60,559 bases of DNA from positions 1-60,559 of the forward strand of contig JAFGGD010000056.1 in assembly GCA_016930695.1 (NCBI GenBank). Direction: 5' to 3'. A program made the position numbers and the translations under genes. This stretch comes from Candidatus Eisenbacteria bacterium (lineage in GTDB: Bacteria; Orphanbacterota; Orphanbacteria; Orphanbacterales; Orphanbacteraceae). Shown here in pieces: positions 1 to 60,559 of this stretch (positions are counted from its first letter, which is position 1; each line of letters begins with the position of its first letter). A model generated the notes under the pieces. The model saw only the letters and a program-made list of their open reading frames with translations. It had not been told where the DNA came from and did no database searches.

Positions 1-465
1 GGTACAATGTCCTTCGCGACCCTTGAAACAGACGGCAACCTGTTCGTGGGAGGGAGTATTTCAAGCGGTGATAGTAACCCGCTTAGTGTGAATGACGATC
101 TAACGGTCGAAGGAGATGTCCGATTCGACGACGGGAGCAGTCTGTCATCCTTGTGGGACAGTCAGCTCTCCATCAATAGTTCAATCGCGACGTCCTTGTC
201 TTCTTATCAGGAGGCGATCTCGAATCTCCAACAGTTCGTGAATTGTGTCGGCACGCTCGCGACGGAGACGACCTACGTGTGGTCGTCCGACTACATCGAT
301 TGCTTCAATAGCTGGATTGCCGGGACCCCGGTGATATCGGCAGCGAGCCAGGCGCAAGGCGCGGGGATTCAATCGGAGAACATGAGTCGTTCAGAGAGCA
401 CGCATGTACAGACCGAAAGATCTTCTCAGCCGATCACGAGTGGTGAGTCCTTCGAGGCATTGTAG
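1..465 (+). CDS. C-terminal part of a fibre-like or surface protein (5' end outside window)
   Basis: The reading frame is open from the first base of the window, so the gene probably begins upstream; the ATG at 7 may be internal. The visible 150 or so residues are rich in Gly, Ser, Asn and Asp and contain a beta-type phrase (LTVEGDVRFDDGSSL) followed by a helical stretch (SSYQEAISNLQQFV). This is the layout of phage tail-fibre or surface-fibre C-termini. There is no recognisable catalytic motif. Base composition is lower in GC than the host DNA beyond 11.1 kb, like the rest of the element. Function unknown; the fibre assignment rests on style only. Confidence 0.45.
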   Translation, partial: GTMSFATLETDGNLFVGGSISSGDSNPLSVNDDLTVEGDVRFDDGSSLSSLWDSQLSINSSIATSLSSYQEAISNLQQFVNCVGTLATETTYVWSSDYIDCFNSWIAGTPVISAASQAQGAGIQSENMSRSESTHVQTERSSQPITSGESFEAL

Positions 466-496
466 AGCACACGACTGACTTCGAACTCGAACACTG

Positions 497-519
497 GGGT
501 CCCAGTTGCGCCGGGACCC
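497..519 (+). terminator. Possible terminator hairpin after the fibre-like gene
   Basis: A 7-bp perfect stem (GGGTCCC / GGGACCC) with a 9-base loop sits about 30 bases past the stop codon and is followed by TTAT. The T-run is weak, so this is a tentative call. Confidence 0.35.
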
Positions 520-904
520 TTATCGTGGAGCTCCTCTATCCTCACCTCAAACGGCCTGGTCTCTCTACACGGCCCTTGGCGAAATCCAGAAGACCCGAAA
601 CCCTCGTGCCCAGATAGACGGCACTCTCAGACCGTCCACGGTCTTCCGTGAGTCACTCTCCTTCTGAGCCCCACCGCCCGAGACTGTCGCGCAACTCATT
701 GCGTGGCTGTCTCTTTTCTCTTCCTTCATGTCACGAGTAAGATTTCAGGGGCAAGTACCTTGATTCATCGAGAGACAACCGCCGATCAGCTCTGCCCTGC
801 CTTCGAGTCGGGTGCCCCTCATCGAGCCTTCGTTTCATCTTTCAGTCCCATAACATCTTTATTGCCAATCAAATACACTTCCCCTCGGATACTCTAGTCT
901 GCCC

Positions 905-948
905 TTCTCTTTCTTCGCGAATCGGGGTACTCTAACAGCGAGATTCGC
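905..948 (+). promoter_or_regulatory. Weak promoter overlapped by an inverted repeat upstream of the XamI-type endonuclease
   Basis: TTCTCT (905-910) and TACTCT (928-933) are spaced by 17 nt. The arms GCGAATC (917-923) and GATTCGC (942-948) bracket the -10, so a bound dimer would cover the promoter. This would fit transcriptional control of a restriction-modification operon. No controller gene is visible nearby and the promoter match is poor, so this is tentative. Confidence 0.3.
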
Positions 949-968
949 TTATCTACTTAGGGAGAAGA

Positions 969-1925
969 ATGTCAATCAACCTCGACAAGCCACATCTTTG
1001 GAAAGCAGACATCGCCGCGTCCGTCGATCTCTTCAATAGCTGGTTTCTCAAGTTCGCCCCGAAGGCCTATCGCGACACGCGCGTCAAAACCACCCACGCC
1101 GTGGAATCGACTCTGAAGCTAACTGATGATTTGAGGAACATTGACCCGACCGTGTTGAAGACTAATCCTGGCATTCTCTCCACTCTCCGAATGTCTACCT
1201 GTCCCCCCATTGCCAGGGATCGGTTGATCGGACTCTCATATGCCAGCAAGAACCTCGTTCTCAAGATGGAAGAGGAGAAGCGGACTCCGGTTCGAATGAC
1301 ATCTACCGATCTAGATGAGAACCTTGGGCGGATAGTCGCAACAATCACCAAGCTACTGGACAGAGACATCTTTCCTTGGCTATCAGGAGCCTCGCGCCCA
1401 GGCAAAGAGGAACGCTACCGCGCATCTACCATAGTGGCAGATCGTCTCTGCGGAGCGGTCTCGGATCCGATCATTCGGAACGCCCAGGAGCAAAGACAGC
1501 TTTCCTTGATTGAGGGATTCCTCAAGGAGCGAGGTTATAGGAAGAGCGGGCCACCACCAGGAAAGACGATACGGGAGATGGCCCCTGGGACGTTTGCATT
1601 TCGAACCAACGCTGTCGTGGGCGACAAATCTCATAGCATAAACATTCCCATAGATGTCGTCGTTCAGCCGAAACATCCATCAAAGGACCGGGTACCCATT
1701 CTCATCGAAGCGAAATCAGCCGGTGACTTCACTAACGTCAATAAACGCCGCAAGGAGGAGGCGACGAAGATGCGACAACTCAAGACCTCCTATGGAGCAC
1801 GCACACGATTCGTTCTTTTCCTTTGCGGGTACTTCGATTCAGGGTATCTTGGTTATGAGGCGGCCGAGGGCATCGACTGGATCTGGGAGCATAGGATTGA
1901 AGACCTCGACAAGCTCGGCCTTTGA
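969..1925 (+). CDS. XamI-family type II restriction endonuclease
   Basis: A 318-residue protein whose opening (NLDKPHLWKADIAASVDLFN) and overall plan match the XamI family, which cuts GTCGAC. A PD-(D/E)XK nuclease core is visible: Asp229 in PIDVVV, then Glu247-Ala-Lys249 in ILIEAK. It should act on unmodified foreign DNA as the restriction half of a type II system. The methylase gene begins four bases after the stop codon, so the two form one operon. The start follows GGGAGAAGA. Recognition of GTCGAC is inferred from family membership, not read from the sequence. Confidence 0.85.
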   Translation: MSINLDKPHLWKADIAASVDLFNSWFLKFAPKAYRDTRVKTTHAVESTLKLTDDLRNIDPTVLKTNPGILSTLRMSTCPPIARDRLIGLSYASKNLVLKMEEEKRTPVRMTSTDLDENLGRIVATITKLLDRDIFPWLSGASRPGKEERYRASTIVADRLCGAVSDPIIRNAQEQRQLSLIEGFLKERGYRKSGPPPGKTIREMAPGTFAFRTNAVVGDKSHSINIPIDVVVQPKHPSKDRVPILIEAKSAGDFTNVNKRRKEEATKMRQLKTSYGARTRFVLFLCGYFDSGYLGYEAAEGIDWIWEHRIEDLDKLGL

Positions 1926-1929
1926 GCAA

Positions 1930-3519
1930 ATGAACGATATCCGGTCAATTGAAGCTGCTCGGCTTGAGCAGCAAGCATACCTCGATAGCCAGAAATCTCC
2001 CAAGGAGCGCAACCTCCTCGGGCAGTTTGCAACTCCTCCACGTCTGGCCCTCGATATAGCTCGATACCTTCACAGGCGCTGGAAGGACCGTGATCCCGTT
2101 CGCTTTCTCGACCCCGCGATCGGTACAGGGTCGTTTTATTCGGCACTTCTTCAGGCGTTTCCCCACGATCAAATTGATCGTGCTCAAGGGTGCGAAATCG
2201 ACCCGCGCTTCGTCAACGCAGCACGTCGTCTGTGGGGGAAGACGGACCTAGTAATCCGCAAGGCCGACTTCACGCAACTCTCACCCCCAGAAGACGACTC
2301 CCGGTTCAACCTCGTTCTGACGAATCCACCTTATGTCCGGCATCACCATCTGACGCGATCGGTCAAGGAACATCTTCAGAGGAAGGTTCTCCGAAGTCTC
2401 GGTCTGCCGGTCAACGGACTTGCCGGTCTCTACTGTTACTTCATGCTCCTGACGCACGAATGGATGCAGGAAGGTGGGCTTGCTGCGTGGTTGATACCTA
2501 CGGAGTTCATGGATGTGAACTATGGCCAAGCGTTGAAGCGCTATCTTCTGGACAAGGTGCGACTCATTCACATTCACCGATTTCAGGCTGATGATGTTCA
2601 ATTCGGTGACGCGCTTGTCACTTCCGCCATCGTTGTCTTTGAGAAATCTAGACCGACGAGCCGACAAAAGGTGCGCTTCTCCTCCGGACCATCACTCAGT
2701 CGTCCGGTAGAGAGCGAGAACGTGTCCAGGGAAGATCTTCTGAACGCGCCAAAATGGTCCGTCTATCCCCGGAAAGAATCTGCCAGGAAGATCCAGACCA
2801 CAACGACCGCTATGCTAGGTGATCTCTTCACGATCAAGCGGGGCCTCGCCACCGGGGCAAACCGTTTCTTCATCCTCTCTCGTGAAGAAGCTGACTCTCA
2901 TGGCATTCCCAGTCTGGCCCTTCGTCCAATACTACCTAGTCCGAGATACGTCACAGAACAGATAATCGAGAGAGATCCCGATGGGTACCCTGCGGTAAGT
3001 CCACGACTCGCACTATTAGACTGCAACATTCCGGAATCGGTGATTCAGCGTGAGTACCCCCGTTTCGCCGATTATCTTGAGGGCGGAAAGGCTTCCGGTA
3101 TTCCCTCGGGGTACCTTGCGAGCCGCAGATCACCATGGTACTCACAAGAACAGCGACGGCCTGCTCCTTTCCTATGTACCTATATGGGGCGAAATGCTGG
3201 CGGCCGAAGCCCATTTCGATTCTTCTTGAACAGGTCAGATGCCACTGCTGCCAACGTCTATCTCCTCTTGTATCCGAAGGGGGCTCTGAGCGTCGCCCTC
3301 AAGAATCGCCCTGATCTGTATGTAGAGGTTCTCTCCATCCTTCAAGATATCGAACCTGAGGACGTGGTGGGCGCGGGGCGTGTCTATGGCGGCGGGCTCC
3401 ATAAGGTAGAACCACGCGAGCTTGCACGCGTTCCTGCAGATACGATCCTCACAATCATCAGTGGGGTCGAACCTGCCAGTCAACCAGAGCTATTCCCTGA
3501 GGAATACCGTTCCCGTTAG
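1930..3519 (+). CDS. N6-adenine DNA methyltransferase, partner of the XamI-type endonuclease
   Basis: A 529-residue class I methylase. The SAM-binding motif I is DPAIGTGSF (Asp61 onwards) and the catalytic NPPY motif is at 132-135, diagnostic for amino-methyltransferases acting on adenine. The C-terminal half resembles the target-recognition region of Eco57I/XamI-type methylases. It protects host DNA at the site cut by the upstream enzyme. The frame is open far upstream inside the endonuclease gene, but the ATG at 1930, four bases past that gene's stop, is the natural coupled start. Confidence 0.85.
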   Translation: MNDIRSIEAARLEQQAYLDSQKSPKERNLLGQFATPPRLALDIARYLHRRWKDRDPVRFLDPAIGTGSFYSALLQAFPHDQIDRAQGCEIDPRFVNAARRLWGKTDLVIRKADFTQLSPPEDDSRFNLVLTNPPYVRHHHLTRSVKEHLQRKVLRSLGLPVNGLAGLYCYFMLLTHEWMQEGGLAAWLIPTEFMDVNYGQALKRYLLDKVRLIHIHRFQADDVQFGDALVTSAIVVFEKSRPTSRQKVRFSSGPSLSRPVESENVSREDLLNAPKWSVYPRKESARKIQTTTTAMLGDLFTIKRGLATGANRFFILSREEADSHGIPSLALRPILPSPRYVTEQIIERDPDGYPAVSPRLALLDCNIPESVIQREYPRFADYLEGGKASGIPSGYLASRRSPWYSQEQRRPAPFLCTYMGRNAGGRSPFRFFLNRSDATAANVYLLLYPKGALSVALKNRPDLYVEVLSILQDIEPEDVVGAGRVYGGGLHKVEPRELARVPADTILTIISGVEPASQPELFPEEYRSR

Positions 3520-3567
3520 CTGGCCCATCTCCTAAACGCCGATGGCTAGCCAGACTAAGTTGGCAGT

Positions 3568-4605
3568 CTATGGAAAGTCCCATGACTCGGCTTTCGGCAT
3601 TGACCAGACCGTGTCGCCTTTGGTGTCTATGTAGTGGAATCTACCAGTGAAGATTGTCCGACTTCCCCTCTGGGAATACCCCGTTTCCGTGAAGATCTGC
3701 GCCAAACCAAATACGAAGACGTGCGGACTTACGTCTCCCAGTTCGATCATGACTTCACCTGACTGATTGATGAAGCTCCAGCTGTCAGTACTGTCTTGGA
3801 TGGGAGCCAAACCGCTATGAAAATCCCAAGCCGTCCTGAATCCTGGACCGATTCGGAACTCCCCGGTCTTGTCAATGTAGCCGTGGGTCCAGAAGATTCC
3901 GTCAGCGACCGCAACTGACGCAAGCCTCTCCGAAAACTCAGATGCCTCCTTGAACACCTTGGCGATTGCCTGATCGCCGTTCTTGTCGATATAGATCCAG
4001 TGTTCGTAATAGAGCTGAACTGGCGCAAGACCCTCGGAAAACGACCCCGCCTCGATGTACTGCGGCTCGATCACAAACTCACCCTTCCGGTTGATAAAAC
4101 CCCACTTCCCCTCATGCTTCGCGGCACAATAGCCGTCGTTGAATCCCTGCATGAACTCAAATCGGGGTGAGATTACCTCCTTCCCAAACTGATCAACGCA
4201 TCCCCATTTCCCGTTCTTCTCAACCCAGGCTATCCCGTTCTCGAACCCACCGATCTGGTCGTACTGGGGCAGTTTCACTGTCTTCCCGGATGGATCGACG
4301 AATAACCACACTCCGCCGTTTCTGACCGCGCCGACCTCATCAAACGGAGATCGTGCCGTTTCGAATTGGGGCTGGATTACGATCCTCCCGGTCGCGTCGA
4401 TGAATCCCCATTTGCCGTTCACGACGACCGGGAAGAGCGGTTTCTTCCCGCACCCTGAACCAAGGAACGCAAACGTTACCAACAGGAGGACGCGCAGGAG
4501 GACTGACGGAGTCCCAGGGCCGGGCTTTCGACGAGCCGGGAAGGATGGAGGAACACGCGGACGCTCAGGTCGACGGCTCCCCCTATTGCAAAAGTACTCA
4601 CTCAT
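3568..4605 (-). CDS. WG-repeat lipoprotein
   Basis: A 345-residue protein with at least six WG (KWGFID) repeats, for example KWGFIDATGRIVIQPQFE, KWGCVDQFGKEVI and KWGFINRKGEFVIEPQY. Such repeats form beta-sheet modules of unknown ligand. Near the N-terminus a hydrophobic stretch LLRVLLLVTFAFLGSGC ends in a cysteine that could be a lipidation site, preceded by an unusually long basic, Pro/Arg-rich leader. The ATG at 4605 follows GGAGGAACCCC, a better ribosome site than the ATG at 4623. It converges on the methylase gene and diverges from the ATPase cassette. Role in the element is unknown. Confidence 0.7.
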   Translation of the reverse strand: MSEYFCNRGSRRPERPRVPPSFPARRKPGPGTPSVLLRVLLLVTFAFLGSGCGKKPLFPVVVNGKWGFIDATGRIVIQPQFETARSPFDEVGAVRNGGVWLFVDPSGKTVKLPQYDQIGGFENGIAWVEKNGKWGCVDQFGKEVISPRFEFMQGFNDGYCAAKHEGKWGFINRKGEFVIEPQYIEAGSFSEGLAPVQLYYEHWIYIDKNGDQAIAKVFKEASEFSERLASVAVADGIFWTHGYIDKTGEFRIGPGFRTAWDFHSGLAPIQDSTDSWSFINQSGEVMIELGDVSPHVFVFGLAQIFTETGYSQRGSRTIFTGRFHYIDTKGDTVWSMPKAESWDFP

Positions 4606-4760
4606 GGGGTTCCTCCGGACCATCTTCTACCCCGAGCACCGCGCTCGGGAGCCTTTCGATGTGCGGTCACAGCGAGATTATCGCGATCCGACCCAAGTCA
4701 CAAGGATCGACGCGCAACATATTCAATTTGAACCTATTAGGAGTCTCAGCGAATACACGC

Positions 4761-4790
4761 TTGAAGTGCGTTAGCGAACACGTCTATGAT
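4761..4790 (+). promoter_or_regulatory. Sigma-70-type promoter for the membrane protein / ATPase / TIR cassette
   Basis: TTGAAG at 4761-4766 and TATGAT at 4785-4790 are separated by 18 nt. The initiation point would lie about 45 nt upstream of the ATG at 4842, which supports that start. It is the only good promoter seen before the tightly spaced genes 4842-9617 and the recombinase, so it may drive the whole run. Confidence 0.6.
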
Positions 4791-4841
4791 CAGGCAGATC
4801 ATTTGCCTACTACGTGTTCCTCGGGATTGGAGGGAACCCCT

Positions 4842-5564
4842 ATGCTCAAGATCCTCTCCGCTCTTGCCTTTTCTCATTGGTCCACCTTGGTCGAGAACTT
4901 CCAAGCGTCCTCGCAGGAGTTCTACGCGTCACTCGAAGAGGCGCTGAAGCGACGCCAGATCCCGCACATCAGTACGTCGCGGGTGGTTTATCCAGAGACC
5001 GGGGCCTTCTCCCCGAAGCGCGAGTATCTCCGGGTGAAGCGGGAGGATCTCCTTTTTGACATATGCGCCGCGCCATTCGGGACTGGGTTCTTCTTCTCCT
5101 GGTGGTTGACCATGAAGGAGCGTCGGTGGGGGCTCCTTTGGGGTATAGTGTTTTTCTCGGTCCTCTCCGTTCTCACACGGCTGCTGTTTCCGGTTCTCGC
5201 TCCTCTGGTCGCGAACGTGATCGGGTCGCCCTTGATGCTGATGGGCGCGACTGACCACTCCGTGCTGTACCTTCTCGTCGCTATCCTGGTCTTCTTCGGA
5301 ATGCTCTGGGTTTCGGCGCTTCTCGCTCGGGTCGGGTTCACACTATTCGAGGAGGCCATCCTCTCGATCCCGCTTCTGAACCTGTTCTACGCATGGATCT
5401 TCCGCCCCTTGACGTACTATCGCGTCGATACGATGCTCATGTTTGAGAAGATGGTCCAGACGGCCGTGCTGGAAGTCATTGACTCGATGACATCCGCCAA
5501 GGGCATCCGTGCTCTCTCGGAGGACGAGCGGAAGCCCATTCATAGGGGGCTTCTGAAGAGGTAG
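4842..5564 (+). CDS. Two-segment membrane protein of unknown family, first gene of the ATPase/TIR cassette
   Basis: A 240-residue protein. After a soluble, charged N-terminal third there is a hydrophobic patch (CAAPFGTGFFFSWWL) and two clear membrane segments, roughly WGIVFFSVLSVLTRLLFPVL and VLYLLVAILVFFGMLWVSAL, then an amphipathic C-terminus. No catalytic motif is recognised. The ATG follows TTGGAGGGAAC. The next gene begins nine bases after the stop, so the product is probably the membrane anchor or partner of the ATPase, as small inner-membrane proteins are for coupling ATPases. That partnership is inference. Confidence 0.65.
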   Translation: MLKILSALAFSHWSTLVENFQASSQEFYASLEEALKRRQIPHISTSRVVYPETGAFSPKREYLRVKREDLLFDICAAPFGTGFFFSWWLTMKERRWGLLWGIVFFSVLSVLTRLLFPVLAPLVANVIGSPLMLMGATDHSVLYLLVAILVFFGMLWVSALLARVGFTLFEEAILSIPLLNLFYAWIFRPLTYYRVDTMLMFEKMVQTAVLEVIDSMTSAKGIRALSEDERKPIHRGLLKR

Positions 5565-5573
5565 TAGCGGGCC

Positions 5574-8500
5574 ATGCCAGGAAACGAGTCCACTCCGTCG
5601 CCAAGCGCGAGCGAGATCCTGACGGCTCAGTTCTACGAGTGGGAGCACCGGGGCCGTGGGTGGCTTCTCTGGGATCATCCGGTCGACATCGAGCCGCCAT
5701 TTGAGCCGTTTCGCTTTCATCAACTACCCTTCCAGGGACCGATAATCGACGACGCTCGCAAGGCGACTCTCCTGAGCTGGCTCGCCGACGGTCTCTCGGC
5801 GCTGGTCTCTCGCAGGCATGGTCCTGGCTCCGATCAAGCGAACGAGGAGGGTGACGAGGAGAGTCAGCCGGATCCCTTCGACTCCGAATCTCCCATCATC
5901 GAATACCGCCTTTCCGCCCCGCCCGAACTCAAGGTCGCCAAGGATGCTGCAGAACAATTCCTCCTAAGTGTCCCACGAACGGCTTTCCCGATCGCGTTCG
6001 AGGCGATCGGTACGGCGCAGACACTCGCGCTCCAGATGGCTTGCCGCGATGAGGACCGCGCTCAGGTCCGGGGGCAACTTCAGGCTCACTTCCCGGATAT
6101 TACCCTCACGGCCCAGGACCGATCCCTCATCCATCGATGGGAGGCCGTTCAGGAAGGGCATCTGGTCATCGTGGACCTCGGACTCTCCCAGGAATTCATG
6201 CTTCCCTTGCGAGGCTTCCGGAACTTCCAGACGGATCCACTAACCGGCGTTCTGGGAGCGCTGTCCGATCTAGAGGAACGCGAGATCGCCGTTCTCCAGG
6301 TGCTTTTCCAACACGCCAGGCATCCGTGGGCAGAGAGTATGATCCGCTCCGTTATGGACGACGAAGGCAAAAGCTTCTTCATTGACGCACCCATGATGCC
6401 CAAGATCGCTCGGGAGAAGGCGTCCCGGCCACTCTTCGCAACCGTCATTCGCCTTGCGGCCACAAGCCCACGCCTCGATCGGGCTTGGGGAATCGTCCGG
6501 GCCGTGAGCGGCGCTCTCCACGCGTATTCGGAGCCGACCAGCAATGAGTTCATCCCGCTTTCGAACGACGGCTACGATTCCGTCGATCACCTAGAGGACC
6601 TGCTCTTGAGGCGGAGCCGACGGAGCGGGATGCTTCTAAATTCCGAGGAACTCGTCTCGCTTGTACATCCTCCCTCCGAGACCGTCCGCATCCCCAAGCT
6701 TCTGCGCGAGGAACGGAAGACCAAACGGGCCCCGGCTATCGCCACCGGAAACACGCTTCAACTCGGGAAGAATGCGCACTCGGGACAGACCGTCGAGGTT
6801 TCCCTCAATCCCGAGCAACGGTCCCGGCACATGTACGTGGTCGGAGCCTCCGGAACCGGAAAGTCCACCCTGCTCCTCCATCTCATCAACCAGGACCTCG
6901 AAAGCGGGCAAGGGCTTGGCATTCTTGACCCGCACGGTGACCTCATCGACGAGGTTCTCGGCCGAATCCCGGAGAACCGAGTAAAGGACGTTGTCATCCT
7001 CGATCCGGCGGACGAGAACTTTCCCGTCGGGTTCAACATCCTCTCGGCGCACTCAGAACTTGAAAAGACCCTCCTCTCCTCCGACCTCGTCGCGATCTTC
7101 CGGAGCCTGTCGGAGAGCTGGGGCGATCAGATGAATTCGGTGTTCGCGAACGCAATCGTCGCGTTTCTCGAAAGCAGCCGGGGAGGAACACTCGTCGATC
7201 TCCGAAAGTTCCTACTCGACGTGAAGTTCCGGAACGATTTCCTGGAAACGGTGGACGACCCAGAAGTGGTCTATTTCTGGAAGAAGCAGTTCCCGATGCT
7301 TTCCGGACGACCTCAGACCCCGATCCTCACTCGTCTTGACACCTTCCTCCGGCCGAAGCTCATCCGGAACATGGTGGCCCAAAAGGATGATCGTATTGAT
7401 CTCGGGGAGATCATGAACTCGGGGAAGATCTTCCTGGCGCGGCTCTCCCAAGGAGCGATTGGCGAAGAAAACGCCCGGCTTCTCGGGAATCTCGTGGTCG
7501 CGAAACTCCAGCAGATCGCCATGAGCCGCCAAGAGGTGGCCCAGGAGAAACGCCGACCGTTCTACTTCTACATCGACGAGTTCCACAACTTCATCACGCC
7601 TACGATGGCCCAAATTCTCTCGGGAGCGCGGAAGTATCGCCTCGCTCTCATCCTCGCGCATCAGGATCTCCAGCAGCTCGCGAGCCGGGACAAGGACGTT
7701 CTCAATAGTGTCATTTCAAACCCATATACCCGGGTTTGCTTCCGAGTCGGGGATCAGGACGCGCAGACGCTTGAGAAGGGATTCTCGAGTTTCGATCGGA
7801 AGGATCTTCAGAATCTCGGGATCGGGCAGGCCGTCGTCCGGATGGAACGGGCCGAGTATGACTTCAATGTCGACACGCCCCTTCCTCCCCGGGTTGATCC
7901 TGACGAAGCTGAAACCAGAAGAGGGGCCGCGGTCGAGCACTCCCGAAAGGTCTATGCACGAAGCCGGGAGGAGATCGAAACTCTGATCCGCGATTCAGCG
8001 GAATCGCTCCTTGGTATCGACCTCACCCGAAAGAGGGAGGTCGAGAAGGCACCTCCCGTGCCAACACCGGCTCGGACAGCGCCACCGGACGTGCCTCCTC
8101 CAGCTGCACCGAAGCCCCGCAAGCGCGCGAAAATGCCCGAGGCTCCTGTGCTACCGGGTCGGGGAGGGCAACAGCACCGGTACCTCCAGGAGCTCATCCG
8201 ACGTTGGGCCGAGTCAAAGGACTGGCAAGCGTCCGTGGAGGAGCCGATTCTCGATGGACTGGGAAACGTAGACGTGGCTCTCCGTCGAGGAGAACATACG
8301 GTCGCTTGCGAGATCGGAGTATCCTCTCCGCCGGAGAGGGAGCTTGAGAACATTCAGAAGTGCCTTGCGGGCGGATTCGATCAAGTTGTCTGGATCTCGA
8401 CCGAGAAGAAGACCCTCACGAAGGTGCGGGCCCTGGTATCTTCCGCTATTTCGAAGGAAGACCGCGATCGAGTGGTCGTCGCGACGCCGGATGAGGTATT

Positions 8501-8666
8501 CTCGGTTCTGGAAGCGATCGACGCGGAAGAGGCGGGAAGCGAGCAGACCTTTCGCGGGTATCGGGTGAAAGTACGGTATAAGGCCGTCGCCGAAGGGGAG
8601 AAAGCGGAAAAGCGGAAGGCGGTATCGAGTGTCATCGCAAGGGCGCTGAGGCGGCTTGCGGATTGA
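5574..8666 (+). CDS. TraD/VirD4- or HerA-like DNA-translocating ATPase with a nuclease-like C-terminal domain
   Basis: A 1030-residue protein. Residues 1-400 are a family-specific N-terminal region. The ATPase core has Walker A GASGTGKST at 424-432, the coupling-protein phrase ILDPHGDLIDEVL, and Walker B FYIDEFHNF with Asp668-Glu669. A Pro/Ala-rich linker around 830-860 leads to a C-terminal domain resembling a degenerate PD-(D/E)XK fold (Asp900 in VDVAL, Glu913 in ACEIG). Such ATPases pump or scan DNA at the membrane. No relaxase or other secretion genes are visible, so a defence or orphan-transfer role alongside the TIR-like gene is as likely as conjugation. The nuclease reading is tentative. 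Confidence 0.75.
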   Translation: MPGNESTPSPSASEILTAQFYEWEHRGRGWLLWDHPVDIEPPFEPFRFHQLPFQGPIIDDARKATLLSWLADGLSALVSRRHGPGSDQANEEGDEESQPDPFDSESPIIEYRLSAPPELKVAKDAAEQFLLSVPRTAFPIAFEAIGTAQTLALQMACRDEDRAQVRGQLQAHFPDITLTAQDRSLIHRWEAVQEGHLVIVDLGLSQEFMLPLRGFRNFQTDPLTGVLGALSDLEEREIAVLQVLFQHARHPWAESMIRSVMDDEGKSFFIDAPMMPKIAREKASRPLFATVIRLAATSPRLDRAWGIVRAVSGALHAYSEPTSNEFIPLSNDGYDSVDHLEDLLLRRSRRSGMLLNSEELVSLVHPPSETVRIPKLLREERKTKRAPAIATGNTLQLGKNAHSGQTVEVSLNPEQRSRHMYVVGASGTGKSTLLLHLINQDLESGQGLGILDPHGDLIDEVLGRIPENRVKDVVILDPADENFPVGFNILSAHSELEKTLLSSDLVAIFRSLSESWGDQMNSVFANAIVAFLESSRGGTLVDLRKFLLDVKFRNDFLETVDDPEVVYFWKKQFPMLSGRPQTPILTRLDTFLRPKLIRNMVAQKDDRIDLGEIMNSGKIFLARLSQGAIGEENARLLGNLVVAKLQQIAMSRQEVAQEKRRPFYFYIDEFHNFITPTMAQILSGARKYRLALILAHQDLQQLASRDKDVLNSVISNPYTRVCFRVGDQDAQTLEKGFSSFDRKDLQNLGIGQAVVRMERAEYDFNVDTPLPPRVDPDEAETRRGAAVEHSRKVYARSREEIETLIRDSAESLLGIDLTRKREVEKAPPVPTPARTAPPDVPPPAAPKPRKRAKMPEAPVLPGRGGQQHRYLQELIRRWAESKDWQASVEEPILDGLGNVDVALRRGEHTVACEIGVSSPPERELENIQKCLAGGFDQVVWISTEKKTLTKVRALVSSAISKEDRDRVVVATPDEVFSVLEAIDAEEAGSEQTFRGYRVKVRYKAVAEGEKAEKRKAVSSVIARALRRLAD

Positions 8667-8696
8667 TCGTTGCCATACCGAAGGGAAGTGCAGACC

Positions 8697-9617
8697 ATGC
8701 CAGGGAAGGTCTTCATTAGCTGTGGTCAGAGGCCTCCAGACGAACGGACTCACGCGGAAGCCGTTCGTAGACTCCTGACCGAGGAATTTCACCTCAATCC
8801 CTATCTGGCCTTCAAGGTCCAGAGTCTAAGCGACATCCTGACAATCACGAATGAACTTCGTACATCGGACTACTATCTCTTCATCGACTTCGTGCGACGA
8901 CAGTCAAGTCCGAACGATTTGCCTATGTCGCTTTTTACTCACCAGGAACTGGCCGTCGCGCATCAGCTAGGCTTTCGCGACGAGATGATTGCATTGCAGG
9001 AACGCGGGGCACTTCTCGAGGGCTACCTGAGATATGTACTGGGGAACCCGGAGCAATTCGGCAATCAGGACGAACTTCTCGAAGCTGTTCGGAGGCTCGT
9101 AAGAGAAAAAGGGTGGGGACCCGCATTCTCCCGCAATCTGGTAGTTGCTGGACATGAGGATGTCTCCTGCGTCTATACGGATCATACCGGAACTGCCACA
9201 CAGAGGGTGTGGCAGATTCGAATCGAGAATAGACGGAATGACCGTGCCGCTCTCCGCACCGTCTGTATTCTCGACTCGCTGCGGGATTGTGAAGAGCGCG
9301 AGATTGTCTGTGCAGATCGGGCGTACTTGAAGTGGGCGGGGCAGGCCGGATATGAGCGAACGATCCTCCCGCAGGATTTCGGATTGATCGACGCGTTCGC
9401 TATCAGGGCGGATCGACCGGGGCTCTTTCTCCATAGCCTTCGTGATACGCCAAGGGAACCTATCGTGACCGATGAGGGAGACTATGTGCTCCGCTTCAAA
9501 CTCTTTGCGGACGCCTTCCCAATTGTTCTGTTCGAGGTACATTTTTCTCTGCGGTGGCGTCCCGCAACAACGGACTGGAGAACAGCATCTGAACTGACGT
9601 CGCTTATGGTGACGTGA
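8697..9617 (+). CDS. TIR-like domain protein (putative NAD-cleaving effector)
   Basis: A 306-residue protein opening with KVFISCGQR, the beta-A strand of TIR folds. LRTSDYYLFIDFVRR follows, then SLFTHQELAVA containing Glu84, the position expected for the NADase catalytic glutamate. The rest (about 150-306) is an uncharacterised beta-rich C-terminal domain that may sense or bind a partner. Bacterial TIR proteins often deplete NAD during phage infection. The ATG at 8697 follows AAGGGAAG, is preferred over an upstream TTG, and lies 31 bases after the ATPase gene. TIR-like fold fairly confident; enzymatic activity and trigger inferred. Confidence 0.7.
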   Translation: MPGKVFISCGQRPPDERTHAEAVRRLLTEEFHLNPYLAFKVQSLSDILTITNELRTSDYYLFIDFVRRQSSPNDLPMSLFTHQELAVAHQLGFRDEMIALQERGALLEGYLRYVLGNPEQFGNQDELLEAVRRLVREKGWGPAFSRNLVVAGHEDVSCVYTDHTGTATQRVWQIRIENRRNDRAALRTVCILDSLRDCEEREIVCADRAYLKWAGQAGYERTILPQDFGLIDAFAIRADRPGLFLHSLRDTPREPIVTDEGDYVLRFKLFADAFPIVLFEVHFSLRWRPATTDWRTASELTSLMVT

Positions 9618-9638
9618 GTAATATGGGGGTATCTCCCG

Positions 9639-11267
9639 ATGCGGGATGCGCCGCGACTGAAGAATGACACGGTAACAAAGCAAGTCGGCATCTGGATCCG
9701 CGTCTCCACCGAAGACCAGGCTAGGGGCGAGAGTCCTGAGCACCACGAACGCCGGGCGCACGCCTATGCCGAATCGAAGGATTGGCGTGTTCGGGAGGTC
9801 TATCACCTGGAAGCCGTCTCGGGCAAATCGGTCATGGGCCACGCCGAGACGGAAAAGATGCTCCGCCATGTTCGCTCGGGTCACATCACTGGGCTCATCT
9901 TCTCGAAGCTCGCCCGCCTCGCCCGGAACACACGAGAGCTCCTCGACTTCGCAGACATTTTCCGAGAGAATGACGCGGATCTGATTTCCCTCCAGGAAGC
10001 CATCGACACTACCACACCCGCCGGACGGCTTTTCTATACGATGATCGCCGCCATGGCCCAGTGGGAGCGGGAGGAGATCTCGGAGCGAGTGGCCGCCTCT
10101 GTCCCCATTCGAGCCAAGCTCGGCAAGCCCACAGGAGGAGCGGCGCCCTTCGGCTACCAGTGGGAGAATCGGAGACTCGTTCTCGACCCCAAAGAGGCTC
10201 CCGTCCGACGCCTTCTCCATGAGCTTTTCCTCGAACACAAACGAAAGAGGACGGTCGCCCGGATCCTCAACGAGAAGGGCTACCGAACCCGGAAGGGAGC
10301 CAAGTTCTCAGGCACGACCGTGGATCGTCTCCTCAAGGACCCCACCGCGAAGGGCAAACACCGCGCCAACTACACGAAGTCCCTCGGTGAGGGGAAGAAG
10401 TGGGTTCTCAAGTCAGAATCCGAATGGGTCTACATAGATGTCGAACCGATCATCCCCGAGGACCTCTGGAACCAATGCAACGCGATCCTCGAGGAGCAGA
10501 GCAGGAACGGGAGGCGGCGGGGTAGAAAGCCGAGCTATCTGTTCACCGGACTCGTCTTCTGCCACTGCGGCAGAAAAATGTACGTCTCCACGGATTCCCG
10601 GGATCCGAAGTACATCTGCCGGGAATGCCGCAACAAGATCCCCACCAAGGACCTGGAGGCCGTCTTCCACGAGCAGCTCCGCGAGTTCTTCTTCTCGCCC
10701 GAGGAGGTTTCTTCCTACCTCCAAACCGCCGACGAGACGATAGGGGCGAAGCAGGAGGCCCTCACGAGCCTTGAGAGCGAACTCAAACGGGTGGAAACTG
10801 AGATGGAGGGGATCTACCAGCTCTACCTCAAAGACGGCATCTCACCAGAAGGCTTCGGTCGAAAGTACAAGCCGCTCGAAGAGCGTCAGAAGCAGATCGA
10901 AGCAGAGATCCCCAAACTCCAAGGTGAAGTCGATTTCCTCAAGATCCAGTTCCTTTCCCGAGACGAGATCCTCTCCGAAGCCAAAGACCTGTTCACTCGC
11001 TGGCCGCACCTGGAATTCCACGAGAAGCAGCAGATCATCGAGAACATCGTGCAAGAAGTCCGTATCGGCAAAAATGACATAGAGTTCCGCCTCATCTATA
11101 TTCCGTCTCCCTCGGAGATGGCCGGTAAAAAGGCACGCAACCTCAGGGATTCATCGCCGCCGCGAGAAGGAAAGTGGAGGGAAAGCGCAGGGAGGCGCTC
11201 GCGCGGGCGATCCGGACGGAGCCTTCCTCGAGCGGCTGGCGGAGCAGCTCGAGCACGTTCTTTTTGA
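9639..11267 (+). CDS. Large serine recombinase (integrase of the element); C-terminus runs into host DNA
   Basis: A 542-codon frame. The resolvase-type catalytic domain has Ser23 in IRVSTEDQ and the helix-E region [18 protein letters not shown] recombinase domain and a zinc-ribbon (FCHCGRKM...ICRECRN) follow, then a coiled coil (about 365-440) typical of large serine integrases. It starts 21 bases after the TIR-like gene. The element/host junction is near 11,142, so about the last 42 codons are antisense comM sequence. The gene therefore spans its own attachment site and must have a different tail when the element is excised. It is the likely agent of insertion. Confidence 0.85.
11135..11150. 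other. Right attachment junction: element meets comM
   Basis: Reading the minus strand, comM proceeds normally to Ala-Ala-Met-Asn-Pro and then meets TGA at 11143-11145. Intact ComM proteins continue with Cys-Pro-Cys-Gly at this point, so homology to the host gene is lost within a few bases of 11,142. The recombinase gene lies on the other side. The exact crossover dinucleotide cannot be fixed without the left junction. Confidence 0.7.
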
Positions 11268-12195
11268 ACTCGGGAAGCTCGTCGAGAAAGAGGACACCGT
11301 GATGGGCGAGGGAGACCTCGCCGGGACGCGGGTAGGCGCCGCCGCCGATGAGCCCCGCGTCGGAAGTGGAATGGTGGGGCGCCCGGAAGGGGCGCCGCCG
11401 GAGAAGCGACGAGCCGGGCGGCAGGAGACCGGCCACGGAGTAGACGCGGGTCACGTCGAGCGCCTCCTCCCTGTCCAGTTCCGGCAGGATCGACGGGAGG
11501 CGCCGCGCGATCATCGTCTTCCCCGACCCCGGAGGACCGATGAAGATCAGGTTGTGGCCGCCCGCGGCGGCGACCTCGAGCGCCCTCTTCGCCTGCTCCT
11601 GGCCGCGCACCTCCTCCAGATCGGGCCCGATTCCCTCTTCCGCATCGTCGCCGTTCGGCCCGGCGGTGAAGGGTTCGGAGGCGTCCGGGGCGAGAAGGAG
11701 GTCCACCGCCCCCCGGAGCGATTCGACGGGGCGCACCTCCAGGCCGTCCACGATCGCCGCCTCTTCCGCGTTCTCTCTGGGAAGAAGGATAGAGCGGAGC
11801 CCGGCGCGACGCGCGCGAATCGCCATGGGGAGCACCCCACGAATGGGACGAAGATCGCCGCAGAGGGAGAGTTCCCCCACCGCCAGGATCTCGGCCGAAG
11901 CGAAGCGCTCGATCTGTTCGGAGGAGACCAAAAGACCGAGGGCGATGGGAAGATCGTAGAGCGCCCCTTCCTTACGGATCCCCGCGGGGGCGAGGTTGAT
12001 GGTGATCCGCCGGGCCGGAAAATGGAAACCGCTGTTTTTAACGGCCGCGGCGACGCGCTCCCGCGCCTCCCGCACCGACGCGTCGGGGAGGCCGACCACG
12101 TGGAAGGAAGGGAGACCGCCCCCCAGATCCGCCTCGACGCGGACCAGATAGGCATCCACGCCGAGGAGGGCGCTAGAGATCGTGCAGGCCAGCAT
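11143..12195 (-). pseudogene. comM: comM (YifB, Mg-chelatase-like ATPase), truncated by the element
   Basis: The first 350 residues of ComM, normally about 500 residues. ComM is a hexameric branch-migration helicase that aids recombination during natural transformation. Visible are the N-terminal Lon-protease-like domain ([16 protein letters not shown]), Walker A GPPGSGKT beginning at residue 220, and Walker [10 protein letters not shown]. The coding sequence stops after Met-Asn-Pro, where intact proteins continue Cys-Pro-Cys-Gly. The C-terminal arginine-finger region is missing, so the product should be inactive. The remainder is expected on the far side of the element, outside the window. 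Confidence 0.9.
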
Positions 12196-12429
12196 CGTCC
12201 GACCCGGGCCGTCCCGTTCGGCGGAAGGAGGGCCCCGTTTTACCGCCGCGTTCCCCGCCGCATCGCAAGGAGGAGCCCCCTCCCCAATCGCCGGCGCCCT
12301 TCCCCTCTCTCCCGAGATCCGGCGGGCGGGTCGGCCTCGGCGGCCGCTTCAACACCAAACGGAGTTCCCTTTCCCCGCACCATCCATCCGCGCTTTCACG
12401 GCGAAGATTCTCACCGCCGCCGTCACCGT

Positions 12430-12458
12430 TTGACTTGTCCGACCGCACCGGGTATCTT
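12430..12458 (+). promoter_or_regulatory. Sigma-70-type promoter for the glycosyltransferase gene
   Basis: TTGACT (12430-12435) and TATCTT (12453-12458) are separated by exactly 17 nt and lie about 30 bases upstream of the chosen ATG at 12489. This argues against the upstream TTG at 12435 as the translation start. Confidence 0.55.
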
Positions 12459-12488
12459 CCTCCTGTTCTCCATCACGAGTGGAAACGG

Positions 12489-14096
12489 ATGAAACGCAGA
12501 CTGTACGCGTCCATTCTCCTGATCTTTCTGATCGCACTCTTTTTGCGCGTACTTTTCCTCGTCCATCTTCATCCCCATCCCTATTTCGACAACCTGATGA
12601 TCGACTCCGCCTCTTACGACAGATGGGCGGGAAGGATCGCCTCCGGAGACTTCCGGGGGGACGGGGTCTTCTACCAATCCCCTCTTTATCCTTACTTTCT
12701 GGGCGGTTTGTACGCGCTCTTCGGTAGAGATTTGACGGCCGTCCGCCTGGCCCAAGCGATCCTCGGCTCGATCACCTGCGTTCTCCTCTTCCTTCTCGCC
12801 CGGCGCGCTTTCTCCTCCGCCGCCGGCTACGCGGCGGGGCTGCTCGCCGCCGCATACGCCACCTTCCTCTTTCAGGACCTGATGCTCCTGAAGTCGGTGG
12901 TGATCTTCTTCTTCACCGCCCTCGCCTTTCTTCGCCTGCAAAGGTGGACGACCGACGAAAACCGTTTCACCCTCGCGCAGGGAGGATTCCTTCTCGGCGT
13001 CGCGGTCTGCGGCCGCGGAAACCTCCTCTTCCCCGCCGGGGCGATCCTCCTCTGGATCCTCGCGCGGGAGAGACGCCCCCTGTCCGGCGCGGCGCTCCGG
13101 AACGGCAGTCTCTTTCTCCTCGGCCTCGCCATCGCCGTCGCGCCCGTGACGGTCCGAAACCGGGTGGTGGGAGGCGACTGGGTGCTCACCGAGTCGGACG
13201 CGGGGATCAACGTCTTCGTCGGTAACAATCCCGCCGCCACCGGCATTCACACCCCGCCGGCGAGCATCCGGACGGTGCCGGAACACGAAGAGGAAGACGC
13301 CCGTCGCTTCGCCGAGTCCCGAATGGGACGCCCCCTTCACCCCTCAGAGGTTTCCCGCTTCTGGATCAGCGGCGCCCTCCGTTTCATCCGCTCCGATCCG
13401 GCCGCCTGGAGCCGACTCGTTTTACGCAAGGCGTTACTCGCCTGGAACGGATACGAGGTGCCGGACAATTACGACCAGCAGTATTTCGCCCGCGTCTCCC
13501 CCCTCTTCCACGGGTGGCTTCTCTCCTTCCACATCCTCGCGCCGCTCGGTCTTCTCGGCATGGTTCTCACTCTCCGTCGCTGGCGAACCGTCGGATTTCT
13601 TCACGCCTACACGCTCGCCTATTTCGTCTCCCTTCTCCTTCTCTATGTCACTTCACGCTACCGCCTCCCCATGGCTCTCGGCCTCGTCCCACTCTCGGGT
13701 TATGGCGCGGCGCGAACGGCCGCGGCGATCCGCCGCAAGGAATGGCGCTTCCTCCTCCCGGTTCTCCCTTCACTCCTCATCCTCTTCGCGCTCACGCACG
13801 TCCCCCTCTTCCCCTACCGGGGATTCGTCAAGCAGGAGACGGAGATCGCCACCTTCTACGCCAACCGGGGAAACACCGCCGCCGCGGAAGACGCGTTCCG
13901 GCGGGCCATCGCGGAAGGATCCGGTTCGGGGATGCTCCATCTGGTTTACCTGAACCAAGGCTTCTTCTACCGCGACCTCGGCCGGACCACCGAAGCGGAG
14001 GCCGCCTTTCGAAACGCCCTTCGTGAAAACCCCTCCTTCCGGCCCGCGCGGTTGGAACTGGAGAAACTGCTCGCCGGCGAGGACCGCGACCGCTAG
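12489..14096 (+). CDS. GT39/ArnT-like membrane glycosyltransferase with C-terminal TPR
   Basis: A 535-residue integral membrane protein. An N-terminal membrane helix leads to a periplasmic loop with MIDSASYDRWAGRI, the acidic loop typical of GT-C enzymes such as PMT/ArnT, followed by about ten hydrophobic segments. The last 90 residues form a TPR-like helical pair (ANRGNTAAAEDAFRRAIAEG, YRDLGRTTEAEAAFRNALRE). It probably moves a lipid-linked sugar to a lipid or protein acceptor; donor and acceptor cannot be read. Its stop shares the bases CTAG with the convergent gene's stop. Confidence 0.7.
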   Translation: MKRRLYASILLIFLIALFLRVLFLVHLHPHPYFDNLMIDSASYDRWAGRIASGDFRGDGVFYQSPLYPYFLGGLYALFGRDLTAVRLAQAILGSITCVLLFLLARRAFSSAAGYAAGLLAAAYATFLFQDLMLLKSVVIFFFTALAFLRLQRWTTDENRFTLAQGGFLLGVAVCGRGNLLFPAGAILLWILARERRPLSGAALRNGSLFLLGLAIAVAPVTVRNRVVGGDWVLTESDAGINVFVGNNPAATGIHTPPASIRTVPEHEEEDARRFAESRMGRPLHPSEVSRFWISGALRFIRSDPAAWSRLVLRKALLAWNGYEVPDNYDQQYFARVSPLFHGWLLSFHILAPLGLLGMVLTLRRWRTVGFLHAYTLAYFVSLLLLYVTSRYRLPMALGLVPLSGYGAARTAAAIRRKEWRFLLPVLPSLLILFALTHVPLFPYRGFVKQETEIATFYANRGNTAAAEDAFRRAIAEGSGSGMLHLVYLNQGFFYRDLGRTTEAEAAFRNALRENPSFRPARLELEKLLAGEDRDR

Positions 14097-15988
14097 AGAA
14101 GAACGATCTTCCGGGCCGGGAAGACGCGCCCCTCCCTCTCCATTCGCAGAAAATAGACACCCGGCGGAGCGCGGCGACCGCTCCGGTCCTTTCCGTCCCA
14201 AATGATGGGAAATCGTCCCGAACCCGCGCGTTCCATGACCGATTCGGAGACAAGACGACCGCGTGCGTCGAACACCCGGACCGACAGGGCGCCGGCGCTC
14301 TCCCCTCGTGGAACGGTGAGCACGAAACGGACGGCGCCGCGCGCCGGATTGGGGCCGTCCGGTAGAAGGTCGACGGCGGCCGGCCTATCGGGGAGGGAAA
14401 CGGCGAGAGGTCCGAGCGTTTCCACGATCTCCCCTCTTTCGAGGAGGAGCCAATAACGGACGCGTTCCGGTGCGCCCGGAGCGGGGATCGACCGGTCCTC
14501 GATGAGATAGGGCCCTGTCCCCCCCAATTCCCCGAATCCGACCGCCGTCGAATCGATCGTCGAGTCCGCCGTTTCCCGGGCGCGCCAGACGGTGAAGACG
14601 CCCTTCCCGGGATCCTCCCGGAAACTCCAGGAGATGCGCACCTTTTCCACGGACGCCCACGCCCCCACGAATCGGAATCCGAGCGACGCCGCGTCCCGCG
14701 GCGGGATGAAGCGTTCTCCGGGCCAACGGATCCGTATCCCGCGGACCGCGCTCCGGTCCTCCCCGTCGACCCAGACAAACACGCTCCCGGAGAGCGCCGC
14801 CGCCTCGATGCCGGCCGTCGAGGAAGCGATCCGGAGGGTCCGCGTCCCCGCCTTCTCCCTAAGAAAGACCGACTCCCCCTCTCCGTCCCTTTCCGCCCAG
14901 GCGATTCGCTCGCCGGAACACCAGGGCCCGGCGGAAAAGGACCGTCCGGATGCGATTCTTTCCCCGCCGCCGCCCTCCGGATCAATGAGGTAGAGTCCGG
15001 CGCCGGTATCTTCCCGCACGGCGCACACCACGGAACCGTCGCTCACCGCCGCGGTCGGCCATGGATCGCCCGGCGCGCCGACGGACCGCACAGAACCGGT
15101 CGACGGATCGGCGACGCGCAGCGTCCTTCCGGCGACGCCTTCCTCCACCCAAACGGCGATCCGTTCGTCGCAGGCGATTCCCCCCGCCAAAGGCGATTCC
15201 AAAGGCGTTCCGAAGAGAGGGCGCCCCTCCCGGTCCGCCGCGACGATTTCACCGGGGAGCCCGCAACAGTGTCTCGCCCAAAGGAGAACACCCGGCCCGA
15301 TGGTAGGCCGAAAGGCGCGAAAGGCGGGGTCGGAAAGGCGGCGACGCGCCCCGTCCGCCGCGTCGACACGGAAAATGAGATCCCCGCGAACGCAGAGGAA
15401 GAAGCCGTTCCCGGCGACAGCCTCTCCGCCGTCCCCGACCACGTGCTCCATCGGTGCGGGCTCGCCGAGATCCCACGGTTCGACCCCCGCCTCACTCTCG
15501 ACCAGAAGAAGCTCTCCGCATAAAGAGACATGAAGGGGTTCGCCGCCGGCCTCGACGCGGAATCGCTCTCCGGGAACGGTGGGGCCGATCGGCGCGTCGG
15601 CCCGGGCGAGGGTCTCCCCCGATCCGGAGGCGACCAACCACACATGAAGGGTCTCCGCTCCGGACTCGACCAGGGGGATCGTCGTTCGCCAGTCAATCCT
15701 GGCCTTTTCTCCGTGCGAGAGCGGCGGAACGGGACGGACCGTGAATCCGCCTCCGGCACCGCCGGTCCATTCGGCGCGCAACCACGACTCGGGGACGCCC
15801 GCCGCGCGTAGCGCGCTCACCTCGACTCCCACCGACACGGTGTCTCCGGCGAAAACCCCTTCCTCCATCCCGGCCGCGTCCAAATACAACGCGCCCTCGC
15901 CGGCCCCGACCGGAGGCGACTCGACCCACATCGCCGCCGCGCAGAGAAACAGCGAGATCCGCGCACCCATCTTCTTTCGATCCGTCAT
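14093..15988 (-). CDS. Secreted beta-propeller-like protein with FlgD-type C-terminal module
   Basis: A 631-residue protein. The ATG at 15988 follows a GGAGCGGAGAG ribosome site and gives a signal-peptide-like N-terminus (KKMGARISLFLCAAAMWVES). The middle has repeated strand patterns such as GERIAWAERDGEGESVF and FVWVDGEDRSAV, suggesting a WD40/TolB-like propeller. The C-terminal 90 residues (LLPDGPNPARGAVRFVL to PPGVYFLRMEREG) are the FlgD Ig-like or sorting module seen on exported proteins of FCB-type bacteria. No enzymatic motif. Probably extracellular or surface-attached. Confidence 0.65.
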   Translation of the reverse strand: MTDRKKMGARISLFLCAAAMWVESPPVGAGEGALYLDAAGMEEGVFAGDTVSVGVEVSALRAAGVPESWLRAEWTGGAGGGFTVRPVPPLSHGEKARIDWRTTIPLVESGAETLHVWLVASGSGETLARADAPIGPTVPGERFRVEAGGEPLHVSLCGELLLVESEAGVEPWDLGEPAPMEHVVGDGGEAVAGNGFFLCVRGDLIFRVDAADGARRRLSDPAFRAFRPTIGPGVLLWARHCCGLPGEIVAADREGRPLFGTPLESPLAGGIACDERIAVWVEEGVAGRTLRVADPSTGSVRSVGAPGDPWPTAAVSDGSVVCAVREDTGAGLYLIDPEGGGGERIASGRSFSAGPWCSGERIAWAERDGEGESVFLREKAGTRTLRIASSTAGIEAAALSGSVFVWVDGEDRSAVRGIRIRWPGERFIPPRDAASLGFRFVGAWASVEKVRISWSFREDPGKGVFTVWRARETADSTIDSTAVGFGELGGTGPYLIEDRSIPAPGAPERVRYWLLLERGEIVETLGPLAVSLPDRPAAVDLLPDGPNPARGAVRFVLTVPRGESAGALSVRVFDARGRLVSESVMERAGSGRFPIIWDGKDRSGRRAPPGVYFLRMEREGRVFPARKIVLL

Positions 15989-16180
15989 TCTCTCCGCTCC
16001 CCCTCTCCTGCCGGAAAGGATCGGAAGCAAACGGCGTGCCCGGGCGCGGGTCGCCCGCGGGATCGCGCAAACAAGCGGAAAAGAGAGGGATCGGAGGAAT
16101 CGCGGCCGAGAGAGAGGACCGGGAAACGCACACGCCATGGACGGTTTCCGCCCACGACGTGGACGGCGGCGCCCCCGCCG

Positions 16181-17074
16181 CTAGCAGAAAGTGACCAGCG
16201 CCACCCCGGCGAGACCGATCAGGAGGCCCGCGACGCGACGCCGCGAGGTCGGCTCCCGCAGAATGAGCACGGCGAGCACGAAAATCCAAAGCGTGGAGGT
16301 TTGGTTGAGAGCGGAAGCGACCGACACGAGCGTGTATTTCATCCCCGCCAACCAGAAGAGGAGAGAAAAGTAGGTGCCGATCACCACCGCCGGCACCATC
16401 ACCAGGTACACGCCCCGGTTCCGTAAAGAGGCGATGGCTTCGCGCCTCTTCGGCATGAACGGGAAGAAAAGCGCCGCCAGGAGAACGCCGCCGAACATCC
16501 GCCAGCAGTTCACCCAGATCAGCCCATAATCCGCCAAGAGGGGTTTGATCATCACGATCGACACCGCCTGGGTCACGTTCGCCAAGATTTCCAGGGTCAC
16601 GCCCGCCGCCAAAACCCGCGGCGTCAGATGCGCGTGGTCCCGCAGCCTGAGCACGGAGAGAACCGCCCCGAGGATGAGCGCCACACCCAGAAGCTGCGGC
16701 CCGCTGAGCCGCTCCCCGAGAAAAAGATAGCTCATGAAAATGACGGCGGGGCTGTAACTGGTGCCGGCGATCGCCACGAGCGAAGCCCCGATCCGGTTCA
16801 GGGCCATGAAATAAAAAGTGTCCGCCATGCCGATGCCGAGGGCGCCGCTGGCGAAGAGGATCGCGAAATGGCTCAGAGGCGCGCCGCGGAACAGCGGCTC
16901 GCCGATAACGGCCAGCGTCCCGAGAAAAAGAAAAGAGGCGAGCACGTTCTTGAAAAGATTGAGAGCCGGCGCCGGCACCGTTCTCCCGGTTTTGCGGAAC
17001 AGAATGACCGCGAACGCCCAGGCGATCGGCGCGGCGAGGGCGAAGAACTCTCCGATATAGGGGATCCCTTGCAT
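16181..17074 (-). CDS. EamA/DMT-family transporter
   Basis: A 297-residue protein with about ten hydrophobic segments arranged as two EamA repeats (AAPIAWAFAVILFRKTGR, and TLEILANVTQAVSIVMIKPLL). Family members export metabolites such as amino acids. The ATG is preceded by AAGGAG. It diverges from the PLP-enzyme operon across a spacer of several hundred bases and might move a related compound, but no specific substrate is readable. Confidence 0.8.
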   Translation of the reverse strand: MQGIPYIGEFFALAAPIAWAFAVILFRKTGRTVPAPALNLFKNVLASFLFLGTLAVIGEPLFRGAPLSHFAILFASGALGIGMADTFYFMALNRIGASLVAIAGTSYSPAVIFMSYLFLGERLSGPQLLGVALILGAVLSVLRLRDHAHLTPRVLAAGVTLEILANVTQAVSIVMIKPLLADYGLIWVNCWRMFGGVLLAALFFPFMPKRREAIASLRNRGVYLVMVPAVVIGTYFSLLFWLAGMKYTLVSVASALNQTSTLWIFVLAVLILREPTSRRRVAGLLIGLAGVALVTFC

Positions 17075-17555
17075 GGGGCACTCCTTCGGGAGAGAGCATA
17101 GCCGAAAGACCCGTTTGGGGATACGGGCGATCCTCGGCCCCGGAACGCCCCCCGGCCGGACCGCGCCGGCGCATCACCCGTTTTCCCTTTGCGCGGGACC
17201 CCCCATCGCTCCATATTGATGGAACCGCGACGGTCCGGCGGGAACGCCCCGTCGACCGCGCGCGGCGACCGCGACAATCGGCTGCGGCGCCCGGAGGGGA
17301 GGCGGCTACAGAATGACGGAACGGAAAGAAGCGAACGGGAAGGGGAAAGAACCCCCCTCGAAGAACGCGGAAACAGCGGATCGGAAGGAGGCGGAGCCTC
17401 CTCCGAGCGGAGAGAACGGCGCGGCGAGAACCGGGACCGACCCCCCGCGCGCGGCCGGGAACGCCGCGGACCGAAACGGAGGCGGCGGCGGAGAACCGAG
17501 GACCGGGTTGATGCTCGATCCCGCCCTCGACGGGGCGACTCCTCAGGAGACGCCC

Positions 17556-18578
17556 ATGTCCACCGAGACCGCGTCCGCTTCCGAAATCGCGCGGGACCAT
17601 TCCCTCCCCGTCGAGGAGCGGCTCGAGGCGTTCGAGGACGTCGTCGACTCCGAGGTGGGGGACACCACCCTCACGCGCGCCCGCAACATCGAGCGGGAAA
17701 CCGGACTCCGGCAGATCTATCTGAAGTTCGAGGGGGGGAATCCGACGGGGACCCAGAAGGACCGGATCGCCTTCGCGCAGGCGATGGACGCCCTCCGGCG
17801 AGGCTTCGACGCGGTCACCATGGCGACCTGCGGGAACTACGGCGCCGCGGTGGCGCTCGCCGCCTCGGCGGCCGGAATCCGATGCTTCATCTATATCCCC
17901 CGGGACTATCACACGGGACGCATCGTCGAGATGGAGGCGCTCGGCGCCGAGATCCTCCGTGTGGAAGGGGACTACGAGCAGGCGGTGGAGGTCTCCCGGG
18001 AGCGGGCGGAGCGCGACGAGATCTACGACGCCAATCCGGGCGGCCCCAACACGGCGCTCCAGCTCAGCGCCTACGGGACGATCGCCCTCGAAATCTACGA
18101 CGATCTACGCGACGCTCCGGCGGTGGTCGCCATCCCCGTCTCGAACGGGACCACACTCGCCGGCGTCTCGAAGGGTTTTCTCAGCCTCTCCCGGCGCGGA
18201 AAGACCTCCCGCGTCCCCCGCCTCGTCGCCGGCTCCACCTTCGGCAAGAACCCGATCGTGCGCGCCTTCGCCCGCAACCTCCCCCAATGCGAGGACCTCT
18301 CTCGGGCGCAAATCAAGGAGACCCGGGTGAACGAGCCTCTCGTCAACTGGCACTCCATCGACGGGGACCTGGCGCTCCAGGCGATCCGTAACACCGGCGG
18401 TTGGGCTTCCGACGCGAGCGACAAGAACATGACCGCCGTCGCCCGGATGATCCGCGACAAGGAGGGGCTGAACGTGCTCCCCGCGTCCACCGCCGGGTTG
18501 ATCGCCCTTTTGGAACAGCACAAGAAGAGTCCGCTTCCGAACGACCGCTACGTGGCGGTCCTGACGGGGAAGAAATGA
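17556..18578 (+). CDS. Threonine-synthase-like PLP-dependent enzyme
   Basis: A 340-residue fold-type II PLP enzyme. The Schiff-base lysine is Lys68 in GGNPTGTQKDR. A Ser/Thr-type phosphate loop is seen in VAIPVSNGTT, and TCGNYGAAVAL gives the Asn-Tyr-Gly substrate loop. Members catalyse beta/gamma-replacement or elimination on amino acids; the actual substrate is uncertain. The ATG at 17556 follows AGGAG. An upstream ATG at 17313 would add 81 low-complexity Glu/Lys/Gly/Pro residues and is less likely. Its stop overlaps the next start (ATGA), so it is translationally coupled to the DUF1611 gene. Confidence 0.75.
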   Translation: MSTETASASEIARDHSLPVEERLEAFEDVVDSEVGDTTLTRARNIERETGLRQIYLKFEGGNPTGTQKDRIAFAQAMDALRRGFDAVTMATCGNYGAAVALAASAAGIRCFIYIPRDYHTGRIVEMEALGAEILRVEGDYEQAVEVSRERAERDEIYDANPGGPNTALQLSAYGTIALEIYDDLRDAPAVVAIPVSNGTTLAGVSKGFLSLSRRGKTSRVPRLVAGSTFGKNPIVRAFARNLPQCEDLSRAQIKETRVNEPLVNWHSIDGDLALQAIRNTGGWASDASDKNMTAVARMIRDKEGLNVLPASTAGLIALLEQHKKSPLPNDRYVAVLTGKK

Positions 18579-19678
18579 AAGACGCCCGAGAGAACGCCGT
18601 CGTCTACTGCAGGAACGCATTCCAAACCACCAATGGAAAGACCGCGCACGGGTTGGTTCGCTTCACGGGGCGCTACCGGGTGACCGGCGTGGTGGACCCT
18701 CGCTGGGCCGGGCGCGACGCCGGCGAGGTGCTCGACGGCGCCCCGAACGGGATCCCGATCCACGCCGGCCTGGACGAAGCGGTGGCTGCGGCGCGCGGCG
18801 CCGGCCTCCCCCCCGTCCGCATGGTGATCGGTCTCACGCCGGACGGCGGCCGCCTCGACTCCGCCGACCGGGAGGGGGTTCTCCAAGCGATCGCGCTCGG
18901 CCTGCACGTCGACTCCGGTCTCCACACCTACCTCTCCGACGACCCGGAGATGCGCGAAGCGGCCTCCCGCCACGGAGTGGAACTCCGCGACATCCGTCGC
19001 CCGCCCGACCGGAACAGTCTCCACTTCTTCACGGGAAAGATCGAGGAGGTGGACTCTTTCCGGATCGCCGTTTTGGGAACCGACTCGGCCGTGGGGAAGA
19101 GAACCACCGCCTGGAAACTGGTGGAAGCCTTCGAGGCGGCGGGCCGGTCGACGGAAATGATCGGCACCGGGCAGACCGCCTGGCTCCAGGGGGCGCGTTA
19201 CTCGATCATGCTCGATTCACTCATAAACGACTTTCTCACCGGCGAAATCGAGCACGCCGTCTGGAGCGCCTGGAAGGAACGGCGTCCGGAGATTCTCGTG
19301 ATCGAAGGGCAGGGGGGAATGCTGAATCCGGCCTATCCCGGAGGTTACGAGATCCTCGCCGCGGCGCGGCCGCACCTGATCGTGCTGCAACACGCGCCCG
19401 CGCGCCTCGAATACGACGGCTTCCCCGGCTATCCGATCCAACCGCTCGCCCGCCAGATCGAGGCGGTGGAGATCGTCGGCGGCCGCCCCGTGGCGGCGAT
19501 CGCCGTGAATCATGAAAACATGGACCCGGAATCGGTGCCGGCGATGTGCGAAGCCATCGCCCGGGTGACGGGCCTCCCGGCCTTCGACGTGCTCCTCCAG
19601 GGGGCGGGGGGAATGGCCGCGGCCCTTCTCGGCCGCCTGGACCACCCCGGCGCGCGGGGCGAAGGGAGGGGAAAATGA
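18575..19678 (+). CDS. DUF1611 protein (DgcN-like, putative D-glutamate N-acetyltransferase family)
   Basis: A 367-residue protein with a Rossmann-like N-terminal domain and a C-terminal P-loop domain (GTDSAVGKRT at 168-177), the DUF1611 architecture. A characterised relative, DgcN, acetylates D-glutamate and works with the enolase-family racemase DgcA. An enolase-family gene is also present here, three positions downstream (22047). It overlaps both neighbours by four bases. The exact substrate is unknown; the DgcN comparison is by family and context. Confidence 0.7.
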   Translation: MKDARENAVVYCRNAFQTTNGKTAHGLVRFTGRYRVTGVVDPRWAGRDAGEVLDGAPNGIPIHAGLDEAVAAARGAGLPPVRMVIGLTPDGGRLDSADREGVLQAIALGLHVDSGLHTYLSDDPEMREAASRHGVELRDIRRPPDRNSLHFFTGKIEEVDSFRIAVLGTDSAVGKRTTAWKLVEAFEAAGRSTEMIGTGQTAWLQGARYSIMLDSLINDFLTGEIEHAVWSAWKERRPEILVIEGQGGMLNPAYPGGYEILAAARPHLIVLQHAPARLEYDGFPGYPIQPLARQIEAVEIVGGRPVAAIAVNHENMDPESVPAMCEAIARVTGLPAFDVLLQGAGGMAAALLGRLDHPGARGEGRGK

Positions 19679-22044
19679 GCGACGGCGCGAAAGGAAAGAA
19701 GAGCGGACCGGACGCCGGCGGGAAGGACCCTCTGGCCGTTCTCCGCGCTTTCGATCGCCTCGAGGTCGGGCCGGTCCGCGTCGAGCCGGACCGGATCGTC
19801 GCCCCCTACACGGTCTTCGGGCCGAGAGGGGAGGACCGTTTCGATTTCATCTACCGTTTCGAGGAGAGGGTCCTCGATCCCCGTTCCCCGGCGGACCGCA
19901 ATCTCGCCGCCGTCGCCGCAGCGCAAACGGCGCTCAACTACGGCCTCTTTTGCGACTCCCTCGTGTTCCACGGCCCCTTCGACCGGGCGGACCGCCGCTT
20001 CCTTCGGGACATGGCGGAGAACACGGCGCGGGAAATTTACGTCAAAAAATTCCTCGAGCCGAATCCATTCCTCGTAGGCGACGCGCGGGAACTCCCCGCC
20101 GTCCGCCGGGAAAACTACCTCCGCGCATCCCTCCTCTTTCCCGAAGCCGAGGAGGGAAAGTTCGACTGGGGAACCGGCGGCTGCGACCGGAACCGCTGCG
20201 TGATTCTCTCCAGCGGCGGCAAGGACAGCCTGCTCACTTTCGGGCTGCTGAACGAGATGGGCTACGAGGTCCACCCGGTCTTCGGGAACGAATCGGGGCG
20301 GCACTGGCTGACGGCCCTGAACGCCCATCGCTACTTCCGGGAGAATGTTCCCCACACCGCGCGGGTTTGGATGAACTCGGACCGCGTCTTCGCCCGCATG
20401 CTCCGCCACCTCCCCTTCGTGCGGCCCGATTTCGCCGAACTCCGATCCGACGAATACCCGATCCGACTCTGGACCGTGGCGGTCTTCCTTTTCGGCGTTC
20501 TCCCCGTCGCCCGCCGGCGCGGCGCCGGCCGCGTCCTGATCGGCGACGAGTACGACACCACCGAACGGACGAGCCACAAGGGGATCACGCACTACGACGG
20601 CCTCTTCGACCAGTCCCGCTTCTTCGACAACGCCCTCTCCCGTTACTACGCGCGGAAGGGTTTGGCGACGAGCCAGTTCTCGCTGGTCCGGAACCTCTCG
20701 GAGCTTCTGATCGAAAAGACTCTCGTCGCGCGCTACCCCCGCCTCTTCGAGCAACAGGTTTCCTGCCACGCCGCGCACAAGGACGGCGAACGGGTGCGCC
20801 CCTGCGGGAAGTGCGAAAAGTGCCGGCGCATCGTCGGCATGCTCCTCGCCTTCGACGCCGACCCCGGCCGGATCGGCTACACGCCGGAGCAGGTGGAGCA
20901 TTGCCGTGAAGACCTCGCCCGCCACGGGATCCACCAGGAAGAGGCGGGCGCGGAGCACCTCTTCTGGATGCTCGACCGGAAAGGCGCGATCGCCTTCGAC
21001 GAAGAGCGGCGGCGGAAGCTGCGGGCGCGCCCCGAGGTTCTCAAGCTCCGCTTCGACCCGGTCCGCGCGCCGATGGAGGGAATCCCGGCGGAGATGCGCC
21101 GCCCCCTCTACCGCATCATGGCCGACCACGCCGACGGCGCGGCCCGGCGCAAGGGGCGGGAGTGGGTCGACTTCGATCCTCTTCGGGACGAGGCGCTTCA
21201 GCGCCCCTTTTTCTTCGAGAGGCGCCCCGCCTCCCGCGGGGAGAAGGGCGACGAGGCCGCCGACGCGCGCATCCTTCTCGGCGAACTCACCTGGCCGGAG
21301 GCGCGGGACCGTTTCCGTGAGATGGACCTGGCGCTCCTCCCGGTCGGCGCCATCGAGCAACACGGCCCCCACCTTCCCCTCGACACGGACGCCTTCGACG
21401 CGGACTACCTCGCGAAAGAGGTGGCGCGGCGCTGCGGGGATCCCAAACCGGTGGTGCTTCCTCTGATCCCCTATGGCGTCAGCTATCATCACAACGATTT
21501 CAGCGGCACCGTGAGCATCGGAAACGAAACCCTTTCCCGGCTCGTCTACGAAATCGGCATGAGCGTCGCCGCGAACGGCGTCACCAAGCTTCTCGTCATC
21601 AACGGCCACGGCGGCAACGCGCCGGCGCTGAACTTCGCCGCGCAGATGATCAACCGGGACGCGCGGATCTTCGTCGGCGTGGACAGCGGCGAGACGAGCG
21701 ACGTGGACCTGGACGCCATGACCGAAACGCCCAACGACGTCCACGCCGGCGAGGTGGAGACGAGCACCAGCCTCGCCAACCGGCCCGAGCTGGTCCGCAT
21801 GGAACTCGCCGAGAAACTCGTTCCCCGTTTCTCCAGCCGCTACCTGAACTTCACGTCCAAACGGGGAGTATCCTGGTACGCCTTCACCCACCGGATCTCG
21901 CCGAGCGGCGTCATGGGGGACCCGACGGTGGCGAGCGCCGAAAAAGGGCGGAAGATGTGGGACGTGATGATCGCCAACCTCGTCGAACTGGTGGAGGATC
22001 TCAAGGAGATGACCCTCGACGAGATCTATGAAAGGCGCTACTGA
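19675..22044 (+). CDS. Fusion of a QueC-like PP-loop ATPase and a creatininase-family amidohydrolase
   Basis: A 789-residue fusion. Residues about 1-520 contain the PP-loop SGGKDS (180-185), which adenylates substrates for N or S insertion. Cys364, Cys377, Cys380 and Cys383 (SCH...PCGKCEKC) match the QueC zinc site. Residues about 540-789 are a creatininase-type amidohydrolase with metal ligands in [15 protein letters not shown] (Glu561, His563, Asp570) and a later INGHGGN. The halves would activate and hydrolyse amide-type substrates. The ATG overlaps the preceding stop and has GGGAGGGG. A single protein with both domains is unusual; the pathway is unknown. Confidence 0.75.
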
Positions 22045-22046
22045 TC

Positions 22047-23114
22047 GTGAAGATCACCAAGGTTGAGATCCATACTGTTTCGATGCCTCTCGCCGAGCCC
22101 TACACGATCGCCTACGAGCGGGTGGAAACGGCGGTCAACGTCTTTCTCCGCCTGGAGACGAACCGGGGAACGATCGGTTACGGTTGCGCCGCGCCGGACC
22201 TCCCCGTCACCGGGGAGACTCCCGACACGGTCGCGGCGTTCCTGGACGGTCCGGCTCGGGAAGAACTCCTCGGAACCGATCCTCTCCGCACCGCCCGCCT
22301 GATCGAGCGTCTCCGCCCCCACCTTCCCGCGAACCCTTCCGCCCTCGCCGCGGTGGACATGGCCCTTCACGACATCCTGGGAAAGACGGCGGGGCTCCCC
22401 GTCTGGAAACTGCTCGGAGGTTTCCGCCGCTCCTTCATGACCAGCGTCACCATCGGCATCCTCCCCGCGGGCGAAACGGTCGAACGGGCCCTCGACCTCG
22501 CCGGGCGCGGATTTCGATGCCTCAAGATCAAGGGGGGGAGCGATCTCGATGAGGACATCGACCGTATTCTCCGGGTGCGCGAAGCGGTGGGTCCCAAAAT
22601 GGAGCTCCGTTTCGACGCCAACCAGGGTTACACGGTGGAGCAGACCGTCCGTTTCGTCGACGCGACCCGCTCCGCCAAATTGGAGCTGATCGAACAGCCG
22701 ACACCGAAGGGGGAGCCGGATCTCCTGGGCCGGGTGACCCGCGAGGTCCACCTGCCGATCATGGCGGACGAGAGCCTGAACACGCTCCGGGACGCCTTCC
22801 GGCTCGCCCGGCGCGACTTGGTGGACATGGTGAACGTCAAGCTGATGAAGGTGGGCGGGATCGCCGAGGCGATGCTCATCAACGGCGTCTCCCGCTCCGC
22901 CGGCCTGGAGCTGATGGTGGGCTGCATGGACGAGGCCGCCTTGGGAATCGCCGCCGGCCTCCACTTCGCCCTCTCTCGGCCGAACGTGGCCTACTGCGAC
23001 CTGGACGGACATCTCGACCTTCAGGGCGACCCGACCGACGGCGCGGTGATCCTGAAGGACGGCGTTCTACGCCCGACCGGCCGCCCCGGCCTCGGCTTCG
23101 ACCCGCCCGGCTAA
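22047..23114 (+). CDS. Enolase-superfamily dipeptide epimerase / N-acyl amino acid racemase-like (DgcA-like)
   Basis: A 355-residue muconate-lactonizing-enzyme-type enolase. Catalytic features are Lys160-x-Lys162, metal ligands Asp190, Glu216 and Asp241, and the second lysine region [10 protein letters not shown] (265-268). This set is typical of L-Ala-D/L-Glu epimerases and N-acetylglutamate racemases. The GTG at 22047, two bases after the preceding stop, restores the usual N-terminus. Together with the DUF1611 gene it suggests conversion of D- to L-configured acyl amino acids. The precise substrate cannot be read. Confidence 0.8.
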
Positions 23115-23257
23115 GAAGCCGATTCCCCCCGCGCGAGCGCCCTCCGCGTCCCTCCTTTTCTTCCGGGCATCCCTCTCCCCGATGGGGTATTCTATTCCCG
23201 GCTATCGCCGGTACCCGGCGACGGAAACACAAAAAGTCAACCGAGGAGGAAATCCAA

Positions 23258-23785
23258 ATGCATCACTCCTTAAAATGCGCCGTTCTGATCTGCGCCTTGT
23301 TCATCGTCTCCCTTTCTCTCACCGTGGGCTGCGGAGGCAAGGACGCGGACGAAAGGGCGGCGGAGAAGGTCGCGGAGAAGATTCTGGAAAAGGCGGGGGA
23401 CGGCAAGGCGGACGTGGACATCAAGGACGGCCGGGTCTCCGTGAAGGGGGAGGATTTCGAGGTGGAGGCCGGCGAGGCCTCCACCTGGCCGGAAGACCTG
23501 CCCATCGAGATCCCCCGGTTCACCTACGGTAAGGTGGTCGGCGTCTCCCGTATGTCGACCCCCGACCAAAAGGGATGGAAGTGCGACATCCACTTCAAGG
23601 AACTCGACTCCGAGGCGGCGGTCCGGTACAAAGCGGACCTCGAGAAATCGGGTTGGGAGATTCAGGCGCTGAACCAGAGCGTGCAAGGCGGCATGCTGAT
23701 GGCCGGCAAGGGAGAGAAGGACCGCCTCGTCTTCATGTACGACGGCGAGAAACACGAAGGAACCGTGATGGTGATATCCGAATAG
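23258..23785 (+). CDS. Small lipoprotein of unknown function
   Basis: A 175-residue protein starting at an ATG after GAGGAGG. The signal ends in a lipobox (SLSLTVGC, Cys25). An Ala/Glu/Lys-rich helix (ERAAEKVAEKILEKAG) leads to a compact beta-rich domain (WPEDLPIEIPRFTYGKVVG to EGTVMVISE). The domain resembles small periplasmic proteins that are often annotated as hypothetical. It is monocistronic, ended by a strong terminator. No function is proposed. Confidence 0.7.
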   Translation: MHHSLKCAVLICALFIVSLSLTVGCGGKDADERAAEKVAEKILEKAGDGKADVDIKDGRVSVKGEDFEVEAGEASTWPEDLPIEIPRFTYGKVVGVSRMSTPDQKGWKCDIHFKELDSEAAVRYKADLEKSGWEIQALNQSVQGGMLMAGKGEKDRLVFMYDGEKHEGTVMVISE

Positions 23786-23808
23786 AGAAGCGCGGATGAT
23801 GCAAAACG

Positions 23809-23845
23809 GGAACCGGATCCCCGTCGGGGGATCCGGTTCTTTTTT
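23809..23845 (+). terminator. Rho-independent terminator after the lipoprotein gene
   Basis: A 12-bp stem (AACCGGATCCCC paired with GGGGATCCGGTT) is followed by a run of six T (CTTTTTT). The T-run reaches into the last codon of the convergent Lrp-type gene. Confidence 0.85.
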
Positions 23846-24077
23846 ACCAGTCGAGGATCAGGTTGGTGGTCGTTCCCTGGATCCCCTCGATCCCCCGGAC
23901 CTTGCTCACCACGAGGTCGAGGATGGAATCGACCGAATCCCCCTCGACGAGACAGATGATGTCCTGCTCGCCGGCGGTGATGTCGACGCTGAGAACCTCC
24001 GGAACCTCACGGAGGCGATTTCGCACTTCCACCTCGCGCCCGATGTCGGTATTGATCCGCAGATAAGCCCTGGCCAT
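23844..24077 (-). CDS. Stand-alone Lrp/AsnC ligand-binding (RAM) domain protein
   Basis: A 77-residue protein corresponding only to the effector-binding domain of Lrp/AsnC regulators (ARAYLRINTDIGREVEVRNR, and VVSKVRGIEGIQGTTTNLIL), with no DNA-binding helix-turn-helix. Stand-alone RAM proteins form oligomers that bind amino acids, and may act as sensors or partners of full-length regulators. The ATG has GGAGGGGG upstream. Nothing shows which amino acid is bound. Confidence 0.85.
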   Translation of the reverse strand: MARAYLRINTDIGREVEVRNRLREVPEVLSVDITAGEQDIICLVEGDSVDSILDLVVSKVRGIEGIQGTTTNLILDW

Positions 24078-24145
24078 CGGTCCCCCTCCTTCCGGGATGT
24101 TCCCACGGGCCCGCCCGGTCCCGTTCCGGCCCGGACCGCCGTCCC

Positions 24146-24721
24146 CTAGTAAAACACGATCTGGCGCAGAGACTGCAGCTCGTCGCCGGTCAGGTCGAAC
24201 GAGCCTCCTTCCCGTAACTCTCCACCGATGGCGTTGATCCGGACGATGAACTCCACCCGCTCATTATCCGTCTTCTTCAGCTCCGTGCGGAACGTGTAAT
24301 CCAGATCCTTGTCTTCGATCATGTCGAACCGGTGGGGAACGGCGCGCGCCTCGGCGGGGGCGATCCGATCGACCACACGCAGGCGGTCGATGAACCGGAT
24401 CTTGATCTCGAAACGGGTGTTGTTCACGAAACCGACGAGGGCGTCTGAGGCGCCGAAGCCCTGGCCTGTGTTGAAACGGACGTTGCGCACGTCGTAGGTG
24501 TCCAGGCCGGTGTAGACGGTGGCGTTTTTGTGCAGGCCCAGGGTTTCGTGGAAGAGAGACTCCTCGCGGATCGCTTCCTCGTTCTCCGCCTCCGTCGTCG
24601 AAGAGGCCCCCGCTTCTCCGCCGGAGTCGAGGGGGGGAAGGGTCGCGCCGCATCCCATGGAGAGCAGGCACGCCAACCAAAAGAGAAGCAGCGGAATCCG
24701 GACCCGATCAAGGGATCGCAC
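24146..24721 (-). CDS. Lipoprotein of unknown function
   Basis: A 191-residue protein starting at a GTG preceded by AGGAGGTAGATC, an almost ideal ribosome site. The signal ends in LLSMGC (lipobox, Cys24), followed by a Ser/Thr/Glu-rich linker and a beta-rich domain (NATVYTGLDTYDVRNVRFNT, VEFIVRINAIGGELREGG). No catalytic motif. Preceded by a good promoter at 24773-24802, so probably monocistronic. Confidence 0.7.
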   Translation of the reverse strand: MRSLDRVRIPLLLFWLACLLSMGCGATLPPLDSGGEAGASSTTEAENEEAIREESLFHETLGLHKNATVYTGLDTYDVRNVRFNTGQGFGASDALVGFVNNTRFEIKIRFIDRLRVVDRIAPAEARAVPHRFDMIEDKDLDYTFRTELKKTDNERVEFIVRINAIGGELREGGSFDLTGDELQSLRQIVFY

Positions 24722-24772
24722 GATCTACCTCCTGTCACCGGTGACCTTTTCTTGAAACGGTTCGTCGCGCCC

Positions 24773-24802
24773 AGTGTAAGGAGGAATCTCGCGGGTCGTC
24801 AA
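24773..24802 (-). promoter_or_regulatory. Sigma-70-type promoter for the lipoprotein gene
   Basis: On the minus strand TTGACG (24797-24802) and TACACT (24773-24778) are separated by 18 nt, about 50 bases upstream of the GTG start. Confidence 0.55.
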
Positions 24803-24872
24803 GGAATACCGATCCGGCGCCCGCCGGCGGCTCGCGGGTCGATCGCGGCGGGCGCCGAAAGGGAGGCCGGGC

Positions 24873-25259
24873 TCAACGGGCGCCCGCCCTTTCCCTCTCC
24901 AGAAGCTCGCTCACCACATGGAGGAGATCGTCCCGGTCGACCGGCTTAATGAAAACGCTGTCCGCGCCGAGGCGGCCGGCGAGATCGAGGTAGTCCTCCG
25001 GCCCGAGCCTTCCTCCTCCCGAGATCGCAATAATGGGAACGCGGGGATAGTCGCGGCGAAGCGTGGCGATCACCTCGAGCCCCTCCTTCTCGGGCATGAT
25101 GATGTCCGTCACCACGAGGTCGGGCGTCCTCTCGGCGATGCGTTCGAACCCCTTCGCGCCATTCTCCGCATCGTCCACTTCGTATCCGGCCTCTTCCAGG
25201 ATCATCCGGAGCATCATTCGCACCTGATGGTCGTCTTCAATCACCAGTATTCGCGGCAC
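24873..25259 (-). CDS. CheY-like single-domain response regulator
   Basis: A 128-residue receiver domain with the acidic pair Asp9-Asp10, the phospho-acceptor Asp52 (VVTDIIMPE) and the switch lysine in VFIKPVDRDD. It has no output domain, so it would signal through protein contacts. The GTG start lies inside the end of the histidine kinase gene (23-base overlap), so the two are translationally coupled and very probably form one phosphorelay. Confidence 0.9.
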   Translation of the reverse strand: MPRILVIEDDHQVRMMLRMILEEAGYEVDDAENGAKGFERIAERTPDLVVTDIIMPEKEGLEVIATLRRDYPRVPIIAISGGGRLGPEDYLDLAGRLGADSVFIKPVDRDDLLHVVSELLERERAGAR

Positions 25260-28200
25260 CGGTTCCTACCTCCACTTTCTCGTTGCTGTCGAGTGCTTCG
25301 CGTATTGCTCCCGCAAGCTCTTTCTTCTCCACGGGCTTCTTGATGAGCCGACGAATGCCGGCTGCGGCCCCTTCCCCCTCCCGCAGGTCGACTGTCTTAC
25401 CCGTGCAGAGAAGCACGGGAAGATCGGGGCGGATCCGCGTGACCTCGCGCGCCAGATCGAGTCCGCTCATCTCCGGCATGACCCAATCGGTGATCATCAG
25501 GTCGAAGGCGCCCGGTTCGACGCGGAAACGCTCCAGCGCTCCCTTTCCCGACGTGAAAGCCTCGATGCGATACCCGAGCCCCTCGATCATCATTTTTCCC
25601 AGATCGCACACCGGTTCATCGTCGTCCACGTAAAGGATCCTCTCCCCCCTCCCCCCCTCGATCCGGTGAGAGGGAGTCTCATCGATCTTCCCGGCGACCC
25701 GCGGCTTCTTTTCTCCGCCCGCCCCCGCCACGGGGAGATACACGGTCGCCGTCGTACCCACGCCCGGCTTGCTCTCCAGGCGGATGTCGCCGCCGTGGGC
25801 GTGGACGATTCCATGCACCGCCGCGAGCCCGAGACCGGTCCCCTCTCCGACCTCTTTTGTCGTAAAGTAAGGTTCGAAAACGCGCCGGAGAGTTTTCTCG
25901 CTCATTCCTCTTCCCGTGTCCCGGACCGTGAGCCGCGCGTAACGACCCGGCGCGAGACCCGCGGCGCCCTCCTCTCCCGCGGCAACGGCCGTCTCCCGCA
26001 GCTCCACCGTCAGCGTTCCATCCTTCCCGCTCATGGCGTGAAAGGAGTTGGCGCAGAGGTTCATCACCACCTGATGGATCCGCGTCGATTCGGTGCGGAC
26101 CGCCATGCATTTCTCGTCGATCCTCTCCCGGATCGTCACCCCCGGAGGCGTCGACCCCCGGAGCAGCTTGAGCGCCTCGTGGATCACCGGCTGGATGCGG
26201 AGCGGCCTCAAGTCCGGGTCGTCCTTCCGGCTGAAGGCGAGAATCTGGCGGACAAGATCCGACGCCCGTCGTCCCCCCTCGCGGACCTGTTCGAGGCAGA
26301 CCCGGACCTTCCCTTCCCCCGGCGTTTCGTCCAGCGCCATTTCTGTGAAACCGAGCATCGCGTAGAGCAGGTTGTTGAAATCGTGGGCGATTCCCCCGGC
26401 GAGGGTGCCGATCGCCTCCATCTTCTGACCCTGTCGGATGCGTGCTTGGATCTCCACTTCTCGGGTCACGTCCCTCTTGACCGCCACGTAGTTGATGATC
26501 CCGCCTTCGCCGTCCCGGATGGGCGAGATCGTCGCATCGGTGTGATAGAGGACGCCGTCCTTTCGCCGGTTGACGATCCTCCCCCGCCAGACTCGGCCCC
26601 GGGTAATGGTCCCCCAGAGGTCGCGATAAAACGCCTCGTCCTGCTCGCCGCTCTTCAGTATGCGGGAGTGGCGGCCCACCGCCTCCTCACGGGAATAACC
26701 GCTCAGCATTTCGAAGGCGTGATTGATGTACTGAATGGTCCCTTCCGGATCGGTGATCATCACCGACTCGCCGAGACTCTCCACGGCGGTGGAGAGGCGA
26801 ACCCGATCCTCCTCGTTCCTCCGCATATCGGTGATGTCGGTGGCGATGACCAGCGCCGCCGTCACGCGCCCCCGTGCGTCCCGGTAGGGGTGGACGGTGC
26901 TGTCGAACCAGCGCCATTCACCGTTGATCAGGCTTTGGTGTCGCTTCCGGAGCTCCCGCCCCGATTCGATCACGGCGCGCACGTCGCTCATCTGCGCTTG
27001 CGCCACCTCGGGCGGAAACAGTTCCTCCATCCGCCGGCCCATAAGACCGTCCGTTTCCATTCCGAAGCTCGCCGCCGCCACGTCGTTGACGAAGAGGATC
27101 TTTCCGTCTCCGTCGACGACGATGATTGCGGCGCCGACGTTTTCCACCAACAGGCGATACTTCTCCTCGCTCCCCCGAAGGGCGTTCTCCGTCCGGATCC
27201 GCTCGCTCACGTCGAGGAAGACGATCTGCGAAGCCCTTTTCCCCTCGAACTCGATCCCCGTGCCCGCCACGTCCGCGTCGAACTCGGTTCCGTCGAAGTG
27301 CCGGAACCGCACGCGGAGCAACGGGACCTCGACCCCTTCCCGGTAGATCTGATCCACGCGCTTGCGGGCGACCTCCCAACTGGACGGCGCCACCATGTCC
27401 CAAATCGAGAAGCCGATCAGCTCCTCCGGATCCGCGCCGAGGGCTTTCGCAGCCGCGGGATTCACGAACACCACCTTCTCCTCGGCGTGGATCAGAATCG
27501 GGATGGGCGAGTGGTCCACCAGGTTGCGATAGCGGCTCTCGCTCTTCAGTATCGCTTCCTCCGACCGCTTCTCGATGGTGATGTCCCTGTGGGTGCCGGT
27601 CATGCGGATCGGCCGGCCCGTCTCGTCCCTTTCGGTGATCTCCCCCTGATTCCGAATCCATCGATACGTTCCTTCCCCGTACCGATAGCGCATCTCCACT
27701 ACATAAACCTCGTTCCGTCCTTCCAGGTAATCCCGCACGGTCAGGGAGACTTCCCGCCGGTCCTCCGGGTGGATCCTCTCCCACCACTCGGCGACTCGCA
27801 TCCGCATTTCCCGGATCGGCTCGTCTCCTCCGGGAGCGACCACGGTCGTGTACACGATCTCGCCGGTATCGAGATGCCAGTCCCAAATTCCGATACGGTC
27901 CCCCCTGAGCGCGAGGGAGAGTCTTTCCTGGGTTTCCCGCAAAATCCGATTTGCTTCGCGTTCCTCGGTGACGTCGTGGGAGATGCCGCAGATGCCCGCC
28001 ACATCCCCCGCCTCGTTTCGAATGGGAGCCTTCACGATATGGAAAAAGTGGAGGTCCTCGCCCACCATGCCCGTGATGTTCTGCGTCACCGTCTCGCCCG
28101 CGAGAACGCGACGGTCCGAATCCTCGACGGTATCCGCCTCCTCCGCGGTCGCCGGACCCCCACCGTTCTTTTGGAATACCTCATGCGTGGTCAGTCCGGC

Positions 28201-29154
28201 GATTTCCGCCTCCTTCCGCCCGAACACCCGTTCCATCGCCCGGTTGATTTTGCGGAAACGGAGGTCCTTGTCCTTGAGGAAAACGGAATCGGGAACGGAA
28301 TCGAAAAGCGTTCGGAGGGTCTCCTCGCTCTCCCGGAGATCGGCCTCGGCGCGGCGGCAGGTCGTCACATCCCGGAAGGAAACGAAACGGGCCATCTCGC
28401 CGTAGTAATCGACGGCGCGTCCCGAAACCTCGCAGAAGCGTCGCTCGCCGTCGGGACGGACGATCCAGACCTCGTAGGGAGTCATGTCGGCGGCCTGGAT
28501 TCTCTCCCGAGCGGTTTCGCCGGACTCGGGCGCCAGGAGATCGAGCAGGTTGCCGCCGATCAGATCGGCCCGGTCGCGGCCGAAGAGATCGGCGAACGTC
28601 TTGTTCACGAAGAGGAGATCGCCCCCCCTGTGGATGGCGATCCCTTCGAAGGCGAGGTCGGTGAGATGGCGGAGGCGTTCCTCGTTCGCCAAATGGGCTT
28701 CGCGCATCCGGCGTGACTCGGTGACGTCCCAGCCGGCGCCGGCGATTCCCGTGATCTTTCGCGCCTCGTCCCGCAGAGGGGACGCCACCACATCGAAGAC
28801 CATCGGACGGCCGCTCAAGCGAACCTTCACTTCTTCATGCGCGGGGAGGCCGGTCTCCAGCACCCCTCTCTTGACGCCGGCGAGGCGGACCGCGTCCTCG
28901 GGAGGGAAGAAATCGGCGTCGGTCAGGCCGATCACGTCCGCCTCGACGAAGCCCTCCACCGGATTGCGGAGCCATGTGTAGCGGAGATCGTGATCCTGCA
29001 CGAAGAGACGCGCGCCCGCCGCGCTAAGGCAGGCGTCGACGAGGGCGTCCTTGCGGTCCCTTTCGCCCAGTTCCGCCTCCAGCTCGCGAATGCGCCGAAG
29101 AAGCGCCTCCGTTTCGGCCGGAACCGCTCCGCCGCGGTCCTTCTCATGTGTCAA
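25237..29154 (-). CDS. Seven-PAS hybrid histidine kinase with C-terminal receiver
   Basis: A 1305-residue cytoplasmic protein without membrane segments. Seven PAS-type modules occur in series between about 25 and 895, for example TDLAFEGIAIHRGGDLLFVN, DSVPDSVFLKDKDLRF, ENVGAAIIVVDGDGKILFVN and ESLGESVMITDPEGTIQYIN. HisKA follows with His924 (GGIAHDFNNLL), then a GHKL ATPase (ANSFHAM, DTGRGMSE, GTGLGLAAV) and a receiver with Asp1223 (MITDWVMPE). The stacked PAS modules suggest integration of several small-molecule or redox signals. The TTG start is the only reasonable one near the N-terminus. It is coupled to the CheY-like gene; the output is unknown. Confidence 0.9.
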   Translation of the reverse strand: MTHEKDRGGAVPAETEALLRRIRELEAELGERDRKDALVDACLSAAGARLFVQDHDLRYTWLRNPVEGFVEADVIGLTDADFFPPEDAVRLAGVKRGVLETGLPAHEEVKVRLSGRPMVFDVVASPLRDEARKITGIAGAGWDVTESRRMREAHLANEERLRHLTDLAFEGIAIHRGGDLLFVNKTFADLFGRDRADLIGGNLLDLLAPESGETARERIQAADMTPYEVWIVRPDGERRFCEVSGRAVDYYGEMARFVSFRDVTTCRRAEADLRESEETLRTLFDSVPDSVFLKDKDLRFRKINRAMERVFGRKEAEIAGLTTHEVFQKNGGGPATAEEADTVEDSDRRVLAGETVTQNITGMVGEDLHFFHIVKAPIRNEAGDVAGICGISHDVTEEREANRILRETQERLSLALRGDRIGIWDWHLDTGEIVYTTVVAPGGDEPIREMRMRVAEWWERIHPEDRREVSLTVRDYLEGRNEVYVVEMRYRYGEGTYRWIRNQGEITERDETGRPIRMTGTHRDITIEKRSEEAILKSESRYRNLVDHSPIPILIHAEEKVVFVNPAAAKALGADPEELIGFSIWDMVAPSSWEVARKRVDQIYREGVEVPLLRVRFRHFDGTEFDADVAGTGIEFEGKRASQIVFLDVSERIRTENALRGSEEKYRLLVENVGAAIIVVDGDGKILFVNDVAAASFGMETDGLMGRRMEELFPPEVAQAQMSDVRAVIESGRELRKRHQSLINGEWRWFDSTVHPYRDARGRVTAALVIATDITDMRRNEEDRVRLSTAVESLGESVMITDPEGTIQYINHAFEMLSGYSREEAVGRHSRILKSGEQDEAFYRDLWGTITRGRVWRGRIVNRRKDGVLYHTDATISPIRDGEGGIINYVAVKRDVTREVEIQARIRQGQKMEAIGTLAGGIAHDFNNLLYAMLGFTEMALDETPGEGKVRVCLEQVREGGRRASDLVRQILAFSRKDDPDLRPLRIQPVIHEALKLLRGSTPPGVTIRERIDEKCMAVRTESTRIHQVVMNLCANSFHAMSGKDGTLTVELRETAVAAGEEGAAGLAPGRYARLTVRDTGRGMSEKTLRRVFEPYFTTKEVGEGTGLGLAAVHGIVHAHGGDIRLESKPGVGTTATVYLPVAGAGGEKKPRVAGKIDETPSHRIEGGRGERILYVDDDEPVCDLGKMMIEGLGYRIEAFTSGKGALERFRVEPGAFDLMITDWVMPEMSGLDLAREVTRIRPDLPVLLCTGKTVDLREGEGAAAGIRRLIKKPVEKKELAGAIREALDSNEKVEVGTGAANTGD

Positions 29155-29353
29155 GAGGATCCCCCCGTTGCGGAGCGTCGCGCGAAGGAAGACGAACCTT
29201 TCGAGTTCGGACCGCTCCCCCGCTCTTGCCCCCTTCCATATATCGGCCGCGAAGAAATGATCCTTAATGAGAAAAAACAGCCTGGATTTCTCCTGGCCGA
29301 CGCCGTTGCAAGGGGTTATGTTGGGTAGGCGGACGGAAAAGGGAGAGGGGACG

Positions 29354-30385
29354 ATGACGAACCGTTCAAGGAACGATGAGTCCCACGCCGCCCTCTGGTG
29401 GCGCCCCGAGGGGGAGTGGATCCTCTGCGCCCTCTGTCCCCGCGGCTGCCGGATCGGCGAGGGGGATCGCGGTTTTTGCGCGGTTCGTCGGAATGAGAAG
29501 GGCCGCCTCCTCTCGGACGCCTACGGCCGTCCCACCGGGTTCGGCGTGGATCCCATCGAAAAGAAGCCTCTCTACCACTTCCTCCCCGGAAGCGCCGTCT
29601 TCTCCTTCGGCACGCTCGGGTGCAATCTGGGCTGCCGCTTCTGCCAGAACTGGGACATCAGCCGCTCGGAACGCCCCGACTCCGGATTGAGGGCGACCCC
29701 CGGGGAGATCACCGCCCTCGCCCGCCGGGAAGGTTGCGTTTCGATCGCCTACACCTACAACGAGCCGATCGTTTTCGGGGAGTTCGTGATCGACTGCGCC
29801 GCCGAGGCGCGGCGGGCGGGAATCCGGAACGTGCTCGTCACCAACGGATTCGTGGAGCCGGAAGCGCGCGCGGCGATCTTCCGGAACGCCGACGCCGCGA
29901 ATGTGGACCTCAAGGCGTTCACCGACGAGTTCTACCGGGAACAGACGGGCGGCTGGATCGAACCGGTGTTGGAGACGCTCCTCTGGCTGCGCCGGGAGAC
30001 CGAGGTCTGGCTCGAGGTCACCACGCTCCTCATCCCCGGCCTGAACGACGATCCCGGCGAGATCCGCCGGGAGTGCGCATGGATCGCCGAAAACCTGGGC
30101 GCCGACACCCCCCTTCACTTCTCCGCCTTCCACCCCGACTACCGGATGACCGACCGCCCCCGCACGGCGCCGGCCGGGCTTCGGGAGGCGCGGGAGATCG
30201 CCATCGCCGAGGGACTTCGTTTCGTTTATGTCGGAAACATCCTCGATCGAGAGGGATCGATCACCTCCTGCCCCGGCTGCGGCGCGACGCTCATCGAGAG
30301 GGATTGGCATTCGGTGCGGGCGAACCGCCTTCGCGGAGACGCCTGCCCGGACTGCGGCGCGGCGGTCCCGGGGGTTTTCGAGTAA
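29354..30385 (+). CDS. amrS: AmrS-like radical SAM enzyme
   Basis: A 343-residue radical SAM protein of the AmmeMemoRadiSam type (PflA-like). The [4Fe-4S] cluster cysteines are Cys90, Cys94 and Cys97 (GCNLGCRFC). Additional Cys pairs sit at the N-terminus (CALCPRGC) and the C-terminus (CPGCG, CPDCG). Residues such as VDLKAFTDEFY match pyruvate-formate-lyase activase relatives. The usual partners AMMECR1 and MEMO1 are not visible here, so its substrate is uncertain. The ATG at 29354 follows GGGAGAGGGG and is preferred over an upstream in-frame TTG at 29267. Confidence 0.85.
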   Translation: MTNRSRNDESHAALWWRPEGEWILCALCPRGCRIGEGDRGFCAVRRNEKGRLLSDAYGRPTGFGVDPIEKKPLYHFLPGSAVFSFGTLGCNLGCRFCQNWDISRSERPDSGLRATPGEITALARREGCVSIAYTYNEPIVFGEFVIDCAAEARRAGIRNVLVTNGFVEPEARAAIFRNADAANVDLKAFTDEFYREQTGGWIEPVLETLLWLRRETEVWLEVTTLLIPGLNDDPGEIRRECAWIAENLGADTPLHFSAFHPDYRMTDRPRTAPAGLREAREIAIAEGLRFVYVGNILDREGSITSCPGCGATLIERDWHSVRANRLRGDACPDCGAAVPGVFE

Positions 30386-30448
30386 GGCGAGCGGCCCGGG
30401 ACGAAGGCGCGGACGCCTCCGCCGATTCCCCGTCGTTCGATGACCGCC

Positions 30449-30520
30449 GCCGGCCCGGCTACGACATATTCCCGGTATATCGCGATACCCGGTCCGGAGG
30501 CGCGCCGGCCCGGCTACGAC
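30449..30520. repeat. 17-bp direct repeat flanking the 3' end of the propeller lipoprotein gene
   Basis: GCCGGCCCGGCTACGAC occurs at 30449-30465 and again at 30504-30520, 55 bases apart. The right copy contains the stop codon of the minus-strand gene, and the left copy is intergenic. It may be a short tandem duplication of the gene end. Confidence 0.6.
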
Positions 30521-31398
30521 TCGACGCGCCGCCCCACCGGCCTCGCCTCCACCCGATCGCTCCGGAAGAAGGGGATCAGCAGACGGAGCCGCTTGTTGTC
30601 CCAGCCGATGTCCGCGGGCGCGGGAAGCTCGCCGGCGATCACGCCGATGCCGCCGTCCGGTTGCACCATGTAGACCGCCGATCCCTCCCAGCTGGAGACG
30701 AGAAAGCCGCGGATCGGGAGAGGGACGAGCCCGTCCAGACCGCCGGCGGGCAGGGTCGCCACGTCGTGGATCGTTCCGTCGTGCCGCACTTCGTAGAGGC
30801 GATTGCCGCCGACGGCGAAGACCACGCCCTCGCTCACCGTGATGCCGTTGGGGTGGCCGAGCGCCTCGCCCGCGGCGAATGTATCCACCACCCCCTCCGT
30901 CGACACGCGCCAGATCACGTTCGCCTCGGTGTCGGTGACGTAAACGACTCCGTTCGGCGCCGCCGCCACGTCGTTCAGGAAGAGGGAGCCCTCGATCGGA
31001 ATGTCCTCCACCGGAAAGCCGGTGTTCCGGTTGAAGACGCGGAGCGTGTGGATGTCCGCCACGTAGAGGCGGTCGCCGTGGATCGCCATCCCCTTGGGCG
31101 CGTCGAGGACGATCCCCTCACGGGCGCCGTCGATCCAACGGATCTCCATCTGCATGGTCGCCGGGCCGAAGCGCGTGATGAAACCGTTTCCGTCCTCGGC
31201 GGAAGGGTCGCCGTTGATGTTGGCGATGAGATAGAAATCTCCCTGCTCGTCGTGAAGGATCGACTCGGGCGTGGAGAAACCGACTCCCTGCAGGATCTGG
31301 CCCTTGTCCTCTTTCGCGCCGCCGCCGCACCCGACGAGAAACGCGAGCCCGGCGAGCAACACCAGTGCCGCACCGATGCGGATCGTTCTCCCGTTCAT
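30514..31398 (-). CDS. NHL/SMP-30-like beta-propeller lipoprotein
   Basis: A 294-residue protein. The ATG at 31398 follows GGAGGGAGAAG. The signal ends in LAFLVGC (lipobox). The mature part has about six propeller-type repeats (LDAPKGMAIHGDRLYVADIH, LNDVAAAPNGVVYVTDTEAN, GHPNGITVSEGVVFAVGGNR), characteristic of SMP-30/gluconolactonase or NHL propellers. Catalytic metal ligands of lactonases are not obvious, so binding or scaffolding is as likely as hydrolysis. Its end carries the second copy of a 17-bp direct repeat. Confidence 0.75.
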   Translation of the reverse strand: MNGRTIRIGAALVLLAGLAFLVGCGGGAKEDKGQILQGVGFSTPESILHDEQGDFYLIANINGDPSAEDGNGFITRFGPATMQMEIRWIDGAREGIVLDAPKGMAIHGDRLYVADIHTLRVFNRNTGFPVEDIPIEGSLFLNDVAAAPNGVVYVTDTEANVIWRVSTEGVVDTFAAGEALGHPNGITVSEGVVFAVGGNRLYEVRHDGTIHDVATLPAGGLDGLVPLPIRGFLVSSWEGSAVYMVQPDGGIGVIAGELPAPADIGWDNKRLRLLIPFFRSDRVEARPVGRRVES

Positions 31399-31586
31399 CT
31401 TCTCCCTCCTTTTCATCCCACGGCGCGGGCTCGTTTCGTTCGGGATTCGGGCGCCGCGCCCCTCTGATTCGTTCTCACATCGAAGAGCGGCTTGGCAAGG
31501 AGAATCGGCTCGGCGGCCATGGCGGCGTGGGCGGCGGAGAACGCGGCGGCGTTGGGGAGCGGTCGGAAGGGCGCCTTCTGCGCGGG

Positions 31587-32717
31587 TCATCCGATCCGCG
31601 CGATCCGCGTCCCCTCCAGGGTGAGATAGCCGCGGTGGAGGGCCGAGGCGTGGCAGCTGTGGGAGGGGATCACAGGCACGAGGTCGCCGATCGCCGCGCG
31701 CGAAGCCCGCCCGCCGCCGACGTGGGCGACGGAGTGCTCCTGCGACACCTGAAGGATCGGCGCGCGCGCGTCCGCCGCGCCGAAGCCGCCCTCCTCCCAC
31801 GCGCCCAGATAACCGTAGACGGTCCGCCCCTCCCGGTCGACGACGGACTCCTTTGCGAAGTGAACCGCCCCGCCGTAAAGGACCAGTTCCCCCTCCCGAA
31901 TCCGCCGGCCGACGACCGGGCAGGCGACGGCGACGGCGATCTCGTCCGGCGCGCAGCTCCCCAGCTCCATCTGCATCGCGTCGTAGAAGACGAAGTTCCC
32001 GGGACGGATCTCCTCCGCCGGATCGAAGCGGTCGGCGAGCGCGCAGGAGGGCGTGTCCCCCACAGAGATCGGGAGGGGCGCGCCCCCGGCGGCGGCGGAG
32101 GCCGATTCCCGCGCCCGCGCCATCCGAACAAGTGATTCGGCGTGGAGGCGGAGGATCTCTTCCGGCGAGCGGGCGGCGTAGGTGCGCCCGTCGTGGGTGA
32201 GGATCCCGGCGAGGGCGTGGCGGCGGGAGCGTCCGACCCGCCCGGCGAGGGAGGCGATCCTTTCCGGCCGGTCCCAGGATACGCCGGAGCGGCGCGGGCC
32301 GACGTCCACCTTGATCCAGATCCCGACGGGAACGTCGAGATCGCGCTCGACGGCGTCGAAGGATTCTTCGGCGTCGACGAGAAGGCCGAGGCGGATCCGC
32401 CGCGCGAGCCGGCGAATTCCGTTCATCTCCAAAACGTTCACCGGAAACGCGATGGTGATGTCCTTCCAGCCGGCGGCGGCGAAGCGCTCCGCCATCCGGA
32501 CCGAGGAGACGGTGATCCCCGTCACCCCTCTCTCCCGGAACCAGGAGCCGATTTCCGGGGATTGGTGGGTCTTGAAATGGGGGCGGAGGCGGACGCCGGC
32601 GCGGCGCGCCTTCTCGGCCATCCGGTCGATGTTCCGGAGCGCGCGTGCGCGGTCGAGGATGAGCGTTGGGCGGACGATGCGGCGGAGCGCCTCGGGGATT
32701 CCATCAGCGGCGTTCAT
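31587..32717 (-). CDS. D-threonine aldolase / D-serine dehydratase-like PLP enzyme
   Basis: A 376-residue fold-type III (alanine-racemase-like) enzyme. The PLP lysine lies in RPHFKTHQSPEIG near residue 49. A C-terminal metal site is formed by PSHSCHASAL (His and Cys ligands), as in metal-dependent D-threonine aldolases and DSD1-type D-serine dehydratases. It would cleave or dehydrate a D-hydroxy amino acid. Its ATG overlaps the stop of the upstream saccharopine-dehydrogenase-like gene (ATGA), so the two form an operon. The exact substrate is not readable. Confidence 0.8.
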   Translation of the reverse strand: MNAADGIPEALRRIVRPTLILDRARALRNIDRMAEKARRAGVRLRPHFKTHQSPEIGSWFRERGVTGITVSSVRMAERFAAAGWKDITIAFPVNVLEMNGIRRLARRIRLGLLVDAEESFDAVERDLDVPVGIWIKVDVGPRRSGVSWDRPERIASLAGRVGRSRRHALAGILTHDGRTYAARSPEEILRLHAESLVRMARARESASAAAGGAPLPISVGDTPSCALADRFDPAEEIRPGNFVFYDAMQMELGSCAPDEIAVAVACPVVGRRIREGELVLYGGAVHFAKESVVDREGRTVYGYLGAWEEGGFGAADARAPILQVSQEHSVAHVGGGRASRAAIGDLVPVIPSHSCHASALHRGYLTLEGTRIARIG

Positions 32718-33894
32718 CGGTTTTCCTTTCCGGCGCGGGGCGATTCATCCACCCGGATCGGCAGCCCCCGATCGGCGAGGGCGGCGGCGAAGGGGGCGAA
32801 GGGGACGTCCCGCTCCGGCGAGAGGAGACCGCGGGCGGGGATGGCGCCGTCCGCGATCATGCGCGCGCCGATGGCGGCGGGGAATCCGACGGTGCGGCTC
32901 ATGGCGGTAAAACGCTCGTCGCCGAGGACGGTCAGCTCGAAGCGGACGCGGAGGGGGCGACCCGCGCGGGTTCCCTCGGCGTCGACGCGGACCACCACCA
33001 CGTCCCTCTCCCCCGGGCGATAACGGAGGCGCGGCCCCAGCGCCTCGGCGAGATACGACTTCCGGTCGACCGATGCGCCGCCGACCTCCACCGGTTCGTC
33101 GTCCAGAAGGCCGAGGTCCGCCATCATCTTCCAGACGGCGGCGTGCCCCGGCCGGCGGAGGACGTAGCGGCCGAACTCCCGGAGGCCGGAGAGGTCCGCG
33201 TCGAGATGGTCGAGCCAGGCGGCGGCGTCCCCGTTGGGATACGCCTCCAGCTCCCCCTGCCCGTCGACATGCACGGTATGAATGTTCGAGGGATCGAAGA
33301 TCATCCCCGCCGGAATGACGACCGCCCGTCCCTCCCGGATGATCCGGGCCGAGCGGTGGTAGGAGCGGACCGTCCCCTCGAAGTTCCAGGTCACTTTATA
33401 GCGAAGGGGATTGTCGTCGGCGCCCCGCGCGGGGAAGCCGGCGCCGTAGCTCAGGAGACGGGTCAGATGGTCGAGCCGCCGCGCCGCCTCGCCGAGGAGG
33501 ACCAGGTCGATCCCCGGGTCCATCCCGAGCCCGGGGAGAAGGGCGAGCCCCCTCCGGCGCGCCTCCTCCCCCGCGTCCTCCATCTCATCCCCCGGATAAG
33601 ACGCCGTCACCACGTGCACACCGGCCCGGACCGCCGCCCGGACGACCCCCGCGTGAAGGGGAATCGGGAGAAGGTCGACGCAGACCGCGTCCCCGCCGCG
33701 GAAGAGACGGCCGAGAGCCTCGGGATCGCCGGCGTCCACTCCACGCACTCCACGCCCGGCGTTCCCCGAAGAGCGGCGCGCGCTCCTTTCGGATCGATGT
33801 CGGCGGCGATCACCCGATCGAAGCCTCCCCGCTCGGCAAAATCCGCCACCGCCGCGCGGCCCTGCATCCCCGTTCCCAGAACGATCGCGCGCAT
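32714..33894 (-). pseudogene. Saccharopine-dehydrogenase-like reductase, split by a one-base deletion
   Basis: The N-terminal Rossmann part (MRAIVLGTGMQGRAAVADF to GVECVE) is in one frame and the rest (VDAGDPEALGRLFRGGDAV onwards) is in the next. Adding one G near 33739-33740 (minus strand GTGGAGTGGAC to GTGGAGGTGGAC) joins them into a continuous protein of about 393 residues, Glu-Val-Asp at the seam. The family comprises NAD(P)-dependent amino-acid reductases/dehydrogenases. The start ATG at 33894 follows GGGAGG. A consensus error and a true frameshift cannot be distinguished here. It is coupled to the D-threonine-aldolase-like gene. Confidence 0.8.
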
Positions 33895-33905
33895 CCTCCC
33901 CCCCA

Positions 33906-35150
33906 CTACCACGGGAGCCGGTAAAGCACGGCGCCCGTCTCCAGCCGGATCCCCTCAGGCAGCACGGTGATCTCCCCGGCGGCGACGTCGAGGCCGAAGA
34001 GGTGGACCGGCCGCTCGCCGTCGATCCGCACGCGCGTGCCGACCGGGACGAGGGCGAGGCCGTTCAGCGTCCAGAGTCCCTCCTCGTCGATCGGATCGAC
34101 GGAGAAGTAGCCGTCCAGCGAGGAGGCGCGGAGAGCGAGAAGCGCGGGACCGGCGCGGACGTCCGTGTCGGGAACGCGCGCCCCGGCGTCGAGGAGAAGG
34201 AAGTCGTCGGCGCGCAGGTCGATCGGCCCGTGGAGGTGGCGCACGCGGACCGGTTCGCCGCCGCGGGCGAGCGCTTCGACGAGCGCCGCCTCCCCGTCCA
34301 GAGGGTGGGCGAGCGAGGAGCGCCCCGGCATCGCCATCGGACGGACTCTCTCCGCTCCCTCCCAGAGGACGAGGCGCGGCTCGACGACCGGCTCCGGACG
34401 GAAGGCGTCCAAGAGGGCTTCGAGCGCGGCGCGGCAGGGGACGTCCGGCGCGTGTTCCAGAAAGCGGGCGACCTCGGCGTAGCTCCGCGAGCGAACCACC
34501 CTTTCGCAGACGAGCCTGTTCCGCGCCTCTCTCTCCCGAAGGAGCGCTTCTTGAAGAGGGGGCCAGTCCGCGAGCCCCGCGCGGATCGCCGCGAGGCGTG
34601 TGCGCGCGTCGAGAGGGGCGCCCGCCTTGAGGAGGCGTTCCGCGGCGGCGCGCCGGCCGGCGGCGATCGCGGTCTCGAGCGGAGTGCTCCCGTCGTCCGC
34701 CGCGGCGCGCGGGTCCGCGCCGAAACCGAGGAGGAGGTGGACGATCTCCTCGCGCCCGGCGCGCGCGGCGTAGTGGAGAGGGGTGAACCCGGCCCGATCG
34801 CGGACGTCACGCGACGCGCCCCGCGCGAGAAGAGCGCGGGCGATCTTGGCGTCCCCCTTGTCGATGGCGAGACGGAGGGGCGAAGGGGCGGGGGGATGGT
34901 TGGGGTCGGCGCCGTGATCGAGGAGGATGCGGACCAGATCGTAGCGGCCCAGCTGCACGGCCCACGGAAGGGGATACCCCCGCGTCTCCCGGCCCTCCCA
35001 GAGGAGGCCGTTCGCGGGCGCCCCGGCGCGGAGGAGGGAATCGACGGCGGGCGCGTCGCCGTCCAGAATCGCCGCGTAGAGGGTCTTGGCGTGCGCGGCG
35101 GCGGGCAGGGAGAGCGCGGCCGCCAACGTGAACCGACCGATCCATCGCAT
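33906..35150 (-). CDS. Exported ankyrin-repeat protein
   Basis: A 414-residue protein with a signal peptide (MRWIGRFTLAAALSLPAAAHA). Five or so ankyrin repeats cover about residues 25-180, for example AVQLGRYDLVRILLDHGADPN, AIDKGDAKIARALLARGASR and PLHYAARAGREEIVHLLLGF. A larger C-terminal region of unknown fold follows. Ankyrin stacks bind proteins, and in the periplasm such proteins may act as inhibitors or scaffolds. The ATG at 35150 is chosen because it begins a proper signal peptide; upstream in-frame codons lack that feature. Confidence 0.75.
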   Translation of the reverse strand: MRWIGRFTLAAALSLPAAAHAKTLYAAILDGDAPAVDSLLRAGAPANGLLWEGRETRGYPLPWAVQLGRYDLVRILLDHGADPNHPPAPSPLRLAIDKGDAKIARALLARGASRDVRDRAGFTPLHYAARAGREEIVHLLLGFGADPRAAADDGSTPLETAIAAGRRAAAERLLKAGAPLDARTRLAAIRAGLADWPPLQEALLREREARNRLVCERVVRSRSYAEVARFLEHAPDVPCRAALEALLDAFRPEPVVEPRLVLWEGAERVRPMAMPGRSSLAHPLDGEAALVEALARGGEPVRVRHLHGPIDLRADDFLLLDAGARVPDTDVRAGPALLALRASSLDGYFSVDPIDEEGLWTLNGLALVPVGTRVRIDGERPVHLFGLDVAAGEITVLPEGIRLETGAVLYRLPW

Positions 35151-35306
35151 CGCCCGCGGGATTGTCACCGTTTCGCCCCCTCTCCCCCGCAGATTATCAC
35201 AGGGAGCTTTTTCGGTGAAGCGACGGCTTCGATGCCGGATTCCCTCCGGGCGAAGCGGGGAGATGTCCTGCACCGAGAGCGGAAGAGGGCCGGGGCGAGG
35301 GTGCCT

Positions 35307-35909
35307 TTACCGCATCTCGTCCAGATGCTCGATCGCCTTACCGTACGCCTCGGCTAGGTCCTCCTCGTGAATCACCACGTCCCCGGCGAGAAGGGAGAGC
35401 GCGAGGACCAGACCGTTTCGACTGCTCGGGTCGGCGTTGGACGCGAGGTAGAGATTGTCCGCCAGGCGGTCGTATTTCCTCGTGTAGAACTCCTGCAGCT
35501 CGTATGTCAGGGACAGTCGCAAGAGCGTTCGGTAATCCAGATGTTCGAGGGTCCCCAAACGCGTCGCCAGATCCCACGCATGTCTCTGCAACTCGGGCAC
35601 CCCGAATCCGCCCGGTATCGCCGTCCAAAGAACACCCAGACTCACCGGCTTCTCGGATCCGTCCATCCGGGTGAGGAGAGCGTGCAGGGAATCCCGCACG
35701 ACGGCGTGATGAGGGGCGATCGCGTCGATCTGCCCCTTGTTGAACTCCATTTCCGCGCGGATCAGCGTCAAGGATTCCTCCGCCCGCGCCTTCTCCCTCT
35801 GCTCGATCCTCTTCTCGTTGACGAAGAGTCCCAGAAACACACCGAGCAATATGAGAACGACCTCGAACAGCATCCGGCCGATCGGAAAGCGGCCCCGGGT
35901 TTCCATCAT
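35307..35909 (-). CDS. Single-pass membrane protein of unknown function
   Basis: A 200-residue protein with one N-terminal membrane helix (LFEVVLILLGVFLGLFVNEKR) followed by a charged, mostly helical domain. The arrangement resembles DUF6090-type proteins of FCB bacteria that start with a helix and an Asn/Glu-rich exit. No catalytic motif. The start is the ATG at 35909, behind a promoter at 35957-35985. Confidence 0.6.
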   Translation of the reverse strand: MMETRGRFPIGRMLFEVVLILLGVFLGLFVNEKRIEQREKARAEESLTLIRAEMEFNKGQIDAIAPHHAVVRDSLHALLTRMDGSEKPVSLGVLWTAIPGGFGVPELQRHAWDLATRLGTLEHLDYRTLLRLSLTYELQEFYTRKYDRLADNLYLASNADPSSRNGLVLALSLLAGDVVIHEEDLAEAYGKAIEHLDEMR

Positions 35910-35956
35910 CCCCGCGCTCCTTCGTTGGGATCCCGATGATGCGGCGACATGGGGAG

Positions 35957-35985
35957 AAGTTAGAAGACGGACTTCGCTTCGTCAA
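35957..35985 (-). promoter_or_regulatory. Sigma-70-type promoter for the membrane protein gene
   Basis: Minus-strand TTGACG (35980-35985) and TAACTT (35957-35962) are spaced by 17 nt, about 45 bases upstream of the ATG at 35909. Confidence 0.5.
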
Positions 35986-36015
35986 ATGGAATGAGCGGGC
36001 GCGAAGCGCGGTTCC

Positions 36016-36888
36016 TTAACGACGGACATCCATAGGGTCACGACCGTTTCCGAGCATGACGTCGAACGCCTCGTCCCAGTCCCGGTCGACCCACTCTTCA
36101 TAGTAATCGGGGCTTCTCTCGGAAAGGATTTCGTCTCGAATCGGGTGCCAGACTCCGTCGAAAGGCTCCTCGACCGCCATCATCGTGTCGACGGCCCACT
36201 GTCGGAATTCAATCTTGGAAATCCTCGCGTCCGCCAGGTTCGCTCCTCGGAAGTCGACGATGTTCTTCCACTCCCTCACGCGGCATAGATCGGCTTCCCG
36301 TAGGTCGGCTCCACGGAAATTCGCCCCGCACAGAAAGGACGATTGCTCCGGACGAGCACAAAATCCGACGTGCCGCAGGGACGCTTTTCGCAGATCGGCC
36401 CCCTCCAGGTCGACCAGCATCATGGTCGCCTCTTCCAGATCGGCGAACCGTAGATCCGCGCCGCGAAGATCGACCAGAACGATCTTCGTTCCCCGCAGGC
36501 TGGCGTTCATCAGGTCGGCTTCTCGAAACGTGACGTTCCAGAGCCACGCATCGTCCAGATTCACGCTGGCGAGTTCCGCTCCCGTGAAATCCACGTTCTT
36601 TATGTGCGCCCTCCGCAGATCGACTTCCTCCATCTTCGCTCCGCTCAGATCGATCTCGTCCAGCCAGACATCGGAAAGGTCGATTTTCCTGAGAGACGAA
36701 CCGCGTTGACACAGATACTCCAGCGCCTCGGATCTTCCCACACTCCCCTGCATTCCTCTCGTCGAATTGAGGATGTCCCATGCCTGGAAACGCCTGTCCG
36801 CGCAACCGGACGGGAGAAAGGCGATCAGGAGGAAGACCGCGAAGAGGATGGACGGGGTAGGTCGATAGCGGGAATCCGGACGGTTCAT
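36016..36888 (-). CDS. Pentapeptide-repeat lipoprotein
   Basis: A 290-residue protein with a signal ending in LIAFLPSGC. About 25 degenerate pentapeptide repeats (A(D/N)Lxx style, such as VDLRGADLRFADLEEATMML, ADLRKASLRHVGF, ANFRGADLREADL) should form a right-handed quadrilateral beta-helix. Such helices serve as scaffolds or mimic DNA, but nothing here indicates a target. The ATG at 36888 follows GAGGCGGCG and is preferred over one eight codons upstream because the signal then starts normally. Confidence 0.75.
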   Translation of the reverse strand: MNRPDSRYRPTPSILFAVFLLIAFLPSGCADRRFQAWDILNSTRGMQGSVGRSEALEYLCQRGSSLRKIDLSDVWLDEIDLSGAKMEEVDLRRAHIKNVDFTGAELASVNLDDAWLWNVTFREADLMNASLRGTKIVLVDLRGADLRFADLEEATMMLVDLEGADLRKASLRHVGFCARPEQSSFLCGANFRGADLREADLCRVREWKNIVDFRGANLADARISKIEFRQWAVDTMMAVEEPFDGVWHPIRDEILSERSPDYYEEWVDRDWDEAFDVMLGNGRDPMDVRR

Positions 36889-37037
36889 GGTCGCCGCCTC
36901 ACTCGAAATCATAACGCACGTCGTCCGTCGGGAAACGCACCGATGTCGACGGCACCACTATACGGCATGTTTTGCTTTCGGTCTATATGCTTCCTTTCTT
37001 ATTTTTAAGGATCGTCGGCGGCCTCCACTTTCCCTTT

Positions 37038-37463
37038 CTACACATTCATTCGGATGCCGATCAGTTCCTCCACGTCCTCGATGTCCTTCTTCTCCTCCAT
37101 CCGGATCGCGATCGGCCGGATTTTTCTGTGCTTCTTCCCGCTCTTGAATTCCTCCTTCCTCTCCTCCGATAGAACGCTTTTCAGGATTCTCTCCTCGGCC
37201 CTGTCCGAGAAATAAAATGCGACGAGAAACGCGTTCTTCCTCACGGAAACCCAGAAGATCGTCTTCGACTTCCGCGTCACCTTCATGAGCCAGCTCTTCC
37301 CGTCCTTGTAATACCTCCATTCCTCCTCGAACTCCGGATGCCGCTCGTGCAGCGCGCCGAAAAGCGCCTCCCACACGACCTTTCTCTTCCCGATATGGGA
37401 GAAGACCACCTCTTCCGTCGGGAACTGATCCGGGTCGTTTAGAACGGGTCGGTCATTCGGCAT
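37038..37463 (-). CDS. DUF3788 family protein
   Basis: A 141-residue soluble protein matching the small DUF3788 family: an N-terminal acidic segment, WRYYKDGKSWLMKVTRKSKTI, and a basic C-terminus rich in Lys/Arg. These proteins show weak resemblance to nucleic-acid-associated or heme-binding folds, but none is established. It ends just upstream of the AT-rich region that contains the pentapeptide gene's promoter. Confidence 0.75.
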   Translation of the reverse strand: MPNDRPVLNDPDQFPTEEVVFSHIGKRKVVWEALFGALHERHPEFEEEWRYYKDGKSWLMKVTRKSKTIFWVSVRKNAFLVAFYFSDRAEERILKSVLSEERKEEFKSGKKHRKIRPIAIRMEEKKDIEDVEELIGIRMNV

Positions 37464-37476
37464 ACATCTCTCCGAG

Positions 37477-37701
37477 TCAGGAAGTCGATACCGGCGCCGT
37501 ACTCATGAACAGGCGCGCGAGGAGGCCGGCGGCTATTGGTAAGGCGACGGCGTACCCCAGCACGGCGACGTTCTGCAGAAGCATCCATCCGGAAATCGGG
37601 CCGGCACCTCCCGCGAGGCACAACGCTCCGCCGATCAGCAGAGTTCGGCGCACGTACCCGGCTTCGCGGTTTCCGCCCAGCGTGAGCGCCGAGAGAATCA
37701 T
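37477..37701 (-). CDS. Small hydrophobic protein, or remnant of a membrane protein
   Basis: A 74-residue frame with two hydrophobic stretches (TLLIGGALCLAGGAG, and LLQNVAVLGYAVALPIAAGLLA). It starts at an ATG at 37701 without an evident ribosome site. It could be a real two-helix membrane protein, or the surviving part of a larger gene. Confidence 0.3.
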   Translation of the reverse strand: MILSALTLGGNREAGYVRRTLLIGGALCLAGGAGPISGWMLLQNVAVLGYAVALPIAAGLLARLFMSTAPVSTS

Positions 37702-37758
37702 GGTGAGGTGAGAGGTTCTGGCGCCCGTCCACCCCCCGGCGATCTCGCCGCCGCGCCG

Positions 37759-38454
37759 CTAAATCCACTCCCGGTCCTGGACCGAGTACCGGCGTCCGCG
37801 GGGACCATCGTCGTCCAAGAGCGCCGGGACGAGGGCGCCGGGCAGAACGGTGTCGATTTCATGATCGGCGTGAGGGCCGCCCATGTCCGTTTTGAGCCAA
37901 CCGGGGTCCAAGGTGTTCACCAGAACGCCGGTATCACGTAGTTCCGCCGCCAGATCCAGCGTGTACTTGTCGACCGCCGCCTTGGAAACACCGTAGGGCG
38001 CGAGATGCGGGACATCCCGGATCCCCGAGGTGATGTTGACGACCCGCCCGAATCTTCGCTCGATCATTCCGGGAACGAAGGCGTTGCACATCGCCACGAG
38101 CGCGTGCAGGTTGATCTGGAACGTCTCTTCCCAGACCTTCTTGGGAATCTCCCAAATGCTCCGCCATTCGTTCTGCACCGCGGCGTTGTTGTAGAGAATG
38201 TCGACGCGGCCCGGTTTTTCACGCACGCCGTCGATCACCGCCAGCACGCCGGCGTCCGTCGCGAGATCGCCCTCGACGGTGACCTGTTCGACGTCATGGT
38301 CTTTCAGCACGTGAACGGTCTCGTCCAAATGTCCGATCGTGCGGGCGTGAAGGATCACGTTGCACCCTTCCCCCGCCAACCCCACCGCGATCCGTTGCCC
38401 GATTCCCCTGCTCGAACCCGTGACGAGCGCCCACTTGCCTGACAGAGCGTGCAT
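37759..38454 (-). CDS. Short-chain dehydrogenase/reductase
   Basis: A 231-residue classical SDR. The coenzyme motif TGSSRGIG is at about 13-20, NNA(A) at NNAAVQ, and the catalytic YxxxK at YGVSK with a Ser in NITSG. It oxidises or reduces an alcohol/ketone with NAD(P)H. Substrate unknown. The adjacent genes give no pathway clue. Confidence 0.85.
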   Translation of the reverse strand: MHALSGKWALVTGSSRGIGQRIAVGLAGEGCNVILHARTIGHLDETVHVLKDHDVEQVTVEGDLATDAGVLAVIDGVREKPGRVDILYNNAAVQNEWRSIWEIPKKVWEETFQINLHALVAMCNAFVPGMIERRFGRVVNITSGIRDVPHLAPYGVSKAAVDKYTLDLAAELRDTGVLVNTLDPGWLKTDMGGPHADHEIDTVLPGALVPALLDDDGPRGRRYSVQDREWI

Positions 38455-38554
38455 ACCTCACCTCGCTTGATTCATCCCCCTCGAACGAACACGAGTATAG
38501 ACGTTTTCGCCCCTCCGGTTTGCAGACAATATCGCCGGCGCCTTGGTATTGGCC

Positions 38555-38586
38555 TTCTCCCTCTCCCGCAAGCGGGAGAGGGAGAA
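38555..38586. repeat. Perfect 15-bp inverted repeat (REP-like hairpin)
   Basis: TTCTCCCTCTCCCGC pairs with GCGGGAGAGGGAGAA around an AA loop. Hairpins with this core sequence are a common intergenic element in GC-rich bacteria. With no T-run it is more REP-like than a terminator. Confidence 0.75.
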
Positions 38587-38650
38587 AATGATTTCGATTG
38601 CGATAGCGATCCCGATCCCGATAGCGATGGCAAGCCCTTCGCGGATCCTC

Positions 38651-38702
38651 GTAACCAGATACCTTTTCCTCCGCTCCGCTCCGGAAAAGTGAATCAGGTT
38701 AC
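38651..38702. repeat. Copy 1 of a 52-nt hairpin element
   Basis: Terminal arms GTAACC/GGTTAC and inner arms CTTTTCC/GGAAAAG form a nested stem. The core GATACCTTTTC and the overall length and layout are shared with copy 2 at 38742, while the terminal arms have changed in a compensating way (see copy 2). Confidence 0.65.
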
Positions 38703-38741
38703 GAGGGGCTTTCAATCCCGATAGCGATAGTAAGGCTGTGG

Positions 38742-38793
38742 GTACCGGATACCTTTTCTCGTCGCTCTGCTCCTCGAAAAGAGAATTCGGTAC
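38742..38793. repeat. Copy 2 of the 52-nt hairpin element
   Basis: Terminal arms GTACCG/CGGTAC and inner arms CTTTTCTCG/CGAAAAG. Both arms differ from copy 1 but remain complementary, the signature of a structure-conserved repeat. Spacing between the copies is 39 nt. Confidence 0.65.
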
Positions 38794-38955
38794 CGAGGCG
38801 GCCCTCCCCTTCCCCCGCCGGGCTCCCTCTCGGTGCCGTCTCGACTCGCCGGGCACCCACCGAAGCCCGCCTCCGTCGAGATGATAAAAAATCTGTCGAG
38901 CATTTATCGGGGCGGATGGAGGTGGGTCGGCGAGCGAGAAGAGGGAGGATGCAGA

Positions 38956-38982
38956 GCATCCGGACCGTGCCCCGAAGGGAGA
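38956..38982. repeat. 27-bp dispersed repeat, copy 1
   Basis: Starts GCATCCGGACCGTG and is identical over 27 bases to 60392-60418 on the same strand, with partial similarity continuing for about 15 bases. Both copies are intergenic. Confidence 0.6.
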
Positions 38983-39243
38983 GCCGGGGGTGGAAGGGAA
39001 TAAAGCGGTAGCGATAGCGATTTCAATATGGATAGCGCAACACACATAATAGCAACGCCTTACGTTACAATCGGCATCCTCCCCTCCCCCCTCTTGCGTA
39101 AATCGCCGGCCGGGAGGATAATCAACGCACGCGGATCGAGATCCTCTTCTCGGTTGCTGCGGGGTGGGTGGGAGCGATCAACCCGAAACGCGCTCGGGAT
39201 GTCGCTCGTATTTTCCCCCGAGCCTGAGCACTGGAGGATCGGC

Positions 39244-40773
39244 ATGGCCGTCCGCATCACCGGCAAAGACCTCACCATCGAGCACGTCGTCTCCGTCGCA
39301 CGAAACAACGAACCGGTCGAACTCGCCCCCGAGGCGCGCGAACGCATCGTCAAATGCCGCGCATTCATCGAGGAGCGCATCCAAGCGCGCGAGATCATGT
39401 ACGGCGTCAACACCGGCATCGGCGAATTCAGCGAAGTGGTTCTCACCGACGATCAGGTCGAGCAGTTCCAGCGCTACCTCATCTACAACCACGCCGCCGG
39501 CATCGGCGATCCCTTCCCGAAAGAAGTGGTGCGCGCGGCGATGCTCCTTCGCGCCAACGTCCACGCCAACGGCTACTCCGGTTGCCGCCCCGTGATCACC
39601 GAAACCCTCGTCGCCATGCTCAACAAAGGAGTGACGCCGGTGGTCTGCACCAAGGGATCGGTGGGCGCCTGCGGCGACCTCTCTCCCATGAGTCAGATGG
39701 CCCTCTCCATGATGGGCGAGGGAGAGGCCTTTTATAAAGGCGAGCGGATGGCGACCAAGACCGCCTTCGAGAAGGCGGGCATTCCGATCCCCGGCCTCCG
39801 GGCGCGGGACGGCCTCGCCTCCATCAACGGCTCCAACATGCTGACCGGGATCGGCTGCCTCTCCGTATACGACGCCGAGCGCTTCCTCAAGATGGCGGAC
39901 ATCGCCGCGGCGATGACCCTCGACGCGCTCAAGGCGAACATGAAGCCTTACGACGGGCGGCTCCACGAGCTGCGCGGCTTCCGCGGCGCCGTCGCGTCGG
40001 CGGCGAACATCCGCAAGGTGATCGACGGCTCCGACCTCCTCACCGGCAAGGAAAAGGTCAAGGTTCAGGACGCCTACAGCATGCGTTCCACCCCGCAGGT
40101 GCACGGCGGGGCGCGCGATCACCTCCGCTGGACCCGCAGCCAGATCGAGATCGAAGCGAACGGCGTCGGCGACAACCCCATCTTCCTCCCCGACGATCAT
40201 GTCGTCCTCACCGGCGCGAACTTCCAGGGGACGCCGGTCAGCCTTCCCCTCGACACCCTCGGCGGGGCGATCACCATGGTCTGCGTGATCAGCGAGAGGC
40301 GCCTCAACCGGATGACCAACCCGGCGCTCAGCGTCGGCCTCCCCGCGTTCCTCACCAAGGGGGCGGGAATGATGTCCGGCATGATGCTCAGCCAGTACAC
40401 CGCGGACATGCAGATCGTCGAGCAGAAGATCCTCTCCACACCCGCCTTCTTCCAGTCCATCCCGGCGGCCGCGGACCAGGAGGATTTCGTCTCCATGGGG
40501 ATGAACTCGGCGCTCAAGACCGCCCAGATTCTGGAGGTCGCCAACGGGGTCCTCGGCATCGAGCTGATGGCGGCCGCGCAGTCCCTCGACTTCCGGAAGT
40601 ACGCACCCGGCCGCGGCACGCTCGCCGCCAAGGCGGCGATCCGCGAGAAGGTCGACTTCCTCGACGAGGACCGCCCCCTCTTCAACGATCACAACGCCAT
40701 GATGGATTTGGTGAAGACCAGGCGGATTCTCGATGCGGTGGAGAACGAGGTGGGCGAACTCAGGACCTACTGA
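39244..40773 (+). CDS. Histidine/aromatic ammonia-lyase family enzyme with an Ala-Cys-Gly MIO triad
   Basis: A 509-residue MIO-type lyase. Family features are YGVNTGIGEF near the N-terminus and KGSVGACGDLSP. The electrophilic MIO group normally forms from Ala-Ser-Gly; here it is Ala142-Cys143-Gly144. Relatives deaminate histidine, phenylalanine or tyrosine, or act as aminomutases. NHAAGIGDP and the GYSGCRPV region are closest to histidine-type enzymes, but no other hut genes are nearby. The ATG follows GGAGG by eight bases. Active with Cys is possible, since Ser-to-Cys replacement is reported as tolerated in HutH; substrate unproven. Confidence 0.8.
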   Translation: MAVRITGKDLTIEHVVSVARNNEPVELAPEARERIVKCRAFIEERIQAREIMYGVNTGIGEFSEVVLTDDQVEQFQRYLIYNHAAGIGDPFPKEVVRAAMLLRANVHANGYSGCRPVITETLVAMLNKGVTPVVCTKGSVGACGDLSPMSQMALSMMGEGEAFYKGERMATKTAFEKAGIPIPGLRARDGLASINGSNMLTGIGCLSVYDAERFLKMADIAAAMTLDALKANMKPYDGRLHELRGFRGAVASAANIRKVIDGSDLLTGKEKVKVQDAYSMRSTPQVHGGARDHLRWTRSQIEIEANGVGDNPIFLPDDHVVLTGANFQGTPVSLPLDTLGGAITMVCVISERRLNRMTNPALSVGLPAFLTKGAGMMSGMMLSQYTADMQIVEQKILSTPAFFQSIPAAADQEDFVSMGMNSALKTAQILEVANGVLGIELMAAAQSLDFRKYAPGRGTLAAKAAIREKVDFLDEDRPLFNDHNAMMDLVKTRRILDAVENEVGELRTY

Positions 40774-40797
40774 TCGAGCCGTGAATCAAACAGGAAC

Positions 40798-40830
40798 GGG
40801 GAGGGCCCAAACCGGCCCTCCCCATTTCAT
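40798..40830 (+). terminator. Terminator hairpin after the ammonia-lyase gene
   Basis: A 10-bp stem (GGGGAGGGCC / GGCCCTCCCC, loop of six) 25 bases past the stop is followed by ATTTCATT. The stem is strong and the T-run is interrupted. Confidence 0.55.
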
Positions 40831-40945
40831 TCCCCTCTTCGATCGATAACGGTCTTCCGGGCCCTTTCACGCCTTTTCGAATCCACCTTTCGATTCACGC
40901 CGGAACGCATCGGGCCGGAAAAATCAGGGGAAAGAACGGAACCAC

Positions 40946-40975
40946 TTCAATCAATCGGTGAATCCATGGTATGAT
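40946..40975 (+). promoter_or_regulatory. Promoter for the secreted-protein pair at 41072-43056
   Basis: TTCAAT (40946-40951) and TATGAT (40970-40975) are separated by 18 nt, about 95 bases upstream of the first ATG. Confidence 0.45.
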
Positions 40976-41071
40976 AGCGAAGTATTCATGCGCTTCTCAT
41001 CCGAAACAGACGAATAACGGGATTCGGGGAGGGGGCTCTCGTCCCCACCGTTTCCACGAAAGGAGAACCCC

Positions 41072-41647
41072 ATGCGCATTCTCCTGATCGGTCCTCTTCT
41101 TCTCTTCCTCGCCGCCGCCGCTTTCGCCGGTCCGGGCGAGGGGGAACTCTCCCGCGCGGAAGAAACGCAGGGCGCCTTCGACATCCCCTGGTCGACGATC
41201 GGCGCCGGAGGCGCCCCCGGGGCGAGCGCCAATTTCCGCTCCAACGGCACACTCGGCCAATCGACGCCGATCGGCCTCTGCGGAAGCGCGAATATCGATC
41301 TCCACGCCGGCTTCTGGAGAAAGATCGCCGTCGCCACCGGCGTCCTGGAGGACGTGCTTCCCCCGATCTTCCGGAACGCCCTCCTTCCGAACGCGCCCAA
41401 TCCCTTCAACCCGGCGACCACGATCCGTTACGAGACGGCCGAAGCGGGCCCCGTGGAGATCGTCGTCTACGGCGTCGGCGGGCGGGCGGTTCGCACCCTC
41501 ATCCGCGAAACGCTCGGCCCGGGCCCGCACGAGACGGTGTGGGACGGAACCGACGACCGGGGAGCACCCGTCGGCTCCGGCGTCTACTTCTGCGCCCTTC
41601 GGATCGGCGCGACCAACCAAGTTCGTAAAATGGTCCTCGTGAAATAA
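41072..41647 (+). CDS. Secreted protein with FlgD-type C-terminal sorting module
   Basis: A 191-residue protein with a signal peptide (MRILLIGPLLLFLAAAAFA) and a strong AAAGGAGAA ribosome site. The middle has FRSNGTLGQSTPIG and GFWRKI, common in short secreted proteins of this type. The C-terminal 80 residues (LLPNAPNPFNPATTIRYE to SGVYFCALRIG) are the FlgD-like Ig module used for surface sorting or attachment. The next gene starts 11 bases after the stop, so the pair is an operon. Confidence 0.7.
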   Translation: MRILLIGPLLLFLAAAAFAGPGEGELSRAEETQGAFDIPWSTIGAGGAPGASANFRSNGTLGQSTPIGLCGSANIDLHAGFWRKIAVATGVLEDVLPPIFRNALLPNAPNPFNPATTIRYETAEAGPVEIVVYGVGGRAVRTLIRETLGPGPHETVWDGTDDRGAPVGSGVYFCALRIGATNQVRKMVLVK

Positions 41648-41658
41648 AGGAGAGAACC

Positions 41659-43056
41659 ATGAAATACCCGGCCCGTCTCTTTCTCACGCTCTTCTGCCTT
41701 CTCTTCTTCGCGTCCCTTCTCCACGCCGCCGTGCCCGGCCTCATGAACTACCAAGGGGTTCTGACCGACGCGGGCGGTGCGATCGTCCCGGACGGCGACT
41801 ACGACGTCTTCTTCGCCATCTACAAGGACAGCGTCGACGCGGATTCGGTCTGGTGCGAATCGCGGACGGTCACCGTGGAGGAGGGCGTCTTCAGCGTGAT
41901 CCTCGGCTCCCTCTCTCCCCTCACGGAGAACACCTTCGAGGACACGCCCCGCTGGATGGGGATCACCGTCGAGTCCGATCCGGAGATGACGCCGCGGATG
42001 AAGATCACCGCCGTTCCCTGGGCGATCCGCGCGGCGGTGGCCGATTCGGCGGTGGTCGCCGGCGGCGCCGGTGCCGACGCCGACTGGACGATCTACGGCG
42101 ACAACATGTACTCCGGCGTGAGCGGCAACGTGGGGATCGGCACCGACGATCCGCTCTACCCTCTCCACGTCGTCGGGAACGATTCGATCGGATCGGCGAT
42201 GATCGGCCCCGAAGCGACCATCAACGAGGACAGCCGCTTTCTCTTCAGCGAGGACGACGACGGCACCTACGGGATATTCCTCCACTACAACGGTGCGGCG
42301 AACCAACTCGAGATCGGCGGCCTCGCCGGAGGGACCGAGTACGGACCCCACGCGGTCTTCTCCCGGAATTCACCGTTGATCGAGTTTTCGGGCTCCGCCG
42401 GCTCCGCCCTTTTCAATCTGAACGGTCTGGGAAACAGCACGGTGACCCTCCCCGGGGACGCGGTCGCCGCGGCGGAGATCCTCGACGAGCCCGGCGTGGC
42501 GTGCAGCACCTGGACCGGCACCTATCAGTGGATCGGCTCCACGCCGACGGTTCTCCTTTCGCGAAGCATCGTCTGCCCCGCAGCCGGGTATGTACTGGCC
42601 ATCGCCACCGCCCACGTCCAGTGGCACATCGGATCGTCGTACGCCTTCGACTGCCACTTCGCCCTCTCCACCCAAACCACCGTCATGCCCGATCCTTACT
42701 ACAGCCTGCAGTTACCCGGCGGGATGCCCTGGGGAACCTACAACCAGCCGGTGACGATTCATGGTCTCTTCCCGGTTTCCACGGCGGGCACCCACACCTT
42801 CTACTTCCTCGGGGAAATTCAGGTATCGGACTTCGATCTCTACGATAAAACGCTCACGCTCCTTTACGTTCCCACCGCCTACGGAAACGTGAGCGAGCCG
42901 CTCACCGCCGGTGGACCGGTGAACGATCCCGAGGTCGGCGCCGAGCGCGCCGCCGCCGAAGCGGCGAACGCGGCGAGGCTGGAGAAGGAGGTCGCCGGGC
43001 TTCGCGAGGAGATCGAAGCGATTCGCGCGGAACTCCGCGCGGAGGAGGACCGCTAG
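41659..43056 (+). CDS. Secreted fibre-like protein with C-terminal coiled coil
   Basis: A 465-residue protein with a signal peptide (MKYPARLFLTLFCLLFFASLLHA). The phrase SGNVGIGTDDPLYPLHVVGN is typical of fibre/spike proteins with chaperone-type ends, and the C-terminal 50 residues are a charged coiled coil (RLEKEVAGLREEIEAIRAEL). A Cys-containing middle domain (SIVCPAAGYVLAIATAHVQ) is unassigned. Probably a surface appendage co-expressed with the preceding FlgD-tailed protein. Confidence 0.6.
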   Translation: MKYPARLFLTLFCLLFFASLLHAAVPGLMNYQGVLTDAGGAIVPDGDYDVFFAIYKDSVDADSVWCESRTVTVEEGVFSVILGSLSPLTENTFEDTPRWMGITVESDPEMTPRMKITAVPWAIRAAVADSAVVAGGAGADADWTIYGDNMYSGVSGNVGIGTDDPLYPLHVVGNDSIGSAMIGPEATINEDSRFLFSEDDDGTYGIFLHYNGAANQLEIGGLAGGTEYGPHAVFSRNSPLIEFSGSAGSALFNLNGLGNSTVTLPGDAVAAAEILDEPGVACSTWTGTYQWIGSTPTVLLSRSIVCPAAGYVLAIATAHVQWHIGSSYAFDCHFALSTQTTVMPDPYYSLQLPGGMPWGTYNQPVTIHGLFPVSTAGTHTFYFLGEIQVSDFDLYDKTLTLLYVPTAYGNVSEPLTAGGPVNDPEVGAERAAAEAANAARLEKEVAGLREEIEAIRAELRAEEDR

Positions 43057-43117
43057 AGCGAACGGCGCGACGAAACAACGGCATCGAACGGGGGTACGCG
43101 CAGGCCCCGAAAAAGAA

Positions 43118-43153
43118 GACGGCCGCCCCCTCGGCGTGGGAGTGGCGGCCGTC
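43118..43153. terminator. Bidirectional terminator between convergent genes
   Basis: A 10-bp stem (GACGGCCGCC / GGCGGCCGTC) around a 16-base loop lies between the ends of the fibre-like gene and the FGE-like gene. It has A-rich sequence on the left (CCGAAAAAGAAG), giving a T-run for minus-strand transcripts, and CTATTTCC on the right. Confidence 0.65.
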
Positions 43154-43180
43154 CTATTTCCATCGGGCGGTTCTACCGGA

Positions 43181-44065
43181 TCAGCTCCGCTTCACGCAGC
43201 GGAAACCGCCGTCCCAATAGCTCCGTTTCGGAGAGCGATGGCCGCGCGCGAACGTCTGGATCTCCCAGGAGCTGACGTTCCACGAACCGCCGCGCACCAC
43301 GCGGTCGAAGCTCCCCGCGCCGATCCAGCTGTGGCACCACTCGTAGACGTTCCCCGCCATCTCGCAAACACCGTAGGGACTGACGCCGCTGGTGCCGCCC
43401 ACGGGCGCCGTGTCGTAGCGGCAGTCCCCGTAGTTGACGAGGCCGCAGTTGATCACGCCGTGCTCGTCCCAAGGATCGTCGTTCCCCCAGGGATACTGGT
43501 ACCCCGTGTTCCCCCGCGCCGCCATCTCCCACTCCTCCTCGGTGGGGAGGGCGAGCCCGTAGTGCTTCGCGAAGGCGTACGCGCCGAACCAGGTCACCTG
43601 CACGGCCGGGTGGTTCTCGTATCCGGGGACGATGACGAAGGCGCCGCCTGAGTAGGTGATCCTCTGTTCATAGGGATGCTGGGAGTACGCGTGCAGGTCG
43701 AAAAGAGGGACGGTCCCGGCGCTGTACATCTCGTCCCCTTCGTAAGTCCCCTGCACGGTGCTGGCGACGCTGTCGCCCAAGAAAAAGAAAAACGCCTCCC
43801 CCGCCGCTATCGCCTCCTCCAGGAAGGCGACATACTGCGCGTTGGTCACCTCGTACTTCATGATCTTGTAGGCGGTATCGATCGTCGAAGCGGCGGCGGA
43901 GTCCCCATAGGTATAGGCGCCGGCGGGGATATCGACCCACTCGAAGGTCGTCGTCCCCTGGGGATCGCCCGATTCGTCGTCATCGGAATCCGATTGCAAC
44001 AGATCACAGGACAAGAACGAACAGCAGAAGAGCGCGAGGCCGAAAATCAATAGCAGCCTTTTCAC
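43181..44065 (-). CDS. FGE-sulfatase (SUMF1)-family lipoprotein
   Basis: A 294-residue protein with a lipobox-type signal (GLALFCCSFLSC). The SUMF1 fold is visible in FEWVDIPAGAYTYGD, MKYEVTNAQYVAFL, LPTEEEWEMAARG and YGVCEMAGNVYEWC. Family members either convert a sulfatase Cys to formylglycine or bind ligands without catalysis. Nothing in the neighbourhood is a sulfatase, so binding is likelier. The GTG start follows GGAAAGGAAC; an ATG 11 codons upstream is the alternative. Confidence 0.75.
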   Translation of the reverse strand: MKRLLLIFGLALFCCSFLSCDLLQSDSDDDESGDPQGTTTFEWVDIPAGAYTYGDSAAASTIDTAYKIMKYEVTNAQYVAFLEEAIAAGEAFFFFLGDSVASTVQGTYEGDEMYSAGTVPLFDLHAYSQHPYEQRITYSGGAFVIVPGYENHPAVQVTWFGAYAFAKHYGLALPTEEEWEMAARGNTGYQYPWGNDDPWDEHGVINCGLVNYGDCRYDTAPVGGTSGVSPYGVCEMAGNVYEWCHSWIGAGSFDRVVRGGSWNVSSWEIQTFARGHRSPKRSYWDGGFRCVKRS

Positions 44066-44339
44066 GGTTGTTCCTTTCCGGCGGAGAGTGCTCGCCATCT
44101 CATACCCCCCTCTCATGTCTCGGGGCGTTTACGGACGTGCCGATCGGAAATACGAAAACGAAAGAACCAACGACAAGGGGAAGGCAGTGTTCGGGAATCA
44201 GCTCTCTCCGGAGAGATCGCCGATCATGGGAGGAATAGCGTGCGGACCAGGCACCCCGCCGATGACCGTTCGTGTCTTTTCATTTTATCGCAGGGCCGGC
44301 CTAACTGCAAGCGGGAATGGAGGGTGCGGGCGTGGGCGC

Positions 44340-44642
44340 TCAGCGTTCTCGTCGCTTCGGATTCCGGGGATCGGGGCGATCCTTCCAGTTCCACCACTTG
44401 AGCAGTTCGGGGTCGGGACGGCGGGAAACGGCGAAATAGACGGCCGAGCGGAAGACGTAGAGGACGCAGCGGTCGATCGGCCCCCCGCGGAGGATCTGCA
44501 AACGACCGTACATTTCTTCCGGGTCGGCTCCGTGGAGATTCGCGACGGACCGAAAGCCGAGGTCGACGAGATCCCGGGAGATGCTCGGCCCCACGCCGGG
44601 AATCGTCCGGAGGTCGTTCGGTTCGGAGATTTTTCGTTTCAT
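44340..44642 (-). CDS. Helix-hairpin-helix protein, Cdd1 (pathogenicity-locus) family
   Basis: A 100-residue protein with a helix-hairpin-helix DNA-binding motif (LRTIPGVGPSISRDLVDLGF) and the Cdd1-type continuation (LHGADPEEMYGRL, CVLYVFRSAVYFA, LLKWWNWKD). These small proteins are thought to bind nucleic acid; no partner is evident. The ATG is at 44642. Confidence 0.8.
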   Translation of the reverse strand: MKRKISEPNDLRTIPGVGPSISRDLVDLGFRSVANLHGADPEEMYGRLQILRGGPIDRCVLYVFRSAVYFAVSRRPDPELLKWWNWKDRPDPRNPKRRER

Positions 44643-44740
44643 CGCCTCATCCCCACGTTGCCCTTCCTTTTCTCTTTGCCGTACACGATTTCGACTCTCC
44701 CGGGTGGTTGCCGGCGCGGATCCGCTTCCCCCGCGTCAAG

Positions 44741-45328
44741 TCATCGCTCCTCCCGTAGCCGTAGGTCGATCCGGTATGTTCTTCCGGAACGTTCCATCAC
44801 TCTGCCCTCGAATCCGGCGCGGCGGGCGAGGCGGAGAACCTCCTCGGCAGCGCGGGTCTCCCGCGGCCAGCGAACGCCGTACCCCGTTTCGATCTCCCGA
44901 CCGGCGGCGATCACCCGGAGGGGAAGGGCGACCGCCTCGCTCGTATCTCCATCCGGACGCACCGGTAGCTCCGCGTCCCAGATCAGGAAACGCCCCTCCG
45001 GTCGCAGAGTCCGCGCCGCCTCCTCGAACAGACGATCCAGGTCTTCGCGTCCCGGCAGATAGAGAAGCGTAAAGAACGCGACGGCCAGTGGGAAGACCCG
45101 GTCGGGGAAGGGGAGCGCCCGCGCGTCGGCCGCCACCTTGCGCGGACCCTCCGGCGCCTCCTTCAGTTCGCGCGGGGAACGGTCCACCGAGATCGTCTTC
45201 TCCCCCGCCAGGAGACCGACGATCCCCTCACCCCCTCCGCCGATGTCGAGCACGGGGCCGACGTCCGGGAACTCCCCGATCCGCACCTCTTCTTTATCGA
45301 GGAAGCACACCGAATCCGCCGACGTCAT
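44741..45328 (-). CDS. Class I SAM-dependent methyltransferase
   Basis: A 195-residue methyltransferase of the Methyltransf_11 type with motif I VLDIGGGGEG, an acidic second strand (TISVDRS), DARALPF and TLRPEGRFLIW. Substrate unknown. It lies 60 bases downstream of murA, on the same strand, and could be cotranscribed with it. Confidence 0.75.
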   Translation of the reverse strand: MTSADSVCFLDKEEVRIGEFPDVGPVLDIGGGGEGIVGLLAGEKTISVDRSPRELKEAPEGPRKVAADARALPFPDRVFPLAVAFFTLLYLPGREDLDRLFEEAARTLRPEGRFLIWDAELPVRPDGDTSEAVALPLRVIAAGREIETGYGVRWPRETRAAEEVLRLARRAGFEGRVMERSGRTYRIDLRLREER

Positions 45329-45388
45329 CCCGCATGCGCTCCCTGCCCGGTGGAATCAAAAGCGAAGGACATCTTCGACATCGCCCCC

Positions 45389-46681
45389 CTAAGCCGCGCA
45401 GTCGTCCAACCGTTCGATCCGCGCGCCGAGGCGGCGGAGGCGCTCGTCGATCTTCTCGTAGCCCCGATCGATCTGCTGGATGTTGTGGATCATCGAGATA
45501 CCCTCCGCCTGAAGCGCCGCGATCAGAAGAGCCATACCGGCGCGGATATCCGGGCTGGAGAGGTTGCGGCCGACGAGGTTCGCCGGTCCGTTCACCACCG
45601 CGCGGTGCGGATCGCAGAGGACGATCTTCGCCCCCATGGCGATCAGGCTGTCGACGAAGAAGAGCCGGCTCTCGAACATCTTCTCGTGGATCAGCACCGT
45701 TCCGCGCGATCGGGTCGCGGTGACGAGGGCGATCGATGTGAGGTCCGCCGGGAAGGCGGGCCACGGGCCGTCGGCGATGCTCGGGATCGCCCCGCCGAGA
45801 TCGCAGCACACCTCCAGGTCCTGCCCGCCCGGCACGACGAGGTCGCCGCCGGAGAGGCGGGTCTCCACGCCGAGGCGGCGGAAGGCCATCCGAATCATGC
45901 GGAGATGCTCCGGAACCACGTCGCGTATCGTCGTCTCGCCGCCGGTCACCGCGGCGAGACCGATGAAGCTGCCGATCTCGATGTGGTCCGGCGATACGCG
46001 GTGCTCGCAGCCTCCCAGCTCCGGCGTCCCTTCGACGGTGAGAACGTTGCTCCCGATCCCGTCGATCCGCGCGCCCATCGCGACGAGCATCCGGCAGACC
46101 CCCTGCACGTGCGGCTCGCAGGCGGCGTTGTAGATGACGGAGGTCCCCGTCGCGGCGGCGGCGGCCATCACCACGTTCTCCGTCGCCATCACCGACGCCT
46201 CGTCGAGAAAGATCTCCGTCCCCCGGAGTCCCCGCGGTGCGGCCAGGTGATAGGCCTTGCCGGCGCTCACCTCGACGCCGAGCGCTTCCAGCGCGAGAAG
46301 GTGCGTGTCGAGCCGCCTCCGGCCGATTCGATCCCCGCCGGGGCGCGGCAGAGTGACGTGCCCCCGGCGCGCGAGGAGCGGTCCCGCGAGGAGGAAAGAG
46401 GCGCGTATGCGCGCGCAGGTTTCCTGGTCCGGCTCGGCGTCCTTGATCCCCGAAGGATCGATCGTGACCGTGTCCGGAGTCAGGGTGTCCATCGATGCGC
46501 CTGCGCTCCGAATCGCGTCGATCATCGTGCCCGTGTCGCCGATCCGCGGCACGTTCCGGAGGGTCACCGGCCCGCCCGCGAGAAGAGAGGCGGCCAGCAC
46601 GGGAAGCGCTTCGTTCTTGTTCCCCGAAGGAATCACTTCGCCCGAAAGCGGGATCCCCCCTTCCACGCGAAAGATCGCCAT
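45389..46681 (-). CDS. murA: UDP-N-acetylglucosamine 1-carboxyvinyltransferase MurA, Asp variant
   Basis: A 430-residue enzyme transferring enolpyruvate from PEP to UDP-GlcNAc, the first committed step of peptidoglycan synthesis. Family motifs are [20 protein letters not shown] and [11 protein letters not shown]. The catalytic loop reads PGGDRIG: Asp117 replaces the usual Cys (Cys115 in E. coli), a change known in MurA from M. tuberculosis, Chlamydia and Borrelia that gives natural fosfomycin insensitivity. The ATG at 46681 follows GGAGGAGG. A possible -10 (TATACT) lies at 46743-46748. Confidence 0.95.
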
Positions 46682-46767
46682 GACGCAAACCTCCTCCCCG
46701 CCGCCGGGCGCGGACGAACGGCCGACTCGTTTCTCCGGCGCCAGTATACAAGGGGGAACGGGGAAAA

Positions 46768-47661
46768 TCACGCGCCGCCGGGCGCTCCCTGCGTCCCCTC
46801 TCCGGCGAGGCGGGAGAGAAGGATGCCGGCGAGGATCGCCGCGCAGCCGATCGCCCCGCGCCCGTCCATCCCCTCACCAAGGAGAAGAGCCCCGCCGAGA
46901 GCGGCGAAAACCGTTTCCAGGCTGAGGAGAAGCGCCGCGTGCGCGGGCGGGGCCGTCCTCTGCGCCGCGACCTGCAGCGTGAAGGCGACGCCGACGGACA
47001 TCACCCCTCCGTAGAGAATCGGAACGGCGGCGGCCCGGACCCCGGCCGGATCGACCGTTTCGAAGACGAGGGCGGCGACGGCGCTCGCCGCGGCGCAAAA
47101 CGAAAATTGGAGAAAAGCGAGTCGGAGCGCCCCGGTCCGCCGGACGGCGCGATCGACGATCAACACGTGAACCGCCCAGAAGAAAGCGCCGGCGAGGACG
47201 AGACCGTCGCCCGGCGCGAGGCGGAATCCGGAGCGGACGCTGAGGAGGTAGAGGCCGGCGACGGCGAGCGCCCCTCCCGCCCAGGTGCCGATCCCCGCCC
47301 TTCGTCCGAGGGCGATCCCGAGAAGGGGCACGATCACCACGTAGAGCCCGGTGATGAAGCCCGCTTTCCCGGCGGTGGTGGTGACGATGCCGATCTGCTG
47401 GAGGGAGACGGCGAGGAAGAGGGCGCTTCCGGCCGCGACGCCCGCCTTCAGCGCCGCCCGCCGCGGAGGGGAAGAAGACGCCGCGCCGCGCCGCCTGCCC
47501 ATCAACGGAAGGATCGTGAGCGCGCCGAGGGCGAAACGAACGGCGTTGAAGGTGAAGGGCCCCGTGTGGGCCATGCCGGCCCTCTGGGCGACGAAAGAGA
47601 AGCCCCAGATCATCGCCGCGAGAAGGAGGAGCCCGTCGGCCCGCAACGATTCCCTTCGCAT
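46768..47661 (-). CDS. EamA/DMT-family transporter
   Basis: A 297-residue protein with about ten membrane segments in two EamA repeats ([20 protein letters not shown], and [20 protein letters not shown]). It is probably an exporter of amino acids or other metabolites. The ATG at 47661 follows GAAAGG. It ends 87 bases upstream of the murA start on the same strand. Confidence 0.8.
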
Positions 47662-47742
47662 CAATACCTTTCGTCTCTCAGAATACGGCGGGAGGACCGG
47701 CGACGGCCCTCCCGCCCGCGGCGTTTCGGGCGGCGGCGCGCC

Positions 47743-48978
47743 CTACTTCTCGTTCCCCCAGAGGCGGGCCAGCTCGACCAGCGTCTTGCGGGAGGCGTCC
47801 ATCTCTTCCAGACAGGCGAACTCCCGCTCGGAGTGGTAGTTGTACATCCCCGCCCACAGGTTCGGCGTCGGGAGCCCCATCTCGGAGAGGCGGGACCCGT
47901 CCGTCCCGCCGCGGATCAGCTCGTAGCGCGGCTCCACGCCCGCCTTGCGCGCCGCCTCCACGGCCAGTTCCACCGCCCGCGGCTCCTTCCGGAGCGCCTC
48001 GAGCATGTTCCGGTACTGCTTCTTCACCGACACGTCGATCGACGCCCCCGGATGTTCGGCGACGATCGTGGCGCCGACGCGTCTCAGGATCTCCGCCTGG
48101 TCCGCCAGGTCGGCTGTGTCGAAGCTCCGGAGCAGGACCTTGATCTTCACCTCCGGCACGCCCCCCTCGATCACGTAGGGGTGCAGGAAGGGCTCGCGCC
48201 CCGCGGTGGTTTCCGGCGCGAGCCGGTGCCAGGGGAGACGGGTGAGGAACTGCCCCGCCAGGCGGATCGCGTTGATCATCTTCCCCTTGGCGAGACCGGG
48301 GTGGATGTTGTTGCCGGTGACGGTGACGGTCGCCATGTCCGCGGAGAAGGTCTCCTGCTCGATGGATCCCAGCTCCGAGCCGTCCACGGTGTACCCGACC
48401 TTCGCGTCGATCTCCGCGAGGTCGATCTTGTCGGTCCCGCGTCCCACCTCTTCGTCGCAGGTGAAGACGACGCGGATCGGGCCGTGGGGGATGGTGCGGT
48501 CCTCCATCAGATCGGCGGCGGCGGTCATGATGATCGCCACCCCCGCCTTGTCGTCGGCGCCGAGGAGTGTGGTCCCGTCGGACGTGATCAGCGTCTTCCC
48601 CTTCATCCCCGCCATCTCGGGCACATCGGCGGCGCGGATCACCTGCGAGGGATCGCCGGAGGGAACGATGTCGCCGCCGTCGTAGTTGCTCCGCACCACC
48701 GGTTTCACGTTTGTACCGCTCGCCTCGGGGGATGTGTCCATGTGGGCGAACCAGGCGATCGTCGGCGCCCCTTCCTTCGTGGCGGGAACGGTCCCCATCA
48801 CGATGCCGAACTCGTTCTGGCTCACGTTCTGGAGACCGAGCGACTCCAGTTCCTCCTTCAGCATGCGCGCCAGATCGAGCTGACACTCGGTGCTGGGATA
48901 GGTTTCACTCTCCTCGTTCGAGGTCGTATCCACCTTCACGTAGCGCAGGAAGCGGTTCAACAGTTCATCGGTGCTCAC
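47743..48978 (-). CDS. pepT: Peptidase T (tripeptidase)
   Basis: A 411-residue M20-family metallopeptidase that releases N-terminal residues from tripeptides in the cytoplasm. Zinc-binding segments are AHMDTSPEASG, LLGADDKAGV, TCDEEVGRGTD and the C-terminal MYNYHSE. Length is normal for PepT. The GTG start follows AAAGGAGA. A minus-strand -10 (TATACT, 49069-49074) lies about 90 bases upstream. Confidence 0.95.
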   Translation of the reverse strand: MSTDELLNRFLRYVKVDTTSNEESETYPSTECQLDLARMLKEELESLGLQNVSQNEFGIVMGTVPATKEGAPTIAWFAHMDTSPEASGTNVKPVVRSNYDGGDIVPSGDPSQVIRAADVPEMAGMKGKTLITSDGTTLLGADDKAGVAIIMTAAADLMEDRTIPHGPIRVVFTCDEEVGRGTDKIDLAEIDAKVGYTVDGSELGSIEQETFSADMATVTVTGNNIHPGLAKGKMINAIRLAGQFLTRLPWHRLAPETTAGREPFLHPYVIEGGVPEVKIKVLLRSFDTADLADQAEILRRVGATIVAEHPGASIDVSVKKQYRNMLEALRKEPRAVELAVEAARKAGVEPRYELIRGGTDGSRLSEMGLPTPNLWAGMYNYHSEREFACLEEMDASRKTLVELARLWGNEK

Positions 48979-49125
48979 GATGGTCTCCTTTCCAGGGGAA
49001 GGGGTCCCCGATCGGTCGAGTGGGCAGGGCCGGGGCCGCGTCGCCCGCGGGAGCGCCGGGCCGTTTCGAGTATACCGCGCGCGGCGGATTGTTTACAGGG
49101 CGGAACCGATCGGTCCGCCGTCCGA

Positions 49126-50049
49126 TCAGAGCGACCAGTAACGGCGGCGGCCCACCGGGCGGAAGCCGAGAGAACGCCAAAAGGAGAAGGGAACGCACGC
49201 GTCGGGGCGGATCGAGGCGGGTACTTCCGCGCGGACGGAGAGGCACCCCAGTCGCCGGAGGCGGCGAACTCCCTCGCGGACGAGGCCGGAGGCGACGCCG
49301 AGACGGCGGTTGCCGGCGAGACAGCCGACCGGACCCGCGCGCGCGATGCGGGTGGCCGGGTCGTGCTGGAAGAGACCGAAGGCGGCGATTCGCCCGTCGG
49401 GACCCATCGCGATCAGATCCAGATCGCGGCGGTAGAGGGAGCCGCGGCGCATCATGGCGCAGTATCGCTCCGCCCGTACCGGTTGATCCGGAAAGAGACG
49501 GCTCTCCGCGTCGGCCCTCTCCTGCAGCTCTTCCGGCGCGAGAAGGGAGTGGACCGAGTACCCGGAGGGATGCTCCGAAGGATCGACGGCGGCGTTCTCG
49601 CAGGAGAGTGAGAGGAGAATCGAGGCCATGCGTGTCGGCGCGAAACCGGCCGCGCCCAGGGCGCGCTCCCGCCCCCCGTCCCTCACGCCGGCCGGCACCA
49701 GCACGCCGGCGCGCGTGCCGGAGGCGGTGGCGCGGCGAATTCGGCGAGCCGTCCATAGAGCGACGGGCCCCTCCGCCTCGGGATAGGCGGGATCGGTGAC
49801 GATCCACGCCGACCGGAGAAACGTGGAGACCCAGGCGAGCCCATAAGCGTGGCCGTCGTCGTCGGTCCAGAGCCGCGCGCCGGGGATCCTGTCCGCGTCC
49901 CGCTCGAAAAGAAAACGCCGCCTCTCCGCCTCACCGGGATGGAGACCGTCCGGAACGGCGAGGGCGCGCCGAAGAAGCTCGAGAAGCGGGCCGACGGTCT
50001 CCCCCTCCCGGAGGGCGACGGGCCTGGCGTCGATCGGAAAACGGTTCAC
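49126..50049 (-). CDS. GNAT-family acetyltransferase
   Basis: A 307-residue protein with two GNAT-like halves. The C-terminal one has the CoA loop style in VGCLAGNRRLGVASGLVREGVRRL and the following beta strand FRPVGRRRYW. The N-terminal half (LWTDDDGHAYGLAWVSTFLR) is more degenerate. It would transfer acetyl groups to a small molecule or protein; substrate unknown. GTG start. Confidence 0.7.
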   Translation of the reverse strand: MNRFPIDARPVALREGETVGPLLELLRRALAVPDGLHPGEAERRRFLFERDADRIPGARLWTDDDGHAYGLAWVSTFLRSAWIVTDPAYPEAEGPVALWTARRIRRATASGTRAGVLVPAGVRDGGRERALGAAGFAPTRMASILLSLSCENAAVDPSEHPSGYSVHSLLAPEELQERADAESRLFPDQPVRAERYCAMMRRGSLYRRDLDLIAMGPDGRIAAFGLFQHDPATRIARAGPVGCLAGNRRLGVASGLVREGVRRLRRLGCLSVRAEVPASIRPDACVPFSFWRSLGFRPVGRRRYWSL

Positions 50050-50391
50050 GCCCCCGTCCCCCCTTCGCGCCGGTCGCCTTCGCGTACTTCGCGTACGCGG
50101 GAAGACCCGCCTTCGGCGAAGAGCCGTCGCATCCGTTTCCTTCTCCTAGGTGATCCCCGAAGGGGAGCGGGGCGTGGCGCTTGGTGGGCAAGCTCTACTG
50201 ATTAGACGTCCGGCGGCGTGGTTTTGTTCGCCTATTTCTTCGCGGCGCGCCGAAAACGGAGCCGTGACGTTCTCACCCCGCGTGAGCCGCGCGGGCGGGC
50301 GGCGGGGGGAGAAGAGTTTTTCCGCGACGGCGACCGCGGTCGCGCCGAGCGGGAACGCCGCGGGCGCACGGGCAGGTTCTTCGCGCCCTCT
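50050..50391. other. 342-nt spacer, no gene recognised
   Basis: This contains a locally repetitive stretch at about 50080-50130 (alternating TTCGCGTAC and CCTTCGGCGAAG strings) but no reading frame that resembles a family, and no strong terminator or promoter. Confidence 0.5.
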
Positions 50392-50769
50392 TCAGGATGA
50401 GATCACGGCCGGCGGCTTGGTTTTTTCGTCCTCCTTGTCCGAGGCGATCACCCAGATCGTGTAGGCGCCGATCGCGGTCCCGATCGGGAAGTTCACCAGA
50501 TTCAGCGCGCCGACGATCACGGCGAGCACCTTCGCCCAACCGGCGCCCGCGAGGAGCCCGATGCCGGAGAGAAACCCGGGGAGCCCGATGAGCAACAGCA
50601 GAAAGGCGACCAGCGAGCCGACGCGGCCGGTGATCATGCGGGCGGTCGGATCACCGCTCATCACCCCCGCGAAAAGAAGAAGGGAATAGGCGATCAAAGC
50701 CACGAAGACGGGGATGATGCCGAGGGCGATGTGCAGCCCGCCCAGGATGGTGCGGTGTCGTTCGTACAT
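50392..50769 (-). CDS. Small four-helix membrane protein
   Basis: A 125-residue protein with about four membrane segments (LHIALGIIPVFVALIAYSLL, LVAFLLLLIGLPGFLSG, VLAVIVGALNLVNFPIG, and a short last helix) and a hydrophilic C-terminus. It resembles small DUF4064-like proteins. The ATG at 50769 follows GGAGGCAGGA. Function unknown. Confidence 0.6.
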   Translation of the reverse strand: MYERHRTILGGLHIALGIIPVFVALIAYSLLLFAGVMSGDPTARMITGRVGSLVAFLLLLIGLPGFLSGIGLLAGAGWAKVLAVIVGALNLVNFPIGTAIGAYTIWVIASDKEDEKTKPPAVISS

Positions 50770-50837
50770 GGTTCCTGCCTCCGGTGGATGTTCGTTTTGC
50801 CGAGGGTCGCGCCCGCCGAGGCGCCTCCACAAAGAGA

Positions 50838-51593
50838 CTACGACCCCGGGCGGCCGCCGGTTTCGTCCGGGCCGGTAGGATCGGGAAACCCGCGGGCGCG
50901 GCGCAGACTCCTCCAGAACGGTTTATACAAAAAGCTGTCGGCGCCGATGGCGCAGAGTCGCTCGAACATCAGACGGGTGACGGTGAAGGCGAGGATCTCC
51001 GGCGGCAGATGGGCGCGCATGGCGATGTCCGTGGCGCCCACCACGGCCCGCGCCGCGTCCGGATCGCCGAGAAGGACGCCGATCTCCATGCATCCCGAGC
51101 CGAAGGGGACCGCCGCCGGCTCCGGATCGCCGGGCCGGTGATGGTACTGCGCGCCGAGAAGAAGCAAGGAGAGGCGGTCGGGGTCGACGAAGAAGGTGAT
51201 CGTCCGTAGATGGTCCCACGCCTCCGGGCGGAGCGGTCCGAAAAGAAGATGCGGGTGCTCCGCGCGGTAGGGGACGCGGTGGTCGAGCCAGGCTTGCATC
51301 AGACCGTGCGACTCCTTCAGTCCCTCGCCGTCCACGAGGAAGCGGACGAATTCGTCGCGGGATCGTCCCTCCCTCCCGAAGAGCCAGTAACCCGCTCCGC
51401 CGCAACCGAAGCGGTCCGCGGTGAGATGGAGCGTTCGGCCGGCGATCCAGTCCTCGTAGGCGGCGAAAAGACACTCCCCCTTGCGGGGTTTCTTGAGGGG
51501 TTCGAAGGGGGCGGGATCGGGGGCGTCGTAGAACCCGACGAGGGGGGTTTCGATTCCGGCGACGGCGAGCAGACGGGAAGGATCGGGCGGCAT
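50838..51593 (-). CDS. DUF169 family protein
   Basis: A 251-residue protein of the DUF169 (ArCR-like) family: CLFAAYEDWIAGRTLHLTAD, CGGAGYWLFG, and VPFGSGCMEIGVL carry Cys residues that could bind metal or cofactor. No biochemical role is established for this family that I can apply here. The ATG at 51593 follows GGAGGATG. Confidence 0.75.
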   Translation of the reverse strand: MPPDPSRLLAVAGIETPLVGFYDAPDPAPFEPLKKPRKGECLFAAYEDWIAGRTLHLTADRFGCGGAGYWLFGREGRSRDEFVRFLVDGEGLKESHGLMQAWLDHRVPYRAEHPHLLFGPLRPEAWDHLRTITFFVDPDRLSLLLLGAQYHHRPGDPEPAAVPFGSGCMEIGVLLGDPDAARAVVGATDIAMRAHLPPEILAFTVTRLMFERLCAIGADSFLYKPFWRSLRRARGFPDPTGPDETGGRPGS

Positions 51594-51683
51594 GGTCACA
51601 TCCTCCGGACGTCCCCGGGCCGGGCGTCCGGATCCGAGTGTGGTCCCCGCCGATGAGCCCGGTCAAGGCGGAAAGAAGGGGCG

Positions 51684-52484
51684 TCAGCGCGGAGAAGGGG
51701 GCGGGGCCGCGCAGGCGGCGCCGCGGCCGTGGTGCGAAACGAGCAGGGCGAGCAGCTTCGCCCGCGCCTCCGGGCCGAGGCCGAGACGCTCCGCCTCCCC
51801 CTCGAACCGTTCCGGTCCGCCGTATCCCCCGAGGTACCCGTTCAGCCGCGCCGCGGCCGTGGAGGCCGCGAACTCCTCCTCCCCCGGATAGGCGGCGCGC
51901 ATCTCCTCCATCAGAAAGCCGGCCTGCCGAAGGAGGTATTTCTGATGATACGCCTCGGCGGGCCAAAAGGAACCGGCCGTTTCGATTTTGGTGTAAACCT
52001 TCCGGCCGAGACGTTCCTCGTTCCGGGTGAGGCTCTCCCGCGCGAGGCGCTCCTGTTCGGCGCCGTGGGTGAAGATCGCGGAACGGTACTGGGCGGACCA
52101 GGGCCGGGCCGTCGGGTCGTGCTCCTCCCAGAATACGCGAAGAAGATCCTCATAGCCGACCCGCGCCGGGTCGTATTCGACGCGAATCGTCTCGGCGTGA
52201 TCGCCGAGAGAATGATAGGTGGGGTTTTCCTTCCGGCCCCCGGCGTAGCCGACGGTGGTCCGAAGGACACCTTCCAAGCTCCCGAACCGGGAGTCGGGTC
52301 CCCAGAATCAGCCGAGGGCGAAGTCGGCGACCCGCGTCTCCGCCGGGCGCTCCCCGTCGATGGGCGGCGCGGGGCGGCTCGGCGCGGCGTTTGGCTTTCT
52401 CGACATGGCCGTTCCTTCTCTCGGAGCGGCGGCGGCGAGCACGATCATCGTGGCGAGCACCGCCGCGGCGCGCATGGTTCGCAT
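51684..52484 (-). CDS. msrA: Peptide-methionine (S)-S-oxide reductase MsrA, predicted selenoprotein, exported
   Basis: MsrA reduces methionine-S-sulfoxide in proteins. The catalytic GCFWG motif is here Gly-TGA-Phe-Trp-Gly: TGA at 52310-52308 (codon 59) falls exactly on the catalytic Cys. The frame is continuous on both sides (VADFALG before; FWGPDSRFGSLEGVLRT after). Reading TGA as selenocysteine gives 266 residues. The mRNA just after TGA folds a bSECIS-like hairpin (52279-52293). The ATG at 52484 follows GGAGAAAGGGG and begins a signal-peptide-like stretch (AAAVLATMIVLAAAA), so the enzyme is probably exported. A possible resolving Cys is in GRGAACAAP. SelA/SelB/SelC genes are not in the window. 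Confidence 0.8.
52279..52293 (-). promoter_or_regulatory. Predicted bSECIS hairpin downstream of the msrA TGA
   Basis: On the minus strand, 14 bases after TGA, CTCCC pairs with GGGAG around the loop GGTTC. A short GC stem whose loop carries G-U, about 20 bases from the UGA, is the layout of the bacterial SECIS recognised by SelB. Confidence 0.55.
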
Positions 52485-52564
52485 GGCGTTCCCCTTTCTC
52501 CGGGGCTTTCCTTCTTGGAAGATAATGCGCCCCGCCCCGCCGCGCGAGCCGCCCGTCCGCGGGA

Positions 52565-53506
52565 TCAGAGCGTGCGGGGAAGAGGGATGGGGGAGCGGGC
52601 CCGGCGCGCGGCGCGCACCGCGTCGACCGTGTAGAGGGCGAGGGCGACCCAGACGGCGGCGAAGCCGATGAAACGAACCCGCTCGAACGGTTCGCCGTAG
52701 ACGAGAACGCCGAGGAGAAACTGCAGCGTGGGAGCGATGTAATGGAGAACGCCGATGGTGACGAGCCGGACCCGGCGCGCGGCGTGGGCGAACCAGAGAA
52801 GGGGGAGGGCGGTGACGGTCCCGGAAAGGGCGAGTAGTATGTCGATCCGCGCCCCGGCGTGGCCGAAGGCGCCCGCGCCGGTCCGCTCCAGGAAGAGCAG
52901 ATAGGCGAGTGCGGGCATGAAGATGAGCGCCGCCTCGATGGAGAGCCCCTCGAGGGAGTCCAGAGGCGCCGTCTTCCGGAGGAGGCCGTAGAGGCCGAAT
53001 GTGGCGGCGAGGACCAGGGCGATCCAGGGGACGCCGCCGTACCGCCAGGCGAGCCAGGCGACGCCGGCGCCGGCGACGGCGATGGCCGCCCACTGGGCGG
53101 GCCGCGGCCGCTCGCGAAGGAAGAGAACGCCGAGGAAGACGTGAACCAGCGGGTTGATGAAGTAGCCGAGGCTCGCGTCCACCATCCGGCTCTCGGTCAC
53201 CGCCCAGATGTACACGGACCAGTTGACGGTGATCAGCGACGCGGTGAGGAGGAAGAGGAAGAGCGTGGCGGGGCGGCGCGCCTCGCGGAGCACGCGCCGC
53301 CACCGTCCGCCCGGAAGGAGAAGTAGGGTGGTGAAGAGGAGCGACCAGGCCATCCGGTGGCAGAGGATCTCCCGGGCGGGGACGCCGTGGATCGCCTTCC
53401 AGTAGATCGGAAGGAGCCCCCAGAGCACGTAGGCGCCGACGCCGTAGAGCACGCCCGCGCGCGCGGAGCCCGGCGCAGGGGCGCCTCTCCCCTCCCTACC
53501 GGTCAA
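52565..53506 (-). CDS. rarD: RarD-type EamA transporter
   Basis: A 313-residue protein with ten membrane segments and the RarD signature ATLFLFLLTASLITVNWSVYIWA, SLGYFINPLVHVFLGVL and IGVLHYIAPTLQFLLGVLV. RarD proteins export unknown compounds (chloramphenicol-sensitivity family). The TTG at 53506 overlaps the preceding gene's stop by 11 bases; GTG at 53452 is an alternative that would begin at VLYGVGAYVLWG. Confidence 0.85.
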   Translation of the reverse strand: MTGREGRGAPAPGSARAGVLYGVGAYVLWGLLPIYWKAIHGVPAREILCHRMAWSLLFTTLLLLPGGRWRRVLREARRPATLFLFLLTASLITVNWSVYIWAVTESRMVDASLGYFINPLVHVFLGVLFLRERPRPAQWAAIAVAGAGVAWLAWRYGGVPWIALVLAATFGLYGLLRKTAPLDSLEGLSIEAALIFMPALAYLLFLERTGAGAFGHAGARIDILLALSGTVTALPLLWFAHAARRVRLVTIGVLHYIAPTLQFLLGVLVYGEPFERVRFIGFAAVWVALALYTVDAVRAARRARSPIPLPRTL

Positions 53507-54707
53507 CGCCGTACCGTTCCCAGATCACGTTCACGATCCGCCAGTCGTCGCCGAAACGGGCGAGATGCAGGTAATCGACGAAATCCGCCGACACGGTTTT
53601 CACGACGGCCGTGTTTCTTTGCATATCCAGGATTTCAACCCGTAACACCTTCGCCCCCGGATCATCGCTCCTCCCCGGCCGGGCGGCGACGGCGCCGAGC
53701 AGTTCCTCTTTCGTGAGGGGAACGAGCGTGACGGCGCCGCTCTCCCGGTCGCGCAGCGCCCCCCGCTTCGCCAGGTCCGGGTGGAGCGCCCGGTCCATCC
53801 TCTCCACGTCGCCCGCGTACCACCCCTCGATGTAATCCCTCGCCGCCGCTTCGATCCTCTCCCGGGCGGCGTTTTCGAGAGCCCATTCGGTGACGTCGCC
53901 GATGCCGTCCTTCTTTTCGGAACAACCCTCCGGATCGCGGACGCAGCGGAAACCGACGTTGCAATCGATCCAATAGGTGGGGAGATGGTGACGGCGGGAG
54001 ACGGAGATGCAACCGGGTCCCGAATGCCATCCGCCCCCGCGAACGACGTGCTCCCCTCCCTTCGCCGGTCCCATCGGGTTTCGCGCCGGGCTCCGGTCGT
54101 AGTAGCGGGGATCGTAGCGGTCCAGCACCCATTCGGCGGTGTTGCCGGTCATGTCGTAGAGGCCGTACCCGTTCGGCCCGTAGCTTCCGACCGGCCTGGT
54201 CCCTTCGGACTTATAGTAATTCGCGAAGCTGGTGTCCCGTTCTTCCCCCCAGGCGTACGGGGCGCCCTCCAAACCTCCCCGGGCGGCGTACTCCCACTCC
54301 GCCTCGGTGGGGAGGCGTTTGCCGCACCACTCGGCGTACGCCTTCGCCTCGGCCCAGGAAACGCCGATCACGGGGTGGTCCGGCCACTCCGGCCCGCAGC
54401 GGAACGACTCGTCGCCCCAGAATTCGTTCGGCGCGCGTCCCGTCGCGTTCAGGAAAGCCTCCCAGTCGGCGCAGGTCACCTCGTACCGGTCGATGTGAAA
54501 CGAATCGACCCGGACCTCGTGGACCGGACCATCGGTGAGTCCCCCCTCTTTCCCCATCGAGAAAGAGCCGCCGGGAACGAGGACCATCTCGTCCCGGGGA
54601 AGGGTCTCCCCCACGGACCAGCGGCCGTGAACATGGCGGGTGCAGGCGGAAAGGGGCAGGGCGAGGAGGACGAGCGCGACCGGGATCGCGCGTTTCCATC
54701 GGCTCAC
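53496..54707 (-). CDS. FGE (SUMF1)-like lipoprotein fused to an NTF2/lumazine-binding-like domain
   Basis: A 403-residue protein with a lipobox-type signal (VALVLLALPLSAC). Residues about 38-265 are an FGE/SUMF1 domain (MVLVPGGSFSMGKEG, RYEVTCADWEAFL, LPTEAEWEYAARG, HVVRGGGWHSGPG). After a linker, residues about 285-400 are a cystatin-like NTF2-fold domain of the lumazine-binding type (ARDYIEGWYAGDVERMDRAL, FGDDWRIVNVIWERY). The combination suggests a ligand-binding surface protein. The GTG follows AAGGAGAGAG. It ends in an 11-base overlap with rarD. Confidence 0.7.
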   Translation of the reverse strand: MSRWKRAIPVALVLLALPLSACTRHVHGRWSVGETLPRDEMVLVPGGSFSMGKEGGLTDGPVHEVRVDSFHIDRYEVTCADWEAFLNATGRAPNEFWGDESFRCGPEWPDHPVIGVSWAEAKAYAEWCGKRLPTEAEWEYAARGGLEGAPYAWGEERDTSFANYYKSEGTRPVGSYGPNGYGLYDMTGNTAEWVLDRYDPRYYDRSPARNPMGPAKGGEHVVRGGGWHSGPGCISVSRRHHLPTYWIDCNVGFRCVRDPEGCSEKKDGIGDVTEWALENAARERIEAAARDYIEGWYAGDVERMDRALHPDLAKRGALRDRESGAVTLVPLTKEELLGAVAARPGRSDDPGAKVLRVEILDMQRNTAVVKTVSADFVDYLHLARFGDDWRIVNVIWERYGVDR

Positions 54708-54929
54708 GGGTCTCTCTCCTTCTCGGCGGGGGCGTGGTGGGCCCGTCCCCAGGGCTTCGGATCGATCGTCCGCTCCGGTTTCCGCGGAAGGGACGCGCTC
54801 GTGACTCGAGAAAAGTCGGTGGAACCGTCGGCCGGGATGGAACGCGCGCCGACCGCCCGCCCGCCCGTCCCGTCCCCCTGCTTACACCCAACCGGGCCGG
54901 CGCGTTCCCGGACGGACCGGCGGAGCGGA

Positions 54930-56396
54930 TCAGCGCGCCGCGCCGTCGCGACGCGCGTGCGCGGCCGTCCCCCGCCAGACCAGCGTGAGCGACTTCGCCC
55001 GTCCCCCGCCGGCGGAAAGGTCGAAACGGCAGATGATCTCCGCGTCCGCCGAGAAATAGGAATCGGGGGACTCGGCGGCGAGAGGAACGGTCCGACCCAG
55101 CATGCGGATCGCCGGCCGCCCTTCCTCAGCGAGGATTTCCAGGCGCGTGAGGCCGGGGAGATCGTCGACACGGTACGCCCCGGTCAGCCGGGGAAGGACC
55201 GCCGAGTCGGGTTCCGTCTCCCGCTTCCACTCCGCGCGAAACGCGGGCCAGCGATACGCCTCGGCGACGCTCCTGACGATCTCGTCGGCGAGACGCCCTC
55301 CCCCTTCGCCGTTGGTGAGCACCACCGCCCCCCGTCCTCCCTCGAGGAAACCGGCGATCCTCGCGCCGCAGCCGAAGCCGCCGTCGCCGTGCGCGAACCA
55401 GCTCGATTCCCCCTCGCCGCCGAGACGAAGACCGAGCCCCCACTCGCCGGCGGTCCGAGTGAGCATCTCCCCGGCGGCATCCCGGGGGAGGAGGCGGTCC
55501 GAACGACCGGCGTAGGCGTCCTGGAGGGCGATGATCCAGCGGGCCATATCCTCGGCGGTGGTCCAGAGCCCTTGGGCGGCGAGTTCGGGGTAGATGCGGA
55601 CTCCGCCGAGCGTCGCGAATCCGTCGATCAGGTGTTGGGTCGCCAGGGGGAGATCCCGCCCCGCGCCGTCCTTACTGTTCAACATCGTATGTTTCATGCC
55701 GAGAGGTTTGAAGAGGATCCTCTCCATCCATGCGTCCAGCGGCTCGCCCGTCGTCTCCTCCAGGATCATCCGGAGGGCCGCGTAGCCGCCGGCGGACCAG
55801 CGGAAACCGCTTCCGGGCGGGCGGTCCACCACCACCGGCGCGTTACGCGCCGGCTTTCGCCCCTCCAGGATCTGGAGGAGCGTGGGCATCCTCTCGTCCG
55901 GCCGGAACCCCTCGAAGCCGCGCACCGTAAAACTCGCGTCGTGGCTCAGAATCCGCCGGACCGTGACCGGCGCCCCGCGGAGATGGGCGACCTCCGGCAC
56001 CCGCCACGCCCGGAGCGTTTCGTTCACGTCCCGGTCGAGATCGAGCCGCCCCTCGTAGGCGAGACGGAGCGCGGCGGAGGCGACCACCGGCATGGTGACC
56101 GATGAAACCGGGAAGAGAGTCTCCGCGCCGACGGAGTCCCGGCTCCCCGCCTCGAGCACGCCGTATCCCTTCCCCCAGTCGAGTCGGCCGTCGTCGATCA
56201 CGACGACGGCGACGCCGGGGACCCGATACCGCCTCATCCGATCCCGGACGGTCCATCGAGGCGCCTCGTCCCCCTCCCGGAGAACGGGCGGCAGAAGGCC
56301 CTCCTCGACGGCGCGGATCCGGTCCTCCCTCCCGCCGCCGCAGGAGACGAGAAGGAGCGCGGCGATCAAGGGAAAGAGCTTGCGGTGGTGACACAT
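54930..56396 (-). CDS. Serine beta-lactamase-fold lipoprotein with an altered active site
   Basis: A 488-residue protein with a lipobox signal (FPLIAALLLVSC) and the beta-lactamase/esterase fold (VPGVAVVVIDDGRLDWGKGY, RILSHDASF, WTTAEDMARWI). The catalytic SxxK is Ser-Val-Thr-Met (PVSSVTMPVV), so the general-base lysine is missing, and the YxN motif reads WSA (FRWSAGGYAALR). The later HGxGGFG motif remains. The usual serine hydrolase chemistry is therefore doubtful; it may be a binding pseudoenzyme. The ATG at 56396 follows GGAGAGGATC. It diverges from the substrate-binding lipoprotein gene at 56619. Confidence 0.75.
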   Translation of the reverse strand: MCHHRKLFPLIAALLLVSCGGGREDRIRAVEEGLLPPVLREGDEAPRWTVRDRMRRYRVPGVAVVVIDDGRLDWGKGYGVLEAGSRDSVGAETLFPVSSVTMPVVASAALRLAYEGRLDLDRDVNETLRAWRVPEVAHLRGAPVTVRRILSHDASFTVRGFEGFRPDERMPTLLQILEGRKPARNAPVVVDRPPGSGFRWSAGGYAALRMILEETTGEPLDAWMERILFKPLGMKHTMLNSKDGAGRDLPLATQHLIDGFATLGGVRIYPELAAQGLWTTAEDMARWIIALQDAYAGRSDRLLPRDAAGEMLTRTAGEWGLGLRLGGEGESSWFAHGDGGFGCGARIAGFLEGGRGAVVLTNGEGGGRLADEIVRSVAEAYRWPAFRAEWKRETEPDSAVLPRLTGAYRVDDLPGLTRLEILAEEGRPAIRMLGRTVPLAAESPDSYFSADAEIICRFDLSAGGGRAKSLTLVWRGTAAHARRDGAAR

Positions 56397-56618
56397 ATCC
56401 CGATCCTCTCCGCGAAGGGTCGGGCCCGCGGCGCGGGCGCCGCCCATTCCCGCCCAAAATAGCACGGAACCGGCCGCCGCATCCACGGTCTCGACGGCGC
56501 CCCCCCCTTCCCCGCTCAGGTCCGGACGTTTTTGACCGATCCTTTGAGGGAGAGAATCGGTATTCCGCCGTCGAACCCCGCCGGGGGCTCGGCGGCACAA
56601 TCCGGGCGAGAGGACATC

Positions 56619-57722
56619 ATGGCTCGAATCGATCCGAGAGATTCATCGGCCCACCACCGGGAACGCGCCGATTTCCGCGCGCGCCTTCTCGCGGTGTTCT
56701 TCATTTCCACGGCGGTCTCCCTCGCCGGATGCGGAAGAGACGCCCCGAAGGAGGAGGGGAACGTCGCTCCGGGGATGGAAGCCGCCGCGGCGGAGGCGGC
56801 CCTCCTCTCGGGGAAGCGCATCCTTCTGGTGCACAGCTACCACGCCGACTACCCCTGGGTGGACGCCATCACCCGCGGGGTTCGCTGGACTCTGAAAGGA
56901 ACCGGCATCGACCTCCGCGTCTTCTACATGGACACCAAGCGAAACACCGGCGAGGAGTGGAAGCGGCGGGCGGGGGAGCGTGCCTTCGCCGAGGCGGAGG
57001 CTTACGGCGCCGATCTGGTTCTCACCGTGGATGACAACGCGCAGCGTTACTTGGGCGAGCGGCTCGTGGGAGGATCCCGCCCCGTGGTCTTCTGCGGCGT
57101 CAACGGGGAACCCGCCGACTACGGCTATCCGGCGCCGAACGTGACCGGCGTTGTCGAGCGACTCCATTTCCGCAGGACCCTCGATCTTCTCGCCCGCCTC
57201 CGGCCCTACCGCCGGATCGCCATCCTGAGCAGCGACGACCCGACCTCGGCGGGGGCGATCGCGTACATGCGAACGGTTCCGGTCGACGTGGATGTCGTGG
57301 AATGGATTTTGGCGGATACCTTCACGGAGTGGAAGGAGGCGGTCCGGCGTTTCAACCGGACCGTGGACGCTTTCGGTGTGTACTCCTATCACACGATCCA
57401 CGAAGAGGGAGACTCCACAAGCCTCGATCCGCAAACGGTGATGGAGTGGACCCGCAGAAACGCCTCGGTGCCCACCTTCGGTTTCTCGGAATTCGGCATC
57501 GAGGACGGCCTCCTTGTCGGCGTGGCGGTCTCCGGATTCGAGCACGGCGAGAAGGCGGCTCAGTACGCCCTGGAGATTCTGCGCGGCACGCCCATCGAGC
57601 GCCTTCCGGTGATCGAGGCGAACGTGGGGACGCCGATTTTGAACCAAACCACCGCCGATAAACTCGGCCTCGCGGTCGACCCCTCACTCGCAGCCGAAGT
57701 GCGTTTCGCCACCAACCACTGA
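56619..57722 (+). CDS. ABC-type substrate-binding lipoprotein
   Basis: A 367-residue periplasmic-binding-protein fold, in the BMP/TrpX-like (DUF/ABC_sub_bind) family. The signal ends in FFISTAVSLAGC (lipobox). Motifs are KRILLVHSYHADYPWVDAI, DLVLTVDDNAQRYLGE and NVTGVVERLHFRRTLDLL. It binds a small ligand outside the cytoplasm; no permease or ATPase gene is adjacent, so it may serve a sensor or chemotaxis role instead. The Rossmann-MCP gene next door (convergent) is suggestive but unproven. The ATG follows GAGAGGACATC. Confidence 0.75.
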   Translation: MARIDPRDSSAHHRERADFRARLLAVFFISTAVSLAGCGRDAPKEEGNVAPGMEAAAAEAALLSGKRILLVHSYHADYPWVDAITRGVRWTLKGTGIDLRVFYMDTKRNTGEEWKRRAGERAFAEAEAYGADLVLTVDDNAQRYLGERLVGGSRPVVFCGVNGEPADYGYPAPNVTGVVERLHFRRTLDLLARLRPYRRIAILSSDDPTSAGAIAYMRTVPVDVDVVEWILADTFTEWKEAVRRFNRTVDAFGVYSYHTIHEEGDSTSLDPQTVMEWTRRNASVPTFGFSEFGIEDGLLVGVAVSGFEHGEKAAQYALEILRGTPIERLPVIEANVGTPILNQTTADKLGLAVDPSLAAEVRFATNH

Positions 57723-57797
57723 ACGACTTCCCGGCGATCGCCCGGGGAAGGGACGGATCGGTCCCTCCCGATCCGGAACGCCGGCGGAAGTAGAAGT

Positions 57798-57821
57798 AAA
57801 AAAAAGGCCGGACGCCCGGCC
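57798..57821 (-). terminator. Rho-independent terminator after the Rossmann-MCP gene
   Basis: On the minus strand GGCCGG / CCGGCC with a four-base loop is followed by eight T (plus-strand run of A at 57798-57805), about 45 bases past the stop codon at 57868. Confidence 0.75.
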
Positions 57822-57867
57822 GAAGAAATCGGCCCGATGTCCGGCACGCGTCCGTTCGGAAAAGGTC

Positions 57868-58524
57868 TTATATCGCCGAGGCCATCTTGTCGTTCTCCCG
57901 GAGAGACTGTTCGGTTTTCTCCAGGTTGGCGAGAAGATCATGGGTCTCATGGGACGATACGGTGATTCGGTCCACCGCGTCCCCCACCTGGCTCACCAGG
58001 TCTTGCAAGCGTTCCACCACCACGCTGAAGGCGGCCCCCGCGTCGCCGGCCCGGGCGGCCTCGATGTTGCCGTTGATGGCGAGCAGCTTGATCTCCCGCA
58101 GAACCCCCTCGGTCCCGTCGGAGGTCCGGTCGATGTTCTCCATCGTGGCGCGCATCTGATCCATCAGCTCGGCGAGGCGGTTGGCGACCTCCATGCAATG
58201 CGCCCGCGAGCTTCTTTCGAGAAGATCGCTCATCATCTTGACGCCGCCGCCGGAGATGAAATCCTGGTCGGGCCGAAGCATCTCCACGATGTTCTGGCGG
58301 ACCTTTGCGCTCCCCGTGATGTCCAGAACCGCGTTCACGTTCGGATCGCGGATCATCCCCTCCGAGTTATTGGACGTCGAGATGCCCAGCTTGCGAGCCA
58401 GGACCATGCCCGGCGCGGCGTTGTTCAGATCCACCACCGCTTGGACTTGGATCTCCGGGTCGCCGTGAAACATCTTCAGAATCACTGTTGCGGCTTGGCC
58501 GCCACCCACCAATACGACGTTCAT
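57868..58524 (-). CDS. Rossmann-fold domain fused to a chemoreceptor (MCP) signalling tip
   Basis: A 218-residue soluble protein. Residues 1-100 form a dinucleotide-binding-like fold (MNVVLVGGGQAATVILKMF, then VVDLNNAAPGMVLARKLG). Residues about 125-215 are helical and contain the MCP hairpin-tip signature EIKLLAINGNIEAARAGDAG. It has no membrane segment and no periplasmic domain, so it would sense an intracellular ligand, possibly a nucleotide cofactor, and signal to CheA. It begins at ATG 58524 after GGAGAACGTGG. The long upstream leader may be regulatory. Confidence 0.7.
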   Translation of the reverse strand: MNVVLVGGGQAATVILKMFHGDPEIQVQAVVDLNNAAPGMVLARKLGISTSNNSEGMIRDPNVNAVLDITGSAKVRQNIVEMLRPDQDFISGGGVKMMSDLLERSSRAHCMEVANRLAELMDQMRATMENIDRTSDGTEGVLREIKLLAINGNIEAARAGDAGAAFSVVVERLQDLVSQVGDAVDRITVSSHETHDLLANLEKTEQSLRENDKMASAI

Positions 58525-59003
58525 TCCACGTTCTCCATGTTCGCTTCCATCGTTCCTGGTCGGTTTTTCAGTCAGCGAAGTCTCACGGCAGCTCGGGTCC
58601 ACGGACAAGCCCGGCGGGATCATCTACACCGGGATAGCTTCCGTCGGCCAGGGGCTCGCGCCCCGTGATCCACTATCTTTTCCCCTGTCACCCAGTTACG
58701 AGCTTCTTACCGATCTATCGACGGATTCCGTCGATCCTGAAGGGCGATGCGCGGCGGCAGATTATAACCCATTGCAATACCTACTATTAGGGCGGTCGCT
58801 CCGGGAGCCGCGCGAGCGTTGTTTCGGCGACGGCGCCGGGAAAGACGCCGGAGCGGGTAGGCGGACCCGCGCGACACGGCGCGCCGTTGGAGAAGTCCGG
58901 TCTAATAAGAAAGAGAGGGGGCGGCAACGACCGGCCGGGGGGATTATCTTTCCATCTCAATCATTACCGCCGGGACGGCCGGCGTCGGACGCGCCGGATC
59001 TTC
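58525..59003. other. 479-nt spacer: long structured leader and possible promoter for the Rossmann-MCP gene
   Basis: On the minus strand a perfect -10 (TATAAT; plus-strand 58761-58766) lies 235 bases upstream of the ATG; the -35 is unclear. The transcribed leader has an 8-bp hairpin (ATCGACGG / CCGTCGAT) and a nested structure in which a GATAG/CTATC stem encloses GGGGC-GCGA-GCCCC with a GNRA loop. No known riboswitch signature was recognised. The rest of the spacer is blank. Confidence 0.4.
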
Positions 59004-59789
59004 CTAGCCGGAGAACGGTCCCGCGGGCCGCGCCGCCCGGGTGGCGAAAAAAAGAGGGAGATAGTCGGCGAGCGCTTCCCCGGGGGCGACGTCCTCGTAG
59101 AAGCCGGTGATCGAGAAACCCGCCTCGATCTGACCGCCGATCTGATCCTCCAGGGAGTGGCCGAAATGGAGGGGCTCCTCCGCGGCGATCCGCTGCTCCC
59201 GCTCCTCCGGGTCCGCGTCGCGGAGATCGGACCAAGGGGTTCGGCGGGTGACGACAAACCGCCCGGCGTCCAGGTCCTCGTCGGAAAACAGGTAGAGGGC
59301 CGGATTGCAGAAACCGGCGAGCAGGACGCCGCCGGGGCGGAGAACGCGGTACGACTCGCGCCAAACCGGCCGCGGATCGGGCGCGAAGCAATTGGAAACG
59401 GGGTGGACGATAAGGTCGAAGGAGCGGTCGGCGAAACCGGAGAGGTCCGCCATGTCCCCCTCCAAAGTGTGAAGGGAGAGCCCTTCCCTTTCCGCCGTAT
59501 CCCGGTCGCGGGCGAGCTGGCCGGGCGACGCGTCGAGCACGGTCACCCGCGCGCCGGCGGCGGCGAGAACCGGGCCCTGCTGGCCGCCGCCCGAGGCGAG
59601 ACAGAGCGCATCGCATCCCGGAAGAGGCGGAAACCACGCCGCCGGAACCGGCCGGGTCGGTGTGAGAACGATACGGGGGCGGCCGGCGCGCGCGTCGGCG
59701 ATCTCCCCCGGTGTCGCGGGGATGGTCCAGGGATTCCCCCGTTCCACCTCCCGGTCCCAAGCGCGGGCGTTGTACTTGTGAATGTCCAT
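59004..59789 (-). CDS. Class I SAM-dependent methyltransferase
   Basis: A 261-residue methyltransferase: [19 protein letters not shown] (motif I), VLDASPGQL (acidic strand), [15 protein letters not shown] and [13 protein letters not shown]. Length and layout fit small-molecule methyltransferases of the Methyltransf_11/25 type. Substrate unknown. Confidence 0.8.
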
Positions 59790-59858
59790 CGCGGAAACCG
59801 CCCCCCGCCGGAGAATCGGTCGCGCGGCGCCGTCCCGGCGGAGAGGGCCGCCCGAGTG

Positions 59859-60182
59859 TCAGATCATCGCTTTGTGGATCTTGCGCTTCAGACGGTGGAT
59901 TCGCCGGCGAGCGAACTTGAGCTGTTCGGCGTCGCCCGTCCGGATCGCTTCGTCCCGTTTCACCTTTAAAGCCTTGATCCTCGCCTTCACGGTAGCCTTG
60001 TCGAGACCGACCACACGATGCTGGACGTGCATGTCGATCCCCAGCGCCTCGCAGATCCCGGGGATCAGCTGGTCCTTGCGGAGCTGGCTGAATCCCTGCA
60101 CCGCCGGATGATCCATCCCCGAGGCGATCTCTCGGAGCTGAGCCACGTTCATGTGCTTCAGATCTTGATAGGTATAGGCCAT
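59859..60182 (-). CDS. Small Rho-N/SAP-like protein
   Basis: A 107-residue protein. Residues 1-55 have a Rho-termination-factor N-terminal-like helical pattern (YQDLKHMNVAQLREIASG, LRKDQLIPGICEALGI), a motif associated with nucleic-acid binding. Residues about 65-107 are a highly basic helix pair (KARIKALKVKRDEAIRTG, KFARRRIHRLKRKIHKAMI). It may be a nucleoid- or RNA-associated protein. The ATG at 60182 follows GGAGGA. Confidence 0.75.
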   Translation of the reverse strand: MAYTYQDLKHMNVAQLREIASGMDHPAVQGFSQLRKDQLIPGICEALGIDMHVQHRVVGLDKATVKARIKALKVKRDEAIRTGDAEQLKFARRRIHRLKRKIHKAMI

Positions 60183-60559
60183 GGTAGGTCCTCCTCGCGA
60201 AGGTCGACGATTGGGCGGGCGCACCGCCGGCGCGGCCCGGAGCCGGCCGGGAAAACCCGCTCACTTTCCTATAAGAAATACCACATCGGGAAGGCGAAAA
60301 CCAAGGGTGCGTCACGTCCCTCCCCGGACGAAAAAGACCAGATCGCCCACGTCCTCCGGCGCGGCTCCCTCCGGATCTGCGAAGGCGGAGGGCATCCGGA
60401 CCGTGCCCCGAAGGGAGACCGGCGGGGGAAGGAAAGGCACCCTCACCCTCCCCCGCCATCCCCTTCGCCTCCTCCCCGGACGGACGGCGTGATCCTTCGA
60501 GGAGAAGGGGCGGGACGGGGGCCCCCACCTCTCGAGGTGCGTGAGAAATGGCCGCGCGA
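60183..60559. other. Final 377-nt spacer, no gene
   Basis: This holds the second copy of the 27-bp dispersed repeat (60392-60418) and little else. Frames here run through the repeat and resemble nothing. Confidence 0.5.
60392..60418. repeat. 27-bp dispersed repeat, copy 2
   Basis: Identical to 38956-38982 over 27 bases on the same strand. Together the copies suggest an intergenic repeat family in this genome. Confidence 0.6.

Follow-up and report, generated by a model that had tools for sequence, protein, structure and literature searches.

Gene and in-frame TGA

The window, i.e. the whole 60,559-nt stretch of contig JAFGGD010000056.1 (Candidatus Eisenbacteria bacterium, assembly GCA_016930695.1), carries on its minus strand an msrA coding sequence at 51684..52484, with 266 codons followed by a terminal TGA, as delimited by the reading frame and by Pfam and PDB matches. 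Read from the ATG at 52484 to the TGA at 51686-51684, it yields a product of 266 aa once an internal TGA, at 52308..52310, is counted as a residue. The minus-strand context of this codon is TTC GCC CTC GGC TGA TTC TGG GGA CCC GAC TCC CGG TTC GGG AGC. It falls at the MsrA catalytic residue (FALG-U-FWG), with homology and frame unbroken on both sides, and would correspond to selenocysteine 59 of a GUFWG motif. UGA would hence have two uses in the same gene, as Sec at codon 59 and for termination.

The 266-aa product matches the PMSR catalytic domain (PF01625) with an E-value of 2.4e-42 over residues 54-187 (51924..52325, minus strand), followed by the MsrA_helical domain (PF20939; E = 3.9e-7, residues 202-236, 51777..51881, minus strand), a C-terminal helical domain which is typical of selenoprotein MsrA and is also seen in the structural model. 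It scores above the cut-off for NCBIfam msrA, and its top PDB match is the Sec-MsrA of C. oremlandii (8.3e-47). The initial annotation had placed a TGA at the catalytic residue, with continuous frame and family similarity across it, and both points are confirmed by the frame, the two Pfam domains and the PDB match. Automatic annotation would end the gene at this TGA and would miss the only MsrA found in its own genome by a six-frame search. Based on these sequence data, the gene almost certainly encodes a selenoprotein methionine-S-sulfoxide reductase, with UGA 52310-52308 predicted to be read as Sec and the enzyme predicted to be active.

A putative SECIS hairpin downstream of the UGA

A hairpin resembling a bacterial SECIS element, CUCCC-GGUUC-GGGAG, lies at 52279..52293 (minus strand), with its loop beginning 19 nt past the UGA. 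Single-sequence folding, performed for the window only, gave z-scores of 0.12 and -0.54, i.e. no more stable than shuffled sequences, so the case for this hairpin rests on conservation. The Rfam SECIS model RF00031 had no match in the own genome, but none in any control genome either, so that its silence carries no weight, and a sensitive Rfam scan of 52200-52340 returned chance hits only.

Among the Sec-MsrA loci described below, codons +6, +7 and +9 after the UGA are almost without synonymous variation. At these positions Ser is always TCC, Ala is GCC in 10 of 11 cases, Arg is always CGG, Gln always CAG and Gly always GGG, whereas neighbouring glycines use all four triplets. GGG at Gly +9 is found in 26/26 loci versus 23 of 128 other conserved glycines (18%; Fisher p = 3e-16, relatedness ignored), and CGG is used in 17/17 cases versus 9/42 elsewhere (p = 1e-8, 26 distinct loci, relatedness ignored). 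All sequence statistics in this work ignore phylogenetic relatedness. The nearest helical-clade Cys homologues have GGT, GGC or GGA at this glycine. Standard pairs occupy 93.1% of the hairpin pair cells in the alignment of Sec loci, and nine double changes are counted versus 3.3 in shuffles, which is clearly above any slid register. The outer pairs covary, and RNAalifold recovers the same hairpin. Judged by this conservation, the hairpin is real, and the earlier proposal of a bSECIS-like element about 20 bases from the UGA holds, with the frozen codons and the covariation as its basis. The nearly invariant core CCC-RGUUY-GGG of the Sec-MsrA loci could serve as a search motif.

Selenocysteine machinery

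The own assembly consists of 60 contigs and is 95.8% complete with 0.8% contamination. It contains a complete Sec decoding set, namely selA (531 bits), selB (368 bits), selD (397 bits) and a tRNA-Sec (71.6 bits) with anticodon tca (UCA), as had been predicted from the msrA gene itself (selA/selB/selC/selD). The selD gene is part of a nifS-selD fusion on contig C58 (L010 1396-3618, minus strand; 740 aa), with a NifS-like cysteine desulfurase domain at the N-terminus and a SelD of the Cys form. According to a 2015 survey (PMC4561486), only two NifS-SelD fusions were detected in prokaryotes. Adjoining it on the same contig is a SelR/MsrB-like ORF (L010 445-1173, minus strand; PF01641, 4.9e-24) with a hydrophobic N-terminus and with Arg (CGG) at the usual MsrB catalytic Cys (RYRIS versus RYCIN).

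Other selenoproteins were sought in the own genome by formate dehydrogenase and VPGUxxT searches. Since the formate dehydrogenase matches were under the cut-off and had no in-frame stop, a second selenoprotein could not be demonstrated there; the NCBIfam VPGUxxT family search matched the MsrA region only.

With these components, a route for synthesis can be proposed. SelA would charge tRNA-Sec, using selenophosphate from the NifS-SelD fusion, and the hairpin 3' of the UGA would recruit SelB with Sec-tRNA-Sec, by which the ribosome would decode UGA 52310-52308 as selenocysteine. In the enzyme, the Sec59 selenolate would attack the sulfoxide of Met-S-sulfoxide, releasing Met and forming a selenenic acid. 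With less confidence, this selenenic acid may then be resolved by the tail cysteine Cys258 as a selenenylsulfide, and starts at 52484 and 52406 may give rise to an exported and a cytosolic form, respectively.

Distribution and phylogeny

A six-frame search of 60 genomes identified two further MsrAs with one internal TGA, both in other families. With the loci added by a scan of the genomes of 84,980 species and by another search, of 386 genomes, TGA was found at the same MsrA codon in 27 distinct loci, window included, after removal of one duplicate (at least 26 besides the window). By record titles, these loci span about eight phyla: Bacillota, Nitrospirota, Chloroflexota, Acidobacteriota, Planctomycetota, Actinomycetota, a deltaproteobacterium and Rokuibacteriota.

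The phylogeny, covering 61 MsrAs, has a branch with 100/100 support that leaves the canonical Cys forms on one side; on the other are the Sec forms, which carry the C-terminal helical domain, together with the helical-clade Cys MsrAs. The window MsrA is placed among the Sec forms, its closest relative being without good support. The MsrAs from three genomes of the same family (L034, L038 and L040) fall on the canonical Cys side, and helical-domain MsrA is absent from the other genomes of this family (G001-G006), while selA occurs in the own genome and in four of the six relatives, i.e. in five of seven genomes of the family. Because none of the relatives has a helical-domain MsrA and those examined carry Cys MsrAs of the other clade, the Sec-MsrA gene may have been acquired horizontally, as a late arrival, or may have been lost by the relatives. 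Within the helical clade, the Cys-containing MsrA of a Halanaerobium sp. (L065, 449 onward) has 353 residues after the Cys that stands for Sec, and this long ORF has an MsrB-like C-terminal end, YCINSASLKF.

The simplest alternative to a selenoprotein would be an ordinary Cys MsrA in which a nonsense mutation or a sequencing error has turned TGC or TGT into TGA, leaving the gene broken or misread. TGA is indeed one base away from either codon and the sequence comes from a 60-contig assembly, but the same codon is TGA in 26 other distinct loci of many phyla with an otherwise intact frame, the hairpin codons are frozen, and the protein clusters with the Sec forms instead of the canonical Cys forms. 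Since recurrence across phyla combined with frozen hairpin codons cannot be explained by error or decay, this explanation is very improbable, in line with the initial annotation, which had considered chance unlikely. Less probable again, to the point of being negligible, is a genome-wide reassignment of UGA to a sense codon (Trp or Gly) without selenium. Such a code would account for an in-frame UGA within a conserved gene, but the Sec-MsrA gene itself terminates at TGA, the genome has the full selA, selB, selC and selD set, and an alignment with Cys and Sec homologues, which had been suggested as a check, has Cys at this position in all other aligned MsrAs, never Trp or Gly. On the recurrence, the frozen codons, the TGA terminator and the Sec machinery, we rejected a changed genetic code as well as a broken gene or a sequencing error.

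Structure and comparison to known MsrAs

Sec-MsrA was characterised in 2009, as cited in PMC13188914, and the gene therefore belongs to a rare but already known type of selenoprotein. Its exemplar is CoMsrA of Clostridium (Alkaliphilus) oremlandii (PDB 4lwj, 4lwk, 4lwl, 4lwm and 4u66; PMC4333827, PMC4479559), a 1-Cys enzyme without any Cys which is recycled by glutaredoxin and possibly by dimerisation (PMC4479559). An AlphaFold model of the window protein, built with 37 aligned proteins, has a mean pLDDT of 90.6 and superimposes on CoMsrA with a TM-score, taken by target length, of 0.91 and an identity of 40% over 204 columns. Helices are predicted between residues 202 and 251, and confidence is low for about 30 residues at the N-terminus and about 15 at the C-terminus, with a pLDDT of 56-61 in the tail.

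Both proteins have Sec at the same catalytic position, the same catalytic domain and the same PF20939 helical domain. The MsrA domain, catalytic UGA, helical domain, SECIS hairpin and Sec machinery of the CoMsrA type were all found for the window gene. However, CoMsrA has 209 residues, with the catalytic residue at position 16 and zero Cys, whereas the window protein is extended at its N-terminus by a hydrophobic stretch, may have a second start and carries a single Cys, located in its C-terminal tail. The 1-Cys type has no Cys besides the catalytic residue; the window protein differs by Cys258. In the 2-Cys type a second Cys resolves the catalytic intermediate, a role for which Cys258 would be the candidate.

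Canonical bacterial Cys MsrA and Sec-MsrA share the same chemistry. The canonical enzymes (TIGR00401; e.g., L034, L038 and L040) also have the same catalytic fold, but carry a catalytic Cys, are without the helical domain and lie beyond the 100/100 branch. The helical-clade Cys MsrAs of haloarchaea (L067, L071 and L073), Halanaerobium (L065) and L134 are on the Sec side of this branch, but have a Cys codon (TGC or TGT) where the Sec forms have TGA, and do not keep the hairpin codons.

Two possible start codons

If translation starts at 52484, the product begins with a hydrophobic N-terminal segment, AAAVLATMIVLAAAA (52425..52469, minus strand), a putative signal peptide or anchor. An internal Shine-Dalgarno sequence, AGAAGGA (52419-52413), is followed by an ATG at 52406-52404 (codon 27; 52404..52419 in all, minus strand), and a start here predicts a cytosolic form of 240 aa. 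The ATG at 52484 may therefore not be the sole start. Among the 19 Sec loci with an upstream hydrophobic segment, 13 carry an ATG in frame, 31-33 codons 5' of the Sec codon. ATG makes up 1% of codons elsewhere in the upstream regions of the Sec loci, and is seen in 2 of 75 at the corresponding positions of Cys MsrAs. Shine-Dalgarno energies predicted for the 31-33 codon ATGs average -6.0 kcal/mol, compared with -2.5 kcal/mol for other codons (p = 2e-6).

A hydrophobic upstream region is far more frequent in the frame of the gene, being seen in 14/26 cases for the own frame versus 6/130 for the other five frames, and several Sec loci have lipobox-like motifs in this segment. Combined with the conserved internal ATG, this suggests that both starts are used in many Sec-MsrA genes, so that a single gene would yield an exported and a cytosolic product. 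The initial annotation had described an exported MsrA with a signal peptide from 52484. Its hydrophobic N-terminus stands, but the conserved internal start implies that a cytosolic form may also, or mainly, be made.

The dual-start part of this interpretation, and that part only, has a rival in which just the start at 52406 is used, making the enzyme purely cytosolic with the upstream hydrophobic stretch untranslated. The ATG with Shine-Dalgarno kept in 13/19 loci would fit this, as would L054 and L062, which are without a long upstream frame and also begin at that ATG. We nevertheless consider it rather unlikely, given the 14/26 versus 6/130 excess of hydrophobicity in the own frame, the lipobox-like motifs upstream in several homologues and the purine-rich GAAAGGGG that also precedes the first ATG (52484).

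Tail cysteine

The only Cys of the window protein, Cys258 (codon at 51711..51713, minus strand), is located 199 residues after Sec59, past the last helix and within the flexible tail, and is a candidate resolving cysteine judged by sequence and model. A Cys 197-201 residues after Sec is present in 9/26 loci versus a Cys frequency of 0.3% elsewhere in Sec-MsrAs (p = 6e-11, relatedness ignored). It occurs in 8/11 proteins with a hydrophobic N-terminus without lipobox-like motif, in 0/7 with the motif and in 1/8 without an export signal, an exploratory contrast for which the export classes were hand-assigned after viewing the sequences. A resolving role for Cys258 is proposed because it fits the position in a mobile tail, and should be taken as a guess.

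Taken together, one gene may provide exported and cytosolic Sec-MsrAs via two starts, with the tail Cys making a selenenylsulfide-recycling Sec/Cys enzyme unlike the 1-Cys CoMsrA. We put this forward tentatively, as a combination that falls somewhat short of an even chance. Literature on a second start or a tail cysteine of Sec-MsrA was not found in a search that most subscription journals fell outside of, and novelty, if any, would lie with these two features. If confirmed, they would reveal how a single selenoenzyme can serve two compartments, and the 1-Cys mechanism established for CoMsrA would be extended.

Elsewhere in the window, an ORF at 53496-54707 (minus strand) encodes a fusion of an FGE-sulfatase domain (1e-60) with a lumazine-binding-like domain (PF12893, 6.2e-18).
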